The notes under the pieces were generated by a model. The model saw only the letters and a program-made list of their open reading frames with translations, was not told the origin of the DNA and did no database searches. Positions 1 through 64,000 of a stretch of DNA of 64,000 bases are shown one piece after another. This DNA is from Aureimonas sp. SK2 (GTDB lineage Bacteria > Pseudomonadota > Alphaproteobacteria > Rhizobiales > Rhizobiaceae): the NCBI RefSeq assembly GCF_029813115.1, contig NZ_JAPZDS010000012.1, forward strand, positions 1 through 64,000. The letters run 5' to 3'. Numbering within the stretch: position 1 is the first letter of the stretch; each line of letters opens with the position of its first letter. The translations under genes and the position numbers were made by a program.

Positions 1-32
1 GAAGAGGAGTAAGCCGGGCGTCGCCCTCCCGG

Positions 33-1193
33 TCAGCCGTGCAGCTCCACCGGCGTGGAGTGACCTCGATGCGAGTTGAAGCGCGAGAGCCGGAAAGGAT
101 CGATCGGCAGTTCGGTCGCGCCCCCTTCCGCCAAATCCGCCAGGATCTGACCGGTGACGGGACCGAGGCAGAAGCCGTGTCCGGAGAAGCCGGTGGCCAG
201 CACCAGTCCGCCAGCCTCTGGCAAGACGTCGATCACCGGCAACGCATCGACCGTCTGATCGATCAACCCGCACCAGACTTTATCGACGCGCACGTTCGCC
301 ATCATCGGAACGAGACTGCGCACACTTTCCAGAATGCGCAGCACGCTGTCGGTGGTCGGCCGGACCTGCGGGCGTGGATTGTACTGCGCCCGCCCGTCCC
401 AGGTTTCGTGACCGCCACCGAAACGGAACTCTCCGCCGACCTCCTGGCGAAGGGTCGTGTCGCCGTTCGCGACGCCGATTACGGGCAGTGGCTCGCCCGG
501 GGTGGATACGGAACGGAGCATCGTCGCACTCATAACTTCGAACGGCACACGCAGGTCGAAGGGCGCGATCAGCTCGTTGCCGTGGACCCCGGTCGCGAGC
601 ACGACCTGCGATACGTCGTACCGCCCGGCCGGTGTTCGCACGCTTTTGCTTCCTCCGGCACGAACCTCCACCGCTTCGACTCGCTCGCCGAACCGCGTCA
701 CCACGCCATGGCGCTCACCTGCTGCCACGAAGGCCCCGACCGTCGCAGAAGGGTCGGCGTGGCCGTCACTTGGGCAGAAACTTGCGGCCAGCACACGTTC
801 CGAAACTACCGGCACTGCGTCGCGCACAGCGACTCCTTCCAACAGCTTCATCTCAAGACCAGCATCTTCGTGCTCGGCAACAACGGCCTTGATGCGTTGG
901 ACCTCACTCTCGTCGCGAGCGCAGCGCAGGTTGCCGACCTGCCGATAATGGGTCGGACCGTCGAGCCGCTCGGCAAGGTCCTGCCAAAGCTCGACCGCGC
1001 GCTTTGCCAATGGCACCTCAGCTGGGTGGCGGCCCGATTGCCGCACGCCGGCGAGGGTCCACCCAGATGCCATGGCCGCGGGGCCGTATTGATCGATCAA
1101 GACGACCTTATGTCCGCGGAGCGCCAGCTCGTATGCTGTTGCAGATCCACTGATGCCCGCCCCTACCACTGCAATATCGAAGCGCATTGCCAT
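33..1193 (-). CDS. FAD-dependent oxidoreductase of the D-amino-acid oxidase (DAO/DadA-like) family
   Basis: Predicted flavoenzyme of 386 aa that oxidises an amine or amino-acid-type substrate; the exact substrate cannot be read from sequence. The N-terminus (from MAMRFDI) forms a Rossmann ADP-binding strand with GAGISG at residues 11-16, followed by an acidic/Asp strand end (LIDQ). The C-terminus carries GFSGHGFCLGP, the second FAD-contact motif typical of DAO and sarcosine-oxidase beta-like proteins. The frame stays open 52 codons further upstream, but that stretch overlaps the divergent regulator and lacks the family fold, so the ATG at 1193 (AGGAG 14 nt upstream) is preferred; a second ATG lies at 1187. 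It is divergent from an IclR gene that probably controls it. Base composition is visibly more A/T-rich than the core genes, consistent with transfer. Family call firm, function open. Confidence 0.8.
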   Translation of the reverse strand: MAMRFDIAVVGAGISGSATAYELALRGHKVVLIDQYGPAAMASGWTLAGVRQSGRHPAEVPLAKRAVELWQDLAERLDGPTHYRQVGNLRCARDESEVQRIKAVVAEHEDAGLEMKLLEGVAVRDAVPVVSERVLAASFCPSDGHADPSATVGAFVAAGERHGVVTRFGERVEAVEVRAGGSKSVRTPAGRYDVSQVVLATGVHGNELIAPFDLRVPFEVMSATMLRSVSTPGEPLPVIGVANGDTTLRQEVGGEFRFGGGHETWDGRAQYNPRPQVRPTTDSVLRILESVRSLVPMMANVRVDKVWCGLIDQTVDALPVIDVLPEAGGLVLATGFSGHGFCLGPVTGQILADLAEGGATELPIDPFRLSRFNSHRGHSTPVELHG

Positions 1194-1299
1194 TCCCCGA
1201 TCGCTGATCTCCTGCCCTAGACTGGCCCGATAATGCGTTTTTGACAAAGCAATCGGTGCCGATAAAAGGTATATCGAGAAGTTTGTACGGAGATTGGCT
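1194..1299. promoter_or_regulatory. Divergent promoter region between the DAO-like gene and the IclR gene
   Basis: A 106-bp intergenic stretch between two divergently read genes, clearly A/T-richer than its surroundings. Divergent placement of an IclR regulator and its target enzyme normally means the operator lies here. I see no clear long palindrome, so the operator position is not assigned. Confidence 0.45.
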
Positions 1300-2052
1300 G
1301 TGTCGACGGAGAGTTCCAGTACGACCGAAAGGGCAGCAGAGATTCTCATCCACCTTGGGGCTGCCGGAAGCGATGGACTATCCCTGCAAGCTCTGTCGCA
1401 GCATCTGGGTGGAGCAAAATCTGCCGTCCGTCGAGGCTTGATCGCCCTGTCGAAGAGCGGTTTTGTCGAGAACGCTGGACGATATGGACACTATCGGCTT
1501 GGCCCCGCAATTTTCGGCCTAGCCAATCGTCCGTCCTCAACGATCGAACTCGTCCGTCGCTACCGGCCCGCTCTAGCCGAGGTTGCAGCAGTTACTCAGC
1601 AGGCAAGTTATCTGATGGTCCGCGCAGGCTTCGATGCCATCTGCATCGACATGCACGAAGGCACCGCCTTCGTGCAAACCCTGACAGGGGGTATTGGAGG
1701 CCGTGTTCCGCTGGGCATTGGCCCTGGCTCAATCAGTCTCCTGACCCTTCTCGACACACGCTTGGCAAACAGTACCATCGACCACAACGCGGCAAGGTTC
1801 GAGCGATACAACGGAGCGGATACGACGAAGGTGCGTCAAACCTTAGAACGGGCGCGCATGCTGGGATACAGCTACGATATTGGGGAAACCTTCCCAGACG
1901 CAGGGGGTGTTGGCGTTCCTGTTGTAGCGAGTTGGGGGAAAACCGCCGCTGCCATCTCCATCGCTATTCCGGCTTCGCTGCTGAACCCAAAACGCGCAGC
2001 CGAGATCGCTACCGAGATCCGGGCCGCTATTTCAGCCTGCCCATCCGCCTGA
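1300..2052 (+). CDS. IclR family transcriptional regulator
   Basis: DNA-binding regulator of 250 aa. Residues ~5-65 form the winged helix-turn-helix (ERAAEIL..., LSLQALSQHLG, KSAVRRGLIAL, with the wing GRYGHYRLG), and the remainder is the IclR effector-binding domain (a PALAEVA... segment, ending KRAAEIATEIRAAIS). The GTG at 1300 is chosen because GGAG at 1289-1292 sits 7 nt upstream; a TTG at 1294 would place the same Shine-Dalgarno sequence almost on the start codon. It reads divergently from the DAO-like oxidoreductase, the probable target. IclR proteins commonly regulate catabolic genes and respond to a small carbon compound; the ligand here is unknown. Composition is A/T-richer than the core, as for its partner. 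Confidence 0.88.
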   Translation: MSTESSSTTERAAEILIHLGAAGSDGLSLQALSQHLGGAKSAVRRGLIALSKSGFVENAGRYGHYRLGPAIFGLANRPSSTIELVRRYRPALAEVAAVTQQASYLMVRAGFDAICIDMHEGTAFVQTLTGGIGGRVPLGIGPGSISLLTLLDTRLANSTIDHNAARFERYNGADTTKVRQTLERARMLGYSYDIGETFPDAGGVGVPVVASWGKTAAAISIAIPASLLNPKRAAEIATEIRAAISACPSA

Positions 2053-2155
2053 TCGATGTAGGCAGGCTATACAATCTGGTCGACCGACCCTGTAGTCCGC
2101 GGGCTTATCGCACTGATCCTGATGCGAACGGCGTGGAGTTTGATCGAAGGAAAGG

Positions 2156-2181
2156 TGATCTGCTCCCGAAAAACTGGATCG
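2156..2181 (+). repeat. Left terminal inverted repeat of the IS3-family element
   Basis: Begins TGATCTGCTCCC and pairs with the right end at 3365-3390. Identity is strong over the first 12 bases (one difference) and continues weakly inward through AAA and TGGA blocks. Confidence 0.8.
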
Positions 2182-2236
2182 TTCTGAACTGGAGTTTTCT
2201 GCGGTAGCATCCCTTGGCCGGGAGGAGCGGAGAACG

Positions 2237-2503
2237 ATGAAGGCATCGAAGTTCTCGGACGCCCAGAAGGCGTTCATTTTGAAGCAGGGCGCTGATGGCA
2301 TCGCAGTCGCCGAGATATGCCGACGGGCCGGGATCAGCCAGGCGACCTACTTCAACTGGAAGAAGAAGTATGACGGTCTGCTGCCGACGGAGATGAGGCG
2401 GCTGAAGCAGCTCGAAGACGAGAACGGAAAGCTTCGCAAACTCGTCGCGGACCTGTCGTTGGACAAGGAGATGCTGCAGGACGTGATCCGCCGAAAACTG
2501 TGA
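2237..2503 (+). CDS. IS3-family transposase OrfA
   Basis: Small 88-aa DNA-binding subunit. Residues ~5-55 form the helix-turn-helix that binds the IS ends (VAEICRRAGISQATYFNWKKK), and residues ~60-85 form a leucine-zipper-like helix (LKQLEDENGKLRKLVADL) used to multimerise with OrfAB. GGAGGAGCGGAG just upstream of the ATG is a strong Shine-Dalgarno region. The last codons overlap the start of orfB (GTGA). In IS3 elements a -1 frameshift near this junction produces the OrfAB transposase; an A-rich run (GAAAAC) precedes the stop, but a slippery site is not proven. Confidence 0.92.
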   Translation: MKASKFSDAQKAFILKQGADGIAVAEICRRAGISQATYFNWKKKYDGLLPTEMRRLKQLEDENGKLRKLVADLSLDKEMLQDVIRRKL

Positions 2504-3339
2504 GGCCTGGCCGCAAACGCGAGCTGGTGGCGGAGACGTGCAAGGAATGGGGTGTCTCGATCCGGCGAGCTTGCCGGGTCCTGGAGTTCGACACCTCGAC
2601 CTATCACTACAAGTCCCGTCGCCGGGATCAGGCCGGTTTGGCAGCTCGCATCAAGGACATCTGCATAACGCGGGTCAGCTACGGTTACCGTCGCGTTCAC
2701 GTACTGCTTCGGCGCGAGGGCTGGGCTGGCAACATCAAGCGAACCTATCGGGTCTACAGGGATCTCTACCTGCAACTGCGGAACAAAACGCCGAAGCAGC
2801 GGGTAAAGGCCAAACTCCGGGACGATCGGCAGATGGCTGCCGGCCCGAACGAGGTCTGGGCGATGGACTTCGTCCACGATCAGCTCGCGATGGACAGGAA
2901 GATCAGGATTCTCACGATCATCGATACGTTCAGCCGCTACGTGCCCGCGCTCGACCCTCGGTGCCGATATCGGGCCGAGGACGTCGTGCGAACGCTCGAG
3001 CAAATCTGTCCCGTCATCGGTTATCCCAAGACCATCCGCGTCGATCAGGGCACCGAGTTCGTATCCCGCGAACTCGACCTATGGGCCTACACGAATGGCG
3101 TGACACTGGACTTCTCCCGGCCGGGCAAGCCCACCGACAACGCCTACATTGAAGCCTTCAACGGAAGGTTCCGAGCGGAGTGCCTCAACCAGCACTGGCT
3201 CCTGACGCTTGCCGACGCCGTGGAAAAGTTGGAGGGTTGGCGCAGATACTACAACGAGGAGCGCCCACACGGGGCGATCGGGAACAAGGTCCCGATCTCG
3301 TTCATCAATCCCGACGGCGCCACCGGCCCGCCGTCGTGA
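2500..3339 (+). CDS. IS3-family transposase OrfB (DDE integrase domain)
   Basis: Catalytic transposase half, 279 aa. An HTH_21-type region (residues ~45-100, with YGYRRVHVLLRREG) precedes the rve/RNase H-like core. The catalytic triad can be placed at Asp123 (VWAMDFVHD), Asp182 (VDQGTEFVS) and Glu218 (NAYIEAFNG); 35 residues separate the last two, the standard D35E spacing of IS3 elements. The C-terminus has the usual YYNEERPHGAIG motif. It starts at a GTG overlapping the orfA stop and is probably made mainly as a frameshift fusion. No internal stop or truncation is seen. Confidence 0.93.
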   Translation: MRPGRKRELVAETCKEWGVSIRRACRVLEFDTSTYHYKSRRRDQAGLAARIKDICITRVSYGYRRVHVLLRREGWAGNIKRTYRVYRDLYLQLRNKTPKQRVKAKLRDDRQMAAGPNEVWAMDFVHDQLAMDRKIRILTIIDTFSRYVPALDPRCRYRAEDVVRTLEQICPVIGYPKTIRVDQGTEFVSRELDLWAYTNGVTLDFSRPGKPTDNAYIEAFNGRFRAECLNQHWLLTLADAVEKLEGWRRYYNEERPHGAIGNKVPISFINPDGATGPPS

Positions 3340-3364
3340 CGAAGCCGGGAAACTCCAGCTTCCG

Positions 3365-3390
3365 CCGGTCCAAGGTTTGGGAGCGGATCA
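3365..3390 (-). repeat. Right terminal inverted repeat of the IS3-family element
   Basis: On the minus strand it reads TGATCCGCTCCC..., matching the left end with one difference in the first 12 bases. The next plus-strand bases (ATCA) do not match the left flank (AAGG). Confidence 0.8.
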
Positions 3391-3399
3391 ATCACTCCT

Positions 3400-3465
3400 G
3401 CCCCCGGCTAATTGCGCAACAAAACTATATTTTATGCGCAACAAACGGGAGATAATTGCGCAACA
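3400..3465 (-). repeat. Three tandem 22-bp repeats, each starting TGTTGCGCA (possible transposon end)
   Basis: Read on the minus strand there are three consecutive 22-bp units at 3465-3444, 3443-3422 and 3421-3400. Each begins TGTTGCGCA; units one and three share TGTTGCGCAATTA. The period is exactly 22 bp, two helical turns. The array lies between the IS right end (3390) and the gyrB stop codon (3485). Multiple 20-22 bp transposase-binding sites starting with TGT are typical of the ends of Tn7-, Tn5053- and Mu-like elements, so this may be a leftover end of such a transposon. No matching transposase gene or second end is in the window. Confidence 0.6.
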
Positions 3466-3484
3466 GCACATCGAGTCAGCCGCC

Positions 3485-6100
<2,616 letters not shown>

Positions 6101-6132
6101 TCAGCCGCTCCGACCAACCGGAGGACAGCGCG

Positions 6133-7512
6133 ATGTCCGCAACCGCCGAGGCCTTCCTCGCCCCCGCCCCACGCCCGCAGCCGCGCCCGCTCTCGACGCC
6201 GGCCTTCATCTGGACCGCGATGCGCAACCCGATCGAGATCTGGGGCGAGCGCGCCTATCGCGAGAAGGTGCTGCGCGACGACTGGCTGAAGGTTCCCACG
6301 ATCATCGTCAACGATCCGGCGGCGATCCGCCACTGCCTCGTCGACAATGCGGGAAACTATGCCATGCAGCCGCTGCGCCAGCGCGTGCTGCGGCCCATGC
6401 TGCGCGACGGCCTCCTGACCGCCGAGGGCGAGCTCTGGCGCCGCACGCGCCGCGCGATGGCGCCGATCTTCACCCCGCGCAACATCGGCGGGCTCGCGCC
6501 CATCATGGCGGACCGCTCGCAGGCCTTCGCCGAACGGCTCGCCGCCGGAACCGCCGCGGGATCGGTGGACGCGGCGAACGAGATGACGCTCCTCACCTAC
6601 GACATCCTGCAGGCGACGCTCTTCACCGACGCGATCGCCGGCGAGCCCGTCGAGTTCGCGCGGGCCATGGACGACTTCCTCCACCGCATGGGGCGCGTCG
6701 ATCCGCTCGATCTTCTCGACGCGCCGGCCTTTCTGCCGCGCATCGGCCGCTTCCTCGGGCGTCGCTCGACGGCCTATTTCCGCCGCCTCATCGCCGAGAC
6801 GGCCGAGCGACGGCGCACGCTGCTGGCGCAGGACCCGGAAGGGGCGCCGCGCGATCTCCTGACCCTTCTCCTGCGGACGGACGGCCTGTCGCAGGCGGAG
6901 GTCGAGGACAACATCATCACCTTCATCGGAGCCGGCCACGAGACCACGGCCCGGGCGCTCGGCTGGACGCTGTATCTTCTCGCCAGCGCTCCGGCCGAGC
7001 GCGAGAAGGTCGAGCGCGAGCTGGACGAGGCGCTGCCGGGCCTGCCCGACCCGCGCGAATGGGCCGACGCGCTGCCGCGCACGCGCGCCGCGCTGGAAGA
7101 GGCGATGCGGCTCTATCCGCCCGCCCCTTCGCTCAACCGCATGGCGCTGGAGCGCGACGAGGTGTGCGGGCTCGAAGTGCCGGCCGGCGCCTCGCTCCTC
7201 GTCCTGCCGTGGCTCGTCCACCGGCACGAGGCGCTGTGGGACGATCCGTGGCACTTCAAGCCGGATCGGTTCCTGCCGCAGAATCGGTCGCGCCTCGACC
7301 GCTTCCAGTACATTCCCTTCGGCGTCGGTCCGCGCGTGTGCATCGGCGCCTCCTTCGCCCTTCAGGAAGGCGTGATCGCGCTCGCCTGTCTCCTGAAGGA
7401 GCTGCGCTTCGACTATGTCGGCGCCCGGCCGCCGCACCCGGTGCAGAAGATCACGGTCCAGCCGCGCGACGGCCTGCCCATGCGCGTCTCCCGGCGGCAA
7501 AAGACGCGATGA
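6133..7512 (+). CDS. Cytochrome P450
   Basis: Heme-thiolate monooxygenase of 459 aa; soluble, with no membrane anchor, as usual for bacterial P450s. All diagnostic motifs are visible: I-helix AGHETT at 267-272 (oxygen activation), ExxR at 323-326, and the heme loop FGVGPRVCIG at 396-405 with Cys403 as axial ligand. The ATG at 6133 has GGAGG 8 nt upstream. It diverges from gyrB and is followed by rpsU in the same direction. No ferredoxin or ferredoxin reductase gene is adjacent, so the redox partner must be encoded elsewhere. The substrate cannot be predicted; fatty acid, terpenoid or xenobiotic oxidation are all possible. Confidence 0.95.
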   Translation: MSATAEAFLAPAPRPQPRPLSTPAFIWTAMRNPIEIWGERAYREKVLRDDWLKVPTIIVNDPAAIRHCLVDNAGNYAMQPLRQRVLRPMLRDGLLTAEGELWRRTRRAMAPIFTPRNIGGLAPIMADRSQAFAERLAAGTAAGSVDAANEMTLLTYDILQATLFTDAIAGEPVEFARAMDDFLHRMGRVDPLDLLDAPAFLPRIGRFLGRRSTAYFRRLIAETAERRRTLLAQDPEGAPRDLLTLLLRTDGLSQAEVEDNIITFIGAGHETTARALGWTLYLLASAPAEREKVERELDEALPGLPDPREWADALPRTRAALEEAMRLYPPAPSLNRMALERDEVCGLEVPAGASLLVLPWLVHRHEALWDDPWHFKPDRFLPQNRSRLDRFQYIPFGVGPRVCIGASFALQEGVIALACLLKELRFDYVGARPPHPVQKITVQPRDGLPMRVSRRQKTR

Positions 7513-7744
7513 CGCGACACGATCCGCCGGGAAGAGGCGGTTGCACCTTGATTTTGGCAGCGAAAGGCGCCATTGACACGCGATCGTTTGCCTGCCGACC
7601 GCGACGGACGTGGCCTATCCCCCCGGGAGAGGCCCCGAGCCATTCGGCTCCGCCGCCGACGGACGAATGAACACTGGAACTTCCGGGTGATCCCCGGACC
7701 TCAACCCACGGGGCCACGCCCCGGCCCTTATCGAAAGGATGCCC

Positions 7745-7984
7745 ATGAAGGTCGACGTTCGCGACAACAATGTGGAACAGGCGCTGCGCGCCCTGAAGAA
7801 GAAGCTCCAGCGTGAGGGCGTCTTCCGCGAGATGAAGGAGCGCCGGGCTTACGAGAAGCCGTCCGAGCGCCGCGTCCGCGAGAAGCAGGATGCCATCCGC
7901 CGCACCCGCAAGGCCGCCCGCAAGCAGGCCCAGCGCGAGGGTCTTCTGCCCGCGCCCAAGAAGGCCGTTCGTCCCGGCCGCTGA
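7745..7984 (+). CDS. rpsU: 30S ribosomal protein S21
   Basis: Small basic ribosomal protein (79 aa) of the 30S platform, involved in initiation-complex formation. It starts [20 protein letters not shown], the conserved S21 N-terminus, and ends in a Lys/Arg-rich tail. An ATG six bases upstream (7739) abuts the AAGGA Shine-Dalgarno, so the ATG at 7745 with 5-6 nt spacing is preferred. It stands alone between the P450 gene and a strong terminator, as is common for alphaproteobacterial rpsU. Confidence 0.95.
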
Positions 7985-8010
7985 GCCGACGCGCCTTTCG
8001 AGTTTCGTGA

Positions 8011-8044
8011 GGGCGGTGGATCTTCGGATCCGCCGCCCTTTTCG
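8011..8044 (+). terminator. Rho-independent terminator after rpsU
   Basis: A 12-bp stem (GGGCGGTGGATC / GATCCGCCGCCC, one G-U pair) closed by a TTCG tetraloop and followed by TTTT. It lies 26 nt after the rpsU stop codon. Confidence 0.9.
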
Positions 8045-8058
8045 ATTGTCCCGCTTCT

Positions 8059-9009
8059 TTATCCGCGTGGGTTGTCGACGACGCCCTGGCTCGGCGCTTC
8101 CGGCCTGTTGTTGACGAGGGCCGGATTGGCCGCCGGCGCCTCGTCCTGGCCGAGATAGCGCGAGGGATCGCTGTCGGTCGGCACGATGCGCTGGATCGCC
8201 TTCGGCTCCATGCCGCTGCCGAAGCGCTCCGCGAAACGCAGGCGGATGGCTTCCGCGATCCGCCGCTGAGCCGTCGCCGTCTCGCCCTCCGTCACGCGTC
8301 CGCGCAGCACCAGGACCTGCGCATCGGCGGTCAACTGGTCGAGAAAGGCCACGGGCTCGCTGAGCCGGCCCTCCCGGTCCGCCCCCTGCCACGCCTCGAT
8401 CAGCGCCTGCCGCGCGTCCTCGAAGGGCATGTCGCGCGGCACGGTCACCGACCACGCGAGTAGGCGCGAGGCGGCGCGCGAGTGGTTGCGCATCCAGACG
8501 TTCCACAGCGTCGAGTTCGGCGCGAAGACGAACAGGCCGTCGAACGTCTCGAGATGGGACACGAAGAGCCCGATCTCGTGAACGCGGCCGGCGACGTTCT
8601 GGGTCTCGATATAGTCGCCGACGCGGAACGGGCGCAGCCACAGGAGCATGATGCCGGCGGCGATGTTGGTGAGCGTGCCCTGCAGGGCCAAGCCGACGGC
8701 AAGGCCCGCGGCGCCGAGCACGGCCAGCAGCGAGGTCATCTGCACGCCGACCTGGCCGAGGGCGATGATCAGCGTGAGGATGATCACCACGTACCGCACG
8801 ATCGCGACCAGCGGCTCGCGCACCGTCACGTCGATCTTGGACGAGACGCCGAAGGCCCGCGTGACGAGATGCGCCAGCCGTCCGGCGAGAAAGAAGCCGG
8901 CGGCAAGAATCAGGATCGCGGCGACGAGATTGGGAAGAAAGGCGGCGGCCTCCGAGGCCAGACGCGTGAGAAAGGTGTGAGAGGTTTCCAGCGTTTCCTG
9001 AATGGGCAT
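8059..9009 (-). CDS. Small-conductance mechanosensitive channel (MscS family)
   Basis: Inner-membrane tension-gated channel of 316 aa that releases solutes on hypo-osmotic shock. Three predicted helices: ~24-46, ~66-86 and the pore helix ~90-120, which is rich in Gly/Ala (AVGLALQGTLTNIAAG), the MscS signature. The beta domain follows with LRPFRVGDYIE and the PNS motif in FAPNSTLWN, and then the alpha/beta C-terminal region. The last ~50 residues are a non-conserved Pro/Asn-rich tail. The Shine-Dalgarno for the ATG at 9009 is weak. It lies downstream of cysK on the same strand, but a terminator separates them. Confidence 0.92.
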   Translation of the reverse strand: MPIQETLETSHTFLTRLASEAAAFLPNLVAAILILAAGFFLAGRLAHLVTRAFGVSSKIDVTVREPLVAIVRYVVIILTLIIALGQVGVQMTSLLAVLGAAGLAVGLALQGTLTNIAAGIMLLWLRPFRVGDYIETQNVAGRVHEIGLFVSHLETFDGLFVFAPNSTLWNVWMRNHSRAASRLLAWSVTVPRDMPFEDARQALIEAWQGADREGRLSEPVAFLDQLTADAQVLVLRGRVTEGETATAQRRIAEAIRLRFAERFGSGMEPKAIQRIVPTDSDPSRYLGQDEAPAANPALVNNRPEAPSQGVVDNPRG

Positions 9010-9092
9010 TCCTGTCGGTCCGTTCTGGCGGCGATGCGTCGGGCGAACGCCGCCTCCCGCACGGCGCCTCCCTTACAAGGGACAGGCGGCCC

Positions 9093-9125
9093 AAAAGGAA
9101 AGGGCCGCTGAGCGCGACCCTTTCC
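9093..9125 (-). terminator. Rho-independent terminator after cysK
   Basis: On the minus strand a stem GGAAAGGGTCGC / GCGGCCCTTTCC with a 5-nt loop (one G-U pair) is followed by TTTT. It sits 21 nt past the cysK stop and before the mscS start, separating the two transcripts. Confidence 0.85.
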
Positions 9126-9146
9126 GTGGGTTATCCTCGGCCGACG

Positions 9147-10175
<1,029 letters not shown>

Positions 10176-10439
10176 GGGATGCGCGTCCTCTTCCTGGTTT
10201 GCGGCGCCTTCGCGCTTGGAGTTCAGTCTAGGGCGAACGCGAGCCGCGACCCAGCCTTGTCCGGCCGCCAGAACGCTCTTCACGGCAATTTTGTGCCTCT
10301 GAAGCGCGCTGCCGCGGAATGAACGTCGCCCGACGCGCCGCACGGTCGAGCGCGATCGCTTCAATTGTCGCAAACGGCTTCACCTCGGCGAAAGACGCGA
10401 GCCTCAAACTCGGAAGTCGGACAGCGACCCAAGGGCATC

Positions 10440-11276
10440 ATGCGACAGACTTCGATCGACGACCTCGCGCGGTTCTCCCTCGAGCTTCTCGGCCTGACGA
10501 TGACGATGGGCGCCGTCATGGTGATCGCGGCCTTCTATACGTTCGACGGCTTCGGACTGCCGGCGACCCGCGCCACGCTCCTGTTCTGCCTGCTCGCGCT
10601 GTTCGGCTGCGCGTTGCCGCTCCAGGCCTACGCCGCCTTTCGCATCGTGCAGCTTCGGCGGCAGAACCGGCGGCTCCACCATGCCGCGACGCGCGACGGA
10701 CTGACCCAGGTGCTCAACCGCGCGGCGTTCAAGCAGGCCGCCGAAGCCGAGATCGGCGTCTTCGCCCGCCGGCGCAACCGCGACGCCACGAACTATGCAC
10801 TGCTGATCCTGGATGCCGACCACTTCAAGAAGATCAACGACCGGCTCGGCCACCATGTCGGCGACGAGGCGCTCACCGCGATCGCCTCCACCTTGCGGCG
10901 CTCTGTGCGCGAGGACGACCTCGTGGGGCGCCTGGGGGGCGAGGAGTTCGCCATCCTCCTGAAGGATGCGGGCGTCGAGGAAGCGCGCATCGTCGCCGAA
11001 CGGCTTCGCCTGGCGATCGCGCGCGTCGAGGTCGGTCCGCCCGACCGCCGCACCAGGCTTTCCGTCTCGACCGGCGGCGTCGCCTTCCGGGGATCAGTCG
11101 GCTTCCAGGCGCTCTACCGAATGGCCGACGCCAATCTCTACGAGGCCAAGCGCAAGGGTCGGAACCGGGTCGAACTGTCCCGTCTCGGCTCCCTTGGCCG
11201 GGGTCCGACGATCGAGGGCGCGCCCGTCGCGCGGCGCCAGCGCGACGGCGAGGCGCGCCGGTTGACGGCGCGCTGA
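10440..11276 (+). CDS. Membrane-anchored diguanylate cyclase (GGDEF domain)
   Basis: Makes cyclic di-GMP from two GTP, a signal controlling biofilm and motility. The 278-aa protein has two predicted membrane helices (~15-35 and ~45-68) with a short external loop, then a GGDEF domain with the active variant GGEEF at 166-170. An RxxD inhibitory site (Arg157-Asp160) lies five residues before it, so product feedback is expected. The ATG at 10440 has AAGGG 5 nt upstream; a TTG start 25 codons earlier is possible but less likely. The short periplasmic loop gives no clue to a ligand. It ends 5 nt before the convergent lysE gene. Confidence 0.92.
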   Translation: MRQTSIDDLARFSLELLGLTMTMGAVMVIAAFYTFDGFGLPATRATLLFCLLALFGCALPLQAYAAFRIVQLRRQNRRLHHAATRDGLTQVLNRAAFKQAAEAEIGVFARRRNRDATNYALLILDADHFKKINDRLGHHVGDEALTAIASTLRRSVREDDLVGRLGGEEFAILLKDAGVEEARIVAERLRLAIARVEVGPPDRRTRLSVSTGGVAFRGSVGFQALYRMADANLYEAKRKGRNRVELSRLGSLGRGPTIEGAPVARRQRDGEARRLTAR

Positions 11277-11281
11277 GAGGA

Positions 11282-11899
11282 TCAGGCGCGGCGCGCCACC
11301 GTCCAAACCGCCGCGCCGGCCAGAAACACGGCGGCGCTGCGGTTGAGGCGCGCCAGCATGGCCGGCCGGCGCAGGAAGCCGCGAGCCCGCGCGGCCAAGG
11401 CCGCATAGGGCGTCATCACCAGAACGAGGACCGCCGCCGTCAGGAGCGCGAGGGCGAGATAGTCGGTCATCGTCACGCGGCGAAGATCCACGAGCGTCGG
11501 GACGAGCGCGAGGTAGAACACGATGGTCTTCGGATTGCCGAGCGTGACGACGAGACCGGCCAGGAAGCTGCGCGAGGCGCGCTCGCCGTTCAGGGCCGCG
11601 ACCTGGGTGGGATCGCCCGCCGCGCTCCAGAGGCGAAAGGCCAGCCACATCAGGTAGACCGCGCCGCCGTAGCGCACCAGGACGAACAGGCTGCCCAGCA
11701 TGTCCGCCACCAGGGCCAGGCCGAACACGGCGGCCGACAGGTAGACGAGGTCGCCGAGGACGAGCCCGGCGGCGAAGGCCATGCCATGGCGAAAGCCCGC
11801 CCCGAGCGCCCGTGCGACAAGGGCGACGACGCCGGGACCGGGCACCGCCGCCGCGATGCCGAGCGCCAGCGCATAGGCGAGAAATCCTGCGAGCGTCAT
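11282..11899 (-). CDS. LysE/RhtB family amino-acid exporter
   Basis: Inner-membrane translocator of 205 aa with about six hydrophobic helices. The N-terminal AAAVPGPGVVALVARALGAGFRHG is the LysE/RhtB signature region with conserved PGP. Family members export lysine, threonine, homoserine or other small amino acids; the substrate here is not known. The ATG at 11899 has GGAGG 7 nt upstream, located at the end of the dut gene 4 nt away, so it is probably the last gene of the ubiE-ubiB-vapBC-coaBC-dut transcript. Confidence 0.9.
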   Translation of the reverse strand: MTLAGFLAYALALGIAAAVPGPGVVALVARALGAGFRHGMAFAAGLVLGDLVYLSAAVFGLALVADMLGSLFVLVRYGGAVYLMWLAFRLWSAAGDPTQVAALNGERASRSFLAGLVVTLGNPKTIVFYLALVPTLVDLRRVTMTDYLALALLTAAVLVLVMTPYAALAARARGFLRRPAMLARLNRSAAVFLAGAAVWTVARRA

Positions 11900-11903
11900 C
11901 CTC

Positions 11904-12356
11904 TCACCTCCCCGTCGAGCCGAAGCCGCCCGCGCCGCGTCCGGAGGAGGACACCGCGTCCACCGTCTCGAACAGAGCCTGCGCCACCGGGGCGACCACG
12001 ATCTGCGCGATCCGCTCGCCGCGCCCGATCGTGAAGGGCTCCGGGCCGAGGTTGACGAGGATCACCATGACCTCGCCGCGGTAGTCGCTGTCCACCGTGC
12101 CGGGGCTGTTGAGGACTGTTACGCCATGCCGGGCGGCGAGCCCCGAGCGCGGGCGAACCTGCACCTCCCAGCCGTCCGGGATGTCCATCACGAGACCCGT
12201 CGGAACCAGGGCGCGGGCCATGGGAGCGAGCACCAGCGGCTCGGACACCGCCGCGCGGATATCGGCCCCCGCCGCCCCGGCGGACTGGTAGGCGGGAAGG
12301 TCGAGGCCTTCGGCGTGGGGCAGGCGCCGGATGCCGATCTGCGGACGGGTGCTCAT
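11904..12356 (-). CDS. dut: Deoxyuridine 5'-triphosphate nucleotidohydrolase (dUTPase)
   Basis: Hydrolyses dUTP to dUMP and PPi, keeping uracil out of DNA and supplying dTMP synthesis. The 150-aa trimeric-type dUTPase has its five motifs in order: [40 protein letters not shown] and the mobile C-terminal arm [11 protein letters not shown]. The ATG overlaps the coaBC stop by four bases (ATGA), which indicates translational coupling. The coaBC-dut pair is a conserved bacterial arrangement. Confidence 0.96.
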
Positions 12357-13564
12357 GCCTCGCCGCTTGCCGCGAGTCGGCGCGCGATGTCCAGGGCCAG
12401 CCGGTCGGCGACCTCCCCCTTGGGCAGCGTCGGCCATTCCTCGACGCCCTCGCGGGAGACGAGGCGCACCGTGTTGGCCTCTCCGCCCATGACGTCGCCC
12501 GACACGTCGTTGGCGACGATAAGATCGGCGCCCTTGCGCTCCAGCTTGGCCGCCGCATTCGTCAGGAGGTCGCGTGTCTCGGCGGCAAAACCGACGACGA
12601 GCCGGGGCCGGCGCGCCCCGGTTCCGACGGTGCGCAGGATGTCGGGGTTTTCCACGAGATGAAGAGCCGGCGGGCCGGCCGCGGTCTTCTTGATCTTGTG
12701 GGCGGCGTCGCCATCCGTGCGCCAGTCGGCGACGGCCGCGACGAACACGGCGGCGTCGGCCGGCAGCGCCGCCTCCACCGCCGCCAGCATCTCGCGCGCC
12801 GTCTCGACATGGACGGTCGTCACGCCCGACGGATCGGGCAGCGCCACGGGTCCGGAGACCAGCGTCACCTTCGCGCCGAGCCGGGCGAGGCTTGCCGCGA
12901 TCGCATGGCCCTGCCGGCCGGACGAGCGGTTGGCGATGTAGCGCACGGGGTCGATCGGCTCGTGCGTCGGACCGGAAGTGACGAGGACGTGCCGCCCGGC
13001 GAGCGGGCCTTGACCCGCCCCGAGGATGGCCTCGGCGGCGGCGACGATCTCCAGCGGCTCGGCCATACGCCCCTCGCCCGCCTCCCCGCTTTCGGCCATC
13101 TCGCCGCGGTTCGGCCCGACGAAGTGCAGGCCGTCGCCCTTCAGCGTGGCAAGGCTGCGGCGCGTGGCCGGATGGGTCCACATCGCGGGGTTCATGGCGG
13201 GCGCGAGGAGGACCGGCGCGCGGGTGGCGAGCAGGATCGCACCCGCAAGATCATCGCCGATGCCGGCCGCCATCTTGCCCATGCGCGTCGCGCTGGCGGG
13301 CGCGAGGATCACGAGGTCGGCGCCGCGGGCCAGGCGGATATGGCCGACGTCCTGCTCGTCGTCGCGGTCGAAGAGATCGCCATAGACCTTCACGCCGGAG
13401 AGTGCCCCGACCGACAGGGGCGTGACGAACTCGCCCGCCGCCTTCGTCATCACCGGCGTCACCTTGGCCCCCCGCTCGCGCAGACGCCGGATCAGGTCGA
13501 GACACTTGTAGGCGGCGATCCCGCCGCCGACGATCAGGAGGACGCGCTTGTCGGCAAGGGTCAT
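12353..13564 (-). CDS. coaBC: Bifunctional phosphopantothenoylcysteine decarboxylase / phosphopantothenate-cysteine ligase
   Basis: Two successive steps of coenzyme A synthesis in one 403-aa protein. The N-terminal CoaC half is an HFCD flavoprotein with catalytic His75 (GHIRL) and the PAMNPAMW motif at 122-129. The C-terminal CoaB half begins near residue 190 with [24 protein letters not shown] and keeps the ligase core. At the position of the E. coli decarboxylase cysteine (Cys158) this protein reads [11 protein letters not shown], placing Ser159 there, as far as can be aligned by eye. Its ATG overlaps the vapC stop by four bases, and its stop overlaps the dut start. Confidence 0.95.
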
Positions 13565-13968
13565 GGCGGGCTCGGGAGGGCGGAGCGGACGTCGGTATGG
13601 ACGAAGTCGTCGCCCTTGAAGAGGAGCGGCGCGTCGAGAGAGCGGGCGAGCGCGTAGGAGAAGCAGTCGCCGAGATTAAGCTTGGCGGCATGCCCGCTCC
13701 CGCGCCCGAAACGCTCGGCGCATAGGAGTGCAATATCGGCTTGTGTGCGATCGAAAGGAACGACGCCCACCCGCAGGTTCGTCAATATCGCAGCGAGGCG
13801 CTTCAAACCTTCGGGCCCCAGACGCCTGAGAGTGAGGATCTGCAATTCGACGTGGGAGGCAGCCGACAGGAACACTCTCTCGGCCTGGACGGCCGCCCCC
13901 AGAAGATCGGCAGCCTCGGGTTCGCCATCGAGAATGGCAAAGAGCGCCGACGTATCGACGACGATCAC
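13561..13968 (-). CDS. vapC: VapC-type PIN-domain toxin
   Basis: Predicted Mg-dependent ribonuclease toxin of 135 aa. PIN-domain acidic residues are visible: Asp5 (VVDTSALFAIL), Glu41 (SHVELQ), Asp101 (LNLGDCFSYALA) and Asp120 (KGDDF). The GTG at 13968 overlaps the vapB stop as GTGA and gives the standard MIVVDTSA start; an ATG five codons upstream (13983) is the alternative. The stop overlaps the ATG of coaBC by four bases, so toxin and an essential coenzyme A gene are translationally chained. VapC toxins usually cut initiator tRNA or 23S rRNA; the target here is not known. Confidence 0.9.
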   Translation of the reverse strand: MIVVDTSALFAILDGEPEAADLLGAAVQAERVFLSAASHVELQILTLRRLGPEGLKRLAAILTNLRVGVVPFDRTQADIALLCAERFGRGSGHAAKLNLGDCFSYALARSLDAPLLFKGDDFVHTDVRSALPSPP

Positions 13969-14237
13969 TCCAGGAAATCCCATATCGCGTCGGATTCAGC
14001 CTTCCAGTCGATCGGCTGATCCGGTTTGCGCGCATAGGACAGGAGGCGCTGAACGCGCGCCTGCTTCTCCTCGTCCGTGAGCGGCGCTGGGCTACTCGCC
14101 GTGATCGGAACACCCATGAGCGCTTCCGCCAGGATGCGCTCCGCTTCTTGAGAAACGGACAAGCCGTGCTCGGCTGCGCGCTGACGCAGCTTGCGTTCAA
14201 CGACCGGATCGAGCGCCTCGATCAGAATAGTGTCCAT
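13965..14237 (-). CDS. vapB: VapB/FitA-like antitoxin (ribbon-helix-helix N-terminus)
   Basis: Antitoxin of 90 aa expected to neutralise VapC and repress its own promoter. The N-terminus (MDTILIEALDP...ERKLRQRAAEHGLSVSQEAERILAEAL) is a ribbon-helix-helix of the FitA/StbC type. The acidic, Trp-containing C-terminus (DWKAESDAIWDFLE) fits a toxin-binding arm. ATG 14237 is chosen; another ATG four codons upstream (14249) is possible. It lies 53 nt after ubiB, so it could share that operon or use its own promoter in the gap. Confidence 0.88.
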   Translation of the reverse strand: MDTILIEALDPVVERKLRQRAAEHGLSVSQEAERILAEALMGVPITASSPAPLTDEEKQARVQRLLSYARKPDQPIDWKAESDAIWDFLE

Positions 14238-14290
14238 GGTCCACCCCATCTGTGACGATAGGCGCGGCAACGCCTCGGAGTTTTTCCACC

Positions 14291-15877
14291 CTACCCGAAG
14301 GTCAGCTGCCAGGCGATCACCACCAGCGCGATCGCCGAGGCGATCTGCGCGATATGCCCGATGATCAACCCCGTGCGCGATTCCTTGGCGAGCTGGACGA
14401 GGTCGTCGTCGTTGATGTGAATACCGTTCTCGATGAGGTCCGGCATGTTGTTGGCGAAGACCTCGAGCCCTGCGGCGAAATCCGGGAAGCGGTGGACGAC
14501 GCGGCCGATCGCCTCCAGCCCCCTCCTCGCATCGCGCAGCTTGGCGGCGGGGCCGAGCTCGGAGACGATGTAGTCCGTCACCACCGGCTCGGCGGCTTCC
14601 CACATGTTGAAGCGCGGGTCGTAGGAGCGGGCGACGCCCTCCACCACCACCATGGTCTTCTGCAGGAGCACGAGCTCGGGCCGCGTCTGCATGTCGAAGA
14701 GCTCCGTCACCTCGAAGAGGAGGGTGAGGAGATGGGCCATGGAGATGGTCTCGGCCGGCTGGCCGTGGATCGGCTCGCCGATCGCGCGCAGCGCCTGCGC
14801 GAAGGAGAGGACGTCCTGCGTGCGCGGCACGTAGCCGGCCTCGAAATGCACCTCGGCGACACGCTGATAGTCGCGTCGGATGAAGCCGTAGAGGATCTCG
14901 GCGAGGAAGCGGCGGGAATCCGCCGTCAGGCGCCCGACGATCCCGAGATCCACCGCCACGATCGTGCCGTCCGGCACCACGAAGAGGTTTCCGGGGTGCA
15001 TGTCGGCATGGAAGAAGCCGTCGCGCATCGAATGGCGCAGGAAGGACTGGACGAGATCGACGCCGAGACGCGGCAGGTCGTGACCCGCCGCGCGCACGGC
15101 GGCGACGTCGTTCATCTTGATGCCGTCGATCCACTCCATCGTCAGGACGTCGCGGCCCGTGCGCTCCCAGTCGATGCCGGGCACGCGGAAATGCGGGTCG
15201 CCCGCGACGTTATCGGCCATCTCGGAGGAGGCCGCCGCCTCCAGCCGGAGGTCCATCTCGATCCGGGTGGACTGGGCGAGCGTCTCCACCACCGCGACGG
15301 GGCGCAGGCGGCGCGAGGAGCGCACCAGCATCTCCAGCACCCGCGCGATGAAGGCGAAGGCCTCCAGCTCGCGCCGGAAGCGCACGCGCACGCCCGGCCG
15401 GATGACCTTGACCGCGACGTCGCGATAGGTGCCGTCGCGTGTCAGGACGCGCGCCTTGTGGACCTGGGCGATGGAGGCCGCGCCCACCACGTCGCCGAAT
15501 TCGACGAAGAGGTCGTCGATCCTTCGGCCGAGCGTTACCTCGATGTCGCGGATGGCCTGCTCGCGCGGGAAGGGCGGAACCTTGTCCTGGAGCTGGCTGA
15601 GCTCCAGCGCGATCTCGGTGCCGACGATGTCGGGCCGGGTCGCCAGGAACTGGCCGAGCTTCACATAGGACGGCCCGAGCCGGTTCAGCGCCTGGGACAA
15701 GCGCTCCGAACGCGCCGCGCGCCGGGCCGAGCGGCGGGAGATCAGCCCGGCCACGCGGTGGGCTAGCGCCGCCATGGGCGGCAGGCCCTCGGCCGGAAGC
15801 GCCGAGACGACCCCCTCGCGCGCCAGGATATAGACCGCGCGCAGAAGCGCGATCGTGCCGGTGACGGGATTGCTCAA
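14291..15877 (-). CDS. ubiB: UbiB family protein (ABC1/ADCK atypical kinase) of ubiquinone biosynthesis
   Basis: Membrane-associated atypical kinase/ATPase needed for aerobic coenzyme Q synthesis. The 528-aa protein shows the KxGQ motif (YVKLGQFLATRPD), the Ala-rich nucleotide loop (VGAASIAQVHKA), the catalytic loop HADMHPGNLF and the metal-binding DLGIVG. The extreme C-terminus is a hydrophobic segment (LIIGHIAQIASAIALVVIAW) likely to anchor it in the inner membrane. It begins 3 nt after ubiE, the classic ubiE-ubiB pairing. Confidence 0.95.
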   Translation of the reverse strand: MSNPVTGTIALLRAVYILAREGVVSALPAEGLPPMAALAHRVAGLISRRSARRAARSERLSQALNRLGPSYVKLGQFLATRPDIVGTEIALELSQLQDKVPPFPREQAIRDIEVTLGRRIDDLFVEFGDVVGAASIAQVHKARVLTRDGTYRDVAVKVIRPGVRVRFRRELEAFAFIARVLEMLVRSSRRLRPVAVVETLAQSTRIEMDLRLEAAASSEMADNVAGDPHFRVPGIDWERTGRDVLTMEWIDGIKMNDVAAVRAAGHDLPRLGVDLVQSFLRHSMRDGFFHADMHPGNLFVVPDGTIVAVDLGIVGRLTADSRRFLAEILYGFIRRDYQRVAEVHFEAGYVPRTQDVLSFAQALRAIGEPIHGQPAETISMAHLLTLLFEVTELFDMQTRPELVLLQKTMVVVEGVARSYDPRFNMWEAAEPVVTDYIVSELGPAAKLRDARRGLEAIGRVVHRFPDFAAGLEVFANNMPDLIENGIHINDDDLVQLAKESRTGLIIGHIAQIASAIALVVIAWQLTFG

Positions 15878-15880
15878 GGC

Positions 15881-16660
15881 TTAGAGCTTCCAGCCCGAAT
15901 GGATGGCCGCAATGCCCCCGGTCAGGTTGCGGTGCGTGACGCGCTCGAAGCCGGCCCGCCGGATCGCGGCCTCGAAATTCGCCTGGTTGGGGAAGCGGCG
16001 GATCGATTCCACGAGATACTCGTAGGACTCGCGGTCCTTGGCCACGGCGCCGCCGATGGCCGGAATCGCCTTGAAGCTCCAGAGATCGTAGATCTTGTCG
16101 AGGACGGGCAAGTCGACCTCGGAGAACTCCAGGCACAGGAACCGCCCGCCGGGCTTCAGCACGCGATAGGCTTCGGACAGCGCGAGGTCGATGCGCGGCA
16201 CGTTGCGGATGCCGAAGGCGATCGTATAGGCGTCGAAGCTGTCGTCCGGCAGCTTCAAGTCCTCGGCATTTCCTTCGACGAAGGTGAGGTTGCCGGAGAG
16301 GCCCCGCTTCTCGGCCCGCTCGGCGCCGACGGCCAGCATGGAGGCGTTGATGTCGAGCACGGTGCCCTCGGCGGCGCCGCGCGAGGCGTCCACGATCCGG
16401 AAGGCGATGTCGCCGGTACCGCCTGCCACGTCCAGGAAGCGCCAGCCAGGCCGGCGCGAGGGCGCGAGCCACTGCACCATCGCGTCCTTCCACAGGCGGT
16501 GCATGCCGCCCGACATCAGGTCGTTCATCAGGTCGTAGTTGGAGGCGACGCGGTGAAACACCTCGTTCACGCGGGCCTGCTTCTCCTCTCGGCCCGAGAC
16601 CGTCTCGAAACCGTAGGAGGTTTCCATGCCCTCCGTTGCGCCGACGCGGGTTCGCGACAT
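15881..16660 (-). CDS. ubiE: Demethylmenaquinone/2-methoxy-6-polyprenyl-1,4-benzoquinol methyltransferase
   Basis: SAM-dependent C-methyltransferase of ubiquinone (and menaquinone) biosynthesis, 259 aa. The Rossmann-like class I fold has motif [13 protein letters not shown], the acidic motif II strand (VLDINASML) and the UbiE signatures [17 protein letters not shown] near the N-terminus and [12 protein letters not shown] in the middle. The ATG at 16660 (AGAGG 9 nt upstream) is chosen; ATG 16627 is an alternative with a Shine-Dalgarno too close. The gene heads the minus-strand ubiE-ubiB-vapBC-coaBC-dut-lysE run and is divergent from mutM, with a 139-bp gap that must hold both promoters. Confidence 0.95.
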
Positions 16661-16799
16661 GCTGATCGACCTCTCAGAATTCCGGCGCGCGACCGGCGCG
16701 GCGCCACCGGCGACCCATAGCGGAACGGGCCTTGGCACGCCATGTCTTGTGCCGCACCCAGGTTTCGGGCGCGCCTGTCGCGGGAGATGATAAGCAGCA

Positions 16800-17699
16800 A
16801 TGCCCGAATTGCCAGAGGTCGAGACCGTCCGCCGCGGGCTGGCGCCCGTGATGGAGGGCGCGCGCATCGCCCGTGTCGAGATGCGGCGCGACACCTTGCG
16901 CTTTCCCTTGCCCGAGCGCTTTTCCGAGCGTCTCGAAGGACGGCGCATCCTCTCGCTCGGGCGCCGCGCCAAATATCTCCTGGCGGACATCGAGGGCGAC
17001 CTGCTCCTGGCCATGCATCTCGGCATGTCCGGCTCGTTCCGCATCGAGAGGCTGGATGGCACGGGCGCGGCCGAACCGGTGGCGGGCGCGGCGTTCCATC
17101 TGGCGCGCTCGGAGGACCGGCTGCACGACCACGTGCTCTTCCATCTCGAAGGGCCGGGCGCCCGGATCGTCTTCAACGACCCGCGGCGCTTCGGCTACAT
17201 GAGCCTGATCGAGGCGGCCTCGCGCGACACGCACCCGCATTTCCGCGCGCTCGGGATCGAGCCGACGGGCAACGCCCTGTCGGGCGAGGCGCTGGCATCG
17301 CGCCTCAAGGGAAAGGCGGCGCCGCTGAAGGCCGCGCTTCTCGACCAGACCATCATCGCCGGGCTCGGCAACATCTATGTCTGCGAGGCGCTCTGGCGCG
17401 CGCGCCTGTCGCCGCGCCGTCTCGCGGGCTCGCTGGTGAAGGTGGACGGACGTCCGACACGGCGGCTGGACGACCTCGCGCTTCACATCCGCGAGACCAT
17501 AGCGGATGCGATCGAGGCCGGCGGCTCCACCTTACGCGACTACCGGCAGGCGGACGGCGCGCTCGGCTATTTCCAGCATCGATTCTCCGTCTACGACCGC
17601 GAGGGCGAGCCCTGCCGGCGCGAGGGGTGCCGGGGCATCGTCCAGCGCATCGTCCAGTCCGGCCGGTCGACCTTCTTCTGCCCGGTCTGCCAGAGGTGA
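16800..17699 (+). CDS. mutM: Bifunctional DNA-formamidopyrimidine glycosylase / DNA-(apurinic) lyase
   Basis: Base-excision repair enzyme that removes 8-oxoguanine and FaPy lesions, 299 aa. It starts [10 protein letters not shown] with catalytic Pro2 (after Met removal) and Glu3, and has the conserved Lys in RRAKYLL. An H2TH segment follows ([20 protein letters not shown]). The C-terminal zinc finger has four Cys in CRREGC...FFCPVCQR. The stop TGA overlaps a GTG start of the next small gene. Divergent from ubiE. Confidence 0.97.
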
Positions 17700-18034
17700 A
17701 GGCGCCCTACCTGCGCACGCCGGACGGGCGATACTTCGTGGCCAAGGGGCGGCTCTGGCGCTGCTCGAACCCTGACCTGCCGGAGGCCGAGCGTCAGGCG
17801 GCGGTGGACGCGCTGATGGACGCAAGACGCGCGGTGCGCGATGCCGAGACGGACGAGGCGCGCCGTGCGGCGAGACGAGCCGTCGACGCCGCCAAGCGGA
17901 CCCTCGGCGAACGCGGAGACGTCTGGTGGAGCGACGGCGCACGCGACTGGACGCGCTTCGCCCCGAAGAACACGCCCTATGCCGACTGGTTCGCCGCCCT
18001 CCCCGCCGCGGAGCGCGAGGCGGACGGCGCCTGA
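17696..18034 (+). CDS. Conserved hypothetical protein coupled to mutM
   Basis: A 112-aa product starting at a GTG whose bases overlap the mutM stop (GTGA), so translation is probably coupled. Not recognised as a named family. Visible features: a basic N-terminus ([15 protein letters not shown]), a short RGRLWR-like [10 protein letters not shown] patch, a central Ala/Arg/Glu-rich helix (~30-75, likely coiled), and a Trp-rich C-terminal part ([25 protein letters not shown]). No signal peptide or membrane segment. Coupling to a DNA-repair gene suggests a nucleic-acid or repair link, but that is only inference. Confidence 0.7.
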
Positions 18035-18095
18035 ACGGCTTGGCGGATCCTCCGCCCGCCCCTATCCTTTGGCGCGAGCAACGGGGAGAGCGGGC

Positions 18096-18869
18096 ATGGA
18101 CTACACGAGTATCAAGGTGGAGCGGCGCGGGCGGGTCGGCTGGATGATCATCGACCGACCCAAGGCACTGAACGCCCTGAACACGCAGGTGCTCACAGAA
18201 CTCCTCCACGCCTCCGACGCCTTCGCGGCCGATGCCGAGATCGGCGCGGTGGTGCTCACGGGCTCGGAGCGCGCCTTCGCGGCCGGGGCCGACATCAAGG
18301 AGATGCAGCCCTTCGGTTTCGCCGAGGTGTATCTTTCGGACTTCGCCGGCGGCTGGGACCGGTTCGCCAATGCGCGCAAGCCGATGATCGCGGCCGTTGC
18401 GGGCTATGCGCTCGGTGGCGGCTGCGAGGTCGCCATGATGTGCGACTTCATCATCGCCGCCGAATCGGCGAAGTTCGGACAGCCCGAGATCACGCTCGGC
18501 GTCCTGCCCGGCATGGGCGGCACGCAGCGCATGGCGCGCGCCATCGGCAAGGCCAAGACCATGGACCTCTGCCTCACCGGCCGGATGATGGATGCCGCCG
18601 AAGCCGAGCGCTCGGGCCTCGTCGCCCGCGTCGTGCCCGATGCCGACCTGCTCGGCGAGGCCCAGAAGGCGGCAGAAACGATCGCCGGCTTCTCGTTGCC
18701 TGCTGCCATGATGGCCAAGGAGGCCGTCAACAGGGCCTTCGACACGACGTTGACGGAAGGGCTTCGCGCCGAGCGGCGCCTGTTCGCCGCCGCCTTCGCG
18801 CTGGAGGACCAGACAGAGGGCATGGCCGCCTTCGTGGAGAAGCGCAAACCCGCCTTCCGCCATCGCTGA
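18096..18869 (+). CDS. Enoyl-CoA hydratase (crotonase family)
   Basis: Hydrates trans-2-enoyl-CoA in fatty-acid beta-oxidation, 257 aa. Crotonase motifs: RPKALNALN at ~22-30, the first oxyanion hole segment [11 protein letters not shown], the second [16 protein letters not shown] with the first catalytic Glu, and [17 protein letters not shown] with the second Glu. Both catalytic glutamates of true hydratases are present, which argues for hydratase activity over other crotonase functions. GGGGAGAG 5-10 nt upstream of the ATG. Position between mutM and rpsT-dnaA is the conserved rhizobial order. Confidence 0.94.
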
Positions 18870-18890
18870 ACGGGAGTTGCGTGCGGGCCG

Positions 18891-18919
18891 TTGACGCTTC
18901 GGGCTCTTGCGCCTATAAG
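18891..18919 (+). promoter_or_regulatory. Sigma-70-type promoter of rpsT
   Basis: TTGACG at 18891-18896 and TATAAG at 18914-18919, separated by exactly 17 bp, 22 nt after the enoyl-CoA hydratase stop. It leaves a leader of about 150 nt before rpsT. This is the cleanest promoter in the window. Confidence 0.75.
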
Positions 18920-19076
18920 CGCGCCAGATTTCAGGCGGCACCGACGAGGTGCGGCCTTTCGCGCCTTGCCGCTCGGGTTATCGTTCGGCTCGGCGGCTTC
19001 ACGCTGAAACCATTCGCGCGGAGACAGGCGGCCCGGTTGGCCGTTCGGTTCCGCGTCAAGCCGAGAGAGACTGAAC

Positions 19077-19346
19077 ATGGCCAATACGCCGTCGGCCAAG
19101 AAGGCCGCCCGCAAGATCGCCCGTCGCACCGCCATCAACAAGGCGCGCCGCTCGCGCGTGCGCACCTTCCTGCGCAAGGTCGAGGAAGCGATCCTGACCG
19201 GCGACAAGGCGGCGGCCCAGGAGGCGTTCAAGGCGGCCGAGCCCGAGCTGGCGCGCGCGGCCTCCAAGGGCGTGATCCACCGCAACACCGCCTCGCGCAA
19301 GATCTCGCGTCTGGCGAGCCGCGTGAAGGCCGTCGGCGCCGCCTGA
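19077..19346 (+). CDS. rpsT: 30S ribosomal protein S20
   Basis: Primary 16S rRNA-binding protein of the small subunit, 89 aa, strongly basic: [27 protein letters not shown]... ending [12 protein letters not shown]. The leader from the promoter at 18891 is about 150 nt and could carry the known autoregulation of S20, though no element is identified. A strong terminator follows. rpsT upstream of dnaA is the conserved alphaproteobacterial order. Confidence 0.97.
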
Positions 19347-19368
19347 GCGCCATAAGCGACGCATTTGA

Positions 19369-19401
19369 AAAGGCTCGGAGCTACCGCTCCGGGCCTTTTT
19401 T
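19369..19401 (+). terminator. Rho-independent terminator after rpsT
   Basis: Ten-bp stem GGCTCGGAGC / GCTCCGGGCC (one G-U pair) with a 4-nt loop, preceded by A-rich sequence and followed by six T. It lies about 25 nt after the rpsT stop and isolates rpsT from the dnaA region. Confidence 0.92.
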
Positions 19402-20037
19402 CGTTTCCCGCATGGACGCGCCAATCCGGTGTTCGCGCAGCCGCTCTATGGCTGGCCAAGCACATCGCCCGATGTCACCCACTTGTCATTTTGGCCACGG
19501 GCGATAGAGGCGAGCCACCTCGCGTGAATCACAAATATCGCTTGTTTCTCAGAGGCTTGCCGAAGGTTACCGGGCGCCTTGCCGCCATAACCTGGGCGAT
19601 CGCGTGAGTCGCCAGAGTCAAGCCGGAGTCCGAAAAAGAATCTCGTCTTCAGACCTGCGACCAAATCGCGGCCGGGCGTCTCAATGAATCTCCCGAGGAA
19701 TCAGGCGATTGCGAACGGAGCGCCGAAAACGGCCATGTCGGACTCGCCACAGTTCGGTCACGGTGAGGTCGCGAACGCCGATTCAAAGCTTGCCCGAACC
19801 TGGGCTGTTCCGTAGCTTTTGCCTCACGACAAGAGCGCCGGACGGTGAAGGCTGGGGACAAGGGGTGTTTTCCAGAACTTAAGACGATCCACCCGAAGCC
19901 GGACCGTCCAGGCGCTTTCCGTTAATCGATGAGTATCACCCGGCCGTCCGCCCTTCGTTCAAGAGCGGATTGGGTGAATTTCGTTCTGCGTTCCGCTGCG
20001 TCCGACCTCGATCGGCGCGGCGTGTTGGGAGTTCGCA
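19402..20037 (+). promoter_or_regulatory. Gene-free region upstream of rhodanese-dnaA with nine clustered GANTC sites
   Basis: 636 bp without a convincing gene, A/T-richer than its neighbours. It holds GANTC at 19526, 19606, 19615, 19626, 19638, 19686, 19698, 19741 and 19780; about one would be expected by chance in that 259-bp stretch. GANTC is the CcrM methylation site of alphaproteobacteria. Two near-matches to a DnaA box lie close together, TGGGGACAA (19853-19861) and TTTTCCAGA (19868-19876), each with mismatches. No perfect TTATCCACA was seen. This must contain the promoter for the rhodanese gene and dnaA and might take part in replication control; origin function is not shown. Confidence 0.6.
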
Positions 20038-20472
20038 ATGAGCCGTTCCTACAAGGGCGACGTTTCGGTCGAAGACTGCTGGGCCGCCCTGCAATCCGAT
20101 TCCGACAGTTTCCTGATCGATGTGCGCACTTCCGCCGAATGGAATTTCGTGGGCTTTCCGCTCGTGCCGGAGACCGGCCACGACGCGGTGTTCGCCGAGT
20201 GGCAGATCTATCCGTCCATGGCGGTGGACAGCGCCTTCGCCGAGCGCGTCGGCGGCGCCATCCGGGCGGCGGGGGGCTCCCCGTCCTCCAGGCTCTACTT
20301 CCTCTGCCGCTCCGGCGCCCGCTCCATGTCGAGCGCCGCGGCCATGACGGCGGCGGGCTTCTCCGAATGCTTCAACATCCTGGACGGCTTCGAGGGGCCG
20401 CCCAACCCCGAGGGCCATCGCGGCCTCGTCGCGGGTTGGAAGGCTGCCGGCCTGCCCTGGAGGCAGAAATGA
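20038..20472 (+). CDS. Rhodanese-like domain protein
   Basis: Single-domain rhodanese of 144 aa, a possible sulfurtransferase. The active-site loop is CRSGARS at 90-96 with Cys90 as persulfide carrier, and the CH2A-type motif LIDVRTSAEW is at ~27-35. No signal peptide. The stop overlaps an ATG in the dnaA frame (ATGA at 20469), and only 116 nt separate it from the preferred dnaA start, so it is likely co-transcribed with dnaA. A rhodanese gene just before dnaA occurs in related genomes as far as I recall; a functional link is not established. Confidence 0.9.
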   Translation: MSRSYKGDVSVEDCWAALQSDSDSFLIDVRTSAEWNFVGFPLVPETGHDAVFAEWQIYPSMAVDSAFAERVGGAIRAAGGSPSSRLYFLCRSGARSMSSAAAMTAAGFSECFNILDGFEGPPNPEGHRGLVAGWKAAGLPWRQK

Positions 20473-20588
20473 CGGCGCTGCATGCGGGCGGCAAGCCCGT
20501 CCCCTCCCTACCCGGCGCGCGCGGGCGCGCCTTCCCCTCCACCCCCAACCGCGCGGCCCCGGCCGTGCAGCATGATGGCGAGATCTCG

Positions 20589-22040
20589 ATGGCAGCACCG
20601 GCACGCGACGAGACGACGATCCTCGATCGTGTGAACGCCCGTCTCAAGGCGCAGCTCGGCCCCGACGTCTTCGCCTCCTGGTTCGCCCGCCTGAAGCTCG
20701 AGCATGTCGGCAAGGGCGTGGTGCAGCTTTCGGTGCCGACCGCCTTCCTGAAGTCCTGGATCAACGGTCACTACCGCGACCTCCTGCTCCAGATCTTCGC
20801 CGAGGAAGTGCCGGGGACCTTGAAGGTGGACGTCGCCGTGCGCTCGGCCGTGCGTGGGGCGAGCGTGCCGCCGCCGGCCGCCAATGCCGACGGGCCGGCC
20901 GCAGCCGACGAGACGGCCGTCCGCCTGCCCGCAGCCGTCCTGCCCCGGGCACAGGCCGGCACGGAGCGCGCGTCCGCCTCGGAGGGGTCGCGGTCCGAGT
21001 TCGGCTCGCCGCTCGATCCGCGCTATGTCTTCTCCACCTTCGTGGAAGGCGCGTCCAACCGCGTGGCGCTCGCCGCCGCCCGCTCGATCGCCGAGAACGG
21101 GCCGCAGTCGGTGCGATTCAACCCGCTCTTCCTCCACGCCTCCGTCGGCCTCGGCAAGACGCATCTCCTCCAGGCGATCGCCAACGCGGCCGTGGCGCGC
21201 GAGGACAAGCCGCGGGTCGTGTACCTCACGGCCGAATACTTCATGTGGCGCTTCGCCACCGCGATCCGCGACAACCAGGCGCTCGACTTCAAGGAGAACC
21301 TGCGCGGCATCGACATCCTGATCATCGACGACATGCAGTTCCTGCAGGGCAAGTCGATCCAGCAGGAGTTCTGCCACCTTCTCAACGCGCTGATCGATTC
21401 GGCGCGGCAGGTGATCGTGGCGGCCGACCGGCCCGCCTTCGAGCTGGAATCGCTGGACAGCCGCGTGCGTTCGCGCCTGTCGGGGGGCGTGGCCATCGAG
21501 ATGGTCTCGCCCGACTTCGAGATGCGCCGCGGCATCCTCGCCTCGCGCGTTTCGGCGATGAAGGCGGGCGATCCGAGCTTCTCGATCCCTGAGACGGTGG
21601 TGGATACGATCGCGCGGCGGGTCGTCGGCTCGGGCCGCGATCTGGAAGGCGCCTTCAATCAGATCGCCTTCCGGCATGCGGTTGGCCAGCCGCTCTCGGC
21701 CGAGCATCTCGACGATCTCCTCAACCAGCTCACCCGCGCCGGCGGCGAGAAGCGGGTGCGGATCGAGGACATCCTGAAATTCGTCTCGCGCCACTACAAC
21801 GTGTCGCGCACCGACATTCTTTCGGCCCGGCGCACGCGCACCATCGTGCGCCCGCGCCAGATCGCCATGTATCTCGCCAAGACGATGACGCCGCGCTCGC
21901 TGCCCGAGATCGGCCGCCGTTTCGGCGGGCGCGACCATACGACGGTGCTCCATGCCGTGCGCAAGATCGAGGCGGAGCGCTCGGCCGACGAGAAGCTCTC
22001 GGAGGAGCTCGACGTTATCCGCCGCATGATCGAGGAATAA
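20589..22040 (+). CDS. dnaA: Chromosomal replication initiator protein DnaA
   Basis: AAA+ ATPase that opens oriC and loads the helicase, 483 aa from the preferred start. Domain I (~1-80) has ARLKAQLGPDVFASWFARL. A Pro/Ala-rich domain II linker follows. Domain III has Walker A SVGLGKTH and Walker B ILIIDDMQFL, with a sensor/arginine region SRVRSRLSGG. Domain IV has the DnaA-box-binding signature FGGRDHTTVLHAVRKIE. Start MAAPARDE at 20589 fits the family; ATG 20469 would add 40 low-complexity residues and overlap the rhodanese stop. A terminator follows. Confidence 0.96.
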   Translation: MAAPARDETTILDRVNARLKAQLGPDVFASWFARLKLEHVGKGVVQLSVPTAFLKSWINGHYRDLLLQIFAEEVPGTLKVDVAVRSAVRGASVPPPAANADGPAAADETAVRLPAAVLPRAQAGTERASASEGSRSEFGSPLDPRYVFSTFVEGASNRVALAAARSIAENGPQSVRFNPLFLHASVGLGKTHLLQAIANAAVAREDKPRVVYLTAEYFMWRFATAIRDNQALDFKENLRGIDILIIDDMQFLQGKSIQQEFCHLLNALIDSARQVIVAADRPAFELESLDSRVRSRLSGGVAIEMVSPDFEMRRGILASRVSAMKAGDPSFSIPETVVDTIARRVVGSGRDLEGAFNQIAFRHAVGQPLSAEHLDDLLNQLTRAGGEKRVRIEDILKFVSRHYNVSRTDILSARRTRTIVRPRQIAMYLAKTMTPRSLPEIGRRFGGRDHTTVLHAVRKIEAERSADEKLSEELDVIRRMIEE

Positions 22041-22061
22041 GAGCGGACCGCCTTAGCCATC

Positions 22062-22093
22062 CCGCCGGAAACCACAGGGTTTCCGGCGGTTTT
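22062..22093 (+). terminator. Rho-independent terminator after dnaA
   Basis: A perfect 12-bp stem CCGCCGGAAACC / GGTTTCCGGCGG with a short loop is followed by TTTT, 21 nt past the dnaA stop. It separates dnaA from dnaN, which therefore should have its own promoter in the following ~100 nt. Confidence 0.92.
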
Positions 22094-22191
22094 CCTTTGC
22101 GCCCGTCGCCCTTTGCTCTAAAACGTCGAGACCTTTTGCGAAGGGTCCGGCAGGCTCGGCGCCCTTTCGATGTTCCGAACGGTTGTCGTCC

Positions 22192-23310
22192 ATGCGTATC
22201 ATCATCGAGCGATCGAACCTCCTCAAGTCGCTGAGCCACATCCAGCGCGTGGTGGAGCGGCGCAACACGATCCCGATCCTGTCCAACGTCCTCCTGAAGA
22301 CCGAGGACGGCGCGATGCGCCTCAAGGCGACGGACCTCGACATCGAGATCACCGAAAGCGTGCCGGCGAGCGGCGACGTGCCGGGCGCCACCACGGTGCC
22401 GGCCCATCTCCTCTACGACATCGTCCGCAAGCTGCCCGACGGCTCGGAGGTGAAGCTCGAGACGACCGGCGACGGCGCGCAGATGACCGTCTCCTCCGGG
22501 CGCTCCACATTCCGCCTCCAGTGCCTGCCCGAGACCGACTTTCCCGACATCACGGCCGGCGCCTTCACCCACGCCTTCACGTTGAAGGCGGCCGATCTCG
22601 CGCGCCTCGTCGAGCGCACGCAGTTCGCGATCTCGACGGAAGAGACGCGCTACTACCTGAACGGCATCTTCCTCCACACGATCGAGGCGGGCGGCGCCTT
22701 GACGCTGCGCGCGGTCGCGACGGACGGCCACCGCCTCGCGCGCGCCGAGATGCCGGCGCCGGCGGGCTCGGAAGGGATGCCGGGCATCATCGTGCCGCGC
22801 AAGACCGTCGCCGAGATCCAGAAGCTCCTCGGCGAAGGCGCCGAGACCGTCGAGGTCGAGCTGTCGGATTCCAAGATCCGCTTCACGCTCGGGCAGGTCG
22901 TCATGACCTCCAAGCTCATCGACGGCACCTTCCCGGATTATCAGCGCGTCATCCCGACCGGCAACGACAAGGCCCTGACGCTCGACCGGCAGAGCTTTTC
23001 GGCCGCCGTCGACCGCGTCTCCACCATTTCGTCCGAGCGCGGCCGCGCGGTGAAGCTCGCGCTCGGTCAGGGCCAGCTCGTCCTCACCGTCAATTCGCCC
23101 GATGCCGGCACCGCGACCGAGGAACTGCCCGTCGGCTACGATGCGGAGGAGATCGAGATCGGCTTCAACGCCCGCTACCTCCTCGACATCACCGGCCAGC
23201 TCTCGGGTGACAGCGCCGTGTTCATGATGGCCGATCCCGGCTCGCCGACGCTGATTCGCGACGGCGGCGACGAGGGCACGCTCTACGTCCTGATGCCGAT
23301 GCGCGTCTGA
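22192..23310 (+). CDS. dnaN: DNA polymerase III beta subunit (sliding clamp)
   Basis: Ring-shaped processivity clamp of the replicase, 372 aa, the normal length for three repeats of the clamp fold. The N-terminus MRIIIERSNLLKSLSHIQRVVERRNTIPILSNVLLK-type segment is characteristic; the C-terminus ends LYVLMPMRV, the peptide-binding pocket region that receives clamp-binding motifs. ATG 22192 is preferred to a TTG nine bases upstream. recF follows after 20 nt, probably in one operon dnaN-recF-moeB. Confidence 0.97.
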   Translation: MRIIIERSNLLKSLSHIQRVVERRNTIPILSNVLLKTEDGAMRLKATDLDIEITESVPASGDVPGATTVPAHLLYDIVRKLPDGSEVKLETTGDGAQMTVSSGRSTFRLQCLPETDFPDITAGAFTHAFTLKAADLARLVERTQFAISTEETRYYLNGIFLHTIEAGGALTLRAVATDGHRLARAEMPAPAGSEGMPGIIVPRKTVAEIQKLLGEGAETVEVELSDSKIRFTLGQVVMTSKLIDGTFPDYQRVIPTGNDKALTLDRQSFSAAVDRVSTISSERGRAVKLALGQGQLVLTVNSPDAGTATEELPVGYDAEEIEIGFNARYLLDITGQLSGDSAVFMMADPGSPTLIRDGGDEGTLYVLMPMRV

Positions 23311-23330
23311 CGGAGCGCACCGCAGCTTCC

Positions 23331-24482
23331 ATGGATTCGTCCCGCGATGCCCGGATCCGCGTGACCGGGCTCGGCCTCGTGGACTTCCGCAACTACGAGA
23401 CGCTGAACCTCGGGCTCACCTCCCGCTTCGTCGTGCTGCACGGCGACAACGGGTCGGGCAAGACCAACCTCCTCGAAGCCGTCTCGCTCCTGTCGCCCGG
23501 CAAGGGCCTGCGCCGCGCCGCCTATGGCGAGATCGCGCGCTCGGGAGGACCGGCAGCGAGCGGCGGCTTCTCCGTGCGCGCGCGCCTCGCGCCCTTGGGG
23601 CCGGACGTCGAGCCGACCGACGTCCTAACCCTGGTCCGGCCCGACGAGGGCACGGCCCAGCGCCTCGTGCGCCTCGACGGCACGCTTACGCGCTCCACCG
23701 ACGAGCTTCTCGACCTCCTGCGCGTGATCTGGCTGACGCCGGCCATGGACGGGCTCTTCACCGGCCCCGCCGCCGACCGCCGGCGCTTTCTCGACCGCAT
23801 GGTGCTGACGGTCGATCCCGGCCACGGCCGGCGCACGCTCGACTACGAACGCGCGATGCGCGGGCGCAACCGGCTCCTGTCGGACGATCGGCTGGACGAC
23901 CGCTGGCTGGCCGGCATCGAGCGGCAGATGGCCGAACTCGGCCTTGCCATCGCGCTGGCACGCGACGACCTCGTGGCCCGCCTCGCGGGCCTCCTCGACG
24001 CGTCCTCCGCCTCGCCCTTCCCGGTCGCCGCGCTCGATCTCCAATCCGGCTACGAGGACCTTTCCCTGGAGGGCGCGGCGGTGGACCTCGAGGATCGGGT
24101 CGCCGAACGCCTCGCCAGGCGCCGCATGGTGGACCGCGCGGCGGGCCGCACGCTGGAGGGCCCCCATCGCGGCGACCTCCTCGTCAGCCACCGCGCCAAG
24201 GCGATGCCGGCCGCCCTTTCCTCGACCGGCGAGCAGAAGGCGCTCCTGATCGGCCTGGTGCTCGCCCACGCGCGCCTGGTGGAGGCTTCGTCCGGCATGG
24301 CGCCGGTCCTGCTCCTCGACGAGATCGCCGCCCATCTCGATCCCGGCCGGCGTGCCGCCCTGTTCGACATTCTCGATGGGTTCGGCGTCCAGTCCTTCCT
24401 CACCGGCACCGACGCCGCGCTGTTTTCCGCGCTCGACGGCCGGGCGCAGATGCTCCTCGTCGCCAACGGAGCCGTATCATGA
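23331..24482 (+). CDS. recF: DNA replication and repair protein RecF
   Basis: SMC-like ABC ATPase that loads RecA onto gapped DNA with RecO and RecR, 383 aa. The Walker A is GDNGSGKTN within FRNYETLNL...VVLHGDNGSGKTNLLEAVSLLSPGKGLR. The ABC signature appears as LSSTGEQKALLIGL, and Walker B as APVLLLDEIAAHLD. The stop overlaps the start of the moeB-like gene (ATGA). dnaA-dnaN-recF order is widely conserved. Confidence 0.97.
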   Translation: MDSSRDARIRVTGLGLVDFRNYETLNLGLTSRFVVLHGDNGSGKTNLLEAVSLLSPGKGLRRAAYGEIARSGGPAASGGFSVRARLAPLGPDVEPTDVLTLVRPDEGTAQRLVRLDGTLTRSTDELLDLLRVIWLTPAMDGLFTGPAADRRRFLDRMVLTVDPGHGRRTLDYERAMRGRNRLLSDDRLDDRWLAGIERQMAELGLAIALARDDLVARLAGLLDASSASPFPVAALDLQSGYEDLSLEGAAVDLEDRVAERLARRRMVDRAAGRTLEGPHRGDLLVSHRAKAMPAALSSTGEQKALLIGLVLAHARLVEASSGMAPVLLLDEIAAHLDPGRRAALFDILDGFGVQSFLTGTDAALFSALDGRAQMLLVANGAVS

Positions 24483-25252
24483 CGCTCTCGCCCCCCCTCT
24501 CGACCGACGAACTCGGCCGCTACGCCCGCCATATCGTGCTTCCCGAGATCGGCGGTCCCGGCCAGCAGCGGCTGAAGGGCGCGCGGGTTCTCCTCGTCGG
24601 AGCCGGCGGCATCGGCTCGCCGGCGGCGCTGTATCTCGCGGCGGCGGGCCTCGGCACGATCGGCCTCGTCGACGACGACCGGGTGTCCCTGTCCAACCTC
24701 CAGCGCCAGATCCTGTTCGGCACGCCCGATCTCGACCGTCTCAAGGTGGAGGCGGCAGCCGAAGCGCTCGGCCACCTCAATCCGCATGTCGCGGTCGAGA
24801 CCCACGCCCTTCGGCTCGACGGCGCGAACGGGCCGGCGCTTCTAGCACGCTACGACGTGGTGATCGACGGATCGGACAATTTCGCGACCCGCTTCCTGGT
24901 GGCCGATCTCTGTGAGGCGGTGGGCATTCCCCTCGTCACCGTGGCGGTGCAGCGCTTCTCAGGCTCGCTCACCACCCTCCTGCCCCATCGGGAGGGTCCG
25001 GACGGCCGGCTCTATCCGCGCTACCGCGACCTGTTCCCCGAGCCGCCGCCGGAGGGCATGGTGCCGGCCTGCGCCGAGGCCGGCATTCTCGGCGTCGTCA
25101 CCGGCATCATGGGAACCCTCGGCGCGGCCGAGGCGATCAAGCTCGTGGCGGGCGTCGGGGACCTCATGGCGGGGCGCTTGCTGTTGGTGGATGTCCTGCG
25201 CATGCGTTTCGAAGAAATTCGTTACCGAAGACATGAAAATAACCATCGATGA
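24479..25252 (+). CDS. moeB: MoeB/ThiF-family adenylyltransferase (probable molybdopterin-synthase adenylyltransferase)
   Basis: E1-like enzyme that adenylates the C-terminal Gly of a small sulfur carrier (MoaD or ThiS), 257 aa. Visible: GAGGIG at 41-46, the acidic ADP contact LVDDDRV, the Arg finger segment LQRQILF at 74-80, and catalytic-loop Cys198 in VPACAEAG. The zinc-binding CxxC expected just before it is replaced by Arg181-Asp184 (YPRYRDLF), and the second C-terminal CxxC pair is absent, so the structural zinc site seems lost. Start ATG overlaps the recF stop. MoeB and ThiF cannot be fully separated from sequence alone. Confidence 0.85.
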   Translation: MTLSPPLSTDELGRYARHIVLPEIGGPGQQRLKGARVLLVGAGGIGSPAALYLAAAGLGTIGLVDDDRVSLSNLQRQILFGTPDLDRLKVEAAAEALGHLNPHVAVETHALRLDGANGPALLARYDVVIDGSDNFATRFLVADLCEAVGIPLVTVAVQRFSGSLTTLLPHREGPDGRLYPRYRDLFPEPPPEGMVPACAEAGILGVVTGIMGTLGAAEAIKLVAGVGDLMAGRLLLVDVLRMRFEEIRYRRHENNHR

Positions 25253-25398
25253 GGTCATTTATCGTTAAGCAGGATTCCAACTACTCTTTCTTGACCATAA
25301 CGAACACGTGAGACGACTGGAGAAATGACGTAGCGTCTACCCGCGGCCTCGAGACTGCTCGTCACAGTTGGCGAACACGACCGTCGGGAGTTGAGTGG

Positions 25399-26808
25399 AT
25401 GATGAAGCCGATCGCAGTATTGGGTGCAGGTCTGGCAGGTCTGACGGCAGCGGCCGAGTTGAAGCGGCGCGGCCTCCCGGCCATCGTCTTCGAGGCCGGT
25501 CGCTCGGTCGGCGGCATGGCCGCCTCCTTCAAGGACGCCGAGGGCTTCTCCTACGACTACGGCGCCCATTTCATCTCCAACCGGCTGGCCAAGGCGCTCG
25601 GCGCCGAAGACATCTGCCGCACGGTCCGCCACTACGGCGAGGCGGTGGTGGTGAACGGGCGCAGCCGCAGCCATCCTTTCGGCCTGATGCTGGAGCCGCG
25701 CTATGTCGCGAGCGCCCTGAAGAGCCGCTTCGCCCGGCGCGACGAGGGCCCCGCCCGCCACGCCGAGGACTGGATGCGCCGCAGCTACGGCGACGCCATG
25801 GCCGAGGAAGTCGCCATGCCCCTCGTCGAGGCGTGGTCGGGCGCACCGGCCTGCGAGCTCTCGCCCTCCGTCGGCGAGAAGTTCGGCAACAGCATCTTCA
25901 AGTCGCTCTATCTCAACGCCGCCGCCAAGGTGACGCAGCGCGCCGTGTGCAACGGCTACACGCGCACCATGCCCGAGGGGGCCGGCGTCTATCACGTCTA
26001 TCCCGAGGGCGGCCTCGCCAAGCTCCTGGAGCCGACGCTGCGCAAGCTCAACGGCGCCGTGCGGCTGGAATCACCGGTCGAGCGCATCCTGGTCGACAAG
26101 GGCCGCGTCGTCGCCGTTCGCAGCGGCGGCGCGGAGGTGCCCGTATCGGCGGTGATCTCGACCGCCCCGGTCAACGTCCTGCCGCGCATCGTCGAGGGCA
26201 CCGACGCACTGGCGCCGATGGCGGCCTTCCGCTACCGGCCGATGATGTTCGTGAACCTGCGCTTCTCCGGTCGCGCCATCCTGCCCGACACGATGGTCTG
26301 GGTGCCCGATCGCAGCCAGCTCTCCTTCCGCCTGACCGAGGCGCCGATCTCGATGCCGTGGCTGGCGCCCGAGGGCAAGACGCTGATCACCTTCGACATC
26401 GGCTGCGAGAAGGGCGACGCCCGCTGGTCGATGAGCGACGAGGATCTGGCCAAGGCCTGCCTCGACCAGCTCTGCGCGATCTACGGCGAGGAGCTGCGCG
26501 CGCGCTATCTCGGCGCCGGCGGCACCATCCGCACCCCGATCTCCTATCCCGTCTACCTCAAGGCCTACGAGGAGCAGCGCCTGCGCTTCGGCCAGTCCAC
26601 CGGCGTCCAGGGCCTCTACAGCGTCGGGCGCAACGGCGAGTTCGCCCATATCCTGATGGAAGACGTCTTCTGGCGCACCATCCGGCGCATGGACGACGTC
26701 GCCCGCTATGTCGGCGGCACGGAGGCGGGCGGGCGCCCCGGCTTCTCGCTGGGGCAGGGCCTCTCGGCCATCGGCCTCGGCGGCGCCTCGCTCACGCAGG
26801 CCGCCTGA
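25399..26808 (+). CDS. FAD-dependent amine oxidase/protoporphyrinogen-oxidase-like oxidoreductase
   Basis: Flavoprotein of 469 aa. The N-terminus has the dinucleotide motif GAGLAGLTAAAELKRRG followed by an acidic strand end (FEAG) and RSVGGMAASF, the NAD(P)-binding_8/amine-oxidase signature. The C-terminus has a second FAD contact in GLYSVGRNGEFAHILMED. Related proteins include protoporphyrinogen oxidases, phytoene-desaturase-like enzymes and sugar-nucleotide mutases; the substrate is not predictable. GGGAG lies 8 nt before ATG 25399, and a second ATG follows directly. The 146-bp gap after the moeB-like gene suggests its own promoter. Confidence 0.85.
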   Translation: MMKPIAVLGAGLAGLTAAAELKRRGLPAIVFEAGRSVGGMAASFKDAEGFSYDYGAHFISNRLAKALGAEDICRTVRHYGEAVVVNGRSRSHPFGLMLEPRYVASALKSRFARRDEGPARHAEDWMRRSYGDAMAEEVAMPLVEAWSGAPACELSPSVGEKFGNSIFKSLYLNAAAKVTQRAVCNGYTRTMPEGAGVYHVYPEGGLAKLLEPTLRKLNGAVRLESPVERILVDKGRVVAVRSGGAEVPVSAVISTAPVNVLPRIVEGTDALAPMAAFRYRPMMFVNLRFSGRAILPDTMVWVPDRSQLSFRLTEAPISMPWLAPEGKTLITFDIGCEKGDARWSMSDEDLAKACLDQLCAIYGEELRARYLGAGGTIRTPISYPVYLKAYEEQRLRFGQSTGVQGLYSVGRNGEFAHILMEDVFWRTIRRMDDVARYVGGTEAGGRPGFSLGQGLSAIGLGGASLTQAA

Positions 26809-27025
26809 CGCACCGCGAGGCCGCGATCCGGCGGCGGCCCTACCGGCATCGGGCGGGCGCCGCGGCACGGATTCTCAAGCTTCGGGCAAGGGGTTGTTAA
26901 CCCCAATTCGCGATCATGCTTGGGTGCCGGGTCTGGCCGCCTCCCTCGGGGAGCGCTCCAGGCGCCCGGCGGGTCCGGTTCGCCCGGGCCGCAGCCTTCC
27001 CGCATGTTCGGAGACCCAAGCCCCC

Positions 27026-27607
27026 GTGTCCCGCCTTTCCCGCTTCGGCTCGATCGCCCTCGCCCTTCTCGTCGCGCTGCCGGCCCTCGGAACCGCCCGC
27101 GCCCAGTCTCCGGCCGCCGCCGCGACCCCGCCGGCCGCGGCCGCCGCCGAGGAGGGCCAGGACGCCGAGATGCAGCGCAAGCTGCCGCTGCCGCGCTTCG
27201 TCTCGCTGAAGTCGGCCCGCGTGAACCTTCGCGTCGGCCCCGGCAAGGACTATGCCGTGTCCTGGCTCTACCTGAAGCCGGGCCTGCCGGTGGAGATCAT
27301 CCAGGAATACGACCTCTGGCGCCGCATCCGCGATTCGGAGGGCACCGAGGGCTGGGTCTACCACTCGCTCCTGTCGGGCGAGCGCACCGCCCTGGCCGCT
27401 CCCTGGCTGAAGGGCAAGACCCAGGCGACGATCACCATGCACCGGTCCGCCGCGACCGACGGCCCCGTGGTGGCCGAGATGGAGCCGGGCGTCCTGACCA
27501 AGGTGCGCGAGTGCTCCTTCGGCTGGTGCGAGGTGGAGGCCTCCGGCCGCCGCGGCTTCGTCACCCAGAAGGAAATCTGGGGCGTCTATCCCGACGAGCG
27601 GTTCTGA
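27026..27607 (+). CDS. Secreted SH3-domain protein
   Basis: 193-aa exported protein. A signal peptide covers residues ~1-24 (SRFGSIALALLVALPALGTARA then Q), followed by an Ala/Pro-rich spacer. Two bacterial SH3-type domains follow: the first with SARVNLRVGPGKDYAVSWLY and GTEGWVYHSLLSG, the second with WCEVEASGRRGFVTQKEIWGVYP. Such domains bind peptidoglycan or act as periplasmic adaptors. The start is a GTG at 27026 (GGAG about 12 nt upstream), chosen because it begins exactly at the signal peptide. Convergent with irr across a bidirectional terminator. Confidence 0.85.
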   Translation: MSRLSRFGSIALALLVALPALGTARAQSPAAAATPPAAAAAEEGQDAEMQRKLPLPRFVSLKSARVNLRVGPGKDYAVSWLYLKPGLPVEIIQEYDLWRRIRDSEGTEGWVYHSLLSGERTALAAPWLKGKTQATITMHRSAATDGPVVAEMEPGVLTKVRECSFGWCEVEASGRRGFVTQKEIWGVYPDERF

Positions 27608-27625
27608 CCGCTCCCCCCGAACGCG

Positions 27626-27660
27626 AAAAGGCCGGCGGTCCCCTCAACCGCCGGCCTTTT
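27626..27660. terminator. Bidirectional Rho-independent terminator between the SH3 gene and irr
   Basis: AAAAGGCCGGCGGT and its exact complement ACCGCCGGCCTTTT form a 14-bp stem with a 7-nt loop. Terminal A and T runs let it work on both strands, matching the convergent genes on either side. Confidence 0.92.
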
Positions 27661-27684
27661 CGTTTCGGTGAAGGGGCGCCCCAG

Positions 27685-28164
27685 TCAGCTCAGCGTCTTC
27701 GATCCCGTCTTGCGGCGCAGGCGCACCACGACATCCACGTTGACGATTTCCATGCCCTCGGGCGGTTCGGGCAGATTGTCGATCGTGATCGTCCCGTCCG
27801 GGATGTCGATCATCGTGTTGTCGGCCTCCACGAAGAAATGGTGGTGGTCCGAGGTGTTGGTGTCGAAATAGGTGCGCTGCCCCTCGCCCGAAAGCGGGCG
27901 CACGAGACCGGCGTCGGTGAACTGGTGAAGCGTGTTGTAGACGGTGGCCAGCGACACGGGCTCGCCCGCCTTGTGCGCCTCCTCGTGCAGCTCTTCCGCC
28001 GACAGGTGGCGATCGCCCGCGCCGAAGATGAGGTTGCACAGGGCGACGCGCTGCCGGGTCGGCCGGAGGCCCGAGGCGCGCAGACGCTCGAAGACGCAGA
28101 AGGTCTGAGGCCGGGCGGCCGTGCGCGTGTCCGCCGAGGTCGAGGGCTTGGCCCGGTTGTCCAT
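27685..28164 (-). CDS. irr: Iron response regulator Irr (Fur family)
   Basis: Fur-superfamily repressor/activator that senses heme status and controls iron and heme genes in Rhizobiales, 159 aa. The N-terminal winged helix has GLRPTRQRVALCNLIF and LSAEELHEEAH...LATVYNTLHQF. The dimer/heme part has the three-His run DHHHFF, typical of Irr rather than Fur or Zur. The N-terminal heme regulatory motif (Cys-Pro) known from Bradyrhizobium is not present. Placement beside fabA-fabB-fabI is the conserved rhizobial neighbourhood, which supports the Irr name. Confidence 0.9.
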   Translation of the reverse strand: MDNRAKPSTSADTRTAARPQTFCVFERLRASGLRPTRQRVALCNLIFGAGDRHLSAEELHEEAHKAGEPVSLATVYNTLHQFTDAGLVRPLSGEGQRTYFDTNTSDHHHFFVEADNTMIDIPDGTITIDNLPEPPEGMEIVNVDVVVRLRRKTGSKTLS

Positions 28165-28282
28165 GGTTCAGATCACCGAAAACTTGACTCTTGAATTCAC
28201 CTTTAGCCGAGCGTCATGCGATGCCGCAAGGCCTTGCCGGGATTCAATATAGTCGGATTTCGCAGCGCGAACAATCGAACCC

Positions 28283-28738
28283 TCACCCGGCGGCGCAGGC
28301 GGGCCCCAGGGCTGCCAGCGCCCGGCCCGAACCGGTCAGGGGAAGCCGCATGAAGCCCGCCGGGCTGGAGACCTCGAGGCTCCGCCCCTTCCGCAGTGCC
28401 GCAAGGAGCGCCCCCGCCTCGTCGGCCGCGACCGGCCGGACGAAGCGCGAGCCGCCGCCCGTCGCCTCGTCCTCGACGCGAGCCGGCCCGACGAAGGCCG
28501 CGCCGTCGATGGAAAGCACCAGCGTCACCACGCGATCCCTCGGAAAGCGCGCACCGTTGCCGGCGGCGGTCACGTCGAGCCGACCGCCGGAAAGGCAGGC
28601 GATCTCCACGCCGGCGGGTCGTCCGCCCTTGGCGAAGAAGGCGCGTGCGCCCTCCCCGGTCCCCGCGCTCCGCCACTCCTGCGCTGCGGCGCCGCCGGCG
28701 GCCAGAAGAACGGCGGTGAGGACGGCAATGCGTTGCAT
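28283..28738 (-). CDS. Secreted hypothetical protein
   Basis: 151-aa product with a clear signal peptide (MQRIAVLTAVLLAAGGAAAQ) and a mature part of beta-rich appearance (VVTLVLSIDGAAFVGPA, LEVSSPAGFMRLPLTGSG). There are two Cys in the mature chain, one (IACLSG) near the start and one (GPACAAG) at the end, which could form a periplasmic disulfide. GGAG sits 5 nt before ATG 28738. I do not recognise the family; the layout resembles small periplasmic domain proteins but no function is assigned. Between irr and fabA, same strand as irr. Confidence 0.65.
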   Translation of the reverse strand: MQRIAVLTAVLLAAGGAAAQEWRSAGTGEGARAFFAKGGRPAGVEIACLSGGRLDVTAAGNGARFPRDRVVTLVLSIDGAAFVGPARVEDEATGGGSRFVRPVAADEAGALLAALRKGRSLEVSSPAGFMRLPLTGSGRALAALGPACAAG

Positions 28739-28895
28739 GACGGCTCCAGAACGGCTTGTCCGGTGCGAAACCGTGACGCCTCTCGTTTCGTTAACGCATT
28801 TGCCCTCGGGCGCTCGCGTGGTAAGGGCCGTCCCGCGAGAGATTTGATAAGATTTGAAACGGTGGCCCTTCGCCGTTTCGCAACCGGACGGATCG

Positions 28896-29429
28896 ATGGA
28901 CACGGTGAAGACCCATTTCGGCAAGGACGAGATTCTGGCTTGCGGCCGGGGCGAGCTCTTCGGCGCGGGCAACGCGCAGCTTCCCCTGCCTCCGATGCTG
29001 ATGTTCGACCGCATCACCGAGGTGACCACCGACGGCGGCGAGTTCGGCAAAGGGTCGATCCGCGCCGAGTTCGACGTCAACCCCGACCTCTGGTTCTTCG
29101 CCTGCCATTTCCAGGGCGACCCGGTCATGCCCGGCTGCCTCGGCCTCGACGCGCTGTGGCAGCTCACGGGCTTCTATCTCGGCTGGCTGGGCGAGCCGGG
29201 CCGCGGCCGGGCGCTCGGCGTCGGCGAGGTCAAGTTCACCGGCCAGGTGACCCCGAAGGTCAAGCTGGTCGAGTACGGCGTCGATTTTCGACGCGTCATG
29301 CGCTCCAAGCTGAAGCTCGGGATCGCGGAAGGCTGGATGAAGGCCGACGGCGTCGTCATCTATCAGGCCAGCAACCTGCGGGTCGGCCTGTTCCAGGACG
29401 AGCAGCCGGGCGAAGCGGTCGGCGGCTGA
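28896..29429 (+). CDS. fabA: 3-hydroxydecanoyl-ACP dehydratase/isomerase
   Basis: Dehydrates 3-hydroxyacyl-ACP and isomerises trans-2- to cis-3-decenoyl-ACP, the branch point for unsaturated fatty acids. 177 aa, hot-dog fold. His71 ([14 protein letters not shown]) and Asp85 ([10 protein letters not shown]) are the catalytic pair. ATG 28896 is chosen over an upstream in-frame ATG because [14 protein letters not shown] matches the family start. fabB follows 57 nt later and fabI after that, forming the unsaturated-fatty-acid operon. Confidence 0.97.
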
Positions 29430-29486
29430 GCCGACCGTTCATTGGATAGGACGAAGGGTCCAGGGACCTTGGAAGGGAGTTTGGCC

Positions 29487-30710
29487 ATGCGGCGCGTCGT
29501 CGTGACCGGAATGGGCATCGTGTCCTCGATCGGCAACGATCTGAACGAGGTCACGGCCTCGCTGCGCGAGGCGAAGTCCGGGATTTCCTTCTCGCAGGAC
29601 TTTGCCGACAACGGCTTCCGCTGCCGCGTCTGGGGCAAGCCCGAGCTCGACGTGTCCGAGCTGGTGGACCGGCGCGCCATGCGCTTTCTCAGCCAGGGCG
29701 GCGCCTGGAACCACGTGGCCATGAAACAGGCGATCGCCGACTCGGGGCTTCCCGAGAGCGACGTGTCCGGCAACGAGCGCACCGGCATCATCATGGGCTC
29801 CGGCGGCCCCTCGACGCGCACGCTGATCGAGGCCGCCGACATCACCCGCAAGAACAACAGCCCCAAGCGCATCGGCCCCTTCGCGGTGCCGAAAGCCATG
29901 TCCTCGACGGCCTCCGCCACGCTCGCGACCTGGTTCAAGATCCACGGCGTCAACTACTCGATCTCGTCCGCCTGCTCGACCTCGGCGCACTGCATCGGCA
30001 ACGCCGCCGAGATGATCCAGTGGGGCAAGCAGGACGTCATGTTCGCCGGCGGCCACGAGGACCTCGACTGGACCATGTCGAACCTCTTCGACGCCATGGG
30101 CGCCATGTCCTCGGACTTCAACGACCGGCCGGCGGTCGCCTCGCGCGCCTACGACAAGAACCGCGACGGCTTCGTGATCGCGGGCGGTGCCGGCGTGGTC
30201 GTGCTGGAGGAATACGAGCGGGCGAAGGCGCGCGGCGCCAAGATCTACGCCGAGCTCGTCGGCTACGGCGCGACCTCGGACGGCTACGACATGGTGGCCC
30301 CGTCCGGCGAGGGCGCGGTGCGCTGCATGCGCCAGGCGCTCTCGACGGTGAAGGGCCGGGTCGACTACGTCAACACGCACGGCACCTCGACGCCGGTCGG
30401 CGATTCCAAGGAGATCGGCGCCATCCGCGAGGTGTTCGGCGACGACATGCCCCACATCCAGTCCACCAAGTCGCTCACCGGCCATTCCCTGGGCGCGGCG
30501 GGCGCGCAGGAGGCGATCTACTCGCTCCTGATGATGCAGGCCGGGTTCGTCGGCGAGAGCGCCCATATCGAGGAGCTCGACCCCGAATTCGAGGGCGTGC
30601 CGATCGTGCGAAAGCGCATCGACGATGCGAAGATCGACATAGCCCTGTCGAACTCCTTCGGCTTCGGCGGCACCAACGCCACGCTCGTGTTCCAGCGCGT
30701 CGGCGCCTGA
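29487..30710 (+). CDS. fabB: 3-oxoacyl-ACP synthase I (beta-ketoacyl-ACP synthase)
   Basis: Condensing enzyme that elongates cis-3-decenoyl-ACP and other acyl-ACPs with malonyl-ACP, 407 aa. The thiolase-fold triad is visible: Cys163 (SSACSTSAH), His in [12 protein letters not shown] (~295) and His in TGHSLGAAG (~330). Shine-Dalgarno GGAAGGGAG precedes ATG 29487. It is co-transcribed with fabA, a pairing that marks the FabA/FabB pathway for unsaturated lipids. Confidence 0.97.
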
Positions 30711-30723
30711 GAAAGTCTGTTTG

Positions 30724-31566
30724 ATGACCGGACTGATGACGGGCAAGCGCGGCCTCGTGATGGGCGTCGCCAACCACAACTCGATCGCCTGGGGCGCGGC
30801 GCGCTCGCTCGCGGCGCAAGGGGCCGAAATCGCCTTCAGCTACCAGGGCGAGGCCTTCGGCAAGCGGCTGCGCCCGCTCGCCGCCGAGATCGGCTCCACC
30901 CTTCTGGTCGATTGCGACGTCGAGGACATCGCCTCGGTCGACCGGCTCTTCGCCACGCTGGAGCGGGAATGGGGCCGGATCGACTTCGTCGTCCATGCCA
31001 TCGGCTTCTCCGACAAGAACGAGCTGAAGGGCCTCTACGCCGACACGACGCGCGAGAACTTCACGCGCACCATGGTGATCTCCTGCTTCTCCTTCACGGA
31101 GATCGCCAAGCGCGCGGCCGCCATGATGAACGAGGGCGGCTCCATGGTGACGCTGACCTATGGCGGGTCGATGCGCGTCATGCCGAACTACAACGTGATG
31201 GGCGTCGCCAAGGCCGCGTTGGAAGCCTCGGTGCGCTATCTCGCCGCCGACTTCGGCCCGCGCGACATCCGCGTCAACGCCGTCTCGGCGGGTCCGCTCC
31301 GCACGCTCGCGGGCGCCGGCGTCTCCGACGCGCGCCTGATGCTGAACTACCAGCGCCGCAATTCGCCGATGCGCCGCAACGTAACGCACGAGGAGGTCGG
31401 CAACTCGACGCTCTACCTCCTGTCGGACCTGTCCAAGGGCGTCACCGGCGAGATCCACTATGTTGATGCCGGCTACAACATCATGTCGATGCCGGCGCTG
31501 GACGAGCTGAAGGCGCAGGAGCGCCGGGCCGAAATGGCCGGCGAGACGGATCCCGCCTCGGTCTGA
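30724..31566 (+). CDS. fabI: Enoyl-ACP reductase (NADH)
   Basis: Reduces trans-2-enoyl-ACP in the last step of each fatty-acid elongation cycle, 280 aa. Short-chain dehydrogenase variant with divergent nucleotide motif GVANHNSIAWG, and the FabI-type active site Tyr-x6-Lys in PNYNVMGVAKAALE. Target family of triclosan and related inhibitors. Starts with ATG 30724, a few bases after fabB ends; a TTG just before is an alternative. It ends 6 nt before the convergent HAD gene, with no clear terminator between. Confidence 0.95.
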   Translation: MTGLMTGKRGLVMGVANHNSIAWGAARSLAAQGAEIAFSYQGEAFGKRLRPLAAEIGSTLLVDCDVEDIASVDRLFATLEREWGRIDFVVHAIGFSDKNELKGLYADTTRENFTRTMVISCFSFTEIAKRAAAMMNEGGSMVTLTYGGSMRVMPNYNVMGVAKAALEASVRYLAADFGPRDIRVNAVSAGPLRTLAGAGVSDARLMLNYQRRNSPMRRNVTHEEVGNSTLYLLSDLSKGVTGEIHYVDAGYNIMSMPALDELKAQERRAEMAGETDPASV

Positions 31567-31572
31567 CGATCT

Positions 31573-32226
31573 TCAAAGCGTTTTGAGCCGGGTGCCGATC
31601 TCCGCCATGGAGTTCGACACCCAGTCGGCTCCGGCGTGGAGCAAGCGCTCGGCGGCCTCCGGCCCGGCGTGGCTCGCGCCCACATAGCCGACGGCCAGCA
31701 TGCCGGCGGCCTTGGCCGCCTCGATGCCGAAGCGCGAATCCTCGATCACCACGCAGCGCGCGGGCTCGGCGCCCATGCGCGCGCTCGCATGGAGGAAGAG
31801 ATCGGGCGCCGGCTTGCCGCGCCGGACCTCCCAGGCCGAGAACACGGCATCCTCCGCGAAGAACCGCCGCAGGCCCGTCACCTCCAGGCTGAGCGCGATC
31901 CGCTCGGGATGCGACGAGGAGGCGACGCAGCGGCGAAGGGGAGAGGCTTCGAGGAGTCCGACCACGCCGTCGCTCGCGCGCAGCCTTTCGCGAAACAGGG
32001 CGGCCGTCGCCGGCCAGAGCTCGGCGTCGGCGCCGGGTGGCAGGGTCCTGCCCGTCGCGCGGGCCAGCGCCGCCAGCCCATCCGCCGCCTTCATGCCGAC
32101 CACCGTCGAAAACAGCTCCGCCGAGACCTCGATCCCGTGCGACCGGTGAAGCGCGCGCAGGGCCTCGCCCGCCAGCGTCTCGCTGTCGACAAGAACGCCG
32201 TCGCAGTCGAAGACGACGAGGTCCAT
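31573..32226 (-). CDS. HAD-superfamily phosphatase (phosphoglycolate-phosphatase/beta-PGM-like)
   Basis: 217-aa Mg-dependent phosphohydrolase or mutase. Motif I is FDCDGVLVDSE with nucleophile Asp7 and acid/base Asp9; motif II is a Ser in VASSSHPERI; motif III is RRGKPAPDLF (Lys138, Asp142); motif IV is VVIEDSRFGIEAAKAAGM. A helical cap between motifs I and II places it in HAD subfamily IA. The substrate is unknown; it resembles YieH/GPH-like enzymes. ATG overlaps the preceding hydrolase stop by one base (TGATG). Confidence 0.9.
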   Translation of the reverse strand: MDLVVFDCDGVLVDSETLAGEALRALHRSHGIEVSAELFSTVVGMKAADGLAALARATGRTLPPGADAELWPATAALFRERLRASDGVVGLLEASPLRRCVASSSHPERIALSLEVTGLRRFFAEDAVFSAWEVRRGKPAPDLFLHASARMGAEPARCVVIEDSRFGIEAAKAAGMLAVGYVGASHAGPEAAERLLHAGADWVSNSMAEIGTRLKTL

Positions 32227-32918
32227 CACCCGTCGGCGCGCACAAAGCGGGCGCGGATCGCCGTGGCGACGCGCATGGGCGTCTCGAGGCTCGGCAGGTG
32301 GCCGCATTCCTCGAGGAGGACGAACTCGGCGTCCGGCATGGCCCCCGCCATGGCGCGCCCGGCCTCCGGCGCGGAGAACGTGTCGGCTTCGCCCCAGATC
32401 AGAAGCGAGGCGCAGGACAGGCGCGGCAGGTCGCCCACCCGGTCGGGCCGCGTCATCAGCGCCTCGTTCTGCGCCAGAAGGCGGTCGATGCCGGCGCGCG
32501 CCGCCATGGCGCGAAACACGTCCGCCGCCTCCTGACCACGGCCTTCCGGCTCGAACACGATGGCGCGCGCCATCTCTTCCAGCATCTCCGCTCCGCCGTC
32601 GGCCTCGATCGCGGCGCGCCGCCGGTCGAAGGGCTCGCGGCTCGCCGCCGCCTGCGGCGCGGCGCCCATGACGATCAGCCCTCTCGCCTGACCTAAAGCG
32701 GCCATGGCCGCCTCGCGCGCGACATGCCCACCGAACGAGGTTCCGGCGACGACGAACGGCTTGCCCTCCGCCGCGTCGATGACCTCGCGCGCGCAGGCCG
32801 CCATGTCGGGCGCGGCGGGAACCACCACGCGACAGTCGAAATCCGGACGCAGGAGCGGGATCAGCGTCTCGTAGAGATCGCCGTCGCAGGCAAAGGCGGG
32901 CACGAGGATCAGGCGCAT
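32226..32918 (-). CDS. Alpha/beta hydrolase
   Basis: 230-aa esterase-like hydrolase. The nucleophile elbow is GTSFGGH (Ser in GxSxG), the acid is in IWGEADTFSAP and the His is in EECGHLPSLETP, so the catalytic triad is complete. Start MRLILVPA at 32918 has GGAG 5 nt upstream; an in-frame ATG 16 codons earlier is less likely. Overlaps the HAD gene by one base, so the two are probably translated together. The substrate is unknown. Confidence 0.9.
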   Translation of the reverse strand: MRLILVPAFACDGDLYETLIPLLRPDFDCRVVVPAAPDMAACAREVIDAAEGKPFVVAGTSFGGHVAREAAMAALGQARGLIVMGAAPQAAASREPFDRRRAAIEADGGAEMLEEMARAIVFEPEGRGQEAADVFRAMAARAGIDRLLAQNEALMTRPDRVGDLPRLSCASLLIWGEADTFSAPEAGRAMAGAMPDAEFVLLEECGHLPSLETPMRVATAIRARFVRADG

Positions 32919-33061
32919 GACGGCTCCGGTCTGCGATGTGTCCGGCCCCATGTAGGGCACGGCCATGAGGATGCGATGACGGTCCGTCGCGTTGCGGCAA
33001 GGCGGTCGCGGCAGTATGGAGAGCGCGAACGCACCCTTCCGATTCCCACCCAGGATCCATC

Positions 33062-34114
33062 ATGCAGCAACGACCGCTCGGGCGCACCGACCTGCGCGTC
33101 AGCCGGATCTGCCTCGGCACCATGACCTTCGGCGAGCAGAACACGGAAGCGGAAGCGCATCAACAGCTCGACCGCGCGATCGAGCGCGGCGTCAACTTCC
33201 TGGACGCGGCCGAGCTCTACCCGATTCCGCCCAAGGCCGAGACGCAGGGGCACACGGAGCGCTTCATCGGCTCGTGGCTGAAGGCGCGGGGCAACCGCGA
33301 CCGGATGGTGATCGCGACCAAGGTGGTCGGACGCACCGCGATGACCTGGTTCCGGCAGGACGGGTCGGAGCCCCGCCTCGACCGGCGCAACGTGACCGAA
33401 GCGGTGGAAGGCTCGCTCCGCCGGCTCGGCGTGGACTGCATCGATCTCTACCAGATCCACTGGCCGGACCGCCCGACGCCCGGCTTCGGCTCGGTCCCGA
33501 GCCGCTGGTCGACGCCGGAGGCGGTGGCCGACGAGGTGGCGATCGAAGAGACCGCCGTCGTGTTCGCCGACCTCGTGGCGGACGGCAAGATCCGGCACGC
33601 CGGGCTTTCCAACGAAAGCGCCTGGGGCACCATGCGCTGGCTAGCCTTGGCCGAGCGGGGCGACGCGCCGCGCATGGCCAGCATCCAGAACGCCTACAAC
33701 CTCCTGAACCGAACCTTCGAGAGCGCTCAGGCCGAGATCGCGCTGCGGGAAGGCGTCGGCCTTCTCGCCTATTCGCCCCTCGCCCAGGGATATCTCACCG
33801 GCAAATATGCGGGCGGCGCCCTGCCCGCGGGCTCGCGGAAGGCGCTCTTCGACCGCCTCCAGCGCTACGAGAAGCCCGGCACGGCCGAGGCGGTCGATGC
33901 CTATGTCGCGCTCGCCCGCGAGTTCGGCCTGGCGCCCGCGACCTTCGCCAACGCCTTCGTACTGGCCCAGCCCTTCGTCACCGCATCGATTATCGGCGCC
34001 ACCACGATGGCGCAGCTCGACGAATGCCTCGCCGCCGAGGACGTCGCCTGGACGGCCGAGATGCAGACGGCCGTGGACGCCCTGCACCAGCGCTTCGGCA
34101 ACCCGGCCCCCTGA
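33062..34114 (+). CDS. NADP(H)-dependent aldo/keto reductase (Tas-like)
   Basis: 350-aa TIM-barrel oxidoreductase acting on carbonyl compounds. The catalytic tetrad is Asp48 and Tyr53 (NFLDAAELYPIPP), Lys87 (IATKVVG) and His133 (YQIHWPDR). The phrase AELYPIPP and the length are typical of the Tas/YajO-like branch. The NADP-binding C-terminal segment is present (ASIIGATTMAQLDE). Read divergently from the hydrolase pair and convergent with ohrR (3 nt apart). Physiological substrate unknown. Confidence 0.93.
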   Translation: MQQRPLGRTDLRVSRICLGTMTFGEQNTEAEAHQQLDRAIERGVNFLDAAELYPIPPKAETQGHTERFIGSWLKARGNRDRMVIATKVVGRTAMTWFRQDGSEPRLDRRNVTEAVEGSLRRLGVDCIDLYQIHWPDRPTPGFGSVPSRWSTPEAVADEVAIEETAVVFADLVADGKIRHAGLSNESAWGTMRWLALAERGDAPRMASIQNAYNLLNRTFESAQAEIALREGVGLLAYSPLAQGYLTGKYAGGALPAGSRKALFDRLQRYEKPGTAEAVDAYVALAREFGLAPATFANAFVLAQPFVTASIIGATTMAQLDECLAAEDVAWTAEMQTAVDALHQRFGNPAP

Positions 34115-34116
34115 CC

Positions 34117-34581
34117 TCAGCGCCGGGGCGGCGCGTCGTCGTCCCGGCCGGCCACGGCCTCGCGAAGGGCTCGCGCGTCCGCCGTCATCTGTCGCAGCCG
34201 CTCCGTCGAAAGGCCGGTGGCCTCGATCAGCGCCTTTCCGAGGCAGGCGCTGCGATCGGCCAGAGCCCTCCCCTCCTCCGTCAGCCGGACGATTACCTGG
34301 CGCCCGTCCGCCGGGTCGCGCTCGCGCGTCACGAAGCCGGCGTTCGACAGGCGCGTGACAAGCGGCGTCACGGTGCTAGCCTCCAGGTCGAGGCGCGCCG
34401 CGAGGTCTCCGACCCGCAGCGCATCGCCTTCCCAAAGCGCGGCCAGCGCCAGATACTGCGGATAGGTGATGCCCCATTCGTCCAGGATCGGCTTGTAGAG
34501 CCGCCCGATGGCCATGGAGGCTCCGTAGAGCGCGAAGCAGAGGTGATCGTCGAGGGGGAGCGGCGGAGTGGCGCGCGCCAT
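34117..34581 (-). CDS. ohrR: Organic-hydroperoxide-sensing MarR-family repressor OhrR
   Basis: 154-aa MarR/OhrR regulator. Cys15 in LDDHLCFALYG is the redox sensor of OhrR proteins; oxidation by organic peroxides releases the operator. The winged helix follows (LRVGDLAARLDLEASTVTPLVTRLSNAGFVTRERDPADGRQ). GGGAGG 6 nt before ATG 34581. It is divergent from ohr, its usual target, with two TTATC...-type palindromic sites between them. OhrR-ohr is a standard alphaproteobacterial defence pair. Confidence 0.94.
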   Translation of the reverse strand: MARATPPLPLDDHLCFALYGASMAIGRLYKPILDEWGITYPQYLALAALWEGDALRVGDLAARLDLEASTVTPLVTRLSNAGFVTRERDPADGRQVIVRLTEEGRALADRSACLGKALIEATGLSTERLRQMTADARALREAVAGRDDDAPPRR

Positions 34582-34703
34582 GGATGACCTCCCGGTCCGG
34601 TTGCAAAATTCCTTATCACGACAAGTTTCCGCTGGACAGCGATTTTGGCTTTCTCTAGAAACTGATTATCGCGATAACGAGTTGCGAACCCAAGGAGAGA
34701 CAG
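34582..34703. promoter_or_regulatory. ohrR-ohr intergenic region with two operator-like palindromes
   Basis: 122 bp between divergent ohrR and ohr. A perfect 12-bp palindrome TTATCGCGATAA lies at 34666-34677, and an imperfect copy TTATCACGACAA (two differences) lies at 34613-34624, 53 bp apart. They are the natural candidates for OhrR binding: one could control ohr and the other ohrR. Functional assignment is by inference from position and symmetry. Confidence 0.6.
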
Positions 34704-35132
34704 ATGCCTGTCGACGTGATCTACAAGACCAGCGCGACTGCAACCGGCGGCGGCCGCGACGGCCATGCCCGCTCTGATGATGGCGCGGTGGACGTGAACC
34801 TCGTCGTTCCCAAGGAAATGGGCGGCCCGGGCGGCGTGGGTGCCAACCCGGAGAAGCTCTTCGCGGCCGGCTATTCCGCCTGCTTCCTCGGCGCCATGCG
34901 CGCCGTCTCGTCCAAGGTCGGCGTCAAGGTTCCGGCCGACGCGACGGTGAACGCCGAGGTCGGCTTCGGCCCGCGCTCGGAAGGCGGCTACGGCATCACG
35001 GCGGATCTCACCATCACGCTGCCCGGCGTCGACCGCGCCGATGCGCAGAAGCTGGTCGAGACCGCCCACCAGGTCTGCCCCTATTCCAACGCGACCCGCA
35101 ACAATCTCGACGTCGGCCTGACCATCGTCTGA
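34704..35132 (+). CDS. ohr: Organic hydroperoxide resistance protein Ohr
   Basis: Thiol peroxidase that detoxifies organic hydroperoxides using lipoylated proteins, 142 aa. Both redox cysteines are in place: Cys60 (GYSACFLGAM) and Cys125 (HQVCPYSNAT). Length matches the OsmC/Ohr family. AAGGAGAG is 5-10 nt upstream of the ATG. It is preceded by the OhrR operator candidates and followed by a strong terminator, so it is a single-gene, peroxide-inducible transcript. Confidence 0.97.
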   Translation: MPVDVIYKTSATATGGGRDGHARSDDGAVDVNLVVPKEMGGPGGVGANPEKLFAAGYSACFLGAMRAVSSKVGVKVPADATVNAEVGFGPRSEGGYGITADLTITLPGVDRADAQKLVETAHQVCPYSNATRNNLDVGLTIV

Positions 35133-35154
35133 CCGACTCCACCGGAAACAGGAA

Positions 35155-35190
35155 AAGGCCCCGGCGGATCGTCCGCCGGGGCCTTCTTCG
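35155..35190 (+). terminator. Rho-independent terminator after ohr
   Basis: 14-bp perfect stem AAGGCCCCGGCGGA / TCCGCCGGGGCCTT with a 3-nt loop, then CTTC. The T run is weak but stem strength is high, and it sits 22 nt after the ohr stop. Confidence 0.82.
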
Positions 35191-35202
35191 TAGGTGGATC
35201 CC

Positions 35203-35234
35203 GGAACGAAGAAGGGCGACCGGAAGGCCGCCCT
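35203..35234 (-). terminator. Probable terminator after pnp
   Basis: On the minus strand AGGGCGGCC / GGTCGCCCT (one G-U pair) with a 4-nt loop is followed by TCTTCGTT. It lies 25 nt past the pnp stop codon. The T tract is interrupted, so termination may be partial. Confidence 0.65.
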
Positions 35235-35258
35235 CTTCATGCTTGCCGGAGGCGACGC

Positions 35259-37397
35259 TTACTCGGCGTCGTCTTCCTTGGCGGGCTTCTTGATCTCCTC
35301 GCCGGTCGCCTGATCGACTACCTTCATGGACAGGCGGACCTTGCCGCGCTCGTCGAAGCCCATGAGCTTGACCCAGACCTTCTGGCCTTCCTTGACCACG
35401 TCCTGCGTCTTCTGGACGCGGTCGGCGGCCAGCTGCGAGATGTGGACGAGGCCGTCGCGCGAGCCGAAGAAGTTCACGAAGGCGCCGAACTCGACGCACT
35501 TCACCACCGTGCCCTCGTAGATCTCGCCGACTTCCGGCTCGGCCACGATGGAGTGGATCCACTTCTTGGCGGCCTCGATCTCCTTGCCCGAGGACGAGGC
35601 GATCTTCACGGTGCCGTCGTCCTCGATGTTGATCTTGGCGCCGGTCTTCTCGACGATCTCGCGGATCACCTTGCCGCCCGAGCCGATCACGTCGCGGATC
35701 TTGTCGGTCGGGATCTGCATGACCTCGATGCGCGGCGCGAACTCGCCGAGCTCGGCACGGGCCGAGCCGAGGGCCTTGTTCATTTCGCCGAGAATGTGCT
35801 CGCGGCCGCCCTTGGCCTGCTCGAGGGCGATCTTCATGATCTCCTCGGTGATGCCCTGGATCTTGATGTCCATCTGGAGCGAGGTGATGCCCCGGTCGGT
35901 GCCGGCCACCTTGAAGTCCATGTCGCCGAGGTGGTCCTCGTCGCCGAGGATGTCGGACAGGACCGCGAAGCGCTCACCCTCGAGGATGAGGCCCATTGCG
36001 ATGCCCGCCACCGGACGCTGCAGCGGAACGCCCGCGTCCATCAGCGCCAGCGAGGTGCCGCAGACGGTCGCCATGGAGGACGAACCGTTGGACTCCGTCA
36101 CCTCGGACACGGCGCGGATCGTGTAGGGGAAGGCTTCCTTGGCCGGCAGCATCGGACGGATGGCGCGCCAGGCGAGCTTGCCGTGGCCGATCTCGCGGCG
36201 GCCGGGCGAGCCCATGCGGCCCGTCTCGCCGACCGAGTAGGGCGGGAAGTTGTAGTGAAGGAGGAAGGTCTCCTTGTAGGTGCCGGTCAGCGAGTCGACA
36301 TACTGCTCGTCCTCGCCGGTGCCGAGCGTCGCCACCACGAGGGCCTGCGTCTCGCCGCGCGTGAAGAGCGCCGAGCCGTGGGTGCGCGGCAGGATGCCGG
36401 CCTCGGCGACGATCGCGCGCACGGTGGACAGGTCGCGCCCGTCGATGCGGCTCTTGGTGTCGAGGATGTTCCAGCGCACGATCTTGGCCTGGAGTTCCTT
36501 GAAGACCGCGCCGACCTCTTCCTTGGAGAACTTCGTCTCCGTCGCGCCCTCGGGCAGGAAGTGCGCCATCACCTTCGCCTTGACGGCGTCGACGGCGGCG
36601 TAGCGGGCCTGCTTGTCGGTGTTCTTGTAGGCGTCGCGCAGCTCGCCCTCGGCGATCGAGAGCATCTCGCCTTCCAGCGCCGAGTGGTCGGGCACGTTGT
36701 GCTCGCGCGGCTCCTTGGCGGCGTGCTCGGCAAGCTTGATGATCGCCTCGATCACCGGCTGGAAGCCCTTGTGGCCGAACATGACGGCGCCGAGCATGGT
36801 CTCTTCGTCGAGCTCGTGGGCCTCCGACTCGACCATCAGCACGGCGTCCTGCGTGCCGGCGACGACGAGGTCGAGCTTGGACTCGGCCATCTCGTCGACA
36901 TGCGGATTGAGCTTGTAGGCGCCATCGATGTAGCCGACGCGCGCGCCGCCGATCGGGCCCATGAAGGGCACGCCCGACAGCGTGAGCGCAGCCGAGGCGG
37001 CGACCATGGCGAGGACGTCCGGGTCGTTCTCGAGGTCATGCTGCAGGACGGTGACGACGACCTGCGTGTCGTTCTTGTAGCCTTCGGCGAAGAGCGGGCG
37101 GATCGGACGGTCGATGAGGCGGGAGACCAGCGTCTCCTTCTCGCTCGGACGCCCCTCGCGCTTGAAGTAGCCGCCCGGGATCTTGCCGGCCGCGAAGGCC
37201 TTTTCCTGGTAGTTGACGGTCAGCGGGAAGAAGTCGAAGCCGGGCTTCGGGGCCTTGGCCGAAACGACGGTGGCCAGAACGGCGGTCTCGCCGTAGGTGG
37301 CGAGCACGGCGCCGTCGGCCTGGCGGGCGATCTTGCCGGTCTCGAGGGTCAGCGTGCGGCCGGCCCACTCGATCTCGACCTTGTGCGTATTGAACAT
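35259..37397 (-). CDS. pnp: Polyribonucleotide nucleotidyltransferase (PNPase)
   Basis: Phosphorolytic 3'-5' exoribonuclease of the RNA degradosome, 712 aa. Two RNase PH domains (~12-145, ~325-460; [24 protein letters not shown]) flank a helical domain; KH (~553-612, [25 protein letters not shown]) and S1 (~620-690, [21 protein letters not shown]) RNA-binding domains follow. ATG 37397 has GAGG 8 nt upstream and matches the family start MFNTHKVE; the 40-codon upstream open stretch is in a structured leader. It follows rpsO as in the widespread rpsO-pnp pair. Confidence 0.97.
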
Positions 37398-37718
37398 GCG
37401 ATGTGCCTCATGGCTTGGCCGCGGGAGAGTGCGGCCGTTGCGGTTGGAAACGCGCATGGGCAAGACGGCGGGAGGCTTCCGGGCGAGGCGCGGCTCTGGG
37501 CAGCGGCGCTCGGGCACGATGGGTTCCCTCCGGGCTTTCAGCCCTCGGGATCATGCCGGGAAGCATCCGGCAATCCTGCCCCATGAGCGTTCGGCTCTCG
37601 GGCTCGGCTCCCTTCGGGACGCCGGCCGGGACAGGCTTTCCCCGCCGGGGCGGGACAAGCTGGATCGGTATGCGGACGCGGCGCCCAGGAGGTCCGGAGC
37701 GCCGCGCCGAAAGGTCTG
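37398..37718 (-). other. rpsO-pnp intergenic leader with strong hairpins, no gene
   Basis: 321 bp between rpsO and pnp without a supportable gene. Several inverted repeats are visible, the clearest CGCGGCGCCC at 37677-37686 with GGAGCGCCGCG at 37696-37706. In E. coli the pnp leader is cleaved by RNase III at a long hairpin and pnp represses itself there, so this may be a similar cis element. No T run follows the stems, so a full terminator is unlikely. Assignment as a regulatory leader is inference. Confidence 0.45.
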
Positions 37719-37988
37719 TTAGCGGCGCAGGCCGAGGCGGCCGATGAGCGCCGTGTAGCGGTCTTCCTCGCGCTCCTTCAGGTAGTCGAGGAGGCGGCGA
37801 CGCTGGGACACCATCTTGAGAAGGCCACGACGCGAGTGGTTGTCCTTCTTGTGGCCCTTGAAGTGTTCGGTCAGGTTGGCAATGCGCTCCGACAGAAGGG
37901 CGACCTGCACCTCGGGCGAGCCGGTGTCGCCTTCCTTGGTCGCGAATTCCTTCATGATCTCGGCCTTGCGCTCGAGCGTGATCGACAT
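37719..37988 (-). CDS. rpsO: 30S ribosomal protein S15
   Basis: 16S rRNA-binding protein of the platform, 89 aa: [36 protein letters not shown]... ending IGRLGLRR, matching S15 throughout. AAGGGATATCCG precedes the ATG. It stands between truB (158 nt upstream) and pnp, in the conserved nusA-infB-rbfA-truB-rpsO-pnp order. Confidence 0.97.
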
Positions 37989-38146
37989 CGGATATCCCTT
38001 TCTTAAGGATTGGAGGGTTGGGACGCCCGGGCCAGGATGTCGTCCAGCCAGGGCCATGAGGCGTGTCCGGCGGAAAATGCCGGCCACGCGGGGCGGGTAT
38101 AGGCGCATTCGCGGGCGAATGCCAGCCCGGAACGGCAGCGAGCCGT

Positions 38147-39133
38147 TCAGCCGCGTCCGCCGAAGACGCGCTTGGGATGGAACGAGCCCTGGTCGATCGA
38201 GCCGATCGCCACCAAGCGCCCGTGGCCGGTCGCATAGGCCTCGTCGCAGAAGGCAGGCGCGTCGCGCCCGCGCAGCAGCACCGGGTTGCCCGACAGGACG
38301 CGGCCCGCCTGATCGTCCGTCAGCGCCACCTCGTAGAGGTCGCTGAGCGCGGTGGCGGCGTCGAGCACGATCTCGTCCAGCGCGGTGAAGTCGGTGATGC
38401 GCGGACGGGCGCCCGACTCCACGGCCTCGGGGGTCAGGGTCTCCAGCCCCTCCTCCGCCGCGTCCATCAGTTCGTCCAGCGTGACCATGTCGTCCTCGTC
38501 GAACGAGCCCACCCGCACGCGGCGAAGTTCGGTGATGTGGCCGAAGCAGCCGAGGTCGCGGCCGAGATCGCGCGCGATGGCGCGGACATAGGTACCCTTG
38601 CCGCACTCCGCCTCGAAGGTCGTGGTCGAGGCGTCGGGCATCTCCACGATCGACAGACGGTGCACCGTGACGGTGCGCGCGGCGATCTCCACCGTCTCGC
38701 CGGCGCGGGCGAGGTCGTAGGCGCGCTCGCCCTCGATCTTGATGGCCGAGAAGGCGGGCGGCACCTGGGAAATCTCGCCGGTGTAGTTCGGGAGCAGCGC
38801 CTCGATGTCGGCGCGCGACGGCCGGCGGTCGGAGGCGTTCACCACCGGACCTTCCGTGTCGTCCGTCGTCGTCTCCGCGCCCCAGGACACGGTGAAGCGA
38901 TAGGTCTTCTGTCCGTCCATCACGAAGGGAACGGTCTTGGTGGCGTCGCCAAGCGCGATCGGCAGCATGCCGGACGCCAGCGGGTCGAGCGTGCCGGCGT
39001 GGCCCGCCTTCTGGGCGAAGTAGAGCCACTTGATCTTCGAGACGGCCTCCGTGGACCCCATGCCCTTGGGCTTGTCGAAGATCACCCAGCCGGAAATCGG
39101 GCGCCCCTTCGGCTTCTTGCCGCGACGTGCCAT
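38147..39133 (-). CDS. truB: tRNA pseudouridine(55) synthase
   Basis: Converts U55 in the T loop of tRNAs to pseudouridine, 328 aa. The catalytic Asp50 is in [13 protein letters not shown]; other TruB signatures are [11 protein letters not shown] near the start and [17 protein letters not shown]. The C-terminal PUA-like part ([11 protein letters not shown]) is present. ATG 39133 overlaps the rbfA stop by one base (TGATG), giving coupled translation in the rbfA-truB pair. Confidence 0.96.
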
Positions 39134-39552
39134 CAGTTGTCTTCCTCGTCGTCTGCCGTCCCGCGCGTGTCGCGCAGGACCTCCGGCGAGCGCAGCAGCG
39201 CGTCGATCCGGGCATAGTTGTCGAAACTGTCGTCCTGCCGGAAGCGGACCTCCGGCATGTACTTCATCTGCCGCAGCGCCGGCGTCAGGCGTCCGCGCAG
39301 GAACCGCGCGTGGGCGTTGAGAGCCTTGACGAACGGGTCCATGTCCTCCTGCCCGAACACCGTCACATAGGCGGTGGCGAGCTTGAGGTCGGGGCTCATG
39401 CGCACTTCCGTGACGCTGATCACGGCATTTTCGAGGAGCGGATCGATGATCTCGCGCCGCTGCAGTGTTTCGGTCAGCGCGTGCCGCACCTTCTCCCCGA
39501 CGGAGAGCTGTCGCTGCGAAGGCCCTTTCGGGCTGTTGGAATGCTTGGCCAT
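39133..39552 (-). CDS. rbfA: 30S ribosome-binding factor A
   Basis: Assembly factor for 16S rRNA processing and cold adaptation, 139 aa. The KH-like fold is recognised by [42 protein letters not shown]-type strands and LRFQDD-like [18 protein letters not shown]. An acidic tail closes the protein. It follows infB after a 125-nt gap that contains two hairpins and overlaps truB by one base. Confidence 0.95.
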
Positions 39553-39605
39553 GGCCGGTCGCTCCTAGGCGGAAACCCGCTGGTGTCCTCGTATGCGAAC
39601 GCAAT

Positions 39606-39668
39606 TGCAAAGCCCGGCGTTGCCGCCGGGCTTTGCATCGGTCCGGTGGAAAGGCCCTTCCGGGCCTT
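39606..39668 (-). other. Two strong hairpins between infB and rbfA (possible processing or attenuation site)
   Basis: A perfect 14-bp stem TGCAAAGCCCGGCG / CGCCGGGCTTTGCA with a 4-nt loop lies at 39606-39637, and a 7-bp stem AAGGCCC / GGGCCTT lies at 39651-39668. Both are in the 125-nt gap between infB and rbfA. Read on the minus strand, the larger stem is not followed by a clean T run, so partial termination, mRNA processing or 3'-end protection of infB mRNA are all possible. Confidence 0.55.
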
Positions 39669-39677
39669 CCGCGGGGA

Positions 39678-42600
39678 TCAGAGCGTGCGGGCGATGTGCT
39701 CCACGCGGAAGCACTCGATGACGTCGCCCTGGCGGATGTCGTCGTAGTTCTGGAAGGCCATGCCGCACTCTTGGCCGCCCGGCACTTCGGCGACTTCGTC
39801 CTTGAAGCGCTTGAGCGTCTTGAGCGTACCCTCGTGGATGACGACGCCGTCGCGGATGAGGCGCACGCCGGCACCGCGCTCGACCTTGCCTTCCGTGACG
39901 CGGCAACCCGCGACCTTGCCGACCTTGGTGATCTGGAAGACCTCCAGGATCTCGGCATTGCCGAGGAACGTCTCGCGGCGCTCCGGCGACAGGAGGCCCG
40001 ACATCGCCTGCTTCACGTCATCCACGAGGTCGTAGATAATGTTGTAGTAGCGGATCTCGATGCCTTCCCGCTCGGAGAGCTGACGGGCCTGGGCGTTGGC
40101 ACGCACGTTGAAGCCGATGATGGCGGCGTTCGACGTCGCGGCGAGCTGGACGTCCGACTCGGTGATGGCACCCGCGCCCGAATGGACGATGCGCGCCTGC
40201 ACTTCCTCGGTGCCGAGCTTCTCCAGCGCCGTGGCGATCGCCTCGACCGAACCCTGCACGTCGCCCTTGATGACGAGCGGGAAGGTCTTGAGCCCCGAGG
40301 ACTGGAGCTGGGTCATCATCTGCTCGAGCGAGCCGCGCTGGCCGGCCGACTTGGCCACCGCCTTCTCGCGGGTCAGGCGCTGGCGATACTCGGTGATCTC
40401 GCGCGCCTGGGCCTCGTCCTTCACCACGGCGAAGCGGTCGCCCGCCAGAGGGGTGCCCTGCATGCCGAGGATCTCGACCGGCATGGACGGGCCGGCTTCC
40501 TTGAGCTGCTTGCCCTGGTCGTTGACGAGGGCGCGCACGCGGCCCCACTGGTCGCCGGCCACGACGATGTCGCCCTGGCGCAGCGTGCCGGCCTGGACCA
40601 GCGCCGTCGCCACCGGACCGCGGCCGCGGTCGAGCTGGGCCTCGATCACGACACCCTCGGCGGTCCGCTCGGGATCCGCCTTGAGGTCGAGGATCTCGGC
40701 CTGCAGCAGGATGGCTTCCAGCAGCTTGTCGAGATTGGTGCCGTTCTTGGCCGAGACCTCGACGTCGAGAACCTCGCCGCCCATCGATTCCACGAAGACC
40801 TCGTGCTGCAGAAGCTGCGTGCGCACCTTCTGGGCGTCGGCCGCCGGCTTGTCGATCTTGTTGATCGCCACGATGATCGGCACGCCCGCCGCCTTGGCGT
40901 GGCTGATCGACTCGATGGTCTGCGGCATGACCGAGTCGTCGGCCGCCACCACGAGGATCGCGATGTCGGTCGCCTGGGCGCCGCGGGCGCGCATCGCCGT
41001 GAAGGCGGCGTGGCCCGGCGTGTCGATGAACGAGATCTTCTGACCGTTCTGCTCGACCTGGTAGGCGCCGATGTGCTGCGTGATGCCGCCGGCCTCGCCG
41101 GACACGACGTTGGTCTTGCGGATCGCGTCGAGCAGCGAGGTCTTGCCGTGGTCGACATGGCCCATGATCGTGACGACCGGCGGACGCGACACCAGCTTCT
41201 CCGGGTCGCTCGCGACGTCGAAGATGCCGGTCTCGACATCCGATTCCGCCACGCGGCGGACCGTATGGCCGAATTCGGAGGCGATGATCTCGGCGAGATC
41301 CGCGTCGATCACGTCGCCCGGCTTCATCATCTGCCCCTGAGCCATCAGGAACTTGATGACGTCCACGGCCCGCTCCGACATGCGGTTGGCGAGTTCCTGG
41401 ATGGTGATGGTCTCGGGGATAATCACTTCGCGGGCAATCTTCTCGCGGGTCTGGTTCTGCTGCGAGCGCTTGAACTTCTCCTGGCGCCGACGCATCGACG
41501 ACAGCGAACGTCCGCGCGCGTCCTCGTCGGACAAGGCACGCTCGACATTGACGCGGCCGGCGCCGCGACGGTCGTCGCCGGCACGGGCGCGGGTCGGCTT
41601 GGCGGCATCGGCCGCCGGGCCGCGAGCCGGACCACGGGCAGCGCCCGGACGGCGACGGTCGTCCTCGTCGTCGGCGCGCGTCTTCTTGGTCAGATCCGTG
41701 CGGCCGGCCGGGCGCAGGCCGAGACCGTCGTCAACCGGCGGCGGGCCGGGGATGACGTTGACATTGGCCTTGCCGCCGCTCGTGCGGGCGACCGGCTTGT
41801 TGGCGGCGCGGCGGGCCGCGTCCTCCTCGGCCTTCTTGCGGGCGGCGGCTTCGAGCTCGAGACGCGCGGCCTCCTCGGCCTGGCGGCGCTCAGATTCCTC
41901 GCGCTCCGCACGGCGACGCTCGTCCTCGGCAATGCGGCGCGCTTCCTCGATCTGGAACAGGCGCCGGTCCTCGGCCTCGCGCTGCTGCGCGAGGATCAGG
42001 GCGCGACGACGCGCGTCCATTTCCTTGGACGACAGGTCCGACAAGACGGCACCGCGCGGCTGGCGGGCACCGGGGGCGGCGGCCGCAGGCTGCGGTCCGC
42101 GGCGCTGGTCAGCCCCGCCCGGCTGGCCGGGACGGCTCGACTGCCCCGGCTGACTGGGACGCTGCCCGCTCGGCGCGCCGGGGCGGCCCGGCTGCGATCC
42201 GGCATAGCCCGGACGTGCCGGCTGGCCGGGGCGCTGGGCACCGGCCGGCCCACCGGTGGCCGGACGCGGCGCGGCGGGTGCCGCGGGGCGCGGAGCCGCC
42301 GTACCGGAAGCGGCCGGGCGCGGAGCCGAAGCCGTCGAAGCGGAGGAGGAGGAAGCCGCGGGTGCGGCGGTCGTGGCGGTATCGTTCAAGGACGGATTCG
42401 GTGCTTCGGAAACGGGAGGGGTCGACGGAACGGGAGCCTCGGCCGCGGGTGCGGCAGGAGCTTCGGCAACGGGGGCGGCCGGCTCGGGCGCCGGCGCGGC
42501 CTCGGCCGCAGGCGCGACGGGCTTGGCTTCGGCGGCAGGAGCGGCAGGCGCGGCCTCGGCGGCGGGCGCGGCCGGCGGCGTCGCGGGGCGGTCGGGCGCG

Positions 42601-42935
42601 ACCGGGGCCTGCGGGTTCTTGGCCGCATGCTCCAGCGCCGCCAGCTGCGCCGGCGTCAGGGTCGGACGCGGCGCGGCCGGAGCCGGGGCCGCCGCGGCCG
42701 GAGCCGGCGCGGCGGGTGCCGCTGCGGGCTCGGCTGCCGCCGGCGCATCCTTGGCCGCTTCGCCGGGGACCGAGAACTTGCGCTTCTTGGTCTCGACGAC
42801 GACGCTCTTGGTCCGCCCGTGCGAGAAGTTCTGCCGCACCACCGACTGCGAGACGTTGCCGCTCGGCTTCAGGGAGAGGGTCTTCTTCGGGGTGACGCTC
42901 AGCGTCTTGTCGTCGCCGGATTTCGTATCGCTCAT
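39678..42935 (-). CDS. infB: Translation initiation factor IF-2
   Basis: GTPase that brings initiator fMet-tRNA to the 30S subunit, 1085 aa, longer than the E. coli protein. The N-terminus ([23 protein letters not shown], then [22 protein letters not shown]) is the IF2_N region. A long Ala/Pro-rich low-complexity stretch (~65-280) and an Arg/Glu-rich charged helix (~300-370) follow. The G domain starts near residue 590: [19 protein letters not shown] and NKIDKP. Domains II-IV complete the protein. It lies downstream of ylxR in the nusA operon. Confidence 0.97.
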
Positions 42936-43033
42936 TTACGCTTCCGCTTCCTGCGCGGGTCTTTTCTCCCGCGCCACTATCCGTGCCTAGAGCATTTCGC
43001 AACCGTGCTCTGCCGTTGATCTTAATTGTGGCG

Positions 43034-43705
43034 TCACGAGACCGGCTCGCCGGTCTCCGTTTCGTTCGTCGCCCGGGCGCTGTCGCCCCGGTATGTCGTC
43101 AGCGCCTCGAGGCGCTCGATCAGGGCCGCTCCAGCTCCACCGGGCAGGATGGCCGCGTGTATCACATTCTGGTCGCCCATGGCCAAACCGATTTCGGCCG
43201 CCGTGAGCGTCAGATAGGCCGACACCGGCCGGGAGCCTGTCTCGAAGGCCCGCGCATGCCGCGCGCCGTCGAGCTTTCGTACCCCGTCCGCCGCCCCGTC
43301 CGAGGCGTGAAGGACCGCCAGCGCCTTGCCCGAGCGCAGGGCCGCATCGACCTTGGCGGCGCCCGTGGTCAGTTGCCCGGCCTTGCGGGCGAGGGCGAGC
43401 GCCCCCGTCGCCGAGCGCATCAGGAGCGCGTCCACGTCGTCCGCCAGCGTCTCGACGCCCGCAAGCTCGCGCTTCAGCGCGCGCGGCAGGAGCTTTCGCT
43501 TCAGCGCCGTCTCCACCGCGGAGCGGCGCCCCTCGATATGAGCGCCCCGCCCCGGCAGGCGACGCTTGAGGTCCGGCACGACCCGTCCGTCGGGGCCGGC
43601 GACGAAGCGGATCAGGGCGTCGGCCGGCAGCGAGCGGCGCGACACGATGCACATGCGTCCGTTCATCACCGCCTCCTCCAGTTCCCTGTCCTCGTCGCCG
43701 TCCAT
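43034..43705 (-). CDS. ylxR: RNA-binding protein of the YlxR (DUF448) family with an L7Ae-like C-terminal part
   Basis: 223 aa. The N-terminal YlxR domain shows GRMCIVSRRSLPADALIRFV and PGRGAHIE, its hallmark. The C-terminal half (~95-190) resembles the L7Ae/L30e fold that binds kink-turn RNA (ATGALALARKAGQLTTGAAKVDAAL..., GDQNVIHAAI), so this is a YlxR-L7Ae fusion, common in alphaproteobacteria. 8 nt after nusA and followed by infB, the conserved nusA-ylxR-infB order. Role in ribosome assembly or RNase P modulation is known for homologues, not shown here. Confidence 0.92.
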   Translation of the reverse strand: MDGDEDRELEEAVMNGRMCIVSRRSLPADALIRFVAGPDGRVVPDLKRRLPGRGAHIEGRRSAVETALKRKLLPRALKRELAGVETLADDVDALLMRSATGALALARKAGQLTTGAAKVDAALRSGKALAVLHASDGAADGVRKLDGARHARAFETGSRPVSAYLTLTAAEIGLAMGDQNVIHAAILPGGAGAALIERLEALTTYRGDSARATNETETGEPVS

Positions 43706-43713
43706 TCGTCTCC

Positions 43714-45303
43714 TCAGGCCTCTTCGGCCTCTTCGTCGGCCTCGACCGCCGGCTCCTCGGCCTCGACCCAGCCCGCCATGACGCGGGCCTGCATGATCAT
43801 CGCCTCGGCCTGCTGGCGGCTCACCTCGAAGGCGGAAAGCGCGCCGGTGAACTTCTTGGTCTCGCCGTCCTTGCGCTCGGTCCAGCCGACGAGATCGTCG
43901 GCCGCGCAGCCCGCGAAGTCCTCGACGCTCTTCACACCGTCCTCGCCGAGCGCCACCAGCATGGCGGTGGTCAGCCCGTCGATCTGGCGCAGGCCGTCCT
44001 CGACGCCGAGCGCGCGGCGCTTCTCGTCGAGCTCGTTCTCGCGCTGGTCCAAGAACTCCTTGGCGCGGTTCTGGATCTCGGCCGCCGTGTCCTCGTCGAA
44101 GCCTTCGATCGCAGCGACCTCGGAACTGTCGACATAGGCGACTTCCTCGACACTCGCGAAACCTTCGGAGGCGAGGAGCTGGCCGACCATCTCGTCGACG
44201 TTCAGCGCCTCCATGAAGAGGGCGGAGCGCTCGACGAACTCCTTCTGGCGCCGCTCGGACTCCTCCTGCTCGGTCAGGATGTCGATGTCCCAGCCGGTGA
44301 GCTGCGAGGCGAGGCGAACGTTCTGGCCGCGACGGCCGATCGCAAGGCTTAGCTGGTCATCCGGCACCACGACTTCAATGCGCTCGGCGTCCTCGTCGAG
44401 CACCACTTTCGCGACTTCCGCCGGCTGCAGTGCGTTGACGAGGAAGGATGCCGCATCCGGCGACCAGGGAATGATGTCGATCTTCTCGCCCTGCAGCTCG
44501 CCGACGACGGCCTGGACTCTGGAGCCGCGCATGCCAACGCAGGCGCCGACCGGATCAACCGACGAATCGCGGCTGACCACGGCGATCTTGGCGCGCGAGC
44601 CGGGATCGCGGGCGACCGCCTTGATCTCGATGATGCCGTCGTAAATCTCCGGCACTTCCATGGTGAAGAGCTTCGCCATGAACTGCGGATGGGTGCGCGA
44701 GAGGAAGATCTGAGGCCCGCGCTGCTCGCGGCGCACGTCGTAGACGAAGGCGCGCACGCGATCGCCGTAGCGGAAGAGTTCGCGCGGGATCTGCTCGTCG
44801 CGACGGATGATGCCCTCGCCCTTGCCGAGATCGACGATCACGTTGCCGTACTCGACGCGCTTCACCGTGCCGTTGACGATCTCGTTCACCCGGCCGATGA
44901 ACTCCTCGTACTGCTTGTCGCGCTCGGCCTCGCGCACCTTCTGAACGATCACTTGCTTCGCCGACTGGGCGGCGATGCGCCCGAACTCCATCGGCGGAAG
45001 CTGCTCGGCGATGAAGTCGCCGGGCTCCGCGTCGGGGTTCTTGTCGCGGGCGAGATCGAGATAGATCTGCGTCGCCGGGTCCTCGACCTCCTCGACCACT
45101 TCGAGAAGCCGCTGCAGCTTCATCTCGCCGGTCTTGGTGTTGATGTCGACGCGGATGTTGGTCTCCTGGCCGTAGCGCGAGCGCGCGGCCTTCTGGATGG
45201 CGTCGGCCATCGCGGCGATCACGATCTCCCGATCGATCGACTTCTCGCGCGCCACGGCATCCGCGATCTGCAGAAGCTCGAGCCTGTTCGCACTGACTGC
45301 CAT
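43714..45303 (-). CDS. nusA: Transcription termination/antitermination protein NusA
   Basis: RNA polymerase-associated factor that modulates pausing, termination and antitermination, 529 aa. An N-terminal RNAP-binding domain (residues ~1-125), S1 (~135-200, [31 protein letters not shown]), KH1/KH2 ([49 protein letters not shown]) and C-terminal acidic helix-hairpin-helix repeats (~350-500) are visible. ATG 45303 with AGGAGA 7 nt upstream is chosen over an upstream GTG. The very C-terminus is a Glu-rich tail. It follows rimP. Confidence 0.97.
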
Positions 45304-45399
45304 GTTCACGTCTCCTGTCGAAAGCCGCCGGGCGCCCTGCGCTCCGGCCCTCCGGGAAGGGAAGCCCGGCGCGTGACGCGCCCGCCTCCCGTCGTCACA

Positions 45400-46080
45400 T
45401 CAATGCGCGGTCGGCGCACCGGCTCCGTCGAAATCGTCGTCTTCTAGGGGCAGGCCCCGCGCCTTGCGGGCGGCCTTGTCGGCCTTCAGCGAGGCGGCGA
45501 TCAGGTCGTCGGTAAGGATCAGCCGCGCCTCGGCCAGGGAGTCGAACGGGATCTCGACCACGCGCTCCTCGCCTTCCGTGGCGCCGTCGCGATCCAGCGT
45601 GAAGCCCTCGTCAGACACGCTGAGGATCCGCCCGCGAAACCGCTTGCGGTTGGCCACGAGACGGTTGGTCTCCAGCTTGATGAGCTGCCCGGCCCAAGCC
45701 TGGAAGTCGCCGATCCGCACCAGCGGGCGGTCGATGCCGGGCGAGGAGATCTCGAGATGATAGGCCCGGTCGAGCGGATCCTCGACGTCCAGCACCGGCG
45801 AGATGCCGCGCGACACCGCCTCGCAGTCCTCGACGCTCATCGTGCCGTCCGGCCGCTCCGCCATGATCTGCAGCGTGGTGCCGTTGAGGGCCGACACCCG
45901 GATCCGCACCAGGCGGTAGCCGAGCTGCTCGATCACCGGCTCCAGAAGCGTGGCGATGCGGGCTTCGAGCCCTTGTTCGATGATGATGCGCTTGTCCGTC
46001 ACGAAGTCTCCGGCTGTGCCTCGGGGCCGCTCCGATGCGGCCTGGCCTGCGTCGATCGCCGGGTCCTTTGCCAGGGCCAT
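45400..46080 (-). CDS. rimP: Ribosome maturation factor RimP
   Basis: 30S assembly factor, 226 aa. The core is recognised by LEPVIEQLGYRLVRIRVS, DGTMSVEDCEAVSRGISPVLDVEDPL and YHLEISSPGIDRPLVR. An N-terminal ~28-residue extension and an acidic C-terminal tail flank it. It opens the rimP-nusA-ylxR-infB operon. Its leader has a promoter at 46150-46178 and a terminator-like hairpin at 46089-46120, so transcription into the operon may be attenuated. Confidence 0.95.
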   Translation of the reverse strand: MALAKDPAIDAGQAASERPRGTAGDFVTDKRIIIEQGLEARIATLLEPVIEQLGYRLVRIRVSALNGTTLQIMAERPDGTMSVEDCEAVSRGISPVLDVEDPLDRAYHLEISSPGIDRPLVRIGDFQAWAGQLIKLETNRLVANRKRFRGRILSVSDEGFTLDRDGATEGEERVVEIPFDSLAEARLILTDDLIAASLKADKAARKARGLPLEDDDFDGAGAPTAH

Positions 46081-46088
46081 GCCCCTAA

Positions 46089-46120
46089 CAAAAAAGAGCG
46101 GGACCGGGAGGACCCACTCT
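46089..46120 (-). terminator. Terminator-like hairpin in the rimP leader (attenuator or trmB terminator)
   Basis: On the minus strand AGAGTGGG / CCCGCTCT (one G-U pair) with a GC-rich 10-nt loop is followed by a run of T. It lies only 8 nt before the rimP ATG and downstream of the promoter at 46150-46178. That order makes it an attenuator candidate for the nusA operon; it could equally end transcripts reading from trmB. Confidence 0.75.
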
Positions 46121-46149
46121 CACGATCGCATCGCAGAGAATTTGAAGCC

Positions 46150-46178
46150 CATATACATCCGCAGAGCCGGGATGGCAA
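46150..46178 (-). promoter_or_regulatory. Sigma-70-type promoter for rimP-nusA-ylxR-infB
   Basis: On the minus strand TTGCCA (46178-46173) and TATATG (46155-46150) with a 17-bp spacer. It is in the 143-nt gap between trmB and rimP and would give a leader of about 60 nt. Confidence 0.65.
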
Positions 46179-46223
46179 GGCAAGACGCCTTTTCCACAAG
46201 CGGCGGCGCCCGCCTATCCGGGG

Positions 46224-46937
46224 TCAGAGCTTCACGAAGGTGAGATAGGCGCCCTTGCGACCCTCGCGATGTGCCTTGGCCTCGTAGCGCGTGCCCGGCC
46301 AGCCCTCGTAGGGCGTGTGCCAGTCGGACGGGCCGTCCGCCTGCCAGCGGAAGGCGGGATGGTCGCGCAGATGCTGGAGCGTCCAGTCGACATAGGTCTC
46401 GATGTCGGAGGCGAAGCGGAAACGCGCGCCGGGCTTCATGACGCGCGCCATGCGCTCCAGCGTGCGCGCGTTGACGAAGCGGCGCTTCCAGTGTTTCCGC
46501 TTCGGCCAGGGGTCGGGATAGAAAAGGTCGATCCCCGCCAACGACGCGTCCGGCAGCCAGTCGAGCAGCAGCGTCGCGTCGTCGCCGAAGAGACGCAGGT
46601 TGTCACGCGGCTCGTCCTCCAAGGCCACCAGCATCTTGGCCATGGAGTTGACGAAGGGCTCGACGCCGATGAAGCCCGTCGCGGGGTGGCGGCCCGATTC
46701 GAGGTGAAGGTGCTCGCCGCCGCCGAAGCCGATCTCCAGCCGCACAGCCTCGACCGGCGCGCGAAACAGCGTGCGTAGGTCGGCGGGCGCGGGCTGGCCG
46801 AGGTCGAGCCCGAGCGCGGGCAGCGCCTCGCGCAGGAGCCCGGCCTGAAGCGGGCGCAGCGTCTTGCCGCGCGAGCGTCCGAAGAAGTTCTCCCGGACGC
46901 GCGCGCGAGGACCGTTCGTGCGGCGCTCAGCGGCCAA
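46224..46937 (-). CDS. trmB: tRNA (guanine-N7-)-methyltransferase
   Basis: Methylates G46 in the variable loop of tRNA, 237 aa, SAM-dependent. Motif I is [11 protein letters not shown]; the TrmB-specific segment [21 protein letters not shown] is complete, and DPWPK carries the catalytic Asp. The C-terminal [13 protein letters not shown], a typical TrmB ending, is present. The start overlaps the end of metK by 11 bp, so the two are coupled. The next downstream gene, rimP, has its own promoter. Confidence 0.95.
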
Positions 46938-48135
46938 GTTTCGCCTTCAGCTTGGAGACGAGGTCGGTCCGCTCCCAGGAGAAGGAGCCGTCGCGGCCGG
47001 GCTTGCGGCCGAAATGGCCGTAGGCCGAGGTCTTGGCGTAGATCGGGCGCGCGAGATCCAGGTGCTCGCGAATGCCGCGCGGCGTCAGGTCCATGAGCTC
47101 GCACAGCGCCTTTTCCAGCGCCGCCTCGTCCACCGAGCCGCTGTCGTGGAGGTCGACATAGACCGAGACCGGCTCGGCGACGCCGATGGCGTAGGAGAGC
47201 TGGATCGTGCAGCGGTCGGCGAGCCCCGCCGCCACGACGTTCTTGGCGAGATAGCGCGCGGCATAGGCGGCCGAGCGGTCCACCTTGGTCGGGTCCTTGC
47301 CCGAGAAGGCGCCGCCGCCGTGGGGTGCCGCGCCGCCATAGGTGTCGACGATGATCTTGCGGCCCGTCAGGCCGGCGTCGCCGTCCGGCCCGCCGATCAC
47401 GAACTTGCCCGTCGGGTTGACGTGCCAGACGCACGCCTCCTCGATCGGCAGGCCGCTCGTCGCCTCGCGGATGAAGGGCTCGACGATGCGTCGCACGTCG
47501 GCGGAGGTAAGGGTCTCGTCCACGTGCTGGGTCGAGAGCACGATGGAGGAGATCGAGACCGGCTTGCGGTCCTTGTAGCGGACGGTCACCTGGCTCTTGG
47601 CGTCGGGACCGAGCACGCCCGCGCCGCCCTCGCCCGACCGGCGCGCCTCGGACAGGCGCTCCAGGATCTTGTGGGCGTAGAAGATCGGAGCCGGCATCAG
47701 CTCGGCCGTCTCGCGGCAGGCGTAGCCGAACATGATGCCCTGGTCGCCGGCTCCTTCGGTGTTCTTCGAGCCGGCATCGACGCCCTGTGCGATGTCTGCC
47801 GACTGCTCGTGCAGGAGCACGTCGATCTTGGCGGTCTTCCAGTGGAAGCCGTCCTGCTCGTAGCCGATCGCCTTCACCGCGCGGCGGGCGGCCGAGCGAA
47901 CCTTGGAGCGCAGCTTGGCCGAATCGAGCGGCGTGCGGACCTCGCCGGCGATCACGATGCGGTTGGTGGTGGCCAGCGTCTCGCAGGCAACACGCAGAGC
48001 CCAAGCGTCGACACCCGCCTTACGCGCCTCGCGGTACAGTAGGTCCAGGACCTCGTCGGAGATCCGGTCGCACACCTTGTCGGGATGGCCTTCAGCCACG
48101 CTTTCGGAGGTGAAGAAGTACTCGCCGCTGCGCAT
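46927..48135 (-). CDS. metK: S-adenosylmethionine synthetase
   Basis: Makes SAM from methionine and ATP, 402 aa. The start [20 protein letters not shown] is the methionine-binding region, FGYACRET the ATP motif and [23 protein letters not shown] the P-loop-like phosphate-binding segment. The C-terminus has the long insertion and [19 protein letters not shown] typical of alphaproteobacterial MetK. No SAM-binding riboswitch was recognised in the 104-nt gap upstream. It follows the praR-like regulator and leads into trmB. Confidence 0.97.
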
Positions 48136-48239
48136 CCGTCTTGGGTCTCTCAGTTCTGGGGATCGTCGATCGGGGCCGCCGTCCTTAACAGGGGCACTCC
48201 GTTGCGCAAGGCTTTTCTCGCAAGGCGAGAGTCCGGCCG

Positions 48240-48665
48240 CTACTTGGATTCGGCCGTTTCCGCCTCGGTTTCGGCGAGCGAGCGGACCAGTTCCACGATC
48301 CGGCGCCGGATCTTGGGGTCCTGGATCCGGCCGAAGGCGCGGTTGAGCTGGATGCTTTCCGCGGACACGGGATAGTCGTTCACGAACTCAGCATCGGCCT
48401 CGCGCAGGCCGGCCGGCTGGGCGCCCTCGCCCTGGTATCCTTCGAAGAAGAAGGACACGGGAACCTGCAGCACCTCCGCGATCTTCTGCAGGCGGCTGGC
48501 GCCGACGCGGTTGGTCCCCTTCTCGTATTTCTGGACCTGCTGAAAGGTCACGCCGAGGGCTTCGCCGAGCTTTTCCTGGCTGGTTCCCATCATCGTGCGC
48601 CGAAACCGCACCCGCGCGCCGACATGGACGTCGACGGGATTCGGTTTCTTGCTTTCAACGGCCAT
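48240..48665 (-). CDS. praR: XRE-family DNA-binding regulator (PraR-like)
   Basis: 141-aa helix-turn-helix protein of the lambda-repressor type (HTH at ~18-72: [49 protein letters not shown]). A non-conserved linker and an acidic helical C-terminus follow. Position between lnt and metK and the HTH sequence match PraR of Azorhizobium and Rhizobium, which represses attachment or surface genes; function here is by analogy. A candidate promoter with an ATCTAGAT palindrome lies just upstream and suggests autoregulation. Confidence 0.82.
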
Positions 48666-48754
48666 ATCGTCCTGTCCCTCGCAAGTCCCGCGCCAAGACG
48701 GGCAGGCGACGCCGATGCAGCCCCCGCCGATCGACCCTCATAGTCAGATTCCGT

Positions 48755-48783
48755 TATCTAGATGATACGACTTATCCGGGCAA
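48755..48783 (-). promoter_or_regulatory. Candidate promoter/operator upstream of the praR-like gene
   Basis: On the minus strand TTGCCC (48783-48778) and TAGATA (48760-48755), 17 bp apart. The -10 box overlaps the palindrome ATCTAGAT at 48756-48763. The -10 match is weak, so this is a tentative call. Confidence 0.35.
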
Positions 48784-48807
48784 TCGCCGAGACGGAACGG
48801 CATAATC

Positions 48808-50430
48808 TCAACGCACACGGCCCGATCGAATCGACGTCACGACGCCGACGAGAGCGAAAAGACCGAGGAATGCGGCGAAGACAAGATCGCCGAGGCGTGC
48901 ATAGACGGTTGGCGGCCCGGCCAAGGGCAGAGCAGCGTCCACCGTGCCCTCCGCGCCGAGCACCAGCCCGGCCACCGGCCGGCCGACGCTGTCGGTGACG
49001 ACGGAGATTCCCGTATTGGCGGCGCGGACCAGGGGCAGGCCGAAGCTCGCCGCCGTCATCTGCGCCTGGCGCATGTGCTGGTAGGGGCCGGGCGTCATCC
49101 CGTACCAGGCGTCGTTCGTGACGTTGAGAAGGAAGTCGGGGCGGGTCTGCAGGTCGTTCAGGAGTTCGCCCGGGAAGATCGCCTCGTAGCAGATCAGCGG
49201 CAGGAAGCTCGGCCCCCCCTCGCCCGCCCGCATCACGCGGCGCGAGGCGCCGGCGGAGAAACCGCCGGGAAGCTGCGTGAGCTGGGTGATGCCGAAGCTT
49301 TCCAGGAGGTCCTGGAAAGGCAGGTATTCGCCGAAGGGCACGAGATGCAGCTTGTCGCCGGCATCGCGAACGACGCCGTTGCCGTCGATCACGTAGAGCG
49401 AATTGTAGAAGCGCGCCGTGGGGCTCGACGTCTCGCCCTCGACGCGGGTCGCGCCGGCCAGGAGCGTGTCGGCCTCGCCCAACGTGTCGGCGAGCCGCGT
49501 CACCGCGTCCGGGCGGTCGGTCAGGATGAAGGGAAAGGCGGATTCGGGCCAGACCACCAGCCGACGCGCGCCCGCCGCCGCCGGCTCGCCGCCGGCGGTG
49601 AGCGACAGGAGCTTGGCGAAGTTGCGCTCCTCCTCCGCCGGGTCCCATTTCTCCGACTGGAGAATGCCTGGCTGAACGATGCGCAACGCCACGTCCGGCA
49701 CGCTGCCGTCGGGCGCCTGCGACAGGCGCCAGAAGCCGTAGCCGGCATGCGCGGCCAGGAGCACGAGGCCGAAGGCGACGACGGCCCCGCGGCCGCGTGT
49801 CCTGCCCGCCATGAGCGCCGGCAGGCAGAAGACGAAGACGGAAAGGAGCGTCAGGCCGTGCAGGCCGACGACCGACAGGCTGCCCATGAGAGCGGGCACG
49901 GGCGCCGCGATGGCGCCGAGCTCGTTCCAGGTGAAGCCGGTGAGGAGCGTGCCGCGCAGCCATTCGAATCCGGCGAACGAGGCCGCGAGGGCGAAGAGGC
50001 GCCCGACGCCGTCGCTCCAGAAGAGCCGCGCGATCGCTGCGGCGAGACCGTGGTAGATCGCCAGGACCATGGGCAGGCCGAGGACCGCCAGCGGCAGCGC
50101 CCAGAGGAAGGCGTTTCCGCCCGCCAGCACCGCCGCCCCGAGCCACCAGAGGCCGCCGAGGAAATAGCCGAAGCCGAAGCACCAGCCGATGCGAAATGCT
50201 GGCAGCGAGCGCCCGACCAAGCCCGCGCCCGGTCGACCGCTCGCCCCGTCGAGCAGCCAGACGAGAACGGGAAAGGCGAGGAAGCCGACGGCGGGAACGT
50301 TGACCGGCGCAAGCCCCAGGGTCGCGACGAGGCCGGCGAGACACGCCAGGGCCGCCCGCCGCCAGCCGTGAAGAAGCATGATTCGTCCGGCCAGTCGTTC
50401 CAACGCGCTCGCCCCTCTCCTCCCCGGCAC
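48808..50430 (-). CDS. lnt: Apolipoprotein N-acyltransferase
   Basis: Adds the third acyl chain to lipoproteins at the inner membrane, 540 aa. About seven N-terminal membrane helices precede a nitrilase-fold periplasmic domain. Catalytic Glu-Lys-Cys residues are visible: VVWPESAFPF, DKLHLVPFGEYLPF and LICYEAIFPG. One more hydrophobic helix closes the C-terminus. lnt between corC and praR is the conserved order. Confidence 0.95.
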   Translation of the reverse strand: MPGRRGASALERLAGRIMLLHGWRRAALACLAGLVATLGLAPVNVPAVGFLAFPVLVWLLDGASGRPGAGLVGRSLPAFRIGWCFGFGYFLGGLWWLGAAVLAGGNAFLWALPLAVLGLPMVLAIYHGLAAAIARLFWSDGVGRLFALAASFAGFEWLRGTLLTGFTWNELGAIAAPVPALMGSLSVVGLHGLTLLSVFVFCLPALMAGRTRGRGAVVAFGLVLLAAHAGYGFWRLSQAPDGSVPDVALRIVQPGILQSEKWDPAEEERNFAKLLSLTAGGEPAAAGARRLVVWPESAFPFILTDRPDAVTRLADTLGEADTLLAGATRVEGETSSPTARFYNSLYVIDGNGVVRDAGDKLHLVPFGEYLPFQDLLESFGITQLTQLPGGFSAGASRRVMRAGEGGPSFLPLICYEAIFPGELLNDLQTRPDFLLNVTNDAWYGMTPGPYQHMRQAQMTAASFGLPLVRAANTGISVVTDSVGRPVAGLVLGAEGTVDAALPLAGPPTVYARLGDLVFAAFLGLFALVGVVTSIRSGRVR

Positions 50431-50515
50431 GGCCGGGCGTATCGTCCGTCCCGCGGACGCACCCTTCCATGCTCGTAAGTCTCGGGACTTTCGCGAAACC
50501 TGCCGCCCCGGCCGG

Positions 50516-51565
50516 TCAGTTGCCGAGGATCGCGTCCGCCCCTTCCGGGAAGCGCACGATGCGCAGCCGCTTCACCCGGCGCGGATCGGCCTCCAGCACC
50601 TCGATCTCGAAGCCCGGCACCGCCTCCACGACCTCGCCGGGCGCCGGCATGCGTCCGAGCGCGTTGACCACGAGACCGCCGATCGTGTCGGCGTCCTCCT
50701 CGTGCCCGCTGGTGTCGAAGTCGGTCCCGACCACGCTGCGCACGTCGTCGAGATCGGCGCGGCCGTCGGCGTAGAACACGCCGTCGCCGGCATGGCTCAC
50801 CAGAGCTTCCTCGTCGTCGTGCTCGTCCTCGATGTCGCCCACCACCATCTCGAGGATATCTTCCAGCGACACAAGCCCGTCGGTGCCGCCGTACTCGTCG
50901 ATGACGAGCGCCATCTGGATGTGGCTCGCCTGCATGCGCTGCATCAGCTCGGCCGCGTGCATGGATGGCGGCACGAACAGGATCTGCCGGAGGAGACCGA
51001 GATCGGCGAGGCTGTGGCCGAGATCGACGCGGCCGAGGTCGAGGCTGGAGCGCACCGGGCCGTCGGGCTCGGCAACCGTGTGGCCGAAGCACAGGGCGGC
51101 GCGGGTCAGGTGCCCGACCACGTCGCGGATGTGGACCATGCCGAGCGGATCGTCGAGGCCGTCGCCGTAGACCGGCATGCGCGAATGGCCCGTTTCCTCG
51201 AAACGCGCCATGAGTTCGCCGAGCGTGGCCGTGGCGGAAATGCCCTGGATCTCCGTCCTCGGCACCATCACGTCCTCCACACGCACGTCGTGGAGCTGGA
51301 GGATGTTGTTGAGGAGCAGCCGCTCGTTGGAGGTGAAGCCGGAGGCTTCGGTCTCGGGCCGGGTCAGCGCCTCGGCGATCTCCTCGCGCAGCGAATGGGA
51401 GACGCGCGGCCGGAGGAAGGCGACGAGCGACTCCAGGAAGCCCGGCTCGGCCGGCGCCTCGCGGCCCGGCCGCGGCCTGCGACTTCGCGCCTCTTGCGGG
51501 GTCTCCGACGAGACGGCCTCGTGGCCGACCTCGTCGCCGTAGGGGGGCAAGCTCATGTGGTTCAC
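50516..51565 (-). CDS. corC: Hemolysin/CorC-type protein with CBS domains
   Basis: About 349 aa. Two tandem CBS domains (~75-215; DVMVPRTEIQGISATATLGELMARFEETGHSRMPVYG... and QILFVPPSMHAAELMQRMQ...MALVIDEYGGTDGLVSLEDILEMVVGDIEDE) and a C-terminal CorC_HlyC domain (~235-345). Proteins of this type lie next to ybeY and lnt and are linked to Mg/Co efflux or membrane homeostasis; the name hemolysin is historical. Start is uncertain: TTG 51568, GTG 51565 and ATG 51556 are in one frame. GTG is chosen as AAGGGA is 6 nt before it. Confidence 0.88.
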   Translation of the reverse strand: MNHMSLPPYGDEVGHEAVSSETPQEARSRRPRPGREAPAEPGFLESLVAFLRPRVSHSLREEIAEALTRPETEASGFTSNERLLLNNILQLHDVRVEDVMVPRTEIQGISATATLGELMARFEETGHSRMPVYGDGLDDPLGMVHIRDVVGHLTRAALCFGHTVAEPDGPVRSSLDLGRVDLGHSLADLGLLRQILFVPPSMHAAELMQRMQASHIQMALVIDEYGGTDGLVSLEDILEMVVGDIEDEHDDEEALVSHAGDGVFYADGRADLDDVRSVVGTDFDTSGHEEDADTIGGLVVNALGRMPAPGEVVEAVPGFEIEVLEADPRRVKRLRIVRFPEGADAILGN

Positions 51566-51577
51566 CAATGGTCCCTT

Positions 51578-52120
51578 CTAGTGTCGCGCGTCCGGCGCCT
51601 CGTCGGCGTCGGCATAGGGGTCGGCGATGCCGAGCCGCGCGAGGATAGAGATTTCCAGCGCTTCCATCGCGTCCGCGTCGGCGTCGGTCTCGTGGTCGTG
51701 GCCCAGGAGATGCAGGATGCCGTGGACGAGGAGATGACGGAAATGGTCGTCGGGCGACTTGCCCTCCGCCGCCGCCTCGCGCTCCAGCGTCTGGCGGGCG
51801 AGGATTAGGTCGCCGAGCATCGGGCCGGGCGCATCGCCGGGCGCAAGCGGCATCATCGGAAAGGAAAGGATGTTGGTCGGCTTGTCCTTGCCGCGCCATT
51901 CGGCGTTGAGCGCCTGGACGTCCTCGTCGTCCGACAGGGTCACGGAAACTTCGGTGCCGATCGAAGGCGCAAGTTCGGCACCGTCGGCGGCGGCAAAGAC
52001 CGCCTCGCGGACCAGGTCGTCGGCCGGCCGCGACAGGAGCGTCCGCCAGCCCTCGTCCTCCACGGAAAGGAGGATGCGCGGCCCCGTGCGGGCCGCGCCG
52101 GGAGATCGGCCGTCGTTCAT
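51578..52120 (-). CDS. ybeY: Endoribonuclease YbeY (rRNA maturation factor)
   Basis: Metal-dependent single-strand endoribonuclease needed for 16S rRNA 3'-end maturation, 180 aa. The metal-binding motif HGILHLLGHDH is complete, and LNAEWRGKDKPTNILSFPM is the family signature. The start overlaps the phoH stop as ATGA. Conserved miaB-phoH-ybeY-corC-lnt cluster. Confidence 0.96.
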   Translation of the reverse strand: MNDGRSPGAARTGPRILLSVEDEGWRTLLSRPADDLVREAVFAAADGAELAPSIGTEVSVTLSDDEDVQALNAEWRGKDKPTNILSFPMMPLAPGDAPGPMLGDLILARQTLEREAAAEGKSPDDHFRHLLVHGILHLLGHDHETDADADAMEALEISILARLGIADPYADADEAPDARH

Positions 52121-53151
52121 GGCGCCGCCTTGACGCGGGCATCGGTCGCGTCGGCCTCGTAGGCCTCCACGATCGCCTGCACGAGGCGGTGACGCACGAC
52201 GTCCTTGGCCTCGAAGCGCACGGAGACGATGCTCGACACGCCCTCCAGCACCCGCAGCGCCTCCACGAGGCCCGACTTCACACCCGGCGGCAGGTCGATC
52301 TGCGACGGGTCGCCGGTCACCACCATGCGCGCGTTCTCGCCGAGGCGCGTCAGGAACATCTTCATCTGCATCGAGGTCGTGTTCTGCGCCTCGTCCAGGA
52401 TCACGGCGGCGTTGGCGAGCGTGCGCCCGCGCATGAAGGCGAGCGGCGCGATCTCGATGGCGCCGGCGGCGATCGCCCGCTCCACCTTCTCGGCCGGCAT
52501 CATGTCGTAGAGCGCGTCGTAGAGCGGGCGAAGATAGGGATCGACCTTGTCCTTCATGTCGCCCGGCAGGAAGCCGAGCCGCTCGCCGGCCTCGACGGCC
52601 GGACGCGACAGGATGATGCGCTCGACCTGGCCGCGCTCGAGGAGCTGGGCGGCGTGGGCGACGGCGAGATAGGTCTTGCCGGTGCCGGCCGGGCCGACGC
52701 CGAAGACGAGCTCCGCCCGCTCCATGGCGCGCATATAGGCGTCCTGCGTCGGGGTGCGGGCGTAGATGGTCTTCTTGCGGGTCGAGATCTGGGCGAGCGC
52801 CAGCCGGCCCTTCTTCTCCAGGGTCGGTAGCACGAGCTGGTCGTCCTGCGCCACCGCCATGCGGATCGCGCCCTCCACGTCGGAGGCCTGCAGCTCGTGA
52901 CCGGACTGGAGGCGGGCATAGAGGATGTCGAGCGCGCGGCGCGCCTGTTCGGCGGCCACCGGGTCGCCCCGCAGCTCCACCTTGTTGCCCCTGGCCCGCG
53001 CGTCCACCGTGAGCTTCTGCTCGATCATCGCCAGATGCTCGTCGAACTGCCCGAACAAGGCGCTCGCCAGCCGGTTGTCGTCGAAGGTCAGCACGATATG
53101 GGCCATGTCCGATGCGCCGGAGGTCGGAAGCACGCCGCGGGCTGCCTTCAT
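52117..53151 (-). CDS. phoH: PhoH-like ATPase
   Basis: ATPase of the PhoH family, 344 aa, thought to act in RNA metabolism with YbeY. Walker A is [16 protein letters not shown]; Walker B is [12 protein letters not shown]; a sensor-like [12 protein letters not shown] follows. The N-terminal ~110 residues carry a KH-like (PhoH N) region. ATG 53151 overlaps the miaB stop by four bases; an internal start at MAHIVLTF (53106) is possible. Confidence 0.95.
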
Positions 53152-54569
53152 GCGATCTTCCTCAACTGGGGCTCGGACATCGCCGGAACCCGAACGACCG
53201 GCTCGGCGCCGGCGGCCATCAGGGAATTGGGGCGCGTTTCGGAAACGCGCACCGTGACAATGTCGCCCACCGACCCGGCGGAGGACGGCACCACCACGGG
53301 CAGAAGGAAGGGCGAGCGGCCGATCATCTGGCCGGGATGGCGCCCCGGCTTCTCGATCAGCACCTCGGTGTCGCGCCCGACGAACGAATCCTGGAACGCC
53401 ACCTGTTGCTCGCGGATCAGCGCCTGGAGACGGTCGAGACGCGTCGTCTTGACGTCCTCCGGCACATGGCCGTCCATCGAGGCGCCCGGCGTTCCCGGCC
53501 GGGGCGAATACTTGAATGTGTAGGCGGCGGCGTAGCGAACGGTGCGCACGAGATCGAGGGTCGCCTCGAAGTCGGCGTCCGTCTCGCCGGGGAAGCCGAC
53601 GATGAAGTCGCCCGACAGCGCGATGTCCGGCCGCGCGGCGCGGATGCGGTCGAGGAGCGCCAGATAGTCCGACGCCTTGTGCCGCCGGTTCATCGCCTTC
53701 AGGATCGCGTCCGAGCCCGACTGCACGGGCAGGTGCAGGTAGGGCATCAGCGCGCGCAGATCGCGATGGGCGGCGATCAGGTCGTCGTCCATGTCGCGCG
53801 GGTGCGAGGTCGTGTAGCGAAGGCGGGCAAGGCCCGGCACCTCGGCCAGTTGCCGCAGGAGCCCGCCGAGGCCGATCGGGCGGCCGGCGGAATCGGTGCC
53901 CGCCCAGGCGTTGACGTTCTGGCCGAGCAGCGTCACCTCGCGCACGCCGGCCTCGGCCAGGCGCCGCGCCTCGTCCATCACGGCGGCGAAGGGCCGCGAG
54001 ACCTCCGAGCCGCGCGTGTAGGGCACGACGCAGAAGGTGCAGAACTTGTCGCAGCCTTCCTGCACCGTCAGGAAGGCAGCGACGCCGCGCCGGGCGATGG
54101 CGGCCTTTCCGGATTTCGGGAGGTGGTCGAACTTGTCCTCGACGGCGTAGTCGGTCTCGACCACGCGCTCGCCCTTGGCGACCCGCGCCAGCGCTTCCGG
54201 CAGGCGATGATAGGTCTGCGGCCCGACCACGAGATCGACGACAGGGGCGCGCTCGATGATCTCGGAGCCCTCCGCCTGCGCCACGCAGCCGGTGACGCCG
54301 ACGCGGAGCTCACGCCCCTCTGCCGCCTTCTCCGCCTTCAGGACGCGGATGCGTCCGAGCTCGGAATAGATCTTCTCGGCGGCCTTTTCGCGGATATGGC
54401 AGGTGTTGAGGAGCACGAGGTCGGCGTCCTCGATCACTTCGGTCTGCACGTAGCCGTCACGCTCCAGCGCATCGCCCATGCGCTGCGAATCGTAGACGTT
54501 CATCTGGCAGCCATAGGTCTTGATGAAGACCTTGCGTTCGCCCCGTGCGCTCTCGTCCGGTGTGTCCAT
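53148..54569 (-). CDS. miaB: tRNA (N6-isopentenyl adenosine(37)-C2)-methylthiotransferase
   Basis: Radical-SAM enzyme that adds a methylthio group to i6A37 of tRNAs, 473 aa. N-terminal UPF0004 domain with Cys residues ([37 protein letters not shown]) for the auxiliary cluster; radical-SAM motif CDKFCTFC ([17 protein letters not shown]); C-terminal TRAM domain. AAAGGA is just upstream of ATG 54569; the longer frame upstream is rejected. Coupled to phoH by a 4-nt overlap. Confidence 0.97.
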
Positions 54570-54748
54570 GCGTCCTTTGCGGGCTCCGCCCCGTCCTGCC
54601 GAGCGGCCGGACGGACCCCATGGGCCAAGTCCTCGACTTCGCCGCACCGCCGCACAACGCCCGCCGGCCCGGCTTCTCTCGTTCCTATATCGACCGCCTG
54701 ACCCGTTGAAGCAAGCGACGTTTTCGCGAAGGTGTGACCGGGCCGCCC

Positions 54749-55588
54749 TCACGCGTCGTCGCAAAAGCCGAGGCTCCGGCGCAGCATCCGCCGCACCTCT
54801 GCCTCGCAGGCCCGCGCGAGCCCCTTGCGATCGGTGCCGGCGGTGACGCGGATCGGCTCCCCGAACGAGATCTCGACGTCCACCGCCCCCTCGCGCAAGA
54901 AGGCGGCAAGGTGCGGCATCAGTTCCACATCGCCCGGCCAGGCGGCCAGCGGCCGGCCGTATCGCCCGAGCACGATCCCGTTGGCGCCGACATAGGCGAC
55001 CGAGACCGGCTGCACATAGACGGCCTCCGCCCCGGACGCCTTCAGCGCCGCCTGCGCCGCCCCGAACAGGGCCGTCTTGAAGGGCAGGACGGCATTCCCG
55101 TCCGAGGTCGTCCCTTCCGCGAAGAGCACCATCGCGTCGCCCGCCGTCAGGCGCTCGGCGATGGAATCGGCCTGTTCTCCCGTGCGCCCGCGCGCGTTCC
55201 GTTCCACGAAGACGGTGCGTTGGAGGCGCGCGAGCGTTCCAAAGATCGGCCAGCCTTCGACGTCGGATTTCGCGATGAAGGACAGCGGCATGACCGAGCC
55301 GAGCGCGGTGATGTCGGCCCAGGACTGGTGATTGGAAACGAGGAGGAGCGGACGCCCGGCCGTCGCCTCTCCCCGTGTCCGGACGCGGAGCCCCACCACG
55401 CGAGCGGCAATGCGCTGCCACAGAAAGGGAAGCCGGCTCGCCAGCCCCCAGCCGAAACGGATGGCGACGAGCTGGAGCGGCGCCAGCAGGAGCGTCGTCA
55501 GCGCCAGGACGATCGCGACCGTCCCGAGGCGCAGCAGCGCCACGGGATTGCGGTCCGACGCGCCGCTTCCGGCGTCAGCGAGATCCAA
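54749..55588 (-). CDS. 1-acyl-sn-glycerol-3-phosphate acyltransferase (PlsC-like)
   Basis: 279-aa membrane-associated acyltransferase for phosphatidic acid synthesis. Motif I is SNHQSWADI (His and Asp catalytic), motif III is [10 protein letters not shown] and VERNARGR binds the glycerol phosphate. An N-terminal hydrophobic helix (~20-42) anchors it. It starts within the last 14 nt of rimI and ends 179 nt before miaB. In many rhizobia the gene at this place is a Fur/Mur regulator; here it is an acyltransferase. The plsC name is not certain because such genomes have several paralogues. Confidence 0.9.
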
Positions 55589-56099
55589 GGGTCCGCTTCA
55601 GGATCAGCGCGTTCTGGCGCTGGCCGTCGGAGCCGACGTAATAGGCGGGTCGGCGGCCGACCTCCTCGAAGCGCAGGTGGCGGTAGAGCTTGAGCGCCGG
55701 CAGGTTGGTTTCCTCCACCTCCAGGAACAGGGAGGCCGCGCGCTCGGCATGGAGATGCTGGAGGACGTTGTCCATCAGGAGCCGGCCGAACCCTTTGCCC
55801 CGGGCCGCCTTGTCCACGACGATGGTCAGGATCTCGGCTTCGTCGGCGGCGAGCCGCGCCAGCACCACGCCGACGGGCCGGGCCTGGCCCGTCCGGCGCA
55901 CGACATAGCCGAACGTGCCGGCCTGCGAGAGCAGCGCGGCGAACTCGTCGCCCGACCAGGGTTGGGAAAAGGCCTGGCTATGGAGCGCGGCGGCCCATTC
56001 CACGTCGTCCGGGCCGAGCGGCTCGGCCACGTGGTCGACGGGCGTCACGATGTTTTCCCAGAAGGACAGGGTCCAAGCCCACGGCAGATACCAGTACAT
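55575..56099 (-). CDS. rimI: Ribosomal-protein-alanine N-acetyltransferase (RimI-like)
   Basis: GNAT acetyltransferase of 174 aa, expected to acetylate the N-terminus of ribosomal protein S18. The acetyl-CoA site is AARGKGFGRLLMD (RxxGxG/A type), with EILTIVVDKAARGKG before it and LALKLYRHLRFEEVGRR-like motif after it. ATG 56099 has the very strong GGGAGGAGGAGGG 1-3 nt upstream; a longer start at 56165 would overlap the tsaB stop as ATGA. tsaB-rimI is a conserved pair. Confidence 0.87.
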   Translation of the reverse strand: MYWYLPWAWTLSFWENIVTPVDHVAEPLGPDDVEWAAALHSQAFSQPWSGDEFAALLSQAGTFGYVVRRTGQARPVGVVLARLAADEAEILTIVVDKAARGKGFGRLLMDNVLQHLHAERAASLFLEVEETNLPALKLYRHLRFEEVGRRPAYYVGSDGQRQNALILKRTLGSR

Positions 56100-56161
56100 G
56101 CCCTCCTCCTCCCAAGGATCGCGGCCGGACCGGATATGCCGGCCGTCCCCGACTATCGGCC

Positions 56162-56866
56162 TCAAGGGTTAACGGTGCCTGTCGAAGGCGCGGCCCGAAG
56201 GCCGGAAGGCGCCTGCGCCTTGGCATCCGCTCCCCTTAGATAGAGCGGCAGGGGCGGCGCGGCGACGGCGCGGCCGGCGGCAATAAGCGCCACGGCACCG
56301 ATCGGTGCGCTGCCCTCCGCGCTCGCGATCCGGTCGGAACCGAGCCCGAGGACTTCGGCGGCGATGCCCGCGCCCGAGCCGACGAGCCGCAGCGCCCCGA
56401 ATGCCCGAGCCGCCAGCGCCGGCAAGGCGGCCGGCGCGAGCGCCTGCGGCTCGGCCAGAACCGCGCCGCCCCGGTCGAAGAGCGCGGCATAGACCTCGCC
56501 GCGCTTGGCGTCGTGAACGGCGAGCACCGGCCCGTCCGCCCAGAACGGCTGACCCTGCGCCTCCAGCGTGGTGACGCCGACGCTCGGAACGTTCAAGGAC
56601 AGTTCGAAGCCGCGCGCGGCGGCGACCGCGACGCGGATGCCGGTAAAGGAGCCCGGACCGATCCCGACCCCGAGCTTTTCGATATCGCGCCACCCGGCAC
56701 CGGCCGCCCGCATGGCCTCCGTCACCGTGTCCATCAGCACTTCGGCATGGCCGCGCCCGATGACGGGATCGACGGCCGAGAGCACCTCGCCGTCGGACAG
56801 GCGCAGCACCGCCGCCGAGCAGCGCTCGCCCGCCGTGTCGATCGCCAGGAGGAGGCCGCCGGTCAC
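56162..56866 (-). CDS. tsaB: tRNA threonylcarbamoyladenosine biosynthesis protein TsaB
   Basis: Partner of TsaD, TsaE and TsaC in forming t6A37 of ANN-decoding tRNAs, 234 aa. ASKHA fold: LLAIDTAGERCSAAV at the start, HAEVLMDTVTEAM and GVGIGPGSFTGIRVAVAAARGFE in the first domain. The weaker C-terminal half ends in a low-complexity Ala/Pro tail. It lies 16 nt after the Nfu gene and before rimI. Confidence 0.93.
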   Translation of the reverse strand: MTGGLLLAIDTAGERCSAAVLRLSDGEVLSAVDPVIGRGHAEVLMDTVTEAMRAAGAGWRDIEKLGVGIGPGSFTGIRVAVAAARGFELSLNVPSVGVTTLEAQGQPFWADGPVLAVHDAKRGEVYAALFDRGGAVLAEPQALAPAALPALAARAFGALRLVGSGAGIAAEVLGLGSDRIASAEGSAPIGAVALIAAGRAVAAPPLPLYLRGADAKAQAPSGLRAAPSTGTVNP

Positions 56867-56882
56867 GGCGAAGCCTTCACGG

Positions 56883-57464
56883 TCAGGCCGCTTCCATCGC
56901 TTCCACGGCCTCGACCTCCGGCACGAAGTGGCGCAGGAGGTTCTCGATGCCGTGCTTCAGCGTGGCGGTGGACGAGGGGCAGCCGGCGCAAGAGCCGCGC
57001 ATGTTCAGGAACACCACGCCGTCGCGGAAGCCGCGGAAGGTGATGTCGCCACCGTCCTGCGCGACGGCCGGGCGCACGCGGGTCTCCAGCAGTTCCTTGA
57101 TGGTCGAGACGACGGTCTCGTCGCCGGGCTCGAAGAACTCCTCGCCGGAATCGTCGGCCTGCGCGCTGCCGCCGGCACCCGCCGCCATCACGGGCTCGCC
57201 CGACAGGAAGTGCTCCATCAGCCCCGCGAGGATCGCGGGCTTCAGGTGCTGCCAGCCGGTCTCGTCCTTGGTGACGGTGACGAAGTCGTAGCCGAAGAAG
57301 ACGCTGCGCACGCCCTCGATGCCCATCAGCTTGGCGGCGAGCTTGGAGCGCGCGGCCGCATCCGTGGCGTCGAGGAACTCGGCCGTGCCGTTTTCCAGCA
57401 CCACCCGGCCGGGCAGGAACTTCAGGGTCTGCGGGTTGGGCGTGGATTCGGTCTGGATGAACAT
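56883..57464 (-). CDS. NifU-like iron-sulfur scaffold/carrier (Nfu family)
   Basis: 193-aa Fe-S carrier. An N-terminal Nfu_N domain (MFIQTESTPNPQTLKFLPGRVV) and a C-terminal NifU-like domain with the cluster ligands CAGC (GSCAGCPSSTATLKHGIE) are joined by a Gly/Ala/Asp linker (~95-115). ATG 57464 is the family start; the upstream open stretch overlaps the divergent HPP gene's leader and is Arg/Ala-rich. Upstream of tsaB on the same strand. Confidence 0.94.
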   Translation of the reverse strand: MFIQTESTPNPQTLKFLPGRVVLENGTAEFLDATDAAARSKLAAKLMGIEGVRSVFFGYDFVTVTKDETGWQHLKPAILAGLMEHFLSGEPVMAAGAGGSAQADDSGEEFFEPGDETVVSTIKELLETRVRPAVAQDGGDITFRGFRDGVVFLNMRGSCAGCPSSTATLKHGIENLLRHFVPEVEAVEAMEAA

Positions 57465-57637
57465 GGGCGCGCCTCGGTTCAGCGGCGGAAGATCTGAACC
57501 CTCCAGATAGTCGGCACCGCCCCCTGCCGCAAGCGAAGCGGCGGCGACGCTGCGTTCGCGCTGGCGCGCCGCTTGCGTCACCCGCGCCTTCGGGCCATGG
57601 GGAGCCCTGCCCATATTTCGTGCCGGACGCCCAAGAA

Positions 57638-58795
57638 ATGCACAGCTTCCTCCAGCGACTCCTGCCCGACCTGCCGGCCGTCAGTTGGCAGGAGCGGTTT
57701 CGTGTCGTCGTCGGCGCTCTTCTGGGCCTTCTCGTCACTGGCCTCGTCTGCCGCGCGGCCGTCGGCGCGGGCTCGGCCCTGCCGATCCTGATCGCGCCGA
57801 TGGGCGCCTCGACCGTCCTGCTCTTCGCCGTGCCGGCGAGCCCGCTCGCCCAGCCCTGGTCGATCGTCGGCGGCAACACGATCGCCGCGTTGACCGGCGT
57901 CGTGGTACGACTCCTCGTGCCCGACCCCGTGATCGGCGCGGCGCTGGCGGGGGCGGTCGCGATCCTCCTGATGCTCGCCCTGCGCTGCCTCCACCCGCCG
58001 AGCGGCGCGGTGGCGCTGACGGCGGTTCTCGGCGGGCCGGCGGTCTGGGACCTCGGCTTCGGCTTCGCGCTCTGGCCGGTCGGCGCGAACTCGGTTCTCC
58101 TGCTCCTCGCCGCCCTCGCCTACAACAACCTGACCGGCCGTCCGTATCCGCACCGTGCGCCCCGCCCGGCGCATGCGACGCAGGATCCGCCTCCGGCCGA
58201 GCGCATCGGCTTTTCGGCCGCCGATCTCGACGCGGCGCTGGCCGAATCGGACCAGCTTCTCGACATTTCGCGCGCCGATCTCGAGGCACTCCTCCGACGC
58301 ACGGAGCTGCATTCCTTCGCGCGACGGGCACGGGCAACGCGCACGCGAGAGATCATGTCGCGCGACGTGGTCGCCATCTCGCCCGACGCCTCCTTTCGCG
58401 AGGCGCTCGACACCTTGCGCCGGCACCACATCAAGGCCCTGCCGGTGACGGACGACCACGCGCGGGTGATCGGGATCCTCACCCAGACCGACCTTCTCGA
58501 CAAGGCGGCCTGGGACGGGCGGGGGCCGCGCCTCGGCGCGCGCGAGCGCTTGCGCCTCACGATGCGGCGGGGCCGCGCACCGGCATCGAGCGTCGCCGAC
58601 ATCATGACCGCGCCGGTCCGGACGGTCGGGCCGGACGAGCCGATCGCCGACGTGGTGCCAGAAATGTCGGCGCTCGGCATCCACCACCTTCCGGTGACGG
58701 ACCCGGACGGCCGCCTCGTCGGCATCGTCTCGCAGACCGACTTGGTGGTGGCGCTCCTGGCCGATGCCGCGCGTCGCAGCGAGGCGGGTGCCTGA
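57638..58795 (+). CDS. HPP-family membrane protein fused to a CBS-domain pair
   Basis: 385 aa. The N-terminal ~165 residues hold four to five hydrophobic helices with the HPP motif in RCLHPPSGAVALTAVLGG. Two CBS domains follow (~235-300 and ~325-380; TREIMSRDVVAISPDASFREALDTLRRHHIKALPVTD and SVADIMTAPVRTVGPDEPIADVVPEMSALGIHHLPVTD). HPP proteins are linked to nitrite transport or membrane stress in some bacteria; the role here is not known. ATG 57638 is chosen; GTG 57620 in the same frame is possible. Confidence 0.87.
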   Translation: MHSFLQRLLPDLPAVSWQERFRVVVGALLGLLVTGLVCRAAVGAGSALPILIAPMGASTVLLFAVPASPLAQPWSIVGGNTIAALTGVVVRLLVPDPVIGAALAGAVAILLMLALRCLHPPSGAVALTAVLGGPAVWDLGFGFALWPVGANSVLLLLAALAYNNLTGRPYPHRAPRPAHATQDPPPAERIGFSAADLDAALAESDQLLDISRADLEALLRRTELHSFARRARATRTREIMSRDVVAISPDASFREALDTLRRHHIKALPVTDDHARVIGILTQTDLLDKAAWDGRGPRLGARERLRLTMRRGRAPASSVADIMTAPVRTVGPDEPIADVVPEMSALGIHHLPVTDPDGRLVGIVSQTDLVVALLADAARRSEAGA

Positions 58796-58798
58796 CGC

Positions 58799-58826
58799 AA
58801 AAAGGGCGGCGCCGAAGCACCGCCCT
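58799..58826 (-). terminator. Rho-independent terminator after the PepSY gene
   Basis: On the minus strand AGGGCGGTGC / GCGCCGCCCT with a TTCG loop and then TTTTT. It lies 21 nt past the PepSY stop codon, and also just after the convergent HPP gene stop. Confidence 0.88.
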
Positions 58827-58847
58827 CCGAGACAGGCTGCAGACCGA

Positions 58848-59708
58848 TCAGCCCTCGAAACGCTCCTTGCGAAGCGACCCGTCGGCATTGATCTCGACGC
58901 GCACCTCCCGGCCGGACGCGTCCTTGGCGTCGGCCTCGACATGGTGCTTCTTCACCTCGAAGTCGCCGTCATAGGTGTAGCCGAGCTTCTCGATCGCGGC
59001 GCGCGCCGCATCCTCGGCCATCGGGGGCGTGAACGGCTCGCGCTCGGCGACGCGGTTGTCGTCGTCCACCTTGATCTCCCACATCGCACCGGCCGCATCC
59101 TTGACGGTGAACTCGGCATGGTGCTTCTTGGTGTCGGTCAGCGTGACCTCGGTGTAGCCGGCGTCCGTCAGTGCCTTCGTGGCCGCAGCCTCGTCCACGC
59201 CGCCGCCGAACCAGCCGCGTTCGGCACGCTCGCCGCGCTTCGGCGGGCCGTCCTCGCCGCGCGGTCCGTGGCGCGGGCCATCGCGATCCGGGCCGCGGCC
59301 CGGGCCGCGCGGTCCGTCACGCTCCGGGCGCGGACGCTCCAGGGCGATGCGCTCGGCGCCGCCCACGCTGATCGAGCGGGCGTCGATCTGGCCGCGCTCG
59401 AAGCGGCCGTCCACCGACACGGTGTCGCCGACCTTGACGAGGGTCCCGCGCTCGCCGCGTGGCCCGAGTTCGACCAGCGTGCGACCCGTCGCGTCCTCCA
59501 GGACGAAGCGGTTGCCGAAGACTTCGGCGACACGGCCTTCGAGACGCAGGTCGTTCATGTCGCGCAGCTCGTTCACGGTGGCGGTGCGGGGCGCGGGCGG
59601 TGCGGGCGGCATGGCGTTCTGCGCGAAGGCGAGCGTCGAGCCGGCCAGGAGCGGAAGGGACAGCGCGGCGATGCCGATGCGGCGCTTCAGGGAAGGGGTC
59701 GTCTTCAT
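58848..59708 (-). CDS. Secreted protein with an OB-like region and two PepSY domains
   Basis: 286 aa. Signal peptide ~1-29 (RRIGIAALSLPLLAGSTLAFAQ). Residues ~40-120 look like an OB-fold bacterial domain (GRVAEVFGNRFVLEDATGRTLVELGP...VKVGDTVSVDG). A Gly/Arg/Asp-rich linker (~126-165) follows. Two PepSY-type repeats end the protein (~170-215, KKHHAEFTVKDAAG; ~230-285, EVKKHHVEADAKDASG). It is divergent from a two-component system, so it is a plausible target or periplasmic modulator of that sensor. No enzymatic function is assigned. Confidence 0.82.
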   Translation of the reverse strand: MKTTPSLKRRIGIAALSLPLLAGSTLAFAQNAMPPAPPAPRTATVNELRDMNDLRLEGRVAEVFGNRFVLEDATGRTLVELGPRGERGTLVKVGDTVSVDGRFERGQIDARSISVGGAERIALERPRPERDGPRGPGRGPDRDGPRHGPRGEDGPPKRGERAERGWFGGGVDEAAATKALTDAGYTEVTLTDTKKHHAEFTVKDAAGAMWEIKVDDDNRVAEREPFTPPMAEDAARAAIEKLGYTYDGDFEVKKHHVEADAKDASGREVRVEINADGSLRKERFEG

Positions 59709-59847
59709 GATCGACAGATCCTTGTCGGTTGCGGATGACGCCCCTTCTATCCCTCGCCCCGAAACCCCTCCTGAACCACGCGGTTCAGATTCCGTTCAGG
59801 CGGCAGGCATAGGTCGGGCAGACGGTCACAAAGGAAGAAGAACCCTC

Positions 59848-60519
59848 ATGCGCGTGCTTCTGGTCGAGGACGACGCGGGCTTGGCCGCCGAGATCGCGGG
59901 CGCGCTGCGGGCCGAGAACTTCGCCGTGGACCATGCCGACAACGGCGTGGACGGCCTGCATCTCGGCGACACCGAGCTCTTCGACGCGGCCGTGCTCGAC
60001 CTCGGCCTGCCGGGCCTCGGCGGCATCGAGGTCCTGCGCGGCTGGCGCGCGGCGGGGCGCGACCTGCCGGTCCTGATCCTCACCGCGCGCGACGGTTGGA
60101 GCGATAAGGTGCAGGGCTTCAAGGCCGGCGCCGACGACTATCTCGTCAAGCCGTTCCGCGTGGAGGAACTGGTGATGCGCCTGCGCGCCCTGGTGCGCCG
60201 CTCGCGCGGCCATGCCGACGCCCGGATCTCCTGCGGCGCCCTCACCTTCGACGCGCAGGTCGGCACGTTCGAGCGCGACGGCCTGCCCTTGAAGCTCACC
60301 GCTCTCGAATGGCGCGTCCTGTCTTGCCTGATGCTGCGCAAGGAGATCGTGGTGCCCCGCGCCGACCTGATGGAGCGCGTCTACGAGGGGGACGCCGAGG
60401 TGGATTCCAATTCCGTCGAGGTCATCATCGCCCGCCTGCGCCGCAAGATTGGCCATGCGATGATCGAGACCGTGCGCGGCCTCGGCTACCGTCTGACGGC
60501 CGGCGAGGTTGCGGGATGA
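59848..60519 (+). CDS. OmpR/PhoP-family response regulator
   Basis: 223-aa DNA-binding response regulator. Receiver domain ~1-115: acidic pocket VEDD, phosphorylated Asp51 (AVLDLGLPG), Thr/Lys switch (ILTARD, YLVKPF). The OmpR-type winged helix ~125-220 ends VRGLGYRL. ATG 59848 has AAGGAAG upstream. The stop overlaps the ATG of the sensor kinase by four bases. It is divergent from the PepSY gene, whose promoter region of about 139 bp it shares. Confidence 0.95.
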   Translation: MRVLLVEDDAGLAAEIAGALRAENFAVDHADNGVDGLHLGDTELFDAAVLDLGLPGLGGIEVLRGWRAAGRDLPVLILTARDGWSDKVQGFKAGADDYLVKPFRVEELVMRLRALVRRSRGHADARISCGALTFDAQVGTFERDGLPLKLTALEWRVLSCLMLRKEIVVPRADLMERVYEGDAEVDSNSVEVIIARLRRKIGHAMIETVRGLGYRLTAGEVAG

Positions 60520-61928
60520 CGGTTCCCGCCCGGTTGCGCAATCTGTCGCTGCGAGCGCGCCTGACCCTGTCGGCCGCGCTCTTCGTGCTGGCCGCCGTCC
60601 TCGTCACCGGCTTCCTGATCGGCACCGTTCTGGAGCGTTTCGTGCGCGGCGAGGTCGCCGGACGGCTGGATCTCCAGATCGCGACGATCGAGGCCGCGCT
60701 CCTCAATCCACCGCCCCCGGGCGAGCCGCGGCGCGGCCGCCGCCCGCCCGGGCCGCCCTCCTTCGCCCGCGCGCTGGAGGACATCGACGGCGCGCCCTTC
60801 GACCGGCCGCGGGGGGACTGGTTCTGGCAGGTCGAAATCGACGGCCAGGTCGTCGGCCGCTCGCGTTCCCTGGGAGACCGCGCCCTGGCGGTGGAGGACG
60901 ATCCGCCGGACATCGGCGGCGGGCCGCACAAGCTCGACCTCGCGCGCGGACCGGACGGCGAGGCCGTCGTCCTTCGCGAGGACGAGGTGGATCTGCCCGG
61001 CGGCCGCGAGGCCCGCATCCTGGCGGCGGCCCCCCGCCGGGCGATCGACGGCCCCTTGCGGGACGTGACGCTCCAGGTCGCCGCGACGCTGACGGGCCTC
61101 GGCGCGCTCCTCGTCGCTTCCATCTTCGCCCAGGTGCGCTTCGGTCTGAAGCCCCTCGACCAGCTCTGCGCGGCGCTCGCCCGCGTGCGCTCAGGCGAGC
61201 GGGAAAGCGTGGAAGGGCGCTATCCCGCCGAGCTGGAGCCGCTGCAGCGCGAGCTCAACGCCCTGATCGAGCAGGACGCGGCCAACCTACGGCAATCGCG
61301 CCTCCATGTCGCCAACCTCGCGCACGGACTGAAGACGCCGCTCGCGACCCTTTCGGCCGCCGCCGAGCGCCTGCCCGATCCGGAGGCGCGCGCCGGCTTT
61401 CTTGACCTCTCGGCCCTCATGGATCGGCGGGTGCGCCACCATCTGCGCCGTGCCCGCACGGCGGCCCTCGGCGGCCCGGTGCGCCAGCGCACGGACCTCG
61501 CCCGCCATTGCGAGGACCTGGCGCTGACGATCGCCAAGTTCGACCCGCGCGTCGCCGTGGAAACCCGGCTCGCCCCCGGCCTCTTCGTCGCCGTCGACCA
61601 GGAGGACCTCGACGAGATGCTGGGCAACCTCCTCGAGAACGCCTGCCGCCATGCGGGGTCGCGCGTCGTGCTCGAAACCCACCAGGACGGCGCGCAAGGC
61701 ATCGCCCGCATCGCCGACGACGGCCCGGGGCTCACGGAGGTCGAGATCGACGCCGTACTCCAACCCGGACGCCGGCTCGACGAGACGCGGCCCGGCCACG
61801 GGTTCGGCCTGCCGATCACGGCCGAGATCGCCGGCCTCTACGGCGGTCGCCTCACGCTCAGCCGCGCGCCGGAAGGGGGACTCGAAGCCCGCCTCGCACT
61901 GCCGCTCTCGGCCGCGTCCTCCGTCTGA
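60516..61928 (+). CDS. PhoQ-like sensor histidine kinase
   Basis: 470-aa inner-membrane sensor. TM helices are ~14-36 and ~186-206; the periplasmic part between them (~150 aa) has a Pro/Arg-rich patch (PPPPGEPRRGRRPPGPP). The dimerisation box has His270 (NLAHGLKTPLATLS), of the PhoQ type with G in place of the usual E. The ATPase has an N-box (NLLENACRHAG) and G-boxes (IADDGPGL; HGFGLPI). Stop is close to bluB. A cation or stress signal is possible by analogy to PhoQ, not shown. Confidence 0.92.
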   Translation: MTVPARLRNLSLRARLTLSAALFVLAAVLVTGFLIGTVLERFVRGEVAGRLDLQIATIEAALLNPPPPGEPRRGRRPPGPPSFARALEDIDGAPFDRPRGDWFWQVEIDGQVVGRSRSLGDRALAVEDDPPDIGGGPHKLDLARGPDGEAVVLREDEVDLPGGREARILAAAPRRAIDGPLRDVTLQVAATLTGLGALLVASIFAQVRFGLKPLDQLCAALARVRSGERESVEGRYPAELEPLQRELNALIEQDAANLRQSRLHVANLAHGLKTPLATLSAAAERLPDPEARAGFLDLSALMDRRVRHHLRRARTAALGGPVRQRTDLARHCEDLALTIAKFDPRVAVETRLAPGLFVAVDQEDLDEMLGNLLENACRHAGSRVVLETHQDGAQGIARIADDGPGLTEVEIDAVLQPGRRLDETRPGHGFGLPITAEIAGLYGGRLTLSRAPEGGLEARLALPLSAASSV

Positions 61929-61968
61929 AACCGCTTTCTTTCGCGCCCGAACGGTGGAACAGGGGCAC

Positions 61969-62595
61969 ATGGACCGCCTGCCGCCCCATGCCCTGCCCGA
62001 GTTCGAGACGCTGCTGCGCCTGCGCCGCGACGTGCGCCGGTTCCGACCGGAGCGGCTGCCCGACGACCTTACGGCGCATCTCCTGTCGCTGACGGCCCTC
62101 GCGCCGTCTGTCGGGCTCAGCCAGCCAACACGACTGGTGCTCGTGGACGACCCCGCCCGGCGCGAGGCGGTGCGGCAGGACTTCCGACGCCGCAATGCCG
62201 AGGCCCTCGTCCGAACGGCGCCTGAGCGGCAGGCCGCCTATGCGCGGCTGAAGCTCTCCGGCCTCGAGGAGGCGCCCGTCCAGATCGGTGTGTTCGCGGC
62301 CGGCGACCCGCCGCAGGGCCACGGGCTCGGCCGCCGCACCATGCCGGAAACGCTCGACCATTCGGCCGTGCTCGCGATCCATACCCTATGGCTGGCGGCC
62401 CGCGCGGCGGGCGTCGGCCTCGGCTGGGTGTCGATCCTTGATCCCGCCGCCGTCCACGCGGCGCTGGACGTCCCTGCCGACTGGCGCTTCGTCGCCTATC
62501 TCTGCTTGGGATGGCCTGTGGAGGACAGCGACGTGCCCGAACTCGAACGGGCGGGATGGGAAAGCCGACGCCCCGCCGTCATCCTGCGCCGCTGA
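61969..62595 (+). CDS. bluB: 5,6-dimethylbenzimidazole synthase
   Basis: Flavin-destructase that converts reduced FMN to DMB, the lower ligand of cobalamin, 208 aa. Nitroreductase-like fold with LRLRRDVRRFRPERLPDD and ALAPSVGLSQPTR near the start, and the BluB-specific segment GLGRRTMPETLDHSAV...WLAARAAGVGLGWVSI. AGGGG 3-4 nt before ATG. 40 nt after the kinase gene, probably co-transcribed. No other cobalamin gene is in the window. Confidence 0.93.
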   Translation: MDRLPPHALPEFETLLRLRRDVRRFRPERLPDDLTAHLLSLTALAPSVGLSQPTRLVLVDDPARREAVRQDFRRRNAEALVRTAPERQAAYARLKLSGLEEAPVQIGVFAAGDPPQGHGLGRRTMPETLDHSAVLAIHTLWLAARAAGVGLGWVSILDPAAVHAALDVPADWRFVAYLCLGWPVEDSDVPELERAGWESRRPAVILRR

Positions 62596-62607
62596 CGGCC
62601 CGGCCGG

Positions 62608-63099
62608 TCAGCAAAGGCTTTCGATATCCTCGTCGCTCAAGGTGGCGGGCACGATCGTCACGGGCACCGGAAAGGCCGATCCCGAGCCTGCGACGGCCGA
62701 GACCAGTGGCCCCGGCCCCTCGGCCGCGTCGCTCGCGGCGAGCACCAGGATCGCGATCTCGCGGTCGGCCTCGATCAGGGCGCGGATCTCCCCGACTGTC
62801 TTGCCCTCGCGCACGATCGTCTCGGGCTCCAGACCCACAGCCTCGCGGATCTCGTCCGTCACCCGGGCCATGCGCGTCTCGGCCTCTTCCATGGCCTCCG
62901 CGCGCATGATGTCGCCGACGCCCAGCCATTGCTGGAAGTCCGCCGCGTCGATCACGTAGAGAAACACCGCCGCGCCGCCCGACGCCTTGGCGCGTCGCGC
63001 CGCATAGGCCGCCGCGCGCCCGCATTCGGGCGTCTCGTCGATCACAGCCAGGAACTTGCGGCGGCCGCCTTCGCCCCGCCCGAGTCGCTTCGATACCAT
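62608..63099 (-). CDS. Universal stress protein (UspA family)
   Basis: 163-aa UspA-domain protein. The domain starts with FLAVIDETPECGRAAAYAARRAKASGG and ends in VPVTIVPATLSD. The GxxGxxxxG ATP-binding motif typical of one UspA branch is not clear, so it may not bind ATP. ATG 63099 is selected; an upstream in-frame ATG at 63159 is Pro/Ala-rich. 65 nt downstream of trpS on the same strand, which is the usual rhizobial neighbour. Confidence 0.88.
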   Translation of the reverse strand: MVSKRLGRGEGGRRKFLAVIDETPECGRAAAYAARRAKASGGAAVFLYVIDAADFQQWLGVGDIMRAEAMEEAETRMARVTDEIREAVGLEPETIVREGKTVGEIRALIEADREIAILVLAASDAAEGPGPLVSAVAGSGSAFPVPVTIVPATLSDEDIESLC

Positions 63100-63163
63100 G
63101 GCCGGACCATGCCAGCCCGCCGATGGGGCGGCAAGCGGCGGAGCACCCGGCCCCGCCAAGATC

Positions 63164-64000
63164 CTACCCGTTCAGCAGCCCGACGATGGACTTGACGTCG
63201 TGCATCGTGCGGTGAGCGATCGCGCCGGCGCGCTCGGCGCCCTCGCGCAGCGTCCGGTCGATCTCGGCGGGGTCGTCGAGGATGCGGCGCATTTCGGTGG
63301 CGATGGGCGCGAGCTTGTCGACGGCGAGGTCGGCGAGCGCCGGCTTGAACTCGGAGAAGGGTCGACCGCCGAAGTCGGCGAGGACGTCGGCCCTGGAGCG
63401 GCCGACGAGGGCGGCATAGATGCCGACGAGGTTGTCGGCCTCCGGGCGGCCGGCAAGGCCCGCGGTCTCGGAGGGCAGCGCGTCGGGGTCGGTCTTGGCC
63501 TTGCGGATCTTCTTGGCGATCGTGTCGGCGTCGTCGGTGAGGTTGATGCGGCTGAGGTCGGACGGGTCCGACTTCGACATCTTCTTGGAGCCGTCCTTGA
63601 GGCTCATGACGCGCGTCGCCGGCCCCTCGATCATCGGCTCGGCGAGCGGGAAATAGCCCTGCACGGTCTCCTCGCCCATCTGGATCGGGTGTCCGAGCCC
63701 CTTTTCCGCGATGCGGGCGGAGAAGTCGTGGTTGAACTTGGTCGCGATGTCGCGCGTCAGCTCCAGATGCTGCTTCTGGTCGTCGCCGACGGGCACGTGC
63801 GTCGCCCGGTAGAGAAGGATGTCGGCGGCCATGAGGCTGGGATAGGCGAGAAGGCCGAGCGAGGCACGCTCGCGGTCCTTGCCGGCCTTGTCCTTGAACT
63901 GGGTCATGCGCTCCATCCAGCCGATGCGCGCGACGCAGTTGAAGACCCAGGCGAGCTCGGCATGGCCCGACACGGCGGACTGGTTGAAGACGATGTGGCG
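63164..64000 (-). CDS. trpS: Tryptophanyl-tRNA synthetase (3' part; 5' end beyond window)
   Basis: C-terminal ~278 residues of a class I aminoacyl-tRNA synthetase that charges tRNA-Trp. The signature KMSKS is complete ([10 protein letters not shown]), with [15 protein letters not shown], the TrpS-specific segment, before it. At the window edge the frame reads through [18 protein letters not shown] and stays open, so the missing N-terminus with the HIGH-like motif lies beyond base 64000. Truncated by the window, not by mutation. uspA follows. Confidence 0.96.

Follow-up and report, generated by a model that had tools for sequence, protein, structure and literature searches.

The window, a 64-kb stretch of DNA on contig C4 of a draft genome (G000), carries gyrB on its minus strand, and directly beyond the gyrB stop codon lies a short repeat array, followed by an insertion sequence and two further genes towards the contig end. 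The features concerned, some of which refer to a second contig of the same genome, C56, are the following.

33..1193, minus strand: FAD-dependent oxidoreductase (Pfam DAO), on the contig-end side of the right end
1294..2052, plus strand: IclR-family regulator (Pfam IclR_C, HTH_IclR), likewise on the contig-end side of the right end
2156..3390, plus strand: IS3-family insertion sequence with orfA (2237-2503), orfB (2500-3339) and termini TGATCTGCTCCC/TGATCCGCTCCC; adjoins the right end
3391..3470, minus strand: very probable surviving right end of a Tn7-like element, marked by low GC and an outward alignment with the C56 end
3409..3421, minus strand: presumed TnsB site 3 (TGTTGCGCAATTA), in 22-bp register
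3431..3443, minus strand: presumed TnsB site 2 (TGTTGCGCATAAA), in 22-bp register
3453-3465, minus strand: presumed TnsB site 1, in 22-bp register, within the terminal inverted repeat
3453..3470, minus strand: terminal inverted repeat TGTGCTGTTGCGCAATTA, a 17/18 match to the inverted TGTGCCGTTGCGCAATTA at C56:407-424
3471..3475, minus strand: CTCGA, read as the gyrB-side copy of a target-site duplication; the same 5 bp stand at C56:425-429
3485..5935, minus strand: gyrB (Pfam DNA_gyraseB, DNA_gyraseB_C, Toprim, HATPase_c, GyrB_hook), stop codon 3487-3485, with the presumed transposon directly beyond

Read on the minus strand from 3465, the array consists of TGTTGCGCAATTATCTCCCGTT / TGTTGCGCATAAAATATAGTTT / TGTTGCGCAATTAGCC.., three adjacent units with an exact 22-bp period (window 3465-3400). 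Each unit begins with TGTTGCGCA, and 13 bases, TGTTGCGCAATTA, are common to units 1 and 3. The 9-mer TGTTGCGCA has three copies in the window, all of them in the array, against a mean of 0.36 in shuffled sequences, of which 0/100 gave three. Furthermore, a lag test covering 130 bp beyond gyrB gave the window genome a score that none of 400 dinucleotide-resampled sequences reached. The periodicity and the shared bases, both claimed in the preliminary description, are thus borne out, and the array of three 22-bp units is real and non-random. The G+C content of 3392-3470 is 0.468, compared with 0.694 for 6000-64000. A gyrB 3′ fragment used as query located gyrB in all 21 genomes of the genus; these alignments stop at the stop codon or within about 10 bp of it, and the downstream DNA varies among most genomes. 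Retention of the array in all relatives, raised earlier as an outcome that would speak against a mobile element, was not observed: by exact matching, the two-unit pattern is present only in the window's own genome and in 0/20 others.

The outer edge of the array had been placed at 3465, 19 bp past the gyrB stop codon, which is 5 bp short. The right terminus is TGTGCTGTTGCGCAATTA (window 3470-3453), and its outer edge at 3470 lies 14 bp beyond the stop codon, a gap made up of 9 bp and the pentanucleotide CTCGA. Contig C56 opens with the inverted partner TGTGCCGTTGCGCAATTA (C56:424-407) and further spaced copies; both termini start with 5′-TGT (5′-TGTGC.. on the right) and are inverted relative to each other. 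CTCGA is found directly outside both termini and reads as a 5-bp target-site duplication, so that the second inverted end and the duplication by which an element was to be recognized are both present in this genome. A search of the 4.56-Mb genome for TGTTGCGCAATTA, allowing up to one mismatch, gave five places: the array accounts for two, and the other three stand 54-55 bp apart within 122 bp where C56 begins; the reversed control pattern gave none. Spacing between sites is 22/22 bp at the right end and 55/22/32 bp at the left end on C56, where a script allowing up to three mismatches listed three sites and TATTGCGCA was placed by eye. We designate these ends TGTGCYGTTGCGCAATTA ends. Beyond the partner end, at 584-4351, C56 carries a gene that we take to be metH from its translation.

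A related element was identified in G009, where the tns/tni genes anticipated in relatives were found. Its contig C11 encodes, among eight ORFs scanned, a TnsA (PF08722), a transposase, a TniB-type ATPase and two TniQ proteins, in the arrangement tnsA-tnsB-tnsC-tniQ-tniQ2; the transposase in the TnsB position matches rve weakly, at 24.7 bits against a cut-off of 32.6. After these genes comes an end that carries CCCATAAATCCCGCA repeats; metH lies 8.2 kb beyond this left end, and the other end is found on C12, the gyrB contig of this genome, 174 bp after the stop codon. Both termini carry TGTCGCC and are flanked on the outside by ACAGG. The left-end spacing of 54/22/32 bp is close to the 55/22/32 bp of the window genome, whereas the site sequences look unrelated. 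The G009 element is better preserved than the window's copy, and its ends likewise stand on the gyrB and metH contigs. Furthermore, G018 contains an end 97.5% identical to that of G009 over 81 bp, located 9 bp past the gyrB stop codon, on a contig that stops 259 bp past this codon.

Based on these observations, we interpret the array as the right end of a Tn7-like transposon that sits just beyond gyrB, with its left end on C56 next to metH, and assign this reading a probability of about 0.93. It is carried by the paired inverted termini, the CTCGA duplication, the combination of a dense right end with a spaced left end, and the related tnsABC-tniQ-tniQ2 element between gyrB and metH in G009. 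The earlier suggestion that an end of a Tn7/Tn5053/Mu-type element lies next to gyrB is thereby supported in its Tn7-like form, with the terminus shifted by 5 bp. The three close-set 22-bp units would be sites for a TnsB-type transposase. Several observations speak against this reading: C4 and C56 are separate contigs, between which a search of contig ends found zero overlap, and the G009 ends likewise lie on C12 and C11; at 174 bp the G009 element shows that the distance to gyrB is not fixed and short; the sole TniQ match of the window genome belongs to another tns cluster; and metH is far from gyrB in most genomes that have both on one contig. Since the ends are on separate contigs in both G000 and G009, each pair is taken as a single element spanning the contig gap from the matching termini and duplication.

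The gyrB-metH neighborhood itself is not general. Six of the 21 genomes have both genes on a single contig, and no genome has them adjacent; in G004 the distance from gyrB downstream to metH is 17 kb, compared with 0.7-3.6 Mb along the contig in G002, G005, G008, G010, and G013. Closeness is thus seen directly only in G004 and is suggested for G000 and G009 by the matching element ends, and the megabase-scale distances in five genomes make the neighborhood at best a trait of close relatives. The gene beside gyrB in G016 and G007 was considered as a marker of the site, but the remaining 19 genomes have it at other places, and it was uninformative.

Tn7 inserts just past glmS and generates a 5-bp duplication. 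Passages of PMC11406308 describe close-set 22-bp TnsB sites at its right end, spaced sites at its left end, and an orientation with the right end nearest the target gene. The window element resembles Tn7 in all these features, including the length of the duplication, but differs in its neighbor gene, in its site sequence and in the lack of transposase genes from those parts of its copy that are assembled. Elements of the Tn5053/Tn402 type have a TniA-TniB-TniQ type core and TGT termini and are similar in these respects, but the G009 element adds a TnsA-like endonuclease. A position beside gyrB also differs from the plasmid resolution sites that passages of PMC11406308 give as targets of Tn5053/Tn402.

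By analogy to Tn7 at glmS, a TnsD-like TniQ may recognize the 3′ end of gyrB and steer insertion beside it, which would make gyrB a chosen target. A competing and rather doubtful view is that a Tn7-like element landed here without any gyrB-specific target protein. The insertion positions past the stop codon bear on both views: 14 bp in G000 and 9 bp in G018, for different end families, argue against an incidental position, whereas the 174 bp in G009 are consistent with it. Two elements with matching duplications on gyrB and metH contigs also point to targeting.

In the lag test on 130 bp past gyrB, applied to 21 genomes, 0/400 resampled sequences scored as high in G000, G011, G017, and G020; p-values, uncorrected for the 21 tests, were 0.022 for G008, 0.043 for G015, 0.060 for G004 and higher in 14. 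Most genomes thus have no significant array at this place, as an incidental position would allow. The arrays of G011, G017, and G020, which have a 21-bp period, speak for targeting and are suggestive of Tn7-like ends, although no partner end or duplication was found for them. G018 and G009 fail the 130-bp test, with a 40-bp spacing and a 174-bp offset, respectively. Within the stretches retrieved, and under the mismatch limits applied, no left end was detected for G011, G012, G015, G017, G018, or G020.

TniQ (PF06527) is encoded in 10 of the 21 genus genomes. In G019, a TniQ gene lies 2.7 kb past gyrB, a further point against an incidental position, and its product is the best match of G009 TniQ2 among the loci compared (32% identity over 631 residues). 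A tree of 22 sequences, comprising 21 of the 22 TniQ places of the genus (G007:C5:77761 was left out) and one from another genus (G372), pairs G009 TniQ2 with the G019 protein at 100/99 and groups both with a G015 copy, encoded on C48 22.5 kb from metH, and with G372 at 89/98. Within this group, G372 pairs with the G015 copy, so the three gyrB-associated sequences alone do not form one clade. In G372, TniQ and gyrB are on different contigs and no such array is present in the 300 bp past its gyrB, which favors an incidental position. A family-wide search with TniQ2, which scored at most two candidates per genome and can have missed relatives, gave matches at ≤1e-25 in 17 of 394 genomes, 16 of them, including the window genome, only through the C-terminal IS5-like part and one (G372) through TniQ. 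Four plasmid records matched TniQ2, all at <30% identity. A global pattern scan yielded 54 stretches with two TGTTGCGCA copies 22 bp apart; tblastn of five G009 and two G019 proteins against these stretches (≤8 kb each) found no sister element and a single match, at the IS5-like part of TniQ2.

On balance, we see an even chance that the gyrB 3′ end is a dedicated attachment site, used repeatedly in the genus by several Tn7-like lineages with different ends and steered by the TniQ2/TnsD group (G009, G019, and possibly G015). parE is a topoisomerase gene paralogous to gyrB, and Tn7-like elements are known to carry cargo into fixed safe sites. If the gyrB site is indeed of this kind, it would parallel, under protein guidance, the parE site of some CASTs and would bring an essential and widely conserved gene into the set of known Tn7-like targets; DNA recognition by its TniQ could then be set beside that of the proteins acting at glmS and parE. 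According to passages of PMC11406308, attachment sites of Tn7-like elements include glmS, tRNA genes and parE, and Tn7017-type I-F3 CASTs show TniQ-directed insertion beside parE, to which insertion beside gyrB would be similar. A term search for gyrB gave 0 occurrences in the main texts of PMC8649781, PMC10293859, and PMC11406308, which comprise two surveys of Tn7 and one review; the portion of PMC12452197 concerned uses gyrB as a phylogenetic marker. The Tn7-like class and the parE site are known, whereas gyrB as an attachment site was not found in the literature searched and may be listed in supplementary tables or subscription papers.

Two further explanations of the array have very little probability. 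IS21 elements have TGT ends and repeated terminal sites, as seen here, and IstB matches above the Pfam cut-off occur in all 21 genus genomes, most of them weak (about 24-27 bits), with one strong IstB in the window genome (C67:8-703). An IS21-family end is nevertheless highly improbable: the related G009 element carries a Tn7-type set, tnsA-tnsB-tnsC-tniQ, all five TGTTGCGCAATTA-like places map to C4 or C56 and none to C67 beside the IstB gene, and the contrast of a dense right end with a spaced left one agrees with Tn7-like elements. We set it aside on the first two of these grounds. Slightly less probable still is a host feature of gyrB that resembles a transposon end (regulatory sites, a terminator or an iteron-like array), as the position 14 bp past gyrB and the palindromic TTGCGCAA might suggest, since exact matching detected the array in none of the 20 other genus genomes, the same sites recur inverted on C56 with a matching 5-bp duplication, which refutes a host origin unless both are chance, and Rfam has zero matches in the window at gathering thresholds.

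The Tn7-like element next to gyrB in the window is probably defective, because no transposase gene is present in its assembled parts and the IS3-family element adjoins the array. The assembled parts (window 1-3470 and C56:1-424, with the middle unassembled) contain no tnsA, tnsB, tnsC or tniQ/tnsD, and no istA or istB was among the proteins scanned in window 1-3470. TniQ/TniB matches in this genome are found only on C9 and C34, the latter a further TniB. The sole TniQ, on C9, falls outside the gyrB-associated group and inside another tns cluster, and hence no machinery is tied to the gyrB-side copy. The IS ends at 3390, 9 bp from the innermost unit, as described previously. The simplest reading would be a defective element whose interior was rearranged via the IS3-family element, perhaps with loss of its own transposase genes through this insertion. 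The DAO and IclR genes lie either inside the element, where they may be cargo, or in whatever replaced its interior. The termini of the IS3-family element are good inverted repeats, but no direct duplication was seen at its ends; this would fit an IS-linked deletion or recombination.

Several additional observations concern the surrounding elements. On C9, the window genome has a second Tn7-like core, tnsA-tnsB-tnsC-tniQ (L105:3475-9393), apparently distinct from the gyrB element; two 30-bp repeats upstream of it (L105:2698-2757) may be an end of that cluster. G009 TniQ2 ends in an IS5/DUF4096 domain (L112:16960-17307) that is missing from its G019 relative, which might stem from fusion to an insertion sequence or be a DNA-binding domain that was borrowed. 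A block of small ORFs past gyrB is common to G009 (L087:5478-11154), G017 (L091:1062-7066), and G019 (L094:5143-9309). Its last ORF encodes a protein of 313-317 amino acids that resembles the TnsB core and shows 75-89% identity between the three genomes; at the three positions that align with what we presume to be the D-D-E pattern of TnsB, the acidic residues are replaced. Seven of the block's proteins had zero PADLOC matches; with Pfam and PHROGs, only the TnsB-like protein matched, apart from one sub-threshold DUF. Finally, short TGTTGCGCAA arrays occur on several contigs of two uncultured genomes, a Bacteroidales MAG and a Paraprevotella MAG (L012, L024, L026, L033 and L007, L018, L029, L038, L048, L052); they are unlike the gyrB element and are perhaps REP-like repeats.
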